Source of the DNA: a virus
Length of the DNA stretch: 28,005 nucleotides
IMG/VR virus record: IMGVR_UViG_3300020395_000078
Coordinates: 1-28,005 of that record
Strand: one strand, 5' to 3'
The notes beneath the pieces are model-generated. The model ran no database searches, was not told the DNA's origin, and saw nothing but the letters and a program-made list of their open reading frames with translations. Positions 1-28,005 of the stretch are shown here, piece after piece; positions within the stretch are counted from its first letter, which is position 1; the number at the start of each line of letters is the position of its first letter. The translations under genes and the position numbers were made by a program.

Positions 1-582
1 TCTTTCTCTGATGGTATGCCTCTAGGTATATCTGGTACGTTCAACTTCATGTTCGTATTCCAAGCAGAACATAATATCTTGATGCATCCATTCCATATGG
101 CAGGTGTAGCAGGTATGTTCGGTGGAGCATTATTCTCTGCTATGCATGGTTCACTCGTTACATCTTCTCTAATCAGAGAGACTACCGAGAATGAATCACA
201 AAACTATGGTTATAAATTTGGTCAAGAAGAAGAGACATACAACATTGTTGCTGCTCATGGATACTTCGGTAGATTAATCTTCCAGTATGCATCATTCAAC
301 AACTCTCGTTCACTTCACTTCTTCCTTGCTACATTCCCTGTGGTCTGTGTATGGTTAACCTCTATGGGTATCTGCACAATGGCATTTAACCTCAATGGAT
401 TCAACTTCAACCAGTCGGTTGTTGATGCTTCTGGTAAGGTTGTACCTACTTGGGGTGATGTTCTTAACAGAGCAAACCTTGGTATGGAAGTTATGCATGA
501 AAGAAATGCACACAACTTCCCACTTGACTTAGCATCTGCTGAGACATCTGAAGTTGCACTTGTTGCTCCTTCTGTCGGATAA
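1..582 (+). CDS. psbA: Photosystem II D1 protein, 3' part
   Basis: This is the C-terminal ~193 residues of the PSII reaction-centre D1 protein; the start lies before the window. D1 carries the charge-separation and manganese-cluster ligands in the thylakoid membrane. Landmarks visible in order are [10 protein letters not shown] (the TyrZ partner His190 and His198), AMHGS with the iron ligand His215, the QB-pocket stretch [14 protein letters not shown] (Ser264, iron ligand His272), and the C-terminal [17 protein letters not shown] with the Mn ligands His332, Glu333, His337, Asp342 and the Ala344 processing site. A 15-residue cleavable tail follows. The reading frame is intact with no intron in the visible part. 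Phage D1 is known to replace the fast-turning host D1 during infection. A strong terminator follows directly. Identity is essentially certain. Confidence 0.98.
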
Positions 583-603
583 ATATATTCGAGTTCGAGA
601 TGG

Positions 604-632
604 AAAGGAGACCTTCGGGTCTCCTTTTTTTA
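604..632 (+). terminator. Rho-independent terminator after psbA
   Basis: A 10-bp perfect stem (604-613 with 618-627) is capped by a UUCG tetraloop and runs into a T tract. It ends psbA transcription. Confidence 0.93.
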
Positions 633-635
633 TGC

Positions 636-643
636 AATAAATA
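636..643 (+). promoter_or_regulatory. Late-promoter-like box AATAAATA
   Basis: AATAAATA matches the T4-type late box (NATAAATA) and lies just after the psbA terminator and 13 bases before the next ORF. It probably restarts transcription of the small-gene run. AT-rich spacers produce such boxes by chance, so confidence is modest. Confidence 0.4.
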
Positions 644-656
644 AATGCATGATTGA

Positions 657-992
657 ATGCATGATATGGATTTAGATCAGCAAATTCAGATGGAACATCT
701 GATGCTGCTTGAGAGAGATTGTAGAGTCTGTGGAAAGAAGAAGATACTTCTTGATGATTTCTATAGATGTCGAAGAGATCCCACAAAACTTTCTTCCTAT
801 TCTTATGAGTGTAAAGAATGCACTAAGAAAAGAGTAGCAAGTAACTGTAAGATAGGTACTTGTGTTATATGCGGTACAAAGGATGCTAGACTTGCTGGTG
901 ACATCTGTAAGCATTGTAACAGAGGTTTGACAGAGTTTGGAAACAACGTTGACATGGTTAAGAAGGCCATGCTATACTTGGAAGAACGTTGA
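657..992 (+). CDS. Degenerate endonuclease VII-like zinc protein
   Basis: 111 aa with four CxxC pairs: CRVC and CKEC in the first half, CVIC and CKHC in the second. The end of the protein (CKHCNRGLTEFGNN, then KKAMLYLEE) matches the C-terminal part of the phage endonuclease VII/HNH fold, where CN, a GxF-type turn and a final YL helix follow the catalytic loop. The loop that should hold the DHDH-type catalytic residues between CVIC and CKHC is missing: only about 12 residues separate the two pairs. It is therefore probably a zinc-stabilised, nuclease-dead remnant or a DNA-binding derivative. It sits right after psbA, a place where marine cyanophages often carry homing nucleases. The start could be ATG 657 or ATG 666; no clear ribosome site is seen. 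Confidence 0.6.
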   Translation: MHDMDLDQQIQMEHLMLLERDCRVCGKKKILLDDFYRCRRDPTKLSSYSYECKECTKKRVASNCKIGTCVICGTKDARLAGDICKHCNRGLTEFGNNVDMVKKAMLYLEER

Positions 993-999
993 GGATTTT

Positions 1000-1086
1000 A
1001 TGCACCTAATACTACCAATCATCTGTATTGCTCTGATAACACTTGTTATCGTCTATTCAATTATTCAAAAGTACGATCCTCATTGA
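1000..1086 (+). CDS. 28-aa single-pass membrane peptide
   Basis: A tiny ORF of 28 codons that is almost entirely one hydrophobic helix (LILPIICIALITLVIVYSII), followed by a short charged tail. GAGG at 991-994 sits at suitable distance before the ATG, and the gene lies snugly between the zinc protein (ends 992) and the next ATG at 1088. No family recognised. Tight spacing, ribosome site and membrane-helix composition support a real gene. Confidence 0.55.
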   Translation: MHLILPIICIALITLVIVYSIIQKYDPH

Positions 1087-1087
1087 C

Positions 1088-1402
1088 ATGAGTAAAATAG
1101 ATACACAGGGCATGGGTGCTCCTATGACCCCTGAACAACTTAAAGAGTGGAAAGCAAAAGGAAATGTTGCTCAACCACATAAACCTGCCATCGTTGTACC
1201 AAGAAGATTATTCACTGAGACTTATGCTAAGGAGATGAAGATCCTTATCAATGAAGTGTTAGATGAACGTGAACATAAGAAGAGAATGGCAGGAGCATAC
1301 GATGATGTGAAACCATTACCTCCATCTTATTTTGATACTAAACATTTTCAGTATCGTGTTGGAGAAGAAGAACCACCTTATACAGACTGGAGCCATGATT
1401 AG
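1088..1402 (+). CDS. Hypothetical cyanophage protein, 104 aa
   Basis: Soluble and charged, with no recognised domain. The N-terminus is Gly/Met/Pro-rich (GMGAPMTPEQLKEWKAKG), followed by a probable helix rich in Lys/Glu (ETYAKEMKILINEVLDEREH) and a Pro-rich tail ending PPYTDWSHD. I chose ATG 1088 over a start 45 bases upstream, because the upstream start would overlap the preceding membrane peptide and adds residues that look like noise. It overlaps the next gene by 8 bases, which suggests translational coupling. Function unknown. Confidence 0.6.
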   Translation: MSKIDTQGMGAPMTPEQLKEWKAKGNVAQPHKPAIVVPRRLFTETYAKEMKILINEVLDEREHKKRMAGAYDDVKPLPPSYFDTKHFQYRVGEEEPPYTDWSHD

Positions 1403-1550
1403 AAAATGGATTAAAGGAATCGTTAAGGAAGCACTCATTGAATGGGAACAGGAAGTAGAGTACCTTGGACGAACAGGATACAAGTGGGAGAACAATCAAT
1501 GGGTTCCTACTGAAACACAACCATTACGTTTGGATGAGATACAAGAATGA
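1395..1550 (+). CDS. Hypothetical protein, 51 aa
   Basis: A small protein with an amphipathic basic N-terminal helix (MIRKWIKGIVKEALIEWEQE) and an aromatic GYKWENNQWVP segment. It starts inside the end of the preceding gene and its TGA stop shares bases with the ATG of the next gene (ATGA at 1547-1550), so it is part of a coupled chain. No family recognised. Confidence 0.6.
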   Translation: MIRKWIKGIVKEALIEWEQEVEYLGRTGYKWENNQWVPTETQPLRLDEIQE

Positions 1551-1720
1551 GAACACAAAACAAGGAAAATTATTACTATATTTTCTGGGTTGTAGCAATG
1601 TTTGCGTTTATAGTACCGCAAGTAGTGACTGCTTTTGCATATCATAAACTTGCTGATAGACTTACTAAACCAATTAAAGTTGAGATTGTAAAACCATCTC
1701 AGTTAAAAGTAGGATTATAG
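1547..1720 (+). CDS. 57-aa single-pass membrane protein
   Basis: One hydrophobic segment (about residues 11-31, IFWVVAMFAFIVPQVVTAFA) sits between a polar N-terminus and a basic C-terminal tail (KLADRLTKPIKVEIVKP), so it is probably a bitopic membrane protein with a positively charged soluble tail. ATGA overlap with the preceding stop. No family recognised. Confidence 0.6.
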   Translation: MRTQNKENYYYIFWVVAMFAFIVPQVVTAFAYHKLADRLTKPIKVEIVKPSQLKVGL

Positions 1721-1721
1721 A

Positions 1722-1889
1722 ATGAGAATAACACAAGAGATTATCGACAAGATTGCTATTGCATTACAACATACAAAGAAGGATGGCACTGTCAACTGGA
1801 AAGATGGTGATGAGATAGATGTCTGTCTCGCTGGTACATTTGCTAATGATAAATTCATTACATTAATCAATCGCTCTAAAGAAAAATGA
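1722..1889 (+). CDS. Hypothetical protein, 55 aa
   Basis: A small soluble protein (MRITQEIIDKIAIALQHTKK, then DGTVNWKDGDEIDVCLAGTF). It starts one base after the preceding stop, and its stop overlaps the next ATG. Alternating charged and hydrophobic residues suggest a compact fold, but nothing identifies a function. Confidence 0.55.
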   Translation: MRITQEIIDKIAIALQHTKKDGTVNWKDGDEIDVCLAGTFANDKFITLINRSKEK

Positions 1890-1960
1890 TGTGGTATATT
1901 ATAGGGTGGACAATAGTTACAATGTGGTTACTGTCCAAACTTGGGGTCTTTAAAAAATGA
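1886..1960 (+). CDS. 24-aa membrane peptide
   Basis: A very short, Trp-rich hydrophobic peptide (MMWYIIGWTIVTMWLLSKLG plus a basic end). It overlaps the previous stop by four bases, and its TGA is embedded in the purN start (ATGA at 1957-1960). Its location exactly filling the gap between two genes with coupled starts is the main support. It could act as a membrane peptide or simply couple translation into purN. Confidence 0.45.
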   Translation: MMWYIIGWTIVTMWLLSKLGVFKK

Positions 1961-2478
1961 GACTAGGAGTTATGTGTTCTGGTGAAGGAACTAACTTCGA
2001 GAACATAGTTCACTCGTGTCCTAAACACGATGTTGTTTTGATGGTATATAATAAGAAGCACTGTGGTGCTGCAAAGAGAGCAGACAGATTGGATATTCCA
2101 TCTGTTCGCATCGCTAGTAAGAATGAAGATGACATCATCAAGATCTTTGAAGCATATAATGTTGATATAATTGTGATGGCAGGATGGATGAGAGTTATGA
2201 CCAAGAAATTCTGTGATGCATTTCCTGGTAGAATAATTAATTTACATCCATCATTACTTCCTAAGTACAAGGGACTCCATGCTATTGAACAAGCAATCAA
2301 AGCAGGTGAAGAGACTACAGGATGTACTGTACATTTTGTTAATGAACACCTTGACTCAGGTGCTATAATAAAACAGCAGGAAGTACCTATTCTTCCTGGT
2401 GATGATGTTAAGTCTGTCACTAGGGCAGTACAACAATGTGAACATCAACTTTTACCTTTAGTAATCAATGCATTATGA
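1957..2478 (+). CDS. purN: Phosphoribosylglycinamide formyltransferase (GAR transformylase)
   Basis: Transfers a formyl group from 10-formyl-THF to GAR, the third step of purine synthesis, in the cytoplasm. The 173-aa protein shows the N-terminal phosphate loop SGEGTNFENI (residues 8-17, standing for SGxGSN), the catalytic signature INLHPSLLP with Asn95 and His97, and the catalytic Asp133 in HFVNEHLDSG. This is close to full length for a compact PurN (bacterial enzymes about 190-215 aa). purN is a known cyanophage auxiliary gene, thought to raise purine supply for phage DNA. It is coupled to the preceding peptide and to the glutaredoxin gene by ATGA overlaps. Confidence 0.92.
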   Translation: MRLGVMCSGEGTNFENIVHSCPKHDVVLMVYNKKHCGAAKRADRLDIPSVRIASKNEDDIIKIFEAYNVDIIVMAGWMRVMTKKFCDAFPGRIINLHPSLLPKYKGLHAIEQAIKAGEETTGCTVHFVNEHLDSGAIIKQQEVPILPGDDVKSVTRAVQQCEHQLLPLVINAL

Positions 2479-2756
2479 TAAAATATAATATTAAACTTTA
2501 CACTACACATGGATGTGGATATTGTATTAAGATGAAAGAGCTCTTCAAGAGAGCAGAGATAGATTACTATGAAGAGATAGTAGTATCTCAACAAGACGAT
2601 CCGATAAGGCGTGAACTTCTTAAGAAATATCCTATGGCCGTTGGGTTTCCTTTTGTTGCTATTAATGATGAACCTATAGGTAGTCTAGTTGAAGTAGCAA
2701 AATGGATGTTAGAAGAAGGATTAATTTCCAGACCATCTAGGAAGAAAGATGAGTGA
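2475..2756 (+). CDS. nrdC: Glutaredoxin (NrdC-type)
   Basis: A 93-aa thioredoxin-fold protein with the glutaredoxin dithiol active site CGYC at residues 14-17 after the first beta-strand (IKLYTTHGCGYC). The later Pro of the fold lies in VGFPFVAINDEPIG, where the cis-Pro and GG-like turn bind glutathione. T4 NrdC supplies electrons to the phage ribonucleotide reductase; the same role in dNTP supply is inferred here, next to purN. The start overlaps the purN stop (ATGA). The charged end (RPSRKKDE) overlaps the next small ORF. Confidence 0.88.
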   Translation: MIKYNIKLYTTHGCGYCIKMKELFKRAEIDYYEEIVVSQQDDPIRRELLKKYPMAVGFPFVAINDEPIGSLVEVAKWMLEEGLISRPSRKKDE

Positions 2757-2925
2757 AATTAAAATAAATAAAGGTGTAGAGCTCATGCTCAGGAGGCCAG
2801 ATAAGAAGGTAAAGAAACCAGAACCTAAAATAGAATTGAAAGGTTTCATTTTAAAAAAAACATTCTCCCTCCTTAAACGAAAGTTTCATTTCAATTTTGA
2901 ACTAAGGTGGGAATCACAAAAATAG
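2749..2925 (+). CDS. Hypothetical basic protein, 58 aa
   Basis: A short Lys/Arg-rich protein (RRPDKKVKKPEPKIELKGF) with a C-terminal aromatic stretch (KFHFNFELRW). It overlaps the glutaredoxin C-terminus by 8 bases in another frame. High positive charge suggests nucleic-acid or membrane contact, but no family is recognised. Confidence 0.5.
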   Translation: MSEIKINKGVELMLRRPDKKVKKPEPKIELKGFILKKTFSLLKRKFHFNFELRWESQK

Positions 2926-2939
2926 TTCGGAGATGAATC

Positions 2940-3167
2940 ATGACACCAGAGATCATTTACTTCTCAGCAATAACTTCTGTACTTGTTCTATTAGTTGGAG
3001 GAATTGTTGGTTGGTTAGCTAAACAGGCATTTAGTGAACACATTTATGCAACAGTAACGCAGACAGAAACACTGCACCCTGAAATGTATGACGAAGATGG
3101 TCACTGGATCAATGAAGAGCTACTCTCAGTCCGCTTCGTGGATGAGGATGAACTTGAAGAAGAATAA
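2940..3167 (+). CDS. Single-pass membrane protein with acidic tail, 75 aa
   Basis: An N-terminal membrane helix (residues about 7-27, with LVLLVGGIVGWLAK) is followed by a polar, strongly acidic C-terminus (VDEDELEEE). GGAG at 2929-2932 is a ribosome site for ATG 2940. The stop codon lies inside a late-promoter-like box. Function unknown. Confidence 0.65.
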   Translation: MTPEIIYFSAITSVLVLLVGGIVGWLAKQAFSEHIYATVTQTETLHPEMYDEDGHWINEELLSVRFVDEDELEEE

Positions 3168-3170
3168 ATA
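3163..3170 (+). promoter_or_regulatory. Late-promoter-like box AATAAATA
   Basis: AATAAATA overlaps the stop codon of the preceding gene and lies 22 bases before the ATG at 3192. It matches the NATAAATA late element that gp33/gp55-type factors recognise. Position supports it; no transcript data. Confidence 0.45.
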
Positions 3171-3191
3171 CTATTACTACTGCTTATATCC

Positions 3192-3623
3192 ATGCAATTA
3201 TTAATGAATGAAATCTTACAGAAAGTAAGTAATGCGAAAACCAAAGCTCAAAAGATCAAACTTTTGCAGCAGATGAACTCTCCAGCACTGAGGGCAATTC
3301 TTATTGCTAATTTTGATGAGAGTGTAATCTCTATGCTCCCTGATGGTGAGGTTCCGTACAAAAAGAATGATGCACCAGAGGAAACAGAGCATACTAAACT
3401 CATTCAAGAGTATCGTAAACTCTATCTGTTCTTTAAAGGTGGTGCTAACATAAGTCAAGCAAGAAGAGAGACTCTCTTTATTCAATTGCTTGAGGGCCTT
3501 CATCAAGGTGAAGCTGAAGTGTTAACTCTTGTGAAAGATAAACGCATTGGTAAACGCTGGAAGATTACAAGGCAGTGTGTTGAAGAAGCATTCCCACAAA
3601 TTCAATGGGGGAATAGAAGTTGA
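3192..3623 (+). CDS. Conserved cyanophage protein, DUF6433-like, 143 aa
   Basis: Resembles the family conserved in T4-like cyanophages that begins NEILQKVSNAKTKAQKIKLL and continues with SPALRAILIANFDESV; I recall this as DUF6433. The protein is helical and charged, with a central KLYLFFKGG segment and a C-terminal KRWKITRQCVEEAFPQIQWG. No catalytic motif is visible. The start is ATG 3192 or ATG 3204; neither has a strong ribosome site. The position after a late-type box hints at late expression. Function unknown. Confidence 0.7.
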   Translation: MQLLMNEILQKVSNAKTKAQKIKLLQQMNSPALRAILIANFDESVISMLPDGEVPYKKNDAPEETEHTKLIQEYRKLYLFFKGGANISQARRETLFIQLLEGLHQGEAEVLTLVKDKRIGKRWKITRQCVEEAFPQIQWGNRS

Positions 3624-3913
3624 GCGTTACCGTAATCCATGAGAAATGTGATCTTAAAGTAGCAGACAATAAGGAACTACCTTATTCTGCATACATTATT
3701 CAGTATGAACATGAAGGTACAACACATCATGATGTTGCTGTTGGTGACAAGGCAGTAGATATCTTTGATCATTATTATGATAAGTATAAGAAGGGATTCA
3801 AGTGGTTGAAGCAGAGTCAAGGTTTGGTATCACCAAAACTTTGGAACAATCCTAATCAACTTGAAAAACCTAAGAGGCGTAAACGTAAAAAACCATCTGC
3901 GGAGGAAGGATAA
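3620..3913 (+). CDS. Hypothetical protein with basic tail, 97 aa
   Basis: The start codon is TTG, overlapping the preceding TGA (TTGA) with a GGGGGAA ribosome site at 3607-3613. The N-terminal two thirds look like an alpha/beta fold (HEKCDLKVADNKELPYSAYI); the last 20 residues are a run of Lys/Arg/Pro (KPKRRKRKKPSAEEG), typical of nucleic-acid contacts. Function not recognised. Confidence 0.6.
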   Translation: MSVTVIHEKCDLKVADNKELPYSAYIIQYEHEGTTHHDVAVGDKAVDIFDHYYDKYKKGFKWLKQSQGLVSPKLWNNPNQLEKPKRRKRKKPSAEEG

Positions 3914-4176
3914 TGGATTCACATCCATATGGTATGTGGGCAGTCCACTACTGTAAAGTCGAAGACATAACTAAATGGAATGTTATGAAGAGACGTAACA
4001 GCGATGGTGTTATGGTGTCTGCTAAGATATATGATGATGTGTTTAGGTTCAAGAAGTACCATGATGCTTTTGAATTTTGTAGGTTAATGAATGCAGAGGA
4101 GCCACAGATTTATGACTCTAAGCCAGCAAGAGTGTGTAAGACAGGTGAAGATAAGTTTTATCTCTCTAATAACTGA
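3913..4176 (+). CDS. Hypothetical protein, 87 aa
   Basis: A soluble protein (MDSHPYGMWAVHYCKVED) with many aromatic and charged residues. A strong ribosome site, GGAGGAAGG at 3901-3909, precedes ATG 3913, which shares its A with the preceding TAA. The stop overlaps the next ATG. No recognised domain. Confidence 0.65.
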   Translation: MDSHPYGMWAVHYCKVEDITKWNVMKRRNSDGVMVSAKIYDDVFRFKKYHDAFEFCRLMNAEEPQIYDSKPARVCKTGEDKFYLSNN

Positions 4177-4328
4177 TGCTATCTAAGGATAGTAGGCTGC
4201 GTGTAGTAGAAATTTCTTGTAAAATAAAATTAGGAAGGTCAGTTACTCTTGCCGAAAGAATTTGGTTGAATAAAATATGTGAACATAACAAGAGTGCAGC
4301 AGGAATTAGAGATAAATTCTTAAAATAA
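4176..4328 (+). CDS. Hypothetical protein, 50 aa
   Basis: A small basic protein (KIKLGRSVTLAERIWLNKIC, then EHNKSAAGIRDKF), probably two helices. It starts in the preceding stop (TGATG) and is the last gene before a sigma-70 promoter. It resembles a short conserved cyanophage ORF, with no known function. Confidence 0.55.
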   Translation: MLSKDSRLRVVEISCKIKLGRSVTLAERIWLNKICEHNKSAAGIRDKFLK

Positions 4329-4359
4329 TATTAAATTGTAGTAACTGCTACAGTTTTAC

Positions 4360-4388
4360 TTGACTATATAATATACATGTGTTATTAT
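4360..4388 (+). promoter_or_regulatory. Sigma-70 promoter for the riboswitch transcript
   Basis: TTGACT (4360-4365) and TATTAT (4383-4388) are separated by exactly 17 bases. Transcription would begin near 4395, at the 5' edge of the riboswitch candidate. A TATAAT nearer the -35 box has unusable spacing. Confidence 0.75.
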
Positions 4389-4395
4389 TAACACA

Positions 4396-4460
4396 ATCGT
4401 TCAACCCCTAGTGGGTCGCAAGTAAGCCGACACGGAACGGATTCGTTCATCCCATTAATC
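4396..4460 (+). ncRNA. Glutamine-II (downstream-peptide) riboswitch candidate
   Basis: The leader holds CGTTCA, a CCC/GGG hairpin, the conserved-looking TCGCAAGTAAGC core and GGAACG, as in the glutamine aptamers (glnA and downstream-peptide RNAs) of marine Synechococcus, Prochlorococcus and their phages. P1 is CGTTC 4398-4402 with GAACG 4435-4439. A hairpin forms from 4404-4407 and 4413-4416, or alternatively GTCG 4415-4418 with CGAC 4428-4431. A second CGTTC (4444-4448) can instead take the 3' strand of P1, and CCCA 4451-4454 can pair with TGGG 4412-4415, close to the start codon at 4461. A short ORF follows, as the motif name implies. Motif identity is from memory, not a covariance search. 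Confidence 0.78.
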
Positions 4461-4622
4461 ATGTTTCATCTAGCAGTTATTGCAACTACTCTTTCTTGTG
4501 TTGATGCTCAATTACTTTTAGATAAGATAAGTGAGTTTAAGATAGAAGAAGAGACACGAGCTGAGATGATCAGCGTAGTGATAGAAGAAACATCTCATTG
4601 TTGGGACGCAAATGCCGACTGA
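4461..4622 (+). CDS. Riboswitch-controlled small protein, 53 aa
   Basis: A small protein with a short hydrophobic N-terminus (MFHLAVIATTLSCVDAQLLL) and an acidic helical remainder (EFKIEEETRAEMISVVIEE). Glutamine-II riboswitches typically precede short ORFs of this size with unknown function, so control by glutamine, a nitrogen-status signal, is inferred. There is no Shine-Dalgarno, consistent with start access being set by the leader fold. It might be a weak signal-peptide protein, but a clear cleavage site is not obvious. Confidence 0.7.
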   Translation: MFHLAVIATTLSCVDAQLLLDKISEFKIEEETRAEMISVVIEETSHCWDANAD

Positions 4623-4662
4623 AGGAACGGGGCCACAATCCCTACTACTTTGGAGAAAGCCA

Positions 4663-4803
4663 ATGGCACAAGTCACTTACCGTGGAGTCGTCTACGACTC
4701 TGAAGAGTATCGCAAGTTAGTTCTTGACGAAGCTCAGAAAAACAGGAACCATGATCTAATGTATCGTGGTGTCAAAGTTACTAAGAAGTTAGTAACAGCA
4801 TAA
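4663..4803 (+). CDS. DUF4278-like YRGV-repeat protein, 46 aa
   Basis: Two YRGV motifs (residues about 6-9 and 34-37) bracket a charged helix (YDSEEYRKLVLDEAQKNRNH). The TYRGVVY start resembles the cyanobacterial DUF4278 family, which suggests a host-type small domain of unknown role. ATG 4663 is chosen because GGAG lies at 4652-4655; an upstream ATG at 4612 would overlap the riboswitch peptide. A terminator follows. Confidence 0.6.
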   Translation: MAQVTYRGVVYDSEEYRKLVLDEAQKNRNHDLMYRGVKVTKKLVTA

Positions 4804-4814
4804 TCAAAATTCAT

Positions 4815-4830
4815 TTTTTGATTCCATAAA
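4815..4830 (+). repeat. 16-base repeat copy 1 at operon end
   Basis: TTTTTGATTCCATAAA occurs here and again at 17193-17208. Both copies sit immediately after a gene stop, next to or within a terminator structure. Confidence 0.7.
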
Positions 4831-4859
4831 TCCAGGAAAATTTTTTCCTGGATTTTTTT
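4828..4859 (+). terminator. Rho-independent terminator
   Basis: A long stem (4828-4840 with 4843-4854, core AATCCAGGAAAA and its complement) followed by a seven-T run. It ends the riboswitch operon. Confidence 0.9.
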
Positions 4860-4860
4860 G

Positions 4861-4893
4861 TTGCAGAACCTGATACCTGTGCTATAATAAATA
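4861..4893 (+). promoter_or_regulatory. Promoter: sigma-70 plus late-like box
   Basis: TTGCAG (4861-4866) and TATAAT (4883-4888) have a 16-base spacer. AATAAATA (4886-4893), a late-type box, overlaps the -10. It could give both early and late transcription of the thyX-phoH-gp33 operon. Confidence 0.65.
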
Positions 4894-4913
4894 CCTAGTA
4901 ACATTAGTTAGTT

Positions 4914-5126
4914 ATGCCTAAGTTAGAAGGAGAGCAGCTTCTCAAATTGAGAGAGCATACTCTCATGTTATTGATGAAAAATTTTCCGAAGCATCGCTCG
5001 AAATATATCTACGAGTGTGCTGATGATTGGTGCAATAAACAAGTCACTACAAATGGAATAGTATCTTACTTCAAGGCATACTATGGAAAGTATGAAGGAC
5101 AAGAAGGCAGCAAAGAAAATTATTAA
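4914..5126 (+). CDS. Hypothetical protein, 70 aa
   Basis: The first gene after the promoter. Predominantly helical (EGEQLLKLREHTLMLLMKNF) with a YECADDWC segment that may bind metal or form a disulphide. It overlaps the next ORF by 44 bases. No family recognised. Confidence 0.6.
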   Translation: MPKLEGEQLLKLREHTLMLLMKNFPKHRSKYIYECADDWCNKQVTTNGIVSYFKAYYGKYEGQEGSKENY

Positions 5127-5367
5127 GAGAGCAAAACATAATCCTCAACTTTATAGCAAAGATGAGGTAAAGTATGCTAAAATATACCTGAAACGTCACA
5201 AGCGTGAAAAGAAACAACATGAACGTGAAATTAGTGAGCGTGACTCCAGACGCAGAGAAGCACATGGGTTACGTAGCGAGGGTGAGCAACCCAAAGAACC
5301 AAGACAATCCGAACGTCGCTGGTTTGTTAAGTTACTGCATAAAGCACGGTCATTGGTCCGTCTTTGA
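5083..5367 (+). CDS. Basic helical protein overlapping thyX, up to 94 aa
   Basis: The first ~46 residues (KKAAKKIIKRAKHNPQLYSK, then a Tyr/Lys-rich stretch and HKREKKQHE) look like a short basic cyanophage protein that I recall as conserved upstream of thyX. No stop occurs in its frame until 5367, so the tail lies inside thyX in another frame for 149 bases. That tail (SERDSRRREAHGLRSEGEQP) is charged and low in hydrophobics, as expected for overprinted codons. The start is ATG 5083 or 5092. The N-terminal part is likely real; whether the tail has a function is unknown. Confidence 0.5.
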   Translation: MESMKDKKAAKKIIKRAKHNPQLYSKDEVKYAKIYLKRHKREKKQHEREISERDSRRREAHGLRSEGEQPKEPRQSERRWFVKLLHKARSLVRL

Positions 5368-5854
5368 GCAAGCACATATGACTGTGGAAATCGAGACCAC
5401 TCGTGGACTTGCAGCACAGATACTAAGACATAGATCATTTACATTCCAAGAGTTCTCACAACGTTATGCTGATGTGAACTGGTTGAAGATGGGTATACCT
5501 TTACCAGAATTACGCAGTCAGGACAGTAAGAATCGTCAGAATAGTATAGATGACATACCAGAAGAACAACAGAAGAGGCTCAAGAACCAGATCTCTAGGC
5601 ATTTCTATGAAGCGATGGACTTATACAATGAACTTATACGTGAGGGCATTGCGAAGGAGTGTGCGAGATTTGTTCTCCCTCTAGCATCACCAACCAGATT
5701 GTATATGACTGGTAGTGTACGTTCATGGGTACATTATGTTGACCTACGTTCAGGTCATGGTACTCAGAAAGAACACATGGATATTGCTAACGCATGTAAG
5801 GAGATACTTATTCAAGAGTTTCCAGTATGTGCTAAAGCATTGGAGTGGGTATGA
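5219..5854 (+). CDS. thyX: Flavin-dependent thymidylate synthase
   Basis: Makes dTMP from dUMP using methylene-THF and FAD/NADPH, feeding phage DNA synthesis. The signature RHRxxSxxxxSxRY reads RHRSFTFQEFSQRY at residues 70-83. Further family landmarks are AGLLSYCIKHGHWSVFE (residues 34-50), ECARFVLPLASPTRLYMTGS and WVHYVDLRSGHGTQKEH. The length of 211 aa is normal. I chose ATG 5219 (MNVKLVSVTP), the usual ThyX N-terminus, rather than an ATG 15 bases earlier. It ends in an ATGA overlap with the next gene. Confidence 0.95.
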   Translation: MNVKLVSVTPDAEKHMGYVARVSNPKNQDNPNVAGLLSYCIKHGHWSVFEQAHMTVEIETTRGLAAQILRHRSFTFQEFSQRYADVNWLKMGIPLPELRSQDSKNRQNSIDDIPEEQQKRLKNQISRHFYEAMDLYNELIREGIAKECARFVLPLASPTRLYMTGSVRSWVHYVDLRSGHGTQKEHMDIANACKEILIQEFPVCAKALEWV

Positions 5855-6135
5855 CATTAATATTCTGGTTCGGGTTCCTAGTAATGGCCTTCAATGAGGG
5901 GTTCGTTATTCTGAGACATCAATCTAAATTCTTTTCTCAGTTAAGGGATGAAATCATTAAGGACTTTGGTGATGGGTGGAAGAAATTCCATTCAACATTA
6001 GATTGGGTCTGGGTTGCTGGAGTTATTCTAGGACTCATACTAGCAGGTGATCAAAGATGGACAGACATCACAGCTCTTGTCACATTCTGGGGTTGTGTGC
6101 TAGTATTCGTTTACATACCTAAGTGGGTAGGATAA
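5851..6135 (+). CDS. Membrane protein, about three helices, 94 aa
   Basis: Hydrophobic segments lie near residues 2-22 (TLIFWFGFLVMAFNEGFVIL), 50-66 (WVWVAGVILGLILAG) and 72-91 (ITALVTFWGCVLVFVYI), with a basic loop between the first two. It is therefore probably an inner or thylakoid membrane protein. Start overlaps the thyX stop (ATGA), and the next gene begins directly after its TAA. Function unknown. Confidence 0.65.
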   Translation: MTLIFWFGFLVMAFNEGFVILRHQSKFFSQLRDEIIKDFGDGWKKFHSTLDWVWVAGVILGLILAGDQRWTDITALVTFWGCVLVFVYIPKWVG

Positions 6136-6771
6136 ATGATATTCTGGGGTGGTAATCATAAAGTAGATCTAAATATTATTTCTACTATAGTAGATGGATT
6201 GAAGAAGATCAAATCATCATACCGTGGTGGTTTTTATTCTTCATATCATGTAGATCCACCTCTTCGACCTGATAGAGTACTCAATGACGGATACATTAAT
6301 ATCTTAGAGAAAGCAACCAAGGATCTTGGTTTATATTATAGATGTGATTACTACTGTGACTATTGGACACAGGTTTATCCTGCTACTCCTGCACCACTTG
6401 GTACTCACTTTACACATGATCACTTCTCTGGAGTAGAATTATTTTCATGGGTTCATTTCCTGAGACCTACTTCAAAAAAATGTTTCCGTTTCTTAGACTC
6501 TCATGGTGCATCAATCTATCCAGAGCAAAAGGAAGGAGACTTTATTATTTTTCCGTCTTGGGCTCTACATAGAGTAGATGCTAATGAAGAGGATGAGGAC
6601 AGGGTTGTTGTTGCTGGTAATGCACTAGTAAAATCAATACAATGTCCTCTACCAGGAAATGAAGAGACTAAGATCTCTACCTGTCATGATTTCAATGATA
6701 GATTTAGATTATGGGAGAGCAATACTTTTCCACGATCCTTTGCAAACGATATACCTAAAGAATGGTTGTAA
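6136..6771 (+). CDS. Putative 2OG-Fe(II) oxygenase
   Basis: 211 aa with a jelly-roll oxygenase pattern: HFTHDHFSGVELFSWVHFLR (residues 91-110) gives the first iron-ligand region and SG turn, and GDFIIFPSWALHRVDANEED (residues 134-153) gives the distal His145. Arg156 follows in DRVVVAGN, where such enzymes hold 2-oxoglutarate. This layout matches the phage-rich family 2OG-FeII_Oxy_5 (PF13759). Substrate unknown; cyanophages carry several such enzymes. It follows the membrane protein with no gap. Confidence 0.75.
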   Translation: MIFWGGNHKVDLNIISTIVDGLKKIKSSYRGGFYSSYHVDPPLRPDRVLNDGYINILEKATKDLGLYYRCDYYCDYWTQVYPATPAPLGTHFTHDHFSGVELFSWVHFLRPTSKKCFRFLDSHGASIYPEQKEGDFIIFPSWALHRVDANEEDEDRVVVAGNALVKSIQCPLPGNEETKISTCHDFNDRFRLWESNTFPRSFANDIPKEWL

Positions 6772-6773
6772 CT

Positions 6774-7031
6774 ATGCCAACATACCCTGTAAAAAATAAA
6801 ATAACTGGTGAAGAAAAAGAAATGGTCATGAGTATGAAAGCTTATGATGAATGGAAAGAAGATAATCCTGACTGGGATAAGGACTGGTCTAAAGGAGTTG
6901 CTGGTGTAGGTGAGGTAGGTGATTGGCAATCAAAGATGAGTAAGACTCATCCAGGTTGGACAGATATTATGAAGAATAAAATACTACCTAAAGCACCAAC
7001 TAATAAATCAATTGCGGAGAAGTGGGGTTAA
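6774..7031 (+). CDS. Conserved T4-like phage protein, 85 aa
   Basis: The N-terminus MPTYPVKNKITGEEKEMVMS and the WKEDNPDWDKDW segment match short proteins common in marine T4-like phages, sometimes labelled FmdB-like. The zinc-ribbon cysteines of FmdB are absent here, so that label is not supported. I chose ATG 6774, which gives the MPTYP start; ATG 6762 would overlap the oxygenase. It lies 3 bases before phoH. Function unknown. Confidence 0.7.
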   Translation: MPTYPVKNKITGEEKEMVMSMKAYDEWKEDNPDWDKDWSKGVAGVGEVGDWQSKMSKTHPGWTDIMKNKILPKAPTNKSIAEKWG

Positions 7032-7034
7032 GTA

Positions 7035-7787
7035 ATGCCAGCAAAGAAAAAAGTAACCAAAGCACCAGGAGCAGGTATGACTGCCAAGCAAAAGAAAAGA
7101 CGTAAGCCAATTAATGCAGAGCTTATGTTTCCTATTGAACCACTCACTGAAAATCAAAAGATATTCTTTGATGAGTGGGACAAAGGCCAGATGATCTATG
7201 CCTATGGTGTAGCAGGAACAGGTAAAACATTCATCGCATTGTACAAGGCATTACAAGATGTCCTTGGAGACTCTACACCATACGAGAAGATATATCTTGT
7301 GAGATCTCTTGTACCATCCAGAGAGATTGGTTTCTTACCTGGTGATGCAGATGATAAATCATTTTTATATCAAGTACCATACAAGAAGATGGTACAACAC
7401 ATGTTCCAGATGCCAGATGATAATGCATACGAGATGTTGTATGAGAACATGAAGCATCAGGATACTATATCATTCTGGTCAACCTCATTCATAAGAGGTA
7501 CAACATTTGATAATGCTATCATTATAATTGATGAGTGTCAGAACTTGAATTTTCACGAGTTAGATAGTATAATAACAAGAGTAGGACAAGATAGTAGGAT
7601 TGTTTTCTGTGGAGATCAAGCCCAAACTGATCTTGTTAAGACCAATGAGCGTACTGGTATCTTAGATTTCCAGAAGATCATTGGTTCTATGAGTGAGTTC
7701 TCTCTTATCGAATTTGATATTGAGGACATCGTTCGTTCTGGTTTAGTCAAATCATATCTTATTAGTAAAATTAATGCTGGTCTATGA
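7035..7787 (+). CDS. phoH: PhoH-like P-loop ATPase
   Basis: 250 aa with Walker A GVAGTGKT (residues 58-65), Walker B IIIIDECQN (residues 162-170), and the PhoH landmarks GFLPGDADDK and VFCGDQAQTD. PhoH ATPases are widespread in marine phages; they are induced by phosphate starvation in some bacteria, but their phage role is unresolved (RNA metabolism or helicase-like activity suggested). A basic N-terminal tail (KKKVTKA and KQKKRRK) precedes the ATPase core. The stop overlaps the exonuclease start (ATGA). Confidence 0.94.
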   Translation: MPAKKKVTKAPGAGMTAKQKKRRKPINAELMFPIEPLTENQKIFFDEWDKGQMIYAYGVAGTGKTFIALYKALQDVLGDSTPYEKIYLVRSLVPSREIGFLPGDADDKSFLYQVPYKKMVQHMFQMPDDNAYEMLYENMKHQDTISFWSTSFIRGTTFDNAIIIIDECQNLNFHELDSIITRVGQDSRIVFCGDQAQTDLVKTNERTGILDFQKIIGSMSEFSLIEFDIEDIVRSGLVKSYLISKINAGL

Positions 7788-8473
7788 ACTTTAAACATGT
7801 AGATATTATTGAACCTATTGAGATGCCAGCGAAGATAGTAGAAGGTAAACGTGTTTACCTTACACCTGATGGAGATAAGTTTCCATCAGTTACTACTGTC
7901 ATTAGTAATAATGCCAAGAAGATGGCAGGTATTGCTAAGTGGAGAGAACGTGTTGGTATTGAGGAAGCGAATCGCATCTCCGCAAGATCAACCAAGAGAG
8001 GTACAACCTATCACTCCATAGTTGAGGACTACTTTAATAACTGTTTGGATATTAATGAGTACAAGAAGTCTCCGCTTCCTGTGGTCATGTTTCACCAGAC
8101 AGTACAAACACTTAACAGGATAAATAATATTTACTTGCAGGAGGCCGCACTTTACTCCAAACACCTAGAGTTGGCAGGAAGAGTGGATTGTATTGCAGAG
8201 TTTGATGGGGAGTTATCTATAATTGATTTCAAGACATCTGCCACACCTAAGCGTGAGGAATATCTCTATGATTACTTCGTGCAAGAAACTGCTTACGCAT
8301 GTATGCTCCAAGAGTTATATGATGTGAGTGTTAAAAAAATCGTGACCATCGTTGCTTGTGAGAATGGTGAAACTCAGGTGAAAGTACTTCCACCTAAGAA
8401 AGAATACTTCATCACATTAATGGGTTACATATCTGAATACCAAGAACGATATGGACAAAAAACAATTACTTGA
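7784..8473 (+). CDS. PD-(D/E)XK exonuclease (RecB/MGME1-like)
   Basis: 229 aa. The nuclease core runs from RGTTYHSIVEDYF (conserved His and Glu) to GRVDCIAEF (metal-binding Asp) and SIIDFKTS (D-x-K catalytic pair), then QETAYACML, the QxxxY motif IV of RecB-type nucleases. It is likely a single-strand exonuclease in replication, recombination or host-DNA breakdown. It is coupled to phoH. The next gene may begin within or just after its 3' end. Confidence 0.82.
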   Translation: MNFKHVDIIEPIEMPAKIVEGKRVYLTPDGDKFPSVTTVISNNAKKMAGIAKWRERVGIEEANRISARSTKRGTTYHSIVEDYFNNCLDINEYKKSPLPVVMFHQTVQTLNRINNIYLQEAALYSKHLELAGRVDCIAEFDGELSIIDFKTSATPKREEYLYDYFVQETAYACMLQELYDVSVKKIVTIVACENGETQVKVLPPKKEYFITLMGYISEYQERYGQKTIT

Positions 8474-8483
8474 GGATAAATTT

Positions 8484-8705
8484 ATGACTGCTGCGAAATT
8501 TTCGCAGGAGGTGGAGAAAATTGCAATACATAATTCGGATATGAATTATATTGATTCGGTTATCCACTACTGTGAGATGAATGAGATAGAACTAGATAGT
8601 GTTACTAAATTGATTAGTAAACCATTAAAAGAAAAGCTGCGTCATGAGGCACAGCAACTTAACTTTATGAAGAAAACCTCTAGAGCAAAGTTGATGCTAG
8701 TATGA
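8484..8705 (+). CDS. 33: Late transcription coactivator gp33
   Basis: 73 aa resembling cyanophage gp33: KFSQEVEKIA, then NYIDSVIHYCEMNEIELDSV, LISKPLKEKL and a C-terminal LNFMKKTSRAKL. In T4, gp33 links RNA polymerase and the sigma-like gp55 to the sliding clamp for late promoters; the late boxes in this window would be its targets. I prefer ATG 8484 because GAGG at 8472-8475 is spaced correctly; an in-frame ATG at 8451 would overlap the exonuclease and add 11 residues. Confidence 0.78.
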   Translation: MTAAKFSQEVEKIAIHNSDMNYIDSVIHYCEMNEIELDSVTKLISKPLKEKLRHEAQQLNFMKKTSRAKLMLV

Positions 8706-9043
8706 CCAGTAAATTTTTCCAATCAGAATTAATCCGTGGTGACATCCAAGAGATGATAGAACTTCAGCAGTTCTGTTTTAGATCTGCTATGAATTTCGTG
8801 TTGCTTGATTATGATAGAAAGAAGGAATACTTTGATGCATTAGTAAGACTGATTGAAAAACAGAAAGTATTCTATGCTCGTATTGAATTGAGTGACGACC
8901 CTGAGGCCAAGTCTGTTAAAGAAACAATGAAGCAGGGAATTATTATGTTAGGTGCTACACCTAACACTAGAATGCAGGACATGTTTGATGAACTTCTAGA
9001 AAAAGTTGAAGGATTCAAAGAGAAACTAGAACAAGAAAAGTAA
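8702..9043 (+). CDS. DUF1825 family protein
   Basis: 113 aa similar to the cyanobacterial DUF1825 family: FFQSELIRGDIQEMIELQQ, DYDRKKEYFDALVRLIEKQK, YARIELSDDPEA and a C-terminal TRMQDMFDELLEKVEGFKEK. The protein is all-helical. The family is typical of cyanobacteria and their phages, so host origin is likely; function unknown. Its ATGA overlap with gp33 means they are translated together, hinting at a role in transcription takeover. A 78-base gap with a promoter follows. Confidence 0.75.
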   Translation: MTSKFFQSELIRGDIQEMIELQQFCFRSAMNFVLLDYDRKKEYFDALVRLIEKQKVFYARIELSDDPEAKSVKETMKQGIIMLGATPNTRMQDMFDELLEKVEGFKEKLEQEK

Positions 9044-9085
9044 ACCAAACCGAAAGATAGTATAAAGAAAACGGTGTTTTGTCAC

Positions 9086-9113
9086 AATTCCATGTTATAT
9101 AATATGTGGAATT
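9086..9113 (+). promoter_or_regulatory. Promoter with inverted repeat around the -10
   Basis: TATAAT at 9098-9103 is framed by perfect 7-base arms, AATTCCA (9086-9092) and TGGAATT (9107-9113). A good -35 is lacking at normal spacing (TTGTCA at 9079-9084 is too close). The symmetry suggests a dimeric regulator site. Confidence 0.55.
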
Positions 9114-9125
9114 CAACACAGGGAG

Positions 9126-9272
9126 ATGAAAGCATCAATGAACGCACTGAAATGGACAGAAGATGGGGAACTATCTGCTGTTGACATGGCAAGGATAATT
9201 GAAGCTATGGATAATGAAAAACTGAAGAAGTGTGATACAAAGGAGAAGGAGGTAGAATTTTATGAGTGGTGA
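9126..9272 (+). CDS. Hypothetical protein, 48 aa
   Basis: A small, charged, helical protein (ALKWTEDGELSAVDMARIIE, then AMDNEKLKKCDTKEKEVEFY). The start is ATG 9126, with AGGGAG immediately before it, or ATG 9138 with the same site at a longer distance. The end overlaps the next gene by 11 bases. No family recognised; first gene of a two-gene unit. Confidence 0.5.
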   Translation: MKASMNALKWTEDGELSAVDMARIIEAMDNEKLKKCDTKEKEVEFYEW

Positions 9273-9420
9273 TCCAGGTTTAACAGAACCAGTAATTTTT
9301 TACACAACTGAAATGACTTTGGCCAAGAAGATTTTATTAAGGCATCATACACACACAGTTCAAACCAGAGAGGAGTTTCATCTAAGTAGATGGAGAACAA
9401 GCAGTCCTCTTCAGGAATAA
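9262..9420 (+). CDS. Hypothetical protein, 52 aa
   Basis: A small protein with a strong ribosome site (AGGAGG at 9248-9253) before ATG 9262. The middle has a His-rich basic stretch (AKKILLRHHTHTVQTREEF), and the end is LSRWRTSSPLQE. No recognised domain. It is followed at once by a terminator-promoter element. Confidence 0.55.
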   Translation: MSGDPGLTEPVIFYTTEMTLAKKILLRHHTHTVQTREEFHLSRWRTSSPLQE

Positions 9421-9429
9421 TTAATATTT

Positions 9430-9456
9430 GGGGGGTTGACAGCACCCCCTTTTTTA
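9430..9456 (+). terminator. Terminator overlapping the gp32 promoter
   Basis: A G-run stem (9431-9436, GGGGGT) pairs with ACCCCC (9444-9449) and is followed by seven T. The loop contains the -35 box of the next promoter. Confidence 0.85.
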
Positions 9457-9467
9457 TGCTATAAATA
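9436..9467 (+). promoter_or_regulatory. gp32 promoter: sigma-70 plus late box
   Basis: TTGACA (9436-9441) lies in the terminator loop; TATAAA (9460-9465) follows after 18 bases and is part of TATAAATA (9460-9467), a perfect T4-type late box. Early and late use are both plausible. Confidence 0.75.
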
Positions 9468-9470
9468 TAA

Positions 9471-9661
9471 ATGTCGGGGTCGCTCCCTGACATGGGAGTG
9501 ACTGAATAAACTTGCTGGCATAAGGCTAGTTAAGGTGATGAGACACAGGTGGTGCTGCTTCCCCCAAGGAAGAATCGACTTACCAGTCGGGTCTCAGACA
9601 GTGAGGTAAAAATCTACTCATGTAGCAATGCCCCTTACTTGTTGGTATACATAATTCCAAC
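9471..9661 (+). ncRNA. Structured leader RNA of gp32 mRNA
   Basis: The ~230-base gap before gp32 is packed with pairings. In order: a 9-bp 5' hairpin (9471-9479 with 9485-9493, loop TCGCT); CTGGC 9515-9519 with GCTAG 9525-9529; a three-way junction closed by TGAGAC 9539-9544 with GTCTCA 9591-9596, holding CTTCC/GGAAG (9558-9562, 9568-9572) and CGACT/AGTCG (9576-9580, 9585-9589); CTAC/GTAG (9614-9617, 9622-9625); and GTTGG/CCAAC (9641-9645, 9657-9661). An unstructured A/C-rich stretch then leads to the ATG. T4 gp32 represses its own mRNA through a leader structure, so autoregulation is one reading; a ligand-sensing RNA or separate small RNA is another. I do not recognise it as a named class. 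Confidence 0.6.
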
Positions 9662-9699
9662 CTCCCACCCCAAACAAATCCAATTAAATCTAAACTAAT

Positions 9700-10593
9700 A
9701 TGTCATTTGCAAATTTAAAAAAGAAATCCAATTTAGAATTTTTACAAAAAGAATTAGAGAAGTCTGTCAGTGGCAGACAAGTTGATGATCGCTTCTGGAA
9801 ACCAGAAGTAGATGCATCAGGTAATGGGTACGCAGTTATCCGTTTCCTACCAGCACCAGAAGGAGAGACAGTACCTTGGGCGAAAGTTTACAGTCATGCA
9901 TTCCAAGGACCAGGTGGTTGGTACATTGAAAACAGTCTCACTACACTAGGAGAAAAGGATCCAGTAGGTGAAGTTAATCGTCGCCTTTGGAACAGTGGTG
10001 AAGAGGCAGACAAGGACACTGCACGTAGACAGAAGCGTAAGTTATCTTACTACAGTAACATCTTAGTTGTTAAGGATCCTAAGAATCCTGACAATGAGGG
10101 TAAGACATTCTTGTATAAGTATGGTAAGAAGATCCACGACAAGATCCTTGCAGCAATGAATCCTGAGTTTCAGGATGAGACACCAGTAAATGTATTTGAT
10201 TTCTGGGAAGGTGCTAACTTTAAGTTAAAGATCAAGAAGGTAGCAGGATTCTGGAACTATGATAGTAGTGAGTTTGATTCTGTTAGTGCTCTTAGTTCAG
10301 ATGATACTGAACTTGAAGCAATCTGGAACAAGGAACATTCGTTAGAATCATTCCTTGCTAAGGATCAGTTCAAATCCTATGAGGATTTAGAAAGAAGGTT
10401 GAGTTTTGTACTAGGTCAGGCCAAACGTGCAGCAGTTACTACTGTAGACACTGAGGAATATGAACCAGTAAAAGCACCAGAACCTTCATCATTTCGTGCT
10501 AAAGTAAGTGCGAATACACCAGTGAAAAAAGAAGCGGTTGTTGATGATGACGATGCCCTATCCTACTTTGCAAAACTCGCAGAGGAAGACTGA
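9700..10593 (+). CDS. 32: Single-stranded DNA-binding protein gp32
   Basis: Coats ssDNA during T4-type replication and recombination. 297 aa with an N-terminal basic LAST-like motif (LKKKSN, residues 6-11) for cooperative binding, the OB-core landmarks YYSNILVVKDPKNPDNEGK and FLYKYGKKIHDKI, and the WEGANFKLKIKKVAGFWNYD segment, all as in T4 gp32. The C-terminus is acidic (DDDDALSYFAKLAEED), the usual partner-docking tail. The protein has no cysteine at all, so the zinc site of T4 gp32 (His64, Cys77, Cys87, Cys90) is lost; RRQKRK occupies that region. There is no clear Shine-Dalgarno, and a long structured leader precedes it. Confidence 0.93.
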   Translation: MSFANLKKKSNLEFLQKELEKSVSGRQVDDRFWKPEVDASGNGYAVIRFLPAPEGETVPWAKVYSHAFQGPGGWYIENSLTTLGEKDPVGEVNRRLWNSGEEADKDTARRQKRKLSYYSNILVVKDPKNPDNEGKTFLYKYGKKIHDKILAAMNPEFQDETPVNVFDFWEGANFKLKIKKVAGFWNYDSSEFDSVSALSSDDTELEAIWNKEHSLESFLAKDQFKSYEDLERRLSFVLGQAKRAAVTTVDTEEYEPVKAPEPSSFRAKVSANTPVKKEAVVDDDDALSYFAKLAEED

Positions 10594-11212
10594 TATTTGG
10601 AAGAACTACAGGTCAGCAGTCTTTGAGACTTTCCCTGAGCTGAAGTTTGAAAAACAACATGTACACTGGACTAATAAAAAAGATGTCCATCTTACTGCTG
10701 ACCTGTATTCAGGTCAGCATTTTATTAAGTCCAGACATGTTGACATCTGGGATGACAAATTAAATATCCATAACAATGTGATCTATCCTAAGACAGGGCA
10801 TAACCTCCCTTGTTTCGGGATGGATCTTATGGGTTTCTTTGAGAAGAAAGTTATCATAGTATTTGATTTCCAACATCCAGTAGAGAAGTTTTTATTCTCT
10901 GTACCTGATCTACCTAAAGCAGAAGGAACCTATCGTTTCTTTGAACCAGGTAATCATTTCTCTGAGAATATCTACGTTAGATATTGTACTATGTCAGAGG
11001 TTGATGATCACTTACCAATGTTCAAGAAGTATCTCTCTATCTACAAAGACATGGTAGAGAAAGCACAACCTACTGGAACTGATACTAGTCAGTATAATGA
11101 TTTTGATAAGTATATGATAAGACTTGATCCTATATCAGGATACCTATCCAATTCATTTGGAAAGGAAGAGTCTGAAAAACTAATCAAAGAATTCTTTTTT
11201 AGTTATGCGTGA
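10553..11212 (+). CDS. pebS: Phycoerythrobilin synthase
   Basis: A ferredoxin-dependent bilin reductase that turns biliverdin IXalpha into phycoerythrobilin by a four-electron reduction, known only from cyanophages. 219 aa from ATG 10553. Family landmarks: LPCFGMDLMGF with the catalytic Asp91, KKVIIVFDFQHPVEKFLFSV, YRFFEPGNHFSENIYVRYC, and LDPISGYL with Asp192; these two Asp match Asp105 and Asp206 of P-SSM2 PebS with a constant offset of 14. The start lies within the gp32 tail; ATG 10544 and 10547 or non-ATG starts near 10568 are alternatives, and none has a good ribosome site. Heme oxygenase, its upstream partner, is not in this window. Confidence 0.9.
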   Translation: MPYPTLQNSQRKTDIWKNYRSAVFETFPELKFEKQHVHWTNKKDVHLTADLYSGQHFIKSRHVDIWDDKLNIHNNVIYPKTGHNLPCFGMDLMGFFEKKVIIVFDFQHPVEKFLFSVPDLPKAEGTYRFFEPGNHFSENIYVRYCTMSEVDDHLPMFKKYLSIYKDMVEKAQPTGTDTSQYNDFDKYMIRLDPISGYLSNSFGKEESEKLIKEFFFSYA

Positions 11213-11906
11213 CATTGTAGACGATCTATCATTTGCAATCACTCAGGTGATGGAGAGTTTTCCTGATGTCAAATCATTAGAGAGTGCATTTCCTGAAGTG
11301 AAGAAGGATGACTTGATCATTACAAACAAGATGTATCAGTGTCCTTCACTCAGGAAGATGCACGTTGAGATAGCAGATCTAAATGGATTGAAGATACTAC
11401 ATTCTATATTCTATCCTGATCCACATTACAATCTACCTATCTTTGGATGTGATATAGTTGCTACTGACAAGGCCATCACTGCTGCTATCGTTGATGTGTC
11501 TCCTGTTCATGGTGTGGATGATAGATTCTACAGTCAGATAAGAGAGATCAGTAACAACTTTACATTTAGTGAGAGAAGGCCACTACCATTGTGGGCAGAC
11601 GAAATCTTCTCACCTTACTGTAAGTTCATGCGTATTAGTAAGAGCATAGAGATAGCAAACTTTTATTGTATTGTTATGAACTACCTTAATGTATTCTCTA
11701 ATGATATACATCATACATTGAAGGATGATGTGTGGGTTGATACTATGAAGAGGTATGATGATCAGGTATATTATTGTAACCAACAGAAGAAGAACGACAA
11801 GACTCGTGGTATACTAGAGAAGTTATTTGATAAAGAATGGGCAGAAGAATACATAAACACAGTACTTTTTGATCTACCATGTCTAAAAGAACCACAGGAG
11901 AAGTAG
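11205..11906 (+). CDS. pcyA: Phycocyanobilin:ferredoxin oxidoreductase
   Basis: Reduces biliverdin to phycocyanobilin with electrons from ferredoxin. 233 aa; RKMHVEIA, then LPIFGCDIVA and the C-terminal QQKKNDKTRGILEKLF match cyanobacterial PcyA closely. Catalytic residues map as Glu55, His66 and Asp83 for Glu76, His88 and Asp105 of Synechocystis PcyA. It overlaps pebS by 8 bases, so both reductases come from one mRNA with gp32. A membrane-protein gene overlaps its 3' end by 28 bases. Confidence 0.93.
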   Translation: MRDIVDDLSFAITQVMESFPDVKSLESAFPEVKKDDLIITNKMYQCPSLRKMHVEIADLNGLKILHSIFYPDPHYNLPIFGCDIVATDKAITAAIVDVSPVHGVDDRFYSQIREISNNFTFSERRPLPLWADEIFSPYCKFMRISKSIEIANFYCIVMNYLNVFSNDIHHTLKDDVWVDTMKRYDDQVYYCNQQKKNDKTRGILEKLFDKEWAEEYINTVLFDLPCLKEPQEK

Positions 11907-12064
11907 CAAGTCATCCATTATGGATGCTACCAATGATGTTAATAATATGCTTCGGTGGTATAGAAGCACTGCATACTATGGCACATCTTCATCAAGAAAT
12001 AGATGTGCATGGTGTTTGCAAACGGAACAAAGAATACATTGAGAGTAAGGATGACGATTATTAA
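11879..12064 (+). CDS. Hypothetical membrane-associated protein, 61 aa
   Basis: One hydrophobic stretch (residues about 14-30, LWMLPMMLIICFGGIEALHT), then a His-containing polar part and an acidic end (ESKDDDY). It begins inside pcyA and ends just before a terminator, so it is the last gene of the gp32-pebS-pcyA unit. No family recognised. Confidence 0.55.
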   Translation: MSKRTTGEVASHPLWMLPMMLIICFGGIEALHTMAHLHQEIDVHGVCKRNKEYIESKDDDY

Positions 12065-12074
12065 ACTGGCACAT

Positions 12075-12098
12075 GGAGGTCACACGACCTCCTTTTTT
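12075..12098 (+). terminator. Terminator after the bilin operon
   Basis: Stem GGAGGT (12075-12080) with ACCTCC (12087-12092), loop CACACG, then six T. Confidence 0.88.
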
Positions 12099-12108
12099 AT
12101 TGTATAAT
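12079..12108 (+). promoter_or_regulatory. Promoter overlapping the terminator
   Basis: A weak -35 GTCACA (12079-12084, 4 of 6 matches to consensus) lies mainly in the terminator loop; TATAAT at 12103-12108 follows after 18 bases. Confidence 0.55.
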
Positions 12109-12130
12109 ATGATTAGTTAAAGGAAGACAA

Positions 12131-12358
12131 GTGTTAGCAGAATTATTACAGTTGGCAGAAGCAACCATGATAGCTACCACCTTATCAGTTGGCCTCATTG
12201 CCACTGGTTCGTCTGTTATTCATGGTACAGCACCTCCAGACCTCACTACGTTTATTCAAGCAGTCCAACCTCCATACGAGTCGGACGACAAGAGGATATA
12301 TCCTGAGAAGGATGAAGAGAAGGAGCACAATCCCCCAGAAGAGAGGTTCCAACAGTAG
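12131..12358 (+). CDS. Hypothetical protein with membrane helix, 75 aa
   Basis: GTG start at 12131 with AGGAAG at 12121-12126. The N-terminal half is a hydrophobic helix (LAELLQLAEATMIATTLSVG), which could be a membrane anchor or an uncleaved signal. The C-terminal half is Pro/Glu/Asp-rich and probably disordered (YPEKDEEKEHNPPEERFQQ). Flanked by its own promoter and terminator. Function unknown. Confidence 0.6.
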   Translation: MLAELLQLAEATMIATTLSVGLIATGSSVIHGTAPPDLTTFIQAVQPPYESDDKRIYPEKDEEKEHNPPEERFQQ

Positions 12359-12375
12359 AGATAAAGATTACTTAT

Positions 12376-12407
12376 AAGGATCATCAGCAATGGTGATCCT
12401 TTTTTTG
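12376..12407 (+). terminator. Rho-independent terminator
   Basis: Stem AAGGATCA (12376-12383) with TGATCCTT (12394-12401), followed by T run to 12407. Confidence 0.9.
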
Positions 12408-12430
12408 TGCGGTTATCTAGGCATTTATAC

Positions 12431-12460
12431 TTGACAAATACTTTATGTTTGCTATATAAT
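12431..12460 (+). promoter_or_regulatory. Consensus sigma-70 promoter before hli
   Basis: Perfect TTGACA (12431-12436) and perfect TATAAT (12455-12460) with an 18-base spacer. This is the best host-type promoter in the window, so hli is likely expressed early by host polymerase. Confidence 0.88.
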
Positions 12461-12488
12461 TATGTTACGTTACTTAACATAAGTTAAT

Positions 12489-12698
12489 ATGACTTCATCT
12501 ACGAACAGTATGAAACGTTACACTACTACCGAGTATGGCAAGCAGAATATGTTTGCTCATGAACCTCAAGTAGAAGTGCTTGATGTTGATTACTGGACTA
12601 ACGCAGAGCAAACCAATGGCCGCCTAGCGATGATTGGATTCTTTGCACTGGTACACAACTACATCCTCTTTGGAGCAGTTATACCAGGTATATTCTAA
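12489..12698 (+). CDS. hli: High-light-inducible protein
   Basis: 69 aa with the chlorophyll-binding motif ExxNGRxAMIG at residues 40-50 (EQTNGRLAMIG) and one membrane helix ending VIPGIF. Hli proteins bind chlorophyll and carotenoid in the thylakoid and dissipate excess energy, protecting PSII during infection. The N-terminal 39 residues are polar. Strong sigma-70 promoter upstream; a small hairpin and a second hli gene follow. Confidence 0.93.
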   Translation: MTSSTNSMKRYTTTEYGKQNMFAHEPQVEVLDVDYWTNAEQTNGRLAMIGFFALVHNYILFGAVIPGIF

Positions 12699-12725
12699 GA
12701 GATTGAGTCGAAGGTCTCTTACACC

Positions 12726-12741
12726 ACCTGCAATAGCAGGT
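12726..12741 (+). other. Short hairpin between hli genes
   Basis: ACCTGC (12726-12731), loop AATA, GCAGGT (12736-12741). No T run, so a processing or mRNA-stability element rather than a terminator is likely. Confidence 0.55.
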
Positions 12742-12785
12742 CACTTTCTATCCCTAATACAATCAAACGAAAGGAGTTTAAAACA

Positions 12786-12893
12786 ATGACACCAGAAGCA
12801 GAAAAGTTTAACGGTTGGATGGCAATGATTGGATTCGTTGCAGCAACAGGTGCTTACATCACCACAGGTCAAATCATTCCAGGTATATTCTAA
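12786..12893 (+). CDS. hli: Short high-light-inducible protein, 35 aa
   Basis: A minimal Hli: the motif EKFNGWMAMIG (Glu6, Asn9) and one helix ending IIPGIF, the same end as the longer Hli upstream. The usual Arg of NGR is Trp, as in some short marine Hli proteins. AAAGGAG at about 12770-12776 is the ribosome site. Its TAA overlaps the next ATG (TAATG). Probably works as a dimer in the thylakoid membrane. Confidence 0.85.
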   Translation: MTPEAEKFNGWMAMIGFVAATGAYITTGQIIPGIF

Positions 12894-12988
12894 TGGCAGA
12901 CCTAGTAATCAGAGCAAACGGAAGGTTCACAATGGTAGCCTTCTGGATCGGAATAGCGGTTTACACTAAGGTTACATACTTTAGTTAA
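12893..12988 (+). CDS. Hli-like single-helix peptide, 31 aa
   Basis: MADLVIRANGRFTMVAFWIG keeps the NGRxxMxxF part of the Hli motif, but the chlorophyll-ligating Glu three residues before Asn is Ile6. The rest is one membrane helix. TAATG coupling to the short hli gene suggests the two are made together and may pair. It could also be an unrelated small thylakoid peptide. Confidence 0.55.
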   Translation: MADLVIRANGRFTMVAFWIGIAVYTKVTYFS

Positions 12989-13041
12989 ATCTTAACAAAA
13001 CTAAATAGTTATTCGTAAATATTCTTAAAGGAACACAATCA

Positions 13042-13236
13042 ATGAGCGACTTAATAGCCGCCCAAGACAGTATATCACCTCTAACAGCCATCTTGTGGTG
13101 CTTCTACCCGATGGCTGTTTTAGTGTTGATAGAATTAATTCTTCGTGCGTTTAATAATGACGACGATGATAATGATGGTGGTAAAGGAATCCGTGTCCGT
13201 CAACAGGAGATGGTTCCAGTACCATCAGGAGCTTGA
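13042..13236 (+). CDS. Single-pass membrane protein with acidic patch, 64 aa
   Basis: An N-terminal segment (SDLIAAQDSISPLTAILW), one membrane helix (WCFYPMAVLVLIELILRAF), then an Asn/Asp-rich stretch (NNDDDDNDGG) and a basic-to-Pro end. AAAGGAA upstream (about 13028-13034) serves as ribosome site. It resembles a small conserved cyanophage protein beside hli genes. Its stop lies inside the next promoter's -35 box. Confidence 0.65.
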   Translation: MSDLIAAQDSISPLTAILWCFYPMAVLVLIELILRAFNNDDDDNDGGKGIRVRQQEMVPVPSGA

Positions 13237-13261
13237 CAAAATGCTAACAAGTATATATACT
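13233..13261 (+). promoter_or_regulatory. Sigma-70 promoter
   Basis: TTGACA (13233-13238), 17-base spacer, TATACT (13256-13261). A palindrome, AAGTATATATACTT, covers the -10 region. The -35 overlaps the stop of the preceding gene. Confidence 0.7.
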
Positions 13262-13283
13262 TATAGTATTAATACTTAGTACA

Positions 13284-13364
13284 ATGCCACAAATTATTTT
13301 CTTCAGTTTAATCGGAGCATACGTTTATTTCAATGGAGCCATCAGCACTATCGTTTTTCAATAA
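13284..13364 (+). CDS. 26-aa membrane peptide
   Basis: MPQIIFFSLIGAYVYFNGAI and a short end: one hydrophobic helix with few charges, of the size of small photosystem subunits, though no specific one is recognised. Located just after a sigma-70 promoter. It overlaps the next small ORF by 32 bases in another frame. Confidence 0.4.
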   Translation: MPQIIFFSLIGAYVYFNGAISTIVFQ

Positions 13365-13461
13365 TATTTTAATTAATACTCCAGCAGGTGCTCATGGTCT
13401 CTTGGAGTTTGGATTCTTTATTGCAGTAGGAGTAACTGCTGGATCACTAGGATTGATCTAG
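13333..13461 (+). CDS. 42-aa membrane peptide
   Basis: MEPSALSFFNNILINTPAGA followed by a helix (HGLLEFGFFIAVGVTAGSLG). It looks like a small thylakoid or inner-membrane peptide. It starts inside the preceding ORF, so either gene could be the functional one, or both may be coupled. Ends 22 bases before a bidirectional terminator. Confidence 0.5.
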   Translation: MEPSALSFFNNILINTPAGAHGLLEFGFFIAVGVTAGSLGLI

Positions 13462-13483
13462 CAAAATTGAAAAATGAATACTA

Positions 13484-13517
13484 AAAAACCCCGAAAAATT
13501 TTCGGGGTATTTTTTTG
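13484..13517. terminator. Bidirectional terminator between convergent blocks
   Basis: ACCCCGAAAA (13488-13497) pairs with TTTTCGGGGT (13499-13508); an A run before and a T run after make it functional on both strands. It separates the plus-strand hli block from the minus-strand baseplate block. Confidence 0.9.
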
Positions 13518-13531
13518 TCTAAAAAGTCGAT
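13510..13531 (+). repeat. 22-base direct repeat, copy 1
   Basis: A T7 run, G, then a variable triplet and AAAAGTCGAT. The copy at 17231-17252 matches at 19 of 22 positions. The two copies flank the gp53-gp48-gp2-gp4/gp54 module. Confidence 0.6.
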
Positions 13532-14160
13532 CAACCAGTTGCTTTTAATCTCTTATTAATATATGTACTAGACTTCTCGTACTTATTATTTCTTCTGAAG
13601 TCATCAATAAACTGAGAAGTATAAGATGGTTTCAATAGATATATTTCTCTCTTCTTTTCATTTTCTTTGGTGAACCATTCTGCTACTGATATCGCATTAC
13701 AAAAAGAACTTCCAAGTTTATCTTGTACAGTTCCATTAACATTTAATTTGTGTGTAGCATTATAGAATGTTTCATCTACAATAGTACCTGCTTTGTACTG
13801 TGCTATTTCTATTGTTTCATAGTGATGTATCTCAGCAAAAGCATCATCATATTCTTTATCTAATGTCTCATATATTTCATAAGAAGATAAAGGCCAATCA
13901 TACTGTGCGTTGATCATATTATTTGTTATAAGAATGATCCAGTCATAATGTGGGTTACCATATGCTTTGTCTGCTAATGTATCAGGTCTTTCTCCGTCCA
14001 CAATACCATACTTCTGAAAGTATACGGCCAAAGAAAATACATCTTCATTCACTTTATATCTTCTGAAGAAGTTCTTTGCTATCTTAACATCAGAAGATGA
14101 GAATGGATATTTTATAGGTTTCTGATCATATCCTATGTTTGGTAGATTTCTGAAGTACAT
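13531..14160 (-). CDS. 53: Baseplate wedge subunit gp53
   Basis: 209 aa with the gp53 landmarks YFRNLPNIGYDQKPIKYPF, then RPDTLADKAYGNPHYDWIIL and NNMINAQYDWPLS, and a YKAGTIVDE-type segment. In T4, gp53 holds the wedges together around the hub (LysM-like contacts). It is the last gene of the minus-strand block and its start adjoins the gp48 stop. Length agrees with T4 gp53 (196 aa). Confidence 0.9.
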   Translation of the reverse strand: MYFRNLPNIGYDQKPIKYPFSSSDVKIAKNFFRRYKVNEDVFSLAVYFQKYGIVDGERPDTLADKAYGNPHYDWIILITNNMINAQYDWPLSSYEIYETLDKEYDDAFAEIHHYETIEIAQYKAGTIVDETFYNATHKLNVNGTVQDKLGSSFCNAISVAEWFTKENEKKREIYLLKPSYTSQFIDDFRRNNKYEKSSTYINKRLKATG

Positions 14161-15314
14161 TAGTAGAGATCAGCCTCCTCCTTGTATACAAGTTTTGTTT
14201 CTTGGAAGTTTAAAGTTAATTCTGTTGCAACCATACTTCCATCATGATATGTAGCATAAGTTCCATCAGGAGTGTAGTTTATATCTACTTGTGATAGAGC
14301 ACACATTTTAAATTGTGGAACATCATTATTAATATTTCCTCCTCTCATAAATGCTACTCTAACTAGGTCAGGTACTTTTATGAATCCAGCAGCAACACCA
14401 TCACCTCTTGACCATCCAAACACCTGACTTACACCAGTGCTAGGTAACATATTTCTTTTAAAGAGATTTGTTATAGATTTTATATTGACTGCTTCTTCTT
14501 GGTTACGAGGAACTAATCTAAATTTCAATGAGAATGTTCTCATATCAATGTTCTGGAATAGTAGCTCAGCGTTTGGGTTTTGAACTACACCAGATATTCC
14601 TCCATATAAATCATCATCACTTAATACATCACCACTAATTTTTTTAACACTATCTTTTATTATATTCATACCATAGTCAGCAGCCCATCTATCCCACTGT
14701 TGGAATGATCTTCTTATACTTTCTACTTCCTTCTTGATAATTCCTTCTGATCCTTTTGCTACTAGTTCTGCTCTTCCTGCTGCTCCAACAGACTTACCAC
14801 CCCAGTTTGCTTTGTAACCAGTGGAGATATCATCTGGCATGTATAACATAATAGTTGGATCAGGTGTCTCAGTATATTGATCTGCTCTATTGTATACATT
14901 TAAGACACTCTTTCCTTTTGATACAAAATCAGTATATGCTTGTTCAAATTTTTCCTCAGAGTGATTAAATCCACTTTGTTCTACATACTTGTTCTTATCA
15001 AACCAAACGCCTGACATATTAGTAGCACTCATTCCCATACCATCTGCTTGGTCGTGGAATGATCTTCCCCAAGGTGGTTGATACTTATAGAATTTGAATA
15101 CAACGTAGTCGCTTTGATCTCTTATAGGTGGATTAGATGGATACCTAAGAGCTTTACCATCAATAGCTATTTCTGGATACTGTGTTTGTTCTACAGGGTT
15201 ATTCTCTATGAACGCATCAATTCTTGCTTCACGTTCTCTTTTTTCATTTCGTGTTTTTAGAGCTCTGAGCTCCCTACTCCTAACTCTTTCTTGTATTTTT
15301 TCTGTGCTTGGCAT
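14160..15314 (-). CDS. 48: Baseplate tail-tube cap gp48
   Basis: 384 aa. The C-terminal half carries gp48-type signatures: NPNAELLFQNIDMRTFSLKF, then RNQEEAVNIKSITNLFKRNM and GTYATYHDGSMVATELTLNF. The N-terminus is a charged helix (STEKIQERVRSRELRALKTR). In T4, gp48 caps the hub and, with gp54, starts tail-tube polymerisation. gp54 is encoded on the other strand 1.2 kb away, unlike T4 where 48 and 54 are adjacent. Confidence 0.85.
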   Translation of the reverse strand: MPSTEKIQERVRSRELRALKTRNEKREREARIDAFIENNPVEQTQYPEIAIDGKALRYPSNPPIRDQSDYVVFKFYKYQPPWGRSFHDQADGMGMSATNMSGVWFDKNKYVEQSGFNHSEEKFEQAYTDFVSKGKSVLNVYNRADQYTETPDPTIMLYMPDDISTGYKANWGGKSVGAAGRAELVAKGSEGIIKKEVESIRRSFQQWDRWAADYGMNIIKDSVKKISGDVLSDDDLYGGISGVVQNPNAELLFQNIDMRTFSLKFRLVPRNQEEAVNIKSITNLFKRNMLPSTGVSQVFGWSRGDGVAAGFIKVPDLVRVAFMRGGNINNDVPQFKMCALSQVDINYTPDGTYATYHDGSMVATELTLNFQETKLVYKEEADLY

Positions 15315-15317
15315 AAT

Positions 15318-16031
15318 TTATCTCGCCATATCTATACTTTCTGGTGTACCATAACCTTTGATGACTCTGCGGCCTTTATATTTGTCGTAGAAGTTTTCAT
15401 CGGTATCTTCCCAAACATCCTCTCGTCTGATAGGAAATTGTAACCCGTTTAGATCTCTCACAAAGTTTTCTATAGGTAATAGGACAACAGTATCCCATTC
15501 ATTTATAGCAACATCAAGAAGTAATTGTTGATCAACGTGTCTAAGTAAATATTTATGCAGAGATGCCTTGGGTACATCAATTCTACCTTGTGCTAACTTA
15601 GATGCTGCAACGATTCTCTTCTTTAATGCAATGTAATGGAAGTTGATTCCCCAGAACTCTTCTTTATTTGATCTGATACAATAGACAAGGGGATAAGTAT
15701 CGTAGTACCTTAGTTTCTTAATAAATTTTGGGTCTTTATATTCAAAGAGATACATATGTCCTTGGACAGCCCATCTACGTAGTTGGTTCTGATCTTGATT
15801 GATTCCAGTGTCTAATGAGTCTCTTCTTTCGTCGCGGATAAACTTGTCAAAATTCTTTTTATATTGTAGTGATAATTTCTGAGTAGTAGCACGATACCAT
15901 TGTAATGATTGTTTTTCTCCACCTGCTGCTTGTTTTACTTTCTCGAATAGTGTATTACCACCAGTAATTAATCCTGCCTTTGAAATATTAGCAGACGCTT
16001 TATTTTGTAGTTCTCCAAATCCTTGTGCCAT
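15318..16031 (-). CDS. 2: Probable DNA end protector gp2
   Basis: 237 aa. The core GHMYLFEYKDPKFIKKLRYY, DTYPLVYCIRSNKEEFWGIN and FHYIALKKRIV follows the pattern I recall for gp2-like proteins: a tyrosine-rich strand, a YxDxxPLV turn, then GxNxHY. T4 gp2 binds genome ends in the packaged head and blocks RecBCD. T4 also places 2, 4 and 53 side by side, supporting the call. Alternative: another neck or head-completion protein. Confidence 0.6.
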   Translation of the reverse strand: MAQGFGELQNKASANISKAGLITGGNTLFEKVKQAAGGEKQSLQWYRATTQKLSLQYKKNFDKFIRDERRDSLDTGINQDQNQLRRWAVQGHMYLFEYKDPKFIKKLRYYDTYPLVYCIRSNKEEFWGINFHYIALKKRIVAASKLAQGRIDVPKASLHKYLLRHVDQQLLLDVAINEWDTVVLLPIENFVRDLNGLQFPIRREDVWEDTDENFYDKYKGRRVIKGYGTPESIDMAR

Positions 16032-16035
16032 TTTT

Positions 16036-16467
16036 TCATACCGCTAAATTATCCTCTGTAAATATTAAGAATTCCATCTGCCTATCTTCACAAAATCTCT
16101 TAGCAGATCTCCATTTAGCACGGTTCTTTGCGTAGGTTTTTACAGCATTACGATAGGAAGCAGTATTTTTATTTTTCGCATTAGGAGGTTTTGTTTGTTT
16201 CTTTGGTTTAATTTCTATAATATACTTAGCCGTTCCTCCTCCCTTCTCTCTAACTTTTATGTAGAAGTCAGGATAGTAGCGACGTATTTTCCCATCAGGA
16301 GCATGATATGGTATTATTACCGTCTCACTTCCCCACTCTAATATATGTGAGTGGTTATCACAGTAAACCATAAACTTACGTTCCCATAACGATCTATAGA
16401 CCACATTTCTTGGATTACCGCGATACTTCTGAGGATTGATGGGCCTATAAATCCCAGAGTAGGCCAT
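16036..16467 (-). CDS. 4: Head completion protein gp4
   Basis: 143 aa. YSGIYRPINPQKYRGNPRNV, then YRSLWERKFMVYCD and the YYPDFYI/YIIEIKPKKQTKPP pair match T4 gp4 (150 aa), needed to finish the head before tail joining. The WERK Glu, PDF Asp and EIK pair form a PD-(D/E)XK-like (TnsA-type) nuclease pattern. Its start codon on this strand overlaps the late box driving gp54 on the other strand. Confidence 0.88.
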   Translation of the reverse strand: MAYSGIYRPINPQKYRGNPRNVVYRSLWERKFMVYCDNHSHILEWGSETVIIPYHAPDGKIRRYYPDFYIKVREKGGGTAKYIIEIKPKKQTKPPNAKNKNTASYRNAVKTYAKNRAKWRSAKRFCEDRQMEFLIFTEDNLAV

Positions 16468-16472
16468 AAATA
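16465..16472 (+). promoter_or_regulatory. Late promoter box CATAAATA for gp54
   Basis: CATAAATA lies 27 bases before the gp54 GTG and overlaps the gp4 start codon on the other strand. Confidence 0.65.
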
Positions 16473-16491
16473 TAGTTGTATCATTAGTAGA

Positions 16492-16499
16492 TATTTAGT
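16492..16499 (-). promoter_or_regulatory. Late-like box ACTAAATA for the gp4 block
   Basis: Read on the minus strand, ACTAAATA sits 24 bases before the gp4 ATG. One mismatch from NATAAATA. With the box at 16465 it forms a divergent late promoter pair. Confidence 0.4.
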
Positions 16500-17177
16500 G
16501 TGTCTGTTAGTCGTTTTATACAAAGAGTATCAAAAGACGGTGGTTTAGCGTCTAGTAATAGTTTTATTGTAAGGATATTAGATTCTAGTGTAGGATCTTT
16601 TGACCTTGATGAGACTATAGAATTTTACTGTAATGAAGCACAATTACCTAACATTAATACAGCAGAAAGTAGTATTAATGGAATGTATGTTGGATCAGGA
16701 CAGGTAAAATATCCGCATACTAGGGTCTATACGGAAATTCAACTTGGATTCCTTTGTGATGCTAATATGACTGTACTTAAGTTCTTAAATGAGTGGCAAG
16801 ATCTTATGTTTAATCAACAACGTGGATCTATTGATAAAGTACAAAATAGGGAAGTAAGATTATCATACATGGATGAGTATGTTTCTGATATTGCCATAAT
16901 TAAAGCAGAACCAGGTCCAAAGTCTGCTGTACAAAGACAACCAATAACATATATTTTAGAAAGAGCATATCCATATGCTATTGACGCTGTTCCTTTACAG
17001 TATGGTACTAATCAAGTAGTTCAAGTAACTGCTCAGTTCTCATACATGCGTCATTACACGATGGATCACGACATTAGATTTGTTAAAGGCGATATTTCAA
17101 ACATGGGTGAGACTGAAGATGCAAGAGACATGGCTTTCGGTGGTGGATTCTCTCTTGGATTTGATGGACGCTGGTAG
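16500..17177 (+). CDS. 54: Baseplate tail-tube initiator gp54
   Basis: 225 aa. KYPHTRVYTEIQLGFLCDAN, MTVLKFLNEWQDLMF and the C-terminal YGTNQVVQVTAQFSYMRHY follow the tail-tube-like fold of gp19/gp54. gp54 sits on gp48 and starts tube growth. GTG start at 16500, downstream of a late box. The Gly-rich end (GGGFSLGFDGRW) is typical of cyanophage tube proteins. A tube protein (gp19) is an alternative, but position and size favour gp54. Confidence 0.78.
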   Translation: MSVSRFIQRVSKDGGLASSNSFIVRILDSSVGSFDLDETIEFYCNEAQLPNINTAESSINGMYVGSGQVKYPHTRVYTEIQLGFLCDANMTVLKFLNEWQDLMFNQQRGSIDKVQNREVRLSYMDEYVSDIAIIKAEPGPKSAVQRQPITYILERAYPYAIDAVPLQYGTNQVVQVTAQFSYMRHYTMDHDIRFVKGDISNMGETEDARDMAFGGGFSLGFDGRW

Positions 17178-17186
17178 GCCAGCAAA

Positions 17187-17237
17187 TTCGACTTTTTGAT
17201 TCCATAAAAGTCGAAAAAATTACTCGGCAATTTTTTT
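17187..17237 (+). terminator. Double-hairpin terminator after gp54
   Basis: The first hairpin is a perfect 10-bp stem TTCGACTTTT (17187-17196) with AAAAGTCGAA (17206-17215), its loop carrying the 16-base repeat of 4815-4830 (here 17193-17208). A second stem, AAAAAATT with AATTTTTT, ends in a T run at 17231-17237. Confidence 0.7.
17193..17208 (+). repeat. 16-base repeat, copy 2
   Basis: An exact copy of TTTTTGATTCCATAAA at 4815-4830. Here it covers the loop and inner stem of the post-gp54 hairpin. Confidence 0.7.
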
Positions 17238-17252
17238 GCTTGAAAAGTCGAT
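17231..17252 (+). repeat. 22-base direct repeat, copy 2
   Basis: Matches 13510-13531 at 19 of 22 positions, including the terminal AAAAGTCGAT. Its GAAAAGTCGA is also the reverse complement of the 5' arm of the hairpin at 17187. Confidence 0.6.
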
Positions 17253-17255
17253 ATA

Positions 17256-17263
17256 TATAAATA
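17256..17263 (+). promoter_or_regulatory. Perfect late promoter TATAAATA for gp26
   Basis: TATAAATA, the exact T4 late consensus, 19 bases before the gp26 ATG. Confidence 0.75.
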
Positions 17264-17282
17264 TGACCTCAAACTGATTATT

Positions 17283-17996
17283 ATGGCATTACCAAAAGTC
17301 GCACTCCCGACTTATGAACTGGAATTACCCTCAAATGGGAAAAATATTAAATATCGTCCATTTGTCGTAAAAGAGGAAAAACTTCTTTTAATGGCTATGG
17401 ACACAGAAGAAGAAGCTGCAATAACATCAGCAGTTAAAGAATTATTGAAAAATTGCGTTCAGAGCAGAATTAAGATTGATCAATTACCAACTTTTGATCT
17501 AGAATATTTGTTTTTGAATATTCGTGCTGTATCTGTTGGTGAAGAAGTAGATATGACTATCACCTGTAAAGATGATAATAAAACAGAGGTGAAATATACA
17601 TTTAGTTTATTTGACGTTAAAATAGATAAACCAGAAGGCCATGATCCTAAGATTAAGCTTTCTGATGACTTGGGTATTATTTTTAGATATCCTACATTCC
17701 CAGAATTTGTTAAATCTTCAATTATAGGGAAACAACTTGATCCTGAAGGATATATTGATGTTATTGCTGGATGTGTAGATCAGATATATGATGGAGAAGA
17801 AGTATATGATTCATCTACTACTAGTAAGAAAGAATTTAAGGAATTTATTGAAGGATTGACTACCAATCAATTTAAGGATATTACAAAATTCTTTGATACT
17901 ATACCTAAGTTAGAGCATAGGTTTAATATTAAGAATCCTGAAACTGGTGTAGAATCTGAATACGTAATCAATGGGTTACAGAATTTTTTCGGATAG
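17283..17996 (+). CDS. 26: Baseplate hub assembly protein gp26
   Basis: 237 aa of the T4 gp26 family (PF12322): LPTYELELPSNGKNIKYRPF, VKEEKLLLMAMDTEEE, LPTFDLEYLFLNIRAVSVGE and IIFRYPTFPEFVKSSII. In T4 the protein acts in hub formation. It starts after a perfect late box. Its last sense codons contain a slippery heptamer (17984-17990), so a share of ribosomes may extend it by about 60 residues in the -1 frame. This fits a tail-assembly-chaperone role directly before the tape-measure-like gene. Confidence 0.85.
   Translation: MALPKVALPTYELELPSNGKNIKYRPFVVKEEKLLLMAMDTEEEAAITSAVKELLKNCVQSRIKIDQLPTFDLEYLFLNIRAVSVGEEVDMTITCKDDNKTEVKYTFSLFDVKIDKPEGHDPKIKLSDDLGIIFRYPTFPEFVKSSIIGKQLDPEGYIDVIAGCVDQIYDGEEVYDSSTTSKKEFKEFIEGLTTNQFKDITKFFDTIPKLEHRFNIKNPETGVESEYVINGLQNFFG
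17984..17990 (+). promoter_or_regulatory. Putative programmed -1 ribosomal frameshift site
   Basis: T TTT TTC in the gp26 reading frame (P-site TTT 17985-17987, A-site TTC 17988-17990), two codons before the gp26 stop. The -1 frame has a stop at 17957 upstream and is then open without interruption to 18172. A CCCTC/GAGGG stem (about 17997-18001 with 18017-18021) lies just downstream as a possible stimulator. Confidence 0.7.
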
Positions 17997-18046
17997 CCCT
18001 CTTTCACACATCGTTGGAGGGTTATTATAAGACCAATTTCGCTTTG

Positions 18047-18172
18047 ATGCAATACCATAAATATAGCTTAAGTGAGATTGAAAATATGATGCCTTGGGAA
18101 AGGCAAGTTTATACCACTTTATTGATGCAACATCTTGAGAAAGTAAAACAAGAACAGGCTAAGAACAAATAA
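18047..18172 (+). CDS. Small helical protein; -1 frame extension of gp26
   Basis: Read from ATG 18047 it has 41 aa (MQYHKYSLSEIENMMPWERQ, then a helix ending KVKQEQAKNK). The coding look extends upstream of that ATG (GYYKTNFALMQYHKYS) with no stop back to the slippery site at 17984, so the natural product is probably a gp26 fusion of about 296 residues, like lambda GT. A Trp-Glu-Arg turn with a flanking amphipathic helix is a typical tape-measure-binding domain shape. It ends in a TAATG overlap with the tape-measure-like gene. It may also be translated alone. Confidence 0.7.
   Translation: MQYHKYSLSEIENMMPWERQVYTTLLMQHLEKVKQEQAKNK
18056..18063 (+). promoter_or_regulatory. Late-like box CATAAATA inside the small ORF
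   Basis: CATAAATA, 116 bases before the tape-measure-like gene. It encodes His-Lys-Tyr in the small ORF, so it may be a coding coincidence. Confidence 0.35.
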
Positions 18173-20268
18173 TGGCACATGGATTCCAAGGTATTGGTAA
18201 ATTACCAGAAAGCAAGGGTTATAAAGACTTGCATAATTGGGCCTGGGACAAATTAAAAAAAGCAGCTAAAACTGTTGGAGAAAGAAAAAAGAAAACGGCA
18301 CTTGGTCTAACTCAGGATAAGTCCATATTTCCAGTTGATGTATCAGTTATAGATGTAACTTCTGAAGAAGTTGAAGAAGCGGTACAAATTGCTGGACAGA
18401 CTTCAATGTTTGGACTTCCATCTAAGAAAGGTGGAGCAATAACTAATTTCTCTGGATCTGGATTAGCAAGTTTACAACCTAAAAGAGATCCTCATATAAA
18501 AGCAGATGAGACTATAGTACATTATGCTGGTGCATCTCAAGATGGGATATATAGCCCTACGTCTATGGGGCCTATTGGTCAGAATGATCCATCTGACACT
18601 TTACAAAGAATTGCTGATGGTGTAGATAGTTTAGTTAGAGAAGTCAAAGAGCACAAATACTCTATGGTTCACATGTCTCTCAGAAAAGAGAAACATGATG
18701 ATGTGATGATGGCTAGATCACGAGCATTCTTAGAACAGAAAATGTTTAAGGGTGGTTCTGGTTCTCCTTCTGGTGGAGGTGGTGGTGATTTTGTTAATAT
18801 GGCCATGGGCCTCGCTATGGGTGGTGGAAAAGGTGGTGGATCAGGTGATACGACCATGGCTTTGATGAGTGCTCTTGGAGGTACTGCATTAGGAAAACAA
18901 GCAGGTAAGTCTCTATCTGGTCTTGGGAAGAGTGGAAAGTCTGGTTCTATAATGAAACATGGTCTTGGTAGAGCTGCCAAACGTGGAGTTGCCAAAGCAG
19001 GTGGAAAAGCAGCACTTAAAGGTGCATCAAAAGTAACAGCAAAAGCAGTTCCTGGTCTTGGTTTAGGATTGGGTTTAATATTTGGATTGCAAAAATTTGC
19101 TAAAGGTGATTGGTTGGGAGGTATTGCTGAGATAGGTTCTGGAGCATTATCACTGACTGGTGCAGGAATTCCTCTTGCAGTAGCCCTTGATACTGCAATA
19201 TTAGCTAGAGATATGTCAAATAATGCTGCTAGTATGAATACTGGTGGTAAAGTTAATAAGCAACCTACGGGAGGAATAGATGGACAAGGTGGATTTGGAG
19301 CAATACTCCATCCAGATGAAGTAGTTTCTAATGAACCACAATTAAAGAAAATACCTGAGTATTTCCTTGATCATATGATTCAGAAGGAACAGGAGTATTC
19401 TAAAGTTATTGGATTAGGATTATATTGGAACCAAAGGAAATATCCAGGTTTCTGGGGTGGTGGCGGTGATGGTGCTGGTAATCAAGAGAATAAACCACCT
19501 TCACAATTTCAACAAGCAACTTCACAATTACTCCGTGGATTGATAGGAAGTAAAGTTGGTGACGGATATTGGGGACCGAGTTTTTTAAGACTCTTTAATG
19601 AAAATACTGAAGTAGGAAGACAATTAAAAGCAGAAGATGAAGTTGTACATGGTGGAGGAATAGGAGCAACAACTAGAGCAATTATAGGATCTGAGATAGG
19701 TGATGGATATTGGGGTCCAAGATGGTTGGGATGGAAAAGAGAAAATCAACCAACAGTTGATCCAGAACAAGTACTTAGATATTTACAGAGTCAAGGAGTT
19801 TCAAGAGAAGACGCAATTAATTGGACAAATAAAATCAATGATGCTTCTGGTTTTGTTGGTAATATGGATGGTGGATTATTTGGTTGGGAAGGTTCAGATT
19901 TTGCTGCAATGAAATCTGCTGTTGGTGATGATTGGCAGAATAACTGGCAGGGTCAATTAGATTATCTTATTAAAGAACAAGTAATTCTTCCAGAAAGCGG
20001 AAATAATACTGGAACAAATAATAATACTGGATCGGGTAATGGTGGTGTAACAACCACTGGAAATGAAACAGCAAATAATCTTAATCAGTTATCAGCTGAT
20101 CAAGCTCTTGTAATGGCAGGAAATAATCCTATAGTTGTTAATAATGTAATGACAGGTGAAGGTAGTGGACAACCTGGAACCACACCATCAGGATACTTAA
20201 ATGGTATTAGTATGGCAGATACTGGTACTGAAGTATTTGCCAATTTAAGAATAAGGAGTATTAGATAA
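18172..20268 (+). CDS. Tape-measure-like / gp29-type tail protein
   Basis: 698 aa. Charged helical N-terminus (HNWAWDKLKKAAKTVGERKK), a long helix near residues 145-185, then Gly/Ala/Lys-rich segments and a hydrophobic core (KAVPGLGLGLGLIFGLQKFA) as in phage tape measures. Two copies of IGSxxGDGYWGPxxL (residues about 461-475 and 506-520) form an internal duplication, followed by an Asn/Thr/Gly-rich linker. It lies between the gp26/frameshift pair and gp27, where T4 hub and tape-measure genes (27-29) sit. At the rule of thumb of 1.5 angstrom per residue it would span roughly 105 nm. No lytic domain seen. The exact T4 equivalent is uncertain. Confidence 0.6.
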   Translation: MAHGFQGIGKLPESKGYKDLHNWAWDKLKKAAKTVGERKKKTALGLTQDKSIFPVDVSVIDVTSEEVEEAVQIAGQTSMFGLPSKKGGAITNFSGSGLASLQPKRDPHIKADETIVHYAGASQDGIYSPTSMGPIGQNDPSDTLQRIADGVDSLVREVKEHKYSMVHMSLRKEKHDDVMMARSRAFLEQKMFKGGSGSPSGGGGGDFVNMAMGLAMGGGKGGGSGDTTMALMSALGGTALGKQAGKSLSGLGKSGKSGSIMKHGLGRAAKRGVAKAGGKAALKGASKVTAKAVPGLGLGLGLIFGLQKFAKGDWLGGIAEIGSGALSLTGAGIPLAVALDTAILARDMSNNAASMNTGGKVNKQPTGGIDGQGGFGAILHPDEVVSNEPQLKKIPEYFLDHMIQKEQEYSKVIGLGLYWNQRKYPGFWGGGGDGAGNQENKPPSQFQQATSQLLRGLIGSKVGDGYWGPSFLRLFNENTEVGRQLKAEDEVVHGGGIGATTRAIIGSEIGDGYWGPRWLGWKRENQPTVDPEQVLRYLQSQGVSREDAINWTNKINDASGFVGNMDGGLFGWEGSDFAAMKSAVGDDWQNNWQGQLDYLIKEQVILPESGNNTGTNNNTGSGNGGVTTTGNETANNLNQLSADQALVMAGNNPIVVNNVMTGEGSGQPGTTPSGYLNGISMADTGTEVFANLRIRSIR

Positions 20269-21716
20269 TGAGTGAAGTCAATGAACAATTTCAGAATAGT
20301 TTAGACTTCAAGGTTGAGAACGTAAGGATATGGCCAGCTGGAACGCCAACTGGTCCTGGTGCTATTGACATGACTGGTACTGTAATAACTTTTTCTTATG
20401 TTGAAAGTATTACATCTCCATTTGTTGCAGGTACTATGACCATTCTTGATAGTGGTGGTCTTTTAAGTGGATTACCTATACAAGGCACAGAAAATATATG
20501 GATTACACTTAAAACAAGTTCTGAAGAGGATCCAATAGTATATAAAATGAAAGTCTGGAGTATTAATAATAGATTTGCTAAAGGACAGAAACAAGTATAT
20601 ACATTGGGTTTAATTTCTGCTGAGGCCATTAAAAATGAGACTATTAGAGTAAGTAAACCACTTAGAGGACATAGTGATTCTATTGTAGTTGATCTCATGG
20701 AAAATTTTATAAAAACAGAGAAGGATGTTTTTACAGAGGTTTCTAGGTTTAAACTAAATATGCTTCCATCAAGAAGGAGACCATTTGATCTTATTACAGA
20801 GGTTTGTTTGAAGAGTGTTGGTGAGAAAGGAACAACTACTACGGTAGTTAAGAATAGAAGGGGTAGAGTTACTAAAGAGACAACTGAAACTATTAAAGGT
20901 AGTGCTGGATATTTCTTTTGGGAGAATAGAAGAGGATATAATTTCTTCTCTGTAGATACTTTACTTGCAGAAGAGGGATCTAAATTTAGATCAGATTCTT
21001 ATACAAGTTCTGCATGGGGTCCGTATATAGAAAGAACTGCTAATACAGATGATGTACCAGAAGTAGATGAAAGGTCTAATATATTACAAGCTAGTTTTGG
21101 ATCACAGTTAGATGTGTTGGAATCCTTAAGAATGGGTCAGTATGGTACTATGATCGCATTCTTTAATCATAGTACAGGTGAATATGAAGAATATACTTAC
21201 AATGCTGCTGATAACTATGATAATATGTCTCATTTGGGAGGACAAGAGAGTGCTGAGTTAGTTTCAGATGACCAAAATGATTTAACAGGAGTACCATCAA
21301 GAATTATGTCCGTTTACATTGACCATGAATCGTGGTATAATGGAGGTTGGCCAGCTAATCCTGAAGATGAAAGTGCGAAAAATCCCACTGAATTTGCTGA
21401 TTGGCAGAAATATTATGCAACTCAGGCTTTAACAAGGTATGAGTTTTTGAAGAATCAATATGCTACAGTTCAGATCGCTGGTAATTCTGCTATTTGTGCA
21501 GGAGATTTAGTTGATCTTAGATTGGCAAATAAATTGCCAGCAGAGGATACAAAAGATGAACCATTTGATAAAGAGAGTAGTGGAGTGTATCTCGTTGAAG
21601 AGGTTACACATGAATACGCTAGACTTGAAAATGCAAATGGTCGTTTTATCACAACCTTAAGACTTATGCGTGATTCTTTTGGTATGAAGGATAGAATATC
21701 TACCCATGGCCAATAA
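20268..21716 (+). CDS. 27: Baseplate hub subunit gp27-like
   Basis: 482 aa. The N-terminal half has the beta-rich hub pattern (TGTVITFSYVESITSPFVAG, then SIVVDLMENFIKTEKDVFTE), and the C-terminal part NSAICAGDLVDLRLANKLPA with GVYLVEEVTHEY matches the second hub domain of gp27-type proteins. In T4, gp27 forms a trimeric torus that holds the gp5 needle. TAATG coupling to the preceding gene. The final codons lie in a late box for the next gene. gp27 identity rests on pattern and position. Confidence 0.78.
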   Translation: MSEVNEQFQNSLDFKVENVRIWPAGTPTGPGAIDMTGTVITFSYVESITSPFVAGTMTILDSGGLLSGLPIQGTENIWITLKTSSEEDPIVYKMKVWSINNRFAKGQKQVYTLGLISAEAIKNETIRVSKPLRGHSDSIVVDLMENFIKTEKDVFTEVSRFKLNMLPSRRRPFDLITEVCLKSVGEKGTTTTVVKNRRGRVTKETTETIKGSAGYFFWENRRGYNFFSVDTLLAEEGSKFRSDSYTSSAWGPYIERTANTDDVPEVDERSNILQASFGSQLDVLESLRMGQYGTMIAFFNHSTGEYEEYTYNAADNYDNMSHLGGQESAELVSDDQNDLTGVPSRIMSVYIDHESWYNGGWPANPEDESAKNPTEFADWQKYYATQALTRYEFLKNQYATVQIAGNSAICAGDLVDLRLANKLPAEDTKDEPFDKESSGVYLVEEVTHEYARLENANGRFITTLRLMRDSFGMKDRISTHGQ

Positions 21717-21719
21717 ATA
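21712..21719 (+). promoter_or_regulatory. Late promoter box AATAAATA before the CP12-like gene
   Basis: AATAAATA overlaps the gp27 stop codon, 22 bases before ATG 21742. Confidence 0.5.
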
Positions 21720-21741
21720 ATCTTACCACAGTAATAAAATT

Positions 21742-22008
21742 ATGACACAAATCAAACACGATTTAGATCATGAAGTTTATCTTGATCCGAAAGATCATAA
21801 GGAACATATCAATCATGGTATGCTTGAGTATTCTGAAGCAGATCTGAAAGATGTTCATGCAGATTATGATAAGTATCATGAAGGTGATGTAGTAGACAAG
21901 AATGATGGTGCAATCAATGACTATCATACTAGACATCAAGATCAGCATCTTGAAGTGTATTGTGACAATCATCCAGATGCATTTGAATGTAGAGTATATG
22001 ACGAGTAA
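21742..22008 (+). CDS. cp12: CP12-like Calvin-cycle inhibitor
   Basis: 88 aa, strongly acidic and His-rich (LDHEVYLDPKDHKEHINHGM), so probably disordered as CP12 is. The C-terminus LEVYCDNHPDAFECRVYDE carries the CP12 signature CxxxPxxxxC and the ECRVYD end that binds GAPDH. Oxidised CP12 holds GAPDH and phosphoribulokinase inactive; phage CP12 is thought to divert carbon to the pentose phosphate pathway. The N-terminal cysteine pair and AWD_VEEL motif are missing, as in other short phage forms. No ribosome site is obvious. Its place among late baseplate genes is unusual. Confidence 0.78.
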   Translation: MTQIKHDLDHEVYLDPKDHKEHINHGMLEYSEADLKDVHADYDKYHEGDVVDKNDGAINDYHTRHQDQHLEVYCDNHPDAFECRVYDE

Positions 22009-22011
22009 TTA

Positions 22012-24858
22012 ATGGATCAATTAGCATCACAACTGATACCAACCAATAGAGTTGGTAATGACGGATTCAACTGGTGGGTTGGTCAGGTGGAGGAATCTGC
22101 CTTACACCATGAGGATAAGAACGTTAAGGGTGGTGCTAGATATAAAGTTAGGATAGTAGGAGATCATCCTAAAGATCCTGAAACTTTACCAACATCAGAA
22201 CTTCCTTGGTGTCAGGTAATGATGCCAGTTAATGTTCCTTTTATGCCTGGTAATACTGCTGGAGCACATCCACAGTTACAGAAGGGATGTTGGGTGATTG
22301 GATTCTATCTTGATCCAGATAGACAAAAACCAATAATTATGGGGTCTATTGGACAGACCCCAGGTGCTACAGGTAAAGTAGTATATTCGAGACCTGACGA
22401 TTATCCATTCACTACGGCAATTCCTAGTGATGAGATGATTGATGGTAGTGATGGCACTCCATCTAAAGAGAATAAAGATGGTGAAGAAATTGCTAAGGCA
22501 GATTTTCAAAATCTTAATAGAACTGGTTGTGGATTAGATACAGGTAAATTATGTACTGGTAGTGATGACGTTAATGCAGAGACAAAGCCTGGCCGTAATA
22601 CTTTAACTGTAATTAAAGACGAGAATTGGTGTCAGAGTGTAGCAGAGAAATGTGATAAGGTAGAATTTAAGAAGGATTTAAAATTTTATATTGCAGAATT
22701 TCTAGAAGAAGTTCAGAATAATAATGGAAAGATAGGTACATATCTTATTGATAGAGTAACAGGAAAACTTTTTGATGCTAAGGGTGTTGCTAGAAAGTAT
22801 ATTAAGAAGGTAAAGGCGGTTATTAATAAGTTTATCGCTAAGATTAAGGGATTTATAATAGGTAAATTAAAGGAAGCAGTAAAATGGCTTACTGAAGCAA
22901 TAATGCGTCCTGATGATAAAGGTAATGCATTAACTCCAGTTACTAAGTTCTTTAATAAACTACTGAAGGAATTAGGATGTTCAATGGCAGATATTGGTGA
23001 TCGTTTGATGGAATGGTTAACTAATGTTTTGATGAGTTATGTTGAGCAAATTTATCGTTCTGTTGCTTGTCAGATTGATTCATTAGTCAATGGTATTCTT
23101 TCCAAATTGTTTGATTTATTGAATAATCTATTAAATTCAATATTAGGACCATTACAGGCGATTCTTGGGGCAATTGCAGCTCCACTTAACATCATTGGTG
23201 GTGCTATAAACTATATTCTCGGTATCTTAGGTATTACTTGTACTGGACCTGATAGAACATGTCAGCAGTATTCTAAAGTATGTGTTGATGGTGTTAAAGT
23301 CGATGAAACAGATGCAGAGGAAGAAGATAAAAATTGGTTAGATAATTTATTGGATAGTATTGATAATTTATCTCCTTCAACTGGAGAAGATTATACACAG
23401 TATGTTTGTGATGAAGCATATACTGGTAAACCATTAACAGTTACTACTGTTGGATTTGTTGGTGGATTACCATTACCAAATGGAGGTGGATCTACACCAG
23501 AAAAACGAAAAATTAGATATTCTATAGATGATATTACGGTAACTGAAGGAGATTTTGCTAAATTTACAGTTACTAGAAGTGGATATACAGATATAGCATC
23601 ATCTTGTACATGGAAGACACTTAAAGAGCAAGGTACTGCTACTCCTGGTGTAGATTATATTGCAGATGATGGTATTGTTGGATTTGCTCCTTATGAGACT
23701 ACTAAAGAAATTGAAATAAGAACTTTGTATAATGTTGAATCGGAATTAGAAGAAGATTTCTTTGTATATCTTAAGAAGAGTACTCCTGGAGCAGGTAGTA
23801 AGATAGGAATTAATTTTGTTAAAAATCTTGGTAAGTGTACTATTATAGAGAAACGGATTAAAGAGAAGGGTGATCCTTATACACCAAAACCATCAGATCC
23901 TGGTACATTAATAGATCTTGTTGATTGGCCTGTTGATGAAGAGATAGAAGAAGTAGGAACATCACAAACATATGCTGTTGCTGCTAATAGAACTACTGTA
24001 CCTGAAGATGAATTTGTAGTATATACTATTTCTACTACTAATGTAGAAAATGGTACTGTTCTTTACTGGACTCTTAGTGGACCTAATATTACTTCTCAAG
24101 ATATTATTGGTGGAGAATTATATGGATCTTGTGTAGTTAATGATGGGAAATCTTTCGTAACAGTTGGTATAGCAGAAGATAGTCAAGTTGAAGAGGTAGA
24201 AACATTAACATTTACTCTTAATGGTACTGGTGCTTCAGTTGATGTCTATATTACTGCTGGTGATAACAGTCTTTCTGATTTTGATGATGGTGAAGGAGAA
24301 ACAGCAGAGAATCAATATCAAGAATTTAATTTACCTACTGTAGGTAATGTAATAACTGATGGTAATGGTAGTATTATTGATATTCCAATAGATCAAACTG
24401 GATCTCCTTGGGAAGAACCACCATATGTCTTTGTTTCTGGTGAAGGAATAGGAGCAATTGCTAGTGGATTGTTAGATGAGAATGGGTATCTTACAGAAAT
24501 TCGTGTCAAGAAAGGTGGTTATGGATATAAGATAAATGATCCTGAGTCGAATGGTGTTCGTTGTATAATAGATTCCTTTACTGTTATTAGACCAGGTAGA
24601 GGATATACAGAGAAACCAGTTGTTTATGTTAATGGAGAAACAGATGTTGCAGAAGCAATTATTAGTGAAGATGGATTCCTTATAGGTGCAAGAGTATTGA
24701 GAAGAGAATTAACATTTGATGAATATCCTGAAGTTAGAGTTATTGGTTCAGGAGCAGGTGGTAAATTAATACCATCACTGAAATGTCTAAGTACTAATGA
24801 ACTGGCCACAGTTGGTGCTACTAAGATTGGTACTGGCCGCTACGTTGATTGTCCATAA
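22012..24858 (+). CDS. 5: gp5-type baseplate hub protein with Calx-beta-like domains, no lysozyme
   Basis: 948 aa. Residues about 20-125 form the gp5 OB-fold (WWVGQVEESALHHEDKNV, then RYKVRIVGDHPKDPETLP and CWVIGFYLDPDRQKPIIMGS). No lysozyme catalytic region follows. Instead come a Cys-containing linker, a long amphipathic to hydrophobic helical part (about 220-410, ending LNIIGGAINYILGILGI), two Calx-beta-like domains (about 502-613 with GTATPGVDYIADDGIVGFAP; about 652-753) and a C-terminal repeat region with PPYVFVSGEGIGA and the GxGY-type turns GYGYKI and GRGYTEKP. It probably forms the hub needle base with added cell-contact or ion-binding domains. TAATG coupling to a beta-helix gene. Confidence 0.75.
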   Translation: MDQLASQLIPTNRVGNDGFNWWVGQVEESALHHEDKNVKGGARYKVRIVGDHPKDPETLPTSELPWCQVMMPVNVPFMPGNTAGAHPQLQKGCWVIGFYLDPDRQKPIIMGSIGQTPGATGKVVYSRPDDYPFTTAIPSDEMIDGSDGTPSKENKDGEEIAKADFQNLNRTGCGLDTGKLCTGSDDVNAETKPGRNTLTVIKDENWCQSVAEKCDKVEFKKDLKFYIAEFLEEVQNNNGKIGTYLIDRVTGKLFDAKGVARKYIKKVKAVINKFIAKIKGFIIGKLKEAVKWLTEAIMRPDDKGNALTPVTKFFNKLLKELGCSMADIGDRLMEWLTNVLMSYVEQIYRSVACQIDSLVNGILSKLFDLLNNLLNSILGPLQAILGAIAAPLNIIGGAINYILGILGITCTGPDRTCQQYSKVCVDGVKVDETDAEEEDKNWLDNLLDSIDNLSPSTGEDYTQYVCDEAYTGKPLTVTTVGFVGGLPLPNGGGSTPEKRKIRYSIDDITVTEGDFAKFTVTRSGYTDIASSCTWKTLKEQGTATPGVDYIADDGIVGFAPYETTKEIEIRTLYNVESELEEDFFVYLKKSTPGAGSKIGINFVKNLGKCTIIEKRIKEKGDPYTPKPSDPGTLIDLVDWPVDEEIEEVGTSQTYAVAANRTTVPEDEFVVYTISTTNVENGTVLYWTLSGPNITSQDIIGGELYGSCVVNDGKSFVTVGIAEDSQVEEVETLTFTLNGTGASVDVYITAGDNSLSDFDDGEGETAENQYQEFNLPTVGNVITDGNGSIIDIPIDQTGSPWEEPPYVFVSGEGIGAIASGLLDENGYLTEIRVKKGGYGYKINDPESNGVRCIIDSFTVIRPGRGYTEKPVVYVNGETDVAEAIISEDGFLIGARVLRRELTFDEYPEVRVIGSGAGGKLIPSLKCLSTNELATVGATKIGTGRYVDCP

Positions 24859-25952
24859 TGTCTATTACAAAAGTTGCAGATCCTATAACTCCTGATGAGA
24901 CCCAAACTCTTGAGGATACTCCTAAAATATCTACTGCATGGAAAGGACACTTTAGTAGATCTGAAATTAATGAATATCTTTTACCTGGCAAAGATAGAAC
25001 TTCGACTCTCTTGAGGATATGGGGTCCAGCAGAGGGTGGTGCTAGGATTAAGATGGATGATATTGGAGGTATCGGAATTATTTGTGGTAGACACGATAAA
25101 GAATATGGTAATGGTAGTGGAAGATTGAATATATCTTCACATGGAGGATTGTGGAAAAATGAAGGTACTCTTCATATATCTTGTAACCAAGAAGATGGTG
25201 ATGCTTCAAAAAAAGATAAAAATGGTGAAGCTAAGACTGATAAGGATGCATTAAATGTAAAAATTGAATCTGGTAATTATACAGAGGTAACAAATGGTGG
25301 ACAAAGATATATTGAAGCAAATATAATTCATATCAAGGCCATAGATCAATTAATATTAGAAGGTTCTAATGGTATTAGAATGATTACAGGAGGTGATATA
25401 GTAACAGGAGCAACAGATGAAACGAATATAATTGATAATAAGATGGATGTCATCTTTGGACAAGATTTAAAAGCAGGTGTTAAAGAAAACACAACTGTTT
25501 CTTATGATCCTCGTTCTACTCAAACAGTTCTTACTCCAGGTCATTTAAACCATAAGATCCTTGGAGATTATAAGCTTTGGGTCGCTGGTAATTATCAACA
25601 TTGGACTGCTGGAAAGCAAGGTGGCACAAAACTTATAAAAAATGCTTCTGCTTCTGTTGATATTAGGGCATTCTTAGATGACCTTAAAATAAAGGCAAAG
25701 AAAGGCATAGAAATGATAACGGATACTGAAGGTATATACGCTGAAGCAAAGAAAGGAGATATTGATATCCTGACAAAAGACGGTGATATGACCTTTGAGA
25801 GCACTGGAGATGCTACAATAGAATCTACATCTGGAGACTTGACTCTAAAAGGAAAGGAGACAACATCCATTTCTGGTAAATCTGTAGAAATTGATTCTAC
25901 AGGTGGTGATGTTAAGATCTCTACATCAGGTGGCATTATCAAGTTGAACTAG
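24858..25952 (+). CDS. Beta-helix needle protein (gp5C/VgrG-like)
   Basis: 364 aa. The C-terminal third is a run of short beta repeats (GDIDILTKDGDMTFESTGDA, then ESTSGDLTLKGKETTSISGK and GGDVKISTSGGIIKLN), the pattern of the gp5 C-terminal or VgrG trimeric beta-helix that pierces the outer membrane. The N-terminal part (WKGHFSRSEINEYLLPGKDR) is probably an adaptor to the hub. ATG 24858 (TAATG) is preferred to a TTG nine bases upstream. Its last codons precede a perfect palindromic hairpin rather than a classical terminator. Confidence 0.72.
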   Translation: MSITKVADPITPDETQTLEDTPKISTAWKGHFSRSEINEYLLPGKDRTSTLLRIWGPAEGGARIKMDDIGGIGIICGRHDKEYGNGSGRLNISSHGGLWKNEGTLHISCNQEDGDASKKDKNGEAKTDKDALNVKIESGNYTEVTNGGQRYIEANIIHIKAIDQLILEGSNGIRMITGGDIVTGATDETNIIDNKMDVIFGQDLKAGVKENTTVSYDPRSTQTVLTPGHLNHKILGDYKLWVAGNYQHWTAGKQGGTKLIKNASASVDIRAFLDDLKIKAKKGIEMITDTEGIYAEAKKGDIDILTKDGDMTFESTGDATIESTSGDLTLKGKETTSISGKSVEIDSTGGDVKISTSGGIIKLN

Positions 25953-25976
25953 TGTGCCAGTTATATAACTGTCACA
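25953..25976 (+). other. Palindromic hairpin after the baseplate operon
   Basis: TGTG/CACA and CAGTT/AACTG arms around ATAT (one internal mismatch). No T run follows, so it is an RNA-processing hairpin, protein site or weak terminator. Confidence 0.6.
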
Positions 25977-25983
25977 AGGGTGG

Positions 25984-26021
25984 TTGACCTCACATCTATA
26001 AGATGTCATAATGTATAAATA
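25984..26021 (+). promoter_or_regulatory. Dual promoter for the beta-barrel gene
   Basis: Sigma-70 type: TTGACC (25984-25989), 17 bases, CATAAT (26007-26012). Late type: a perfect TATAAATA at 26014-26021. Confidence 0.7.
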
Positions 26022-26145
26022 ACTTGAGTGAAGGCAATCTTCACACAACTTAATAAATGACAAAGGCCCGAAATAATCGTACCCTGCGTTGAATGAAAAC
26101 AGATCCCATGTCGAGGGATACTATCATCCGCAGGATTTTTTTTAT
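26022..26145 (+). ncRNA. Structured leader or small RNA with terminator-like end
   Basis: After the promoter come a hairpin GTGAAG (26028-26033) with CTTCAC (26039-26044), then a long stem CCTGCG (26083-26088) with CGCAGG (26129-26134) enclosing ATCCC (26103-26107) with GGGAT (26115-26119), and immediately an eight-T run (26136-26143). This is the form of a terminator about 30 bases before the ATG, so it may be an attenuator, or end a ~120-base small RNA. I do not recognise a named class. Confidence 0.55.
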
Positions 26146-26172
26146 TCTTGCGAGACACTCAAAAAAACAAAC

Positions 26173-26547
26173 ATGTCTATTAAATCAACAATCGCTGCTG
26201 TTGCAGCATCTCCATTCCTTCTCGCTGGTGCAGCTTTTGCTGGTCCTTACGTGAACGTTGAAGCGAATGGTTCATATCCAGACGGATCTTACTCTTCAGG
26301 CAACCTTGAGCTTCAAGTTGGTGTTGAGGGAGAAACTGAAGGTGGTCTTGGATGGTATGCATCTGTTGGACCTACAGTTAACCATACTGAGTCTGCTGAC
26401 GAGTTCGGTGATGTAGAAATCGCTGGATACTTCGGTGCTTCTAAGTCTATCACAGAGTCTACTTCACTATACGGAGAGCTTTATGGTCAGACTGCTGACG
26501 ACGATCTTGACTTCTCAGGAAAAGTTGGTGCTAAGTTCACATTCTAA
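26173..26547 (+). CDS. Secreted small beta-barrel-like protein, 124 aa
   Basis: The N-terminus MSIKSTIAAVAASPFLLAGA followed by AFAGPYV is a good signal peptide with an AxA cleavage site (AFA then G). The mature ~98 residues are alternating beta strands with Gly/Ser turns (YVNVEANGSYPDGSYSSG, LYGELYGQTADDDLDFSG) and end in FTF, the terminal Phe typical of outer-membrane beta-barrel proteins. A longer ORF reading back to 26089 is rejected because it would cross the leader hairpin. The family is conserved in cyanophages, function unknown; it may alter the host outer membrane or decorate the virion. Confidence 0.7.
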   Translation: MSIKSTIAAVAASPFLLAGAAFAGPYVNVEANGSYPDGSYSSGNLELQVGVEGETEGGLGWYASVGPTVNHTESADEFGDVEIAGYFGASKSITESTSLYGELYGQTADDDLDFSGKVGAKFTF

Positions 26548-26568
26548 ATTCACAGAGTGAATAATATC

Positions 26569-26595
26569 AGGAGGGGTTGCGACCCCTCCTTTTTT
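26569..26595 (+). terminator. Terminator carrying the next -35 box
   Basis: Stem AGGAGGGGT (26569-26577) with ACCCCTCCT (26582-26590), loop TGCG, then T run. Very stable. Confidence 0.92.
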
Positions 26596-26605
26596 ATGCT
26601 ATAAT
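26577..26605 (+). promoter_or_regulatory. Promoter overlapping the terminator
   Basis: TTGCGA (26577-26582) spans the terminator loop; TATAAT at 26600-26605 follows after exactly 17 bases. Confidence 0.72.
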
Positions 26606-26626
26606 TTCTCCAGCGTTAAATATAAT

Positions 26627-26782
26627 ATGCTATCAGATGCACTAATTGAAGCATTGCGTGATGTTAGAGGTGGACTTCGTGTTGCCCTAGCACAAGCAGC
26701 AAAGGATGGAGATATTGAAACAATCAATAAAATAACTAATCTACTAACAGATGTAGTAACTCTACAGGAGAAGGGAACATAA
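26627..26782 (+). CDS. Hypothetical helical protein, 51 aa
   Basis: MLSDALIEALRDVRGGLRVA, then LAQAAKDGDIETINKITNLL: one or two helices with regular hydrophobic spacing, likely a small helical bundle or oligomer. TAATG overlap with the next gene. No family recognised. Confidence 0.55.
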   Translation: MLSDALIEALRDVRGGLRVALAQAAKDGDIETINKITNLLTDVVTLQEKGT

Positions 26783-26910
26783 TGACAAAAAGAACATATA
26801 CTATAGAAAAGAAGAATCCACAACACAATCAAGTTTGGGAGTGGGAAGAAACTCCAGAACTATTGGAAGCATTGCGTGTATTAGAAAAATCTTCAAAAGA
26901 GGCTGAATAA
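26782..26910 (+). CDS. Hypothetical protein, 42 aa
   Basis: MTKRTYTIEKKNPQHNQVWE, then WEETPELLEALRVLEKSSKE: a basic strand-like start, an aromatic patch and an amphipathic helix. TAATG overlaps at both ends. No recognised family. Confidence 0.55.
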   Translation: MTKRTYTIEKKNPQHNQVWEWEETPELLEALRVLEKSSKEAE

Positions 26911-27068
26911 TGATTATAGTTTTTATAATCGTAGGCATTCTTTTTGCCTTAGTAGGAGTAGGAATCTGGTTTACTTTTGGGCCAGGTAAAAAGGATGTTA
27001 GAGATCCTATAGCAGAACATGCTAAAATGCATGAATTAGGTATTGCACACGGACATAGTAAAAAGTGA
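26910..27068 (+). CDS. psbN: PsbN-like photosystem II assembly protein
   Basis: 52 aa with an N-terminal membrane helix (MIIVFIIVGILFALVGVGIW) followed by FTFGPGKKDVRDPIAEHAKM. This matches the PsbN pattern of one helix, then FGPxxKxxRDPxxEH. PsbN helps assemble and repair the PSII reaction centre in the thylakoid, which fits a phage that also supplies D1. A His-rich tail (HELGIAHGHSKK) is extra. The TGA lies inside the cpeT start (GTGA). Confidence 0.72.
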   Translation: MIIVFIIVGILFALVGVGIWFTFGPGKKDVRDPIAEHAKMHELGIAHGHSKK

Positions 27069-27586
27069 ACGAATTCTTATCATTATTAGAGGGTGTCTTC
27101 TCAAATAAAACACAAGCACAGTGTCATCCAACACGCTATGCTCATATTTGGGTGACATACAAAAAAATTAGTGATAATAGATATTATGGTGAACAGGCAT
27201 ATAATTATATGAGGCAAAGACCTTATTTACAGTATGTTATTGATATAGTTGAGGATAATGGTACGTTTCGTACAAAGAATCACGAGATCATCAAGACTCC
27301 TGAGAGATATTGTAATGGTGCTAATGTAGAAGAGATAACAGACGAACATTTAAGATTCCGTGAGCATTGTGATTTAGTTTTTAGAAAGGTAGGAAATAAT
27401 AGATATGAGGGTGGCACAGAAGGATGTAAGTGTTATGTTGATTGGGGTGGAAAGCAAACCTATATTATTAATCAAATAAGATTAGATGAGAATGAGTTAC
27501 ATATACTAGATACAGGTAAGGATGTAAATACAAACCAGAGAGTCTGGGGTTCTGAATACGGGTATCTTAAATTCGTGAGGCAATAG
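27065..27586 (+). CDS. cpeT: CpeT/CpcT-type bilin lyase
   Basis: 173 aa of the T-type chromophore lyase family, which attaches bilins to the Cys-beta155 site of phycobiliproteins; phage versions may bind or place phycoerythrobilin. Landmarks are TRYAHIWVTYKKI, YYGEQAYNYMRQRPYLQYVI, ERYCNGANVEEITDEHL, EGGTEGCKCYVDWGGKQTYI and a C-terminal VWGSEYGYLKFVRQ. GTG start at 27065, coupled to psbN. It complements pebS and pcyA elsewhere in the window, giving a bilin synthesis and attachment set. Confidence 0.88.
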   Translation: MNEFLSLLEGVFSNKTQAQCHPTRYAHIWVTYKKISDNRYYGEQAYNYMRQRPYLQYVIDIVEDNGTFRTKNHEIIKTPERYCNGANVEEITDEHLRFREHCDLVFRKVGNNRYEGGTEGCKCYVDWGGKQTYIINQIRLDENELHILDTGKDVNTNQRVWGSEYGYLKFVRQ

Positions 27587-27588
27587 TA

Positions 27589-27942
27589 ATGCCAATTAAA
27601 GACAAGGAAGCAAATAGAAAATATCAAAGAGAGTGGGCTAGAAAAAACGGGAAGACAAAGAGAAAGAATCAAGTTGGTCATAGGAGAAGAAAACAGATGG
27701 TAGATGAGGCCAAGTCTCACCCATGTGTTATATGCAATAAGCAGTATCCAGTGGAAGTTATGGAACTTCATCATATAGATCCTGCTTCTAAGATATCTAC
27801 TATATCTCAGTTGCAATGTATCGCATCTTATGCTAAACTCAAAGATGAGATAGATAAGTGTGCTCCCTTATGTGCAAATTGTCACAGACTACTTAATCAC
27901 GGTTATGTCGATTTACCAGAACTTATTTTATTGCCATCATAG
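27589..27942 (+). CDS. HNH endonuclease
   Basis: 117 aa. The N-terminus is very basic (KYQREWARKNGKTKRKNQVG) for DNA binding. The nuclease core has CVIC, VMELHHIDP (catalytic His pair, Asp) and PLCANCHRLLNHG (second zinc pair, final His), a complete HNH motif, unlike the degenerate protein at 657. It is probably a free-standing homing nuclease. Its last three codons and stop fall in the acceptor and D-arm start of tRNA-Thr. Confidence 0.88.
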   Translation: MPIKDKEANRKYQREWARKNGKTKRKNQVGHRRRKQMVDEAKSHPCVICNKQYPVEVMELHHIDPASKISTISQLQCIASYAKLKDEIDKCAPLCANCHRLLNHGYVDLPELILLPS

Positions 27943-28004
27943 CACAGTGGTAGTGCAGGGCTTTTGTAAAGCCAAGGTCGGGGGTTCAAATCCCTCTGAT
28001 GGCA
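27933..28004 (+). tRNA. trnT-TGT: tRNA-Thr (TGT)
   Basis: Acceptor stem GCCATCA (27933-27939) with TGATGGC (27997-28003), D stem GCAC/GTGC, an anticodon loop TTTGTAA with anticodon TGT (Thr, ACA codons), T arm with GGTTCAAATCC, discriminator A. CCA is not encoded. Phage tRNAs often match codons common in the AT-rich phage but rarer in the host. Confidence 0.93.
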
Positions 28005-28005
28005 T

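What the first reader, a model, noticed from the sequence alone, without database searches (positions are those of the whole stretch)
4360..4622. Glutamine-II riboswitch with two mutually exclusive pairings controlling a 53-aa peptide
A 17-base-spaced promoter leads straight into a leader that looks like the downstream-peptide glutamine aptamer. A second CGTTC (4444-4448) can form a perfect GAACG-GATT-CGTTC hairpin that excludes P1, and CCCA (4451-4454) can pair with TGGG used in P2, right before the start codon. This gives a visible on/off design. It would let the phage tune a small protein to the nitrogen status of the cell.
Basis: partly seen in the sequence, partly recalled or inferred. 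Interest (0 to 1): 0.75.

Follow-up and report, generated by a model that had tools for sequence, protein, structure and literature searches.

The report
Gene hidden inside phage glutamine riboswitch
In marine cyanophages, an RNA sensor for glutamine holds a second sensor folded in rearranged order inside one of its arms, and a small protein-coding gene sits inside the sensor itself, so reading that gene and folding the sensor should compete.

Summary
The leader at 4360-4454 is a glutamine riboswitch, but not the one proposed. The 'second CGTTC' (4444-4448) is no decoy strand. It begins a second aptamer that closes only at 4629, beyond the 53-aa ORF. The element (4398-4630) is one composite RNA. 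It has an outer glnA-type (glutamine-I) three-way junction. The ORF (4461-4622) lies in the second aptamer's P2 loop and stops inside the core; a DUF4278 gene follows.

Evidence comes from 469 distinct viral composites. P3 covaries across the ORF, and a blind test of rare variants held in 70 of 76 cases. In 95 hybrids the binding-site pair fits only the nested pairing (95/95 against 0/95). Of 285 ORF-sized loops examined, 284 hold an ATG ORF (dN/dS 0.14 and 0.26, always two cysteines). Two 97-98% identical phages differ only by hairpin versus ORF in P2a. DUF4278-like ORFs follow 313 of 314.

Glutamine binding, cooperativity and reciprocal control are inferred, not shown. The class is known; I found no description of this architecture in the searchable literature.

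The parts
4360..4388 (+). Promoter-like site TTGACT-17-TATTAT; its -10 box ends 9 nt before the aptamer, so transcription should start about at the aptamer's first base
   Evidence: Consensus scan, 10 of 12 matches but no more such sites than in shuffles; across 312 distinct upstream regions a TATAAT-like box recurs 7-9 nt before CGTTCA
4398..4402 (+). Outer P1, 5' strand (CGUUC), pairs with 4625-4629
   Evidence: Outer P1 in the unsupervised consensus fold of 52 compact relatives; nested order fixed by the long-range pair test
4404..4416 (+). P2a hairpin ACCC-CTAGT-GGGT (compact here; holds an ORF in other phages)
   Evidence: Covaries in relatives; replaced by a 199-nt ORF-bearing loop in AG-345-E02 compared with P-SSM2
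4417..4424 (+). Outer core CGCAAGUA (AGUA strand of loop E); C4419 pairs with G4630
   Evidence: AGTA is in the first half and absent from the second half in 439 of 440 loci
4425..4432 (+). P3, 5' strand AGCCGACA, pairs across the ORF with 4613-4620 (C-A mismatches at positions 3 and 6)
   Evidence: Covariation
4435..4448 (+). Inner P1 hairpin GAACG-GAUU-CGUUC; G4440 in its loop pairs with C4609
   Evidence: Gap between the halves is always at least 2 nt, so the loop is at least 3 nt; present in the RNAalifold consensus
4450..4454 (+). P2b, 5' strand UCCCA, pairs with UGGGA 4602-4606 across the ORF
   Evidence: In 198 ORF-bearing loops the first five pairs average 4.86 of 5, against 4.20 (sd 0.04) when ends are shuffled
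4461..4622 (+). Nested 53-aa ORF in the P2b loop (hydrophobic N terminus, two cysteines; phrog_504); UGA stop inside the aptamer core
   Evidence: phrog_504 E=9.6e-10; purifying selection and two cysteines in all relatives
4602..4610 (+). P2b 3' strand UGGGA and inner core CGCA (also codes the ORF's C terminus)
4613..4620 (+). P3, 3' strand UGCCGACU (also codes the last residues and first base of the stop)
4621..4630 (+). GAA strand of loop E (4621-4623), outer P1 3' strand GAACG (4625-4629), G4630 pairing with C4419
   Evidence: Rfam aligns the compact relative L008 in exactly this way, as one RF01739 aptamer at 41.1 bits
4652..4655 (+). Shine-Dalgarno-like GGAG for the downstream gene
   Evidence: Sequence; an SD-like motif before this gene in 317 of 330 relatives
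4663..4803 (+). Downstream gene, 46 aa, DUF4278
   Evidence: PF14105 25.5 bits (cut-off 25.3) and phrog_5049 E=3e-21; a YRG-motif ORF at this place in 313 of 314 relatives
4828..4855 (+). Intrinsic terminator-like hairpin with a T run

Best explanation
Window 4398-4630 is a two-site glutamine riboswitch of the glnA (glutamine-I) type with a nested architecture. The outer site is C4398:G4629, G4399:C4628, G4418 and C4419:G4630, on a three-way junction with P2a, loop E and P3. P3 is not a closed hairpin. Its two strands lie on either side of a second junction (inner P1 hairpin 4435-4448, P2b, CGCA 4607-4610), which is the same aptamer circularly permuted: its P1 is capped by a 3-5 nt loop and its P3 is open. 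Both sites keep the bases that contact glutamine in the solved structures. The P2b loop carries a 53-aa gene whose start codon lies just inside P2b and whose stop codon lies in the aptamer core. Inferred mechanism: glutamine stabilises the composite, couples its two sites through P3, and turns on the downstream DUF4278 gene, as known glutamine riboswitches do. Ribosomes on the nested gene unzip P2b, P3 and P1, so nested-gene translation and aptamer folding exclude each other, favouring the nested peptide at low glutamine and DUF4278 at high glutamine. Shown here: architecture, nesting, and that the nested genes are real genes. Inferred: ligand, stoichiometry, cooperativity, direction and reciprocity.
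For: P3 covaries across the two halves and across the ORF. Over distinct half-pairs it scores 4.24 of 5 against 3.68 shuffled (0 of 2000), and for ORF-bearing loci alone 4.29 against 3.88 (0 of 2000). On 52 compact sequences the covariation score is 0.309 against 0.094 shuffled, and every slid register fails. A prediction noted beforehand held: composites with an unusual base at P3 position 2 or 4 carry a complementary partner in 41 of 45 and 29 of 31 loci, mostly ORF-bearing. In 95 hybrids (1st half CGGA, 1st GAACG followed by G), whose two distal bases were not fixed by the pattern, the nested long-range pairs form in 95 of 95 and tandem pairs in none. Loop E is split: AGUA in the first half only (439 of 440), GAA or AAA at the end of the second (438 of 440). 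Rfam itself aligns L008 618-709 as one RF01739 aptamer (41.1 bits, above threshold) with a 41-nt insert in P3. Nested ORFs: 284 of 285 long loops, dN/dS 0.14 and 0.26, other frames closed; exactly two cysteines in 284 of 284 and shared families between P2a and P2b. P-SSM2 and AG-345-E02 differ only in P2a, hairpin versus ORF, with flanks 98.3% and 97.1% identical. A DUF4278-like gene follows 313 of 314. Glutamine contacts and ON direction are from PMC6698751 and PMC6316151.
Against: No ligand binding was tested. P1 and most core letters are fixed by my search patterns, so they give no independent covariation. Predicted folding energies favour the nested P1 pairing but also do so for true tandem aptamers, so they are not evidence. 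P3 of the window's class has two conserved C-A mismatches. The inner site lacks a loop E, so it may not bind glutamine. In glutamine-II the stem equivalent to P2 is formed even without ligand (PMC6698751), so hiding of the nested start codon may not depend on glutamine. The window's nested AUG (4461) lies a few bases past the paired strand of P2b, unlike most relatives where it starts in it. The downstream expression platform was not resolved.
Confidence: 0.8

Rival explanations
1. Two ordinary tandem aptamers with the ORF merely spanning the second one's P2 loop (each CGUUC pairs with its own GAACG).
For: Tandem glnA RNAs are known (PMC2864571), and true tandems, each with its own loop E and P3, occur in other viral contigs (L507, L508, L511).
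Against: Each half here lacks one strand of loop E, P3 covaries between the halves, and hybrids form 0 of 95 tandem long-range pairs.
Confidence: 0.05
2. The nested architecture is right, but the inner permuted unit no longer binds glutamine; it is a structural P3 cap and only the outer site senses ligand.
For: The inner unit lacks the loop-E signature, and canonical single aptamers manage with a plain P3 hairpin.
Against: All ligand-contacting bases are kept in the inner unit, including the C:G long-range pair, which stays complementary in the inner unit when the outer one switches to G:C.
Confidence: 0.35
3. Glutamine-II riboswitch with two mutually exclusive pairings controlling a downstream 53-aa peptide.
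For: RF01704 gives 27.5 bits to the first half; the CGCA...AACGG letters are shared with glutamine-II.
Against: No pseudoknot partner, several non-pairs in the RF01704 alignment, a loop-E signature and P3 present; the ORF is inside, not downstream; the supposed competing hairpin is part of the conserved fold.
Confidence: 0.03
4. The nested ORF is only tolerated cargo: it is translated from nascent RNA before the distal half is made, and the riboswitch controls only DUF4278.
For: The nested AUG is exposed until about 150 nt more are transcribed; compact forms without ORF are common (135 of 469), so the ORF is dispensable.
Against: The start codon sits at a fixed place, usually 4 nt after CGUUCA, and the stop usually lies in or beside the core; such regular placement over several ORF families suggests more than cargo.
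Confidence: 0.3

Closest known systems
Glutamine-I riboswitch, glnA RNA (Rfam RF01739)
   Same: P1 CGUUC/GAACG, P2, loop-E signature AGUA/GAA, P3 position, DUF4278 target; compact relatives pass the Rfam threshold
   Different: P3 is open and carries a second, circularly permuted copy; P2 loops hold genes; the window copy itself scores below threshold
Glutamine-II riboswitch, Downstream-peptide RNA (RF01704)
   Same: CGCA core with AACGG long-range C:G pair; small-protein and DUF4278 context
   Different: No pseudoknot; in the described cases the ORF lies downstream of the aptamer, not inside it (PMC2864571)
Tandem glnA or glycine-type double riboswitches
   Same: Two aptamers of one class in one leader
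   Different: Here the units are interlocked through a shared P3 and the second is permuted, rather than side by side
uMetE2 ORF inside the M. tuberculosis metE B12 aptamer (PMC11260477)
   Same: A translated ORF within an aptamer extension; translation and ligand-induced folding proposed to be mutually exclusive
   Different: uMetE2 is short and poorly conserved; here whole proteins of about 50-75 aa under purifying selection fill the P2 loop in hundreds of viral sequences, in either or both aptamers
Permuted natural RNAs (hammerhead, twister, group II introns, tmRNA; PMC10085705)
   Same: Circular permutation of a structured RNA
   Different: I found no natural permuted riboswitch aptamer described in the papers searched

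Membership tests
RF01739 glutamine-I (glnA) aptamer | Covariance score at or above gathering (35 bits) | tested here: not met
   Window first half 29.2 bits. Compact composite L008 41.1 and L002, L004, L016, L017 35.1-37.8 pass; the model cannot bridge a 150-nt ORF. So the window copy is described as glutamine-I-like, not filed as an Rfam member
RF01739 glutamine-I (glnA) aptamer | Three-way junction P1/P2/P3 with P3 flush against AGUA and GAA of loop E | tested here: met
   Present with AGUA and GAA on opposite sides of the ORF; P3 covariation; L008 aligned so by Infernal
RF01739 glutamine-I (glnA) aptamer | Glutamine-contacting bases and long-range pair beside P1 | tested here: met
   Sequence at 4398/4399/4418/4419/4628-4630 (outer) and 4444/4445/4608/4609/4438-4440 (inner); C:G to G:C changes in hybrids; contact list from PMC6698751
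RF01739 glutamine-I (glnA) aptamer | Binds L-glutamine | not testable with these tools
   Needs in-line probing or ITC
RF01704 glutamine-II (Downstream-peptide) | Pseudoknot closing over the GGAACG strand | tested here: not met
   Non-pairs in the aligned helix and a score below gathering
RF01704 glutamine-II (Downstream-peptide) | Small ORF downstream of the aptamer | tested here: not met
   The 53-aa ORF is inside the element; the downstream gene is a different one (DUF4278)
Ordinary tandem aptamers | Each unit has its own loop E, P3 and long-range pair | tested here: not met
   true tandems L507, L508, L511 meet it
DUF4278 (PF14105), downstream protein | Pfam score at or above cut-off | tested here: met
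   25.5 against 25.3 bits

The most novel reading that the evidence does not exclude
A two-site riboswitch in which a circularly permuted aptamer is built into an arm of its twin, giving cooperative glutamine sensing, and in which translation of a gene inside the aptamer and ligand binding exclude each other, so one metabolite toggles reciprocally between a nested, probably exported peptide (low glutamine) and a DUF4278 regulator (high glutamine).
Probability: 0.35. Interest if true: 0.92.

Novelty: new variant of a known kind. Interest (0 to 1): 0.82.

Why it matters
It shows an interlocked double aptamer with a permuted copy, not found described in the papers searched, and a conserved class of genes encoded within the aptamer rather than after it. 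It explains why standard models under-score these phage riboswitches. It offers natural compact and gene-bearing pairs, including two nearly identical phages, for testing how translation competes with ligand binding, and it ties hundreds of cyanophage sequences to host glutamine, the nitrogen signal of the most abundant photosynthetic cells.

Tried and rejected
Glutamine-II assignment and the anti-P1 decoy hairpin: rejected (see rivals). Two independent tandem aptamers was my own first reading; it was dropped when the Rfam alignment of L008, the split loop E and P3 covariation showed cross-pairing, and the hybrid test decided it. Minimum-energy folds: outer P1 in 56 of 56 compact composites, but true tandem controls fold the same way, so not used as evidence. 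tblastn of the 53-aa protein against phage records found nothing at 1e-3; relatives came from PHROGs and from the loci. Pfam gave no family for the nested protein. Folding the window leader with its downstream region gave no clear expression platform. The genome scan gave 8 hits: one is a 189-kb contig of the same length as an IMG/VR viral contig, others lie in marine assemblies and are probably phage (not checked one by one), and two are probably chance; so no evidence of the composite in the hosts' own genomes.

Full report
What is in the window. A promoter-like site (TTGACT 4360, TATTAT 4383-4388) is followed 9 nt later by CGUUCA-P2a-CGCAAGUA-AGCCGACA-CGGAACGG-AUU-CGUUCA-UCCCA, then a 53-aa ORF, then UGGGA-CGCA-AA-UGCCGACU-GAA-GGAACGG ending at 4630. 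Rfam finds only the first half, below threshold (RF01739 29.2 bits, RF01704 27.5). A DUF4278 gene (4663-4803) and a terminator-like hairpin (4828-4855) follow.

First clue. BLAST found the two conserved pieces in cyanophages at variable spacing. In some genomes both halves are compact with tetraloop-like P2 loops; in others an ORF sits between the second CGUUCA and the second CGCA. In 131 loci gathered mainly with one pattern the second loop is 10-15 nt or 136-193 nt, with nothing in between in that table, and the flush P2 pairing is kept. The first aptamer's P2 shows the same two states.

Not two aptamers but one interlocked pair. The first half carries AGUA but no GAA; the second carries GAA but no AGUA (439 and 438 of 440). 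These are the two strands of loop E in glutamine-I. Rfam aligns the compact relative L008 618-709 as a single RF01739 aptamer at 41.1 bits with 41 nt inserted in the P3 loop. Single canonical relatives with an ordinary P3 hairpin exist in viral contigs and score 42-52 bits, which fixes where P3 must lie. In the composites the two P3 strands flank the inner hairpin, P2b and the ORF, and they covary: AGUCG/CGACU, AGCCGACU/AGCCGACU, GGACGG/CCGCCC, GGACGACG/CGCCGCCC, AAUCG/CGAUU, AUUCG/CGAAU, AGUUGACU/AGGCAACU and others. Statistics: distinct half-pairs 4.24 of 5 against 3.68 shuffled, ORF-bearing only 4.29 against 3.88, both 0 of 2000; alignment of 52 compact sequences, covariation 0.309 against 0.094 with all slid registers failing; RNAalifold without guidance gives outer P1, P2a, inner hairpin and P2b, although P3 with its C-A mismatches was not called by it.

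Two tests set out in advance. (a) Written down first: composites with a non-G at P3 position 2 or a non-C at position 4 should have complementary partners. Result 41 of 45 and 29 of 31, mostly ORF-bearing; most of the misses are register shifts or parsing. (b) In the solved structures a base of the CGxA core pairs with the base after GAACG (C19:G41 in glutamine-II; PMC6698751). If pairing is nested, sequences whose first core is CGGA and whose first GAACG is followed by G must end in AACGC and have CGCA in the second core; tandem pairing predicts otherwise. Of 95 distinct such composites, all 95 follow the nested rule, where the tandem rule would leave both pairs unformed. The inner unit is therefore a circular permutation of the outer one, and its ligand-site pair is maintained.

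The genes inside. Of 285 loops longer than 60 nt examined, 284 contain an ATG ORF spanning the loop; the exception is a 65-nt loop. The ATG is usually 4 nt after CGUUCA, so its A is the fifth P2 base, and the stop usually lies in or next to the core. In the window the ATG is further in, 11 nt after CGUUCA. Other frames are closed (1 of 568), and dN/dS is 0.14 (P2a) and 0.26 (P2b). In the larger set 410 of 418 loops qualify under a cruder test. Every one of the 284 proteins has exactly two cysteines; P2a and P2b proteins belong to shared families, with up to 93% identity across positions, so ORFs move between loops. In five annotated phages checked (S-TIM5, syn9, S-CAM3, S-IOM18, P-RSM4) the homologous genes are also nested. 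P-SSM2 and AG-345-E02 are 98.3% and 97.1% identical on either side, but the first has a 17-nt P2a hairpin and the second a 199-nt ORF-bearing P2a. Two single canonical aptamers also hold an ORF in P2. A DUF4278-like ORF (YRG motif) follows 313 of 314 composites.

How it most likely works. Known glutamine riboswitches of both types are ON switches, associated chiefly with DUF4278 genes (PMC6316151). Glutamine binding rearranges P3 in glutamine-I (PMC5393176). A second site built on P3 would therefore be coupled to the first (inference). The nested start codon is at or near the edge of P2, and a ribosome reaching the nested stop would cover P2b, P3 and P1. Nested translation and the folded aptamer should exclude each other, as proposed for uMetE2 in the metE B12 aptamer (PMC11260477). 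This predicts the nested peptide at low glutamine and DUF4278 at high glutamine. The nested ORF of the window has no Shine-Dalgarno sequence; the downstream gene has GGAG. Against a ligand-dependent effect, the stem equivalent to P2 is formed without ligand in glutamine-II (PMC6698751), so the nested gene may simply be damped, or translated before the distal half is made.

Controls and limits. Thermodynamic folds do not discriminate, because true tandem aptamers (L507, L508, L511, each with own loop E and P3) also fold with outer P1. P1 and core letters were fixed by search patterns. Sequences are related, so shuffle statistics overstate independence; the variety of double changes and the 95 hybrids matter more. 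No ligand experiment was possible. Glutamine riboswitches in marine phages, including AG-345-P14 (L016 here), have been reported (PMC9004378), as have tandem glnA RNAs (PMC2864571). I found no description of the interlocked architecture or of conserved genes inside the aptamer in the papers searched, but subscription papers and supplements were not available.

Noticed in passing
window 4378-4395 and the same place in relatives: An inverted repeat (TGTGTTA-TTAT-TAACACA) spans the -10 box. Upstream of 235 of 294 distinct composites there is one with arms of at least 5 bp (about 47 expected from shuffles), with 91 different left arms, so the symmetry is kept while the letters change. It could be an operator, a cruciform or an RNA hairpin.
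   Followed up: partly
window 9472-9671: A strong manA RNA (RF01745, 166.5 bits) upstream of an ORF at 9700; manA RNAs also lie next to the composite in relatives L005 and L011.
   Followed up: no
L507, L508, L511 and similar loci: True tandem glutamine-I aptamers (CGGAAGTA...GAAGGAACGC twice, each with its own P3) in other viral contigs.
   Followed up: partly
L483, L494: Single canonical glutamine aptamers with a 63-aa ORF of the same family in the P2 loop, upstream of a three-YRG DUF4278-like gene.
   Followed up: partly
L510, L550: A further divergent composite: P3 GGUGACA/UUGUCUCC with a U-U mismatch at position 3 and AAAGGAACGC at the end of both halves.
   Followed up: no
L384-L463: Single glutamine aptamers upstream of small YRG (DUF4278-like) genes are common in viral contigs, often followed by a GGAAAC...GTTTCC repeat around the Shine-Dalgarno sequence, a possible translational platform.
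   Followed up: no
window 27933-28004: A tRNA gene at the window's end (RF00005, 68.9 bits).
   Followed up: no

Follow-up and report, generated by a model that had tools for sequence, protein, structure and literature searches.

A programmed -1 ribosomal frameshift in gp26 very probably lets the phage described here make both a short and a long tail assembly chaperone from a single gene (probability about 0.93, estimated from sequence). The window, i.e. the whole stretch of DNA that was analyzed, comprises 28,005 bases, and IMG/VR record IMGVR_UViG_3300020395_000078 consists of exactly these bases. It is a fragment of a T4-like cyanophage; the best matches of its tail genes are found in Synechococcus and Prochlorococcus phages. 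According to the gene anatomy read from the sequence, one gene codes for a short form and a C-terminally extended long form, an arrangement of the lambda gpG/gpGT type.

In the proposed mechanism, most ribosomes would terminate at the TAG codon of gp26, which yields the short form (TAC-N, 237 aa). At U UUU UUC, a smaller share, delayed by a hairpin at 17992-18026, would move back by one base while tRNA-Phe occupies both sites, bypass the TAG and continue to 18172. The resulting 296-aa protein (TAC-NC) would end in a gp51-like C-terminal domain. If the system works like lambda gpG/gpGT, the tape-measure protein would be coated by many copies of the short form and few of the long one, whose C-terminal domain would bring in tail tube subunits. 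The site, its conservation, the selection on the -1 frame, the hairpin and the homology with T4 gp26 and gp51 are seen in the sequence; that ribosomes slip, how often, what the hairpin contributes and what the products do is inferred.

Gene neighborhood and anatomy of the site

The tail tube protein gene (16500..17177, + strand; PF23849 Phage_TTP_2, E 2.1e-77) is followed on the same strand by gp26, a small ORF in the -1 frame and a 698-aa gene (18172..20268) in the position of a tape measure. The gp26 homolog (17283..17996, 237 aa) is the predicted short tail assembly chaperone, similar to lambda gpG (PF12322, E 4.5e-72; phrog_150, E 2.3e-80). Its 3′ end reads AAT TTT TTC GGA TAG, with the zero-frame stop at 17994..17996. 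The heptamer U UUU UUC (17984..17990) has the form X XXY YYZ in the zero frame and lies inside the overlap of the two frames. The earlier note had recognized this heptamer as in frame, placing it two codons before the gp26 stop; the distance is slightly off, as only GGA lies between.

The -1 frame is closed upstream by a TGA at 17957-17959, is open from 17960 and stops at 18170-18172 (open frame 17960..18172, + strand), at the same coordinates as noted earlier. Its used part, 17990-18172, comprises 60 codons and the stop, and is the putative gp51-like C-terminal domain (TAC-C, lambda T-like). The predicted frameshift product (17283..18172) consists of 236 codons up to 17990 and 60 codons in the -1 frame, base 17990 being read twice; one relative, L260, carries a zero-frame fusion of both parts. 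The first ATG of the -1 frame (18047..18049, + strand) is probably not a real start. Conserved coding sequence lies 5′ of it, and by eye the 16 bases upstream contain no Shine-Dalgarno-like sequence.

The window also carries a cut ORF at 1-582 and an ORF at 12489-12698, which we take from their translations to be psbD-like and of the high-light-inducible type, respectively, i.e. host-derived photosynthesis genes.

Conservation of the slip site

Relatives of the region were taken from 357 loci. T4 (L081), KP15 (L089) and PKO111 (L101) were left out for their two-gene arrangement, as was a copy of the window (L102). The window was added and 12 truncated loci were set aside, which gave 342 usable sequences. 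Several loci repeat named phages, e.g. L123 has the length and identity of S-PM2 and L263 those of phiN3; a set reduced at 80% protein identity removes these repeats.

An in-frame T TTT TTN is present near the gp26 stop in 323 of the 342 sequences, 0 to 9 codons before it, with C (304), T (17), A (1) or G (1) at N. All 323 heptamer-bearing relatives have a -1 frame without stops from the heptamer up to a point 143-215 nt beyond the gp26 stop. A -1 stop between heptamer and extension, named in the earlier note as a finding that would speak against the shift, is thus absent, and the conservation of the heptamer itself bears the note out. At the level of gp26 representatives (80% protein identity), the 3′ region holds an in-frame T TTT TTN in 104 of 109. 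The window and its 80 nearest IMG/VR loci carry T TTT TTC with a single codon between it and the stop in 80 of 81 cases; the exception, L076, ends before the site. A -1 stop abuts the heptamer directly in 38 of the 323 relatives and is at most one codon off in 47, leaving almost no room for an earlier shift.

The T preceding TTT TTN cannot be used as an argument within heptamer-bearing rows, where it is circular, and Phe-Phe pairs served as a control instead. In all 102 representatives with a terminal Phe-Phe (last 12 codons), the pair is written TTT TTY (96 TTT TTC, 6 TTT TTT) and the codon before it ends in T. The 114 Phe-Phe pairs elsewhere in the same genes show mixed usage: 58 TTC TTT, 31 TTT TTT, 19 TTC TTC and 6 TTT TTC, so that TTT is the first codon in 37, and a T precedes only 21 of them. 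Silent sites at the slip site are therefore constrained. Elsewhere in frame, the motif occurs 16 times in 25,157 codon positions, and three representatives have their own site in that stretch. The heptamer at the 3′ end of gp26 is not a product of chance.

Among named phages, T TTT TTC is carried by S-PM2, P-HM1, P-SSM7, S-WAM2 and S-H34. It is also found in the Vibrio phages Va3 and nt-1, EniLVp02, Aeromonas phage PX29 and Stenotrophomonas phage Moby; Asswx_1 carries it as well. Melnitz-2, Cr30 and phiN3 have T TTT TTT, RHph_I1_9 has T TTT TTG, and RHph_I1_18 has T TTT TTA nine codons before the stop.

An upstream Shine-Dalgarno-like stimulator was considered and set aside. Such sequences precede the site in 67 of 104 representatives vs. 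60 of 624 control segments, an excess confounded by conserved Glu-Gly codons. By eye, none precedes the site in the window.

The downstream hairpin

The window folds into an 11-bp stem, pairing 17992-18002 with 18016-18026 (+ strand), of -15.0 kcal/mol and z -3.30; an equally stable fold arises in 2 of 200 shuffles. When the segment is extended by 7 nt upstream and 15 nt downstream, z is -2.08 (6 of 200 shuffles). The CCCTC/GAGGG stem just downstream of the heptamer, pointed out earlier, is the core of this helix (17997-18001 / 18017-18021).

Folding downstream of the site exceeds that of control segments across the group. The mean z is -2.27 in 104 representatives (52% below -2) and -0.28 in 520 control segments from the same loci (8% below -2). 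The difference has a p of 4e-20, nominal as relatedness is ignored. A hairpin lies 3′ of the site in the window, as in roughly half of the lineages. Poor folders at the site include P-SSM7 (L084, z 0.3), EniLVp02 (L090, z 0.8) and RHph_I1_9 (L088, z 1.4). Arms were also swapped between all 93 representatives with one codon between heptamer and stop. In free register, own arms pair better than swapped ones (p 7e-18, nominal for the same reason and counting 20 swap rounds), and strong stems amount to 48% vs. 10%.

A single common register was ruled out, as the register drifts between lineages. Covariation was examined in 25 of the 26 sequences of one stem register (L273 left out), a group picked by its stem that leans to pairing and is illustrative only. 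In it, 93.1% of cells pair and the score lies above all 500 shuffles; doubly changed pairs (2 of 11) are unexceptional, being reached by 68 of 500 shuffles. The hairpin at 17992-18026 probably stimulates the slipping.

Coding of the -1 extension and alternative explanations

Two families match the -1 frame: phrog_634, named 'baseplate hub assembly catalyst', over residues 5-69 (E 1.2e-27), and the gp26 family phrog_150, of which the C-terminus aligns (E 1.4e-7). A tblastn search with the -1 frame gave matches in 659 phage records. All 60 matches listed among the alignments begin at query residues 1-13, 5′ of ATG 18047, which is residue 30. By sequence comparison, the extension is thus a real protein domain. 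A gene 51 product unrelated to gp26 was ruled out by the matches to phrog_634 and phrog_150 and by the comparison with T4 gp51.

The main alternative is that the downstream ORF is a separate gene, annotated as gp51, with its own start, reached by re-initiation after the gp26 stop or at ATG 18047. Deposited records do annotate a distinct gp51 or 'baseplate hub assembly catalyst', an in-frame ATG lies between heptamer and conserved core in 96 of 104 representatives, and the gp26 stop overlaps a start in 12 of 109. However, the -1 codons preceding ATG 18047 are conserved. Between the gp26 stop and this ATG, pN/pS (1,500 randomly drawn sequence pairs per set) is 0.07 in the -1 frame of 78 near relatives, vs. 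1.92 in the zero and 3.4 in the +1 frame. In 89 representatives, up to the column of ATG 18047, the values are 0.36, 1.08 and 1.29, respectively. These ratios indicate strong purifying selection at the protein level 5′ of the ATG, in the -1 frame only, in agreement with the earlier impression that the -1 reading looks coding before its first ATG. In 99 of 104 representatives, 23 codons separate the heptamer from the conserved core, and in three columns of the stretch before the ATG the commonest residues are N (93% of rows), F (97%) and L (90%). An independent start at ATG 18047 as the whole explanation is ruled out by this conservation. Five of the 104 representatives have only GTG or TTG before the core and three have none of ATG, GTG and TTG. 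Annotated starts also vary by record, from 3 nt past the gp26 end in S-PM2 to 93 nt in P-SSM7, and both T4 gp51 and L260 hold the two parts in a single reading frame. A separate gene as the full account is therefore very unlikely, although a separate start may add a product in some lineages.

Still less probable is transcriptional slippage on the T run, producing mRNAs in the other frame. The site does contain a run of six T, which is short for such slippage, and the hairpin of about half of the lineages is a feature used by ribosomal slipping. The constant phase of the run is weak evidence against it, because the Phe-Phe pair fixes the phase too. Ribosomal frameshifting remains the preferred reading.

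Relation to T4 gp26 and gp51

T4 gp26 and gp51 both belong to PF12322 (E 8.8e-64 and 3.9e-52, respectively) and match each other in blastp (E 3e-6), which indicates that they are paralogs. In two-sequence searches, T4 gp26 matches gp26 of the window (E 6.7e-15), and gp51, which extends past the shared domain, matches the -1 extension with its C-terminus (E 2.4e-4). T4 gp51 also matches phrog_634 (E 1.2e-23). From this paralogy and the match of the gp51 C-terminus, T4 appears to encode as two separate genes, located on opposite strands, what the window phage seems to make by slipping in one gene. In Klebsiella phage KP15 (L089:1931-3225), the genes annotated as gp51 and baseplate hub (gp26-like) follow one another on a single strand and overlap by 4 bases. 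The long form comes first, a layout different from the opposite strands of T4.

In the part of a T4 review that treats these proteins, gp26 is listed as a chaperone, yet genetic studies cited there put gp26 in the hub (PMC3004832). This placement counts against the chaperone reading, since a pure chaperone would not be in the hub. The same part describes gp51 as needed but absent from the particle (PMC3004832).

Fold and tape-measure neighbor

The L260 fusion was modeled with 51 gp26 rows (mean pLDDT 86.7), residues 240-258 around the junction being below 50. An earlier model from another alignment (mean pLDDT 72.9) was rejected, as the C-terminal half of gp26 had been aligned to the extension. 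Among 766 aligned solved chains, the best match is the HK97 tail assembly chaperone 2ob9 (Z 7.4), aligned over 84 of 107 residues with model residues 1-86; the Foldseek E value of 2.9 is not significant. It is followed by 3fgx (Z 7.2) and 3klu (YqbN, Z 6.6), then by a match of 4.4, all Z values being below 8. YqbN is presumably to be grouped with the tail assembly chaperones. The model is suggestive of a resemblance between the N-terminal fold of gp26 and the HK97 chaperone. By sequence, a search for solved relatives gave a weak match for gp26 (E 0.61) and none at E 1 for T4 gp51.

The 698-aa protein has no tape-measure family match of its own, and the families it matches best bear the names 'unknown function' and 'endolysin'. 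Of the counterparts tested in nine relatives, six have tape-measure matches: Va3 (7e-10), RHph_I1_18 (2.7e-13), Cr30 (3.5e-9), phiN3 (3.5e-5), P-HM1 (4.8e-13) and, weakly, L260 (1.3e-4). None was found for those in PX29, EniLVp02 and RHph_I1_9. Position and these counterparts, rather than its own sequence, suggest that the 698-aa gene encodes the tape measure. The gene in this position is very diverse among relatives, with few blastp links, and T4 gp29 has no blastp match at E 0.01 to the other downstream genes.

Lineages without the canonical site

T TTT TTN is missing in 19 of the 342 loci, 18 of the Ackermannviridae/K393 type and L260. The earlier note had counted a loss of the heptamer with normal gene conservation against the frameshift. 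In these loci, however, the loss is not neutral: the 18 loci have another short T run and a -1 frame that is still open, and L260 has the parts fused.

The gp26 genes of the Ackermannviridae loci L097, L100 and L439-L442 and of Vibrio phage K393 (L099) lack T TTT TTC; they end in A/G ATT TTC ATY TAA, or have C GTT TTT (VAP7) or A CTT TTC (K393). In all of them, the -1 frame continues without a stop beyond the end of gp26. For L097, L100 and L099, this frame has matches to phrog_9633 ('unknown function') and, at a weak level, to the gp51 family phrog_634. By eye, the first 13 or so codons past the slip site contain no ATG, GTG or TTG in the kutterviruses L097 and L442.

L260 is a 236-kb IMG/VR virus contig, in which gp26 and the gp51-like domain are fused in the zero frame (2001-2894; the same site as L359). 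The fusion arises by a 2-nt deletion in the heptamer relative to the near relative L360. The match of the fusion protein to phrog_150 is nearly full-length (profile 5-278 of 282). Ribosomes slipping by +1 at TTT T would meet a TAG. A search for a second gp26 copy in the record found only the one match. In a search for relatives of L260, the other 79 of 80 loci, some of them also in earlier sets, carry T TTT TTC one codon before the stop. The fusion is a single metagenomic case and could be an assembly error.

A broader evolutionary scenario is speculative and rather unlikely as a whole. Frameshifting would be ancestral to the gp26 superfamily, with three exits: gene duplication in T4; the N NTT TTY site of the Ackermannviridae, at which only one tRNA re-pairs well; and the 2-nt deletion in L260. 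In L260 the long form would be the default; any short form still produced would arise when a +1 slip at TTT T takes the ribosome to the TAG close by.

Known systems and implications

In 2022, Vladimirov, Gautam and Davidson reportedly described short and long chaperones made by -1 frameshift as conserved in several T4-like groups, the T4 group using the separate genes 26 and 51. The genes and the scheme of that work are reportedly the same as in the window; the slip site of lambda gpG/gpGT differs from that of the window. A literature search returned no title or abstract on frameshifting in cyanophage gp26, which says little, as that study was outside its reach. In one passage, a 2016 review calls the G-T frameshift widely conserved 'except T4' (PMC5009743). 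Some T4-like phages do without frameshifting and have a short gene plus a fused long one, as stated in a passage of the PRFect paper (PMC10885494, citing Vladimirov et al. 2022). TAC-N genes of T4-like phages are known to carry poly-T signals, according to a section of the Adele paper (PMC12846349, citing Vladimirov et al. 2022). The chaperone genes of Vandenendeviridae and Andersonviridae, other phage families treated there, likewise have a conserved -1 frame and a poly-T slip site at the end of TAC-N, with the motif GTTTTT vs. T TTT TTC in the window (PMC12846349).

This kind of frameshift is thus already known for relatives of T4, and the gene in the window is an unannotated further case. 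The proposal that gp26 plus the -1 domain forms a frameshift-made tail assembly chaperone stands on site, selection and homology; the surprise expressed in the earlier note at finding it in a T4-like phage is unwarranted, since the scheme was in print. Parts of this account, namely the survey of hairpins, the site of the Ackermannviridae and the fusion in L260, may already have been published.

None of the 23 annotated records of frameshift-type relatives that were examined has a joined CDS for gp26 and the extension. Gene calls and names such as 'baseplate hub assembly catalyst' therefore give a false picture of the products that are likely made, and they omit the N-terminal part of the extension. 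As the case of T4 suggests, a recoding signal may be replaced by gene duplication.
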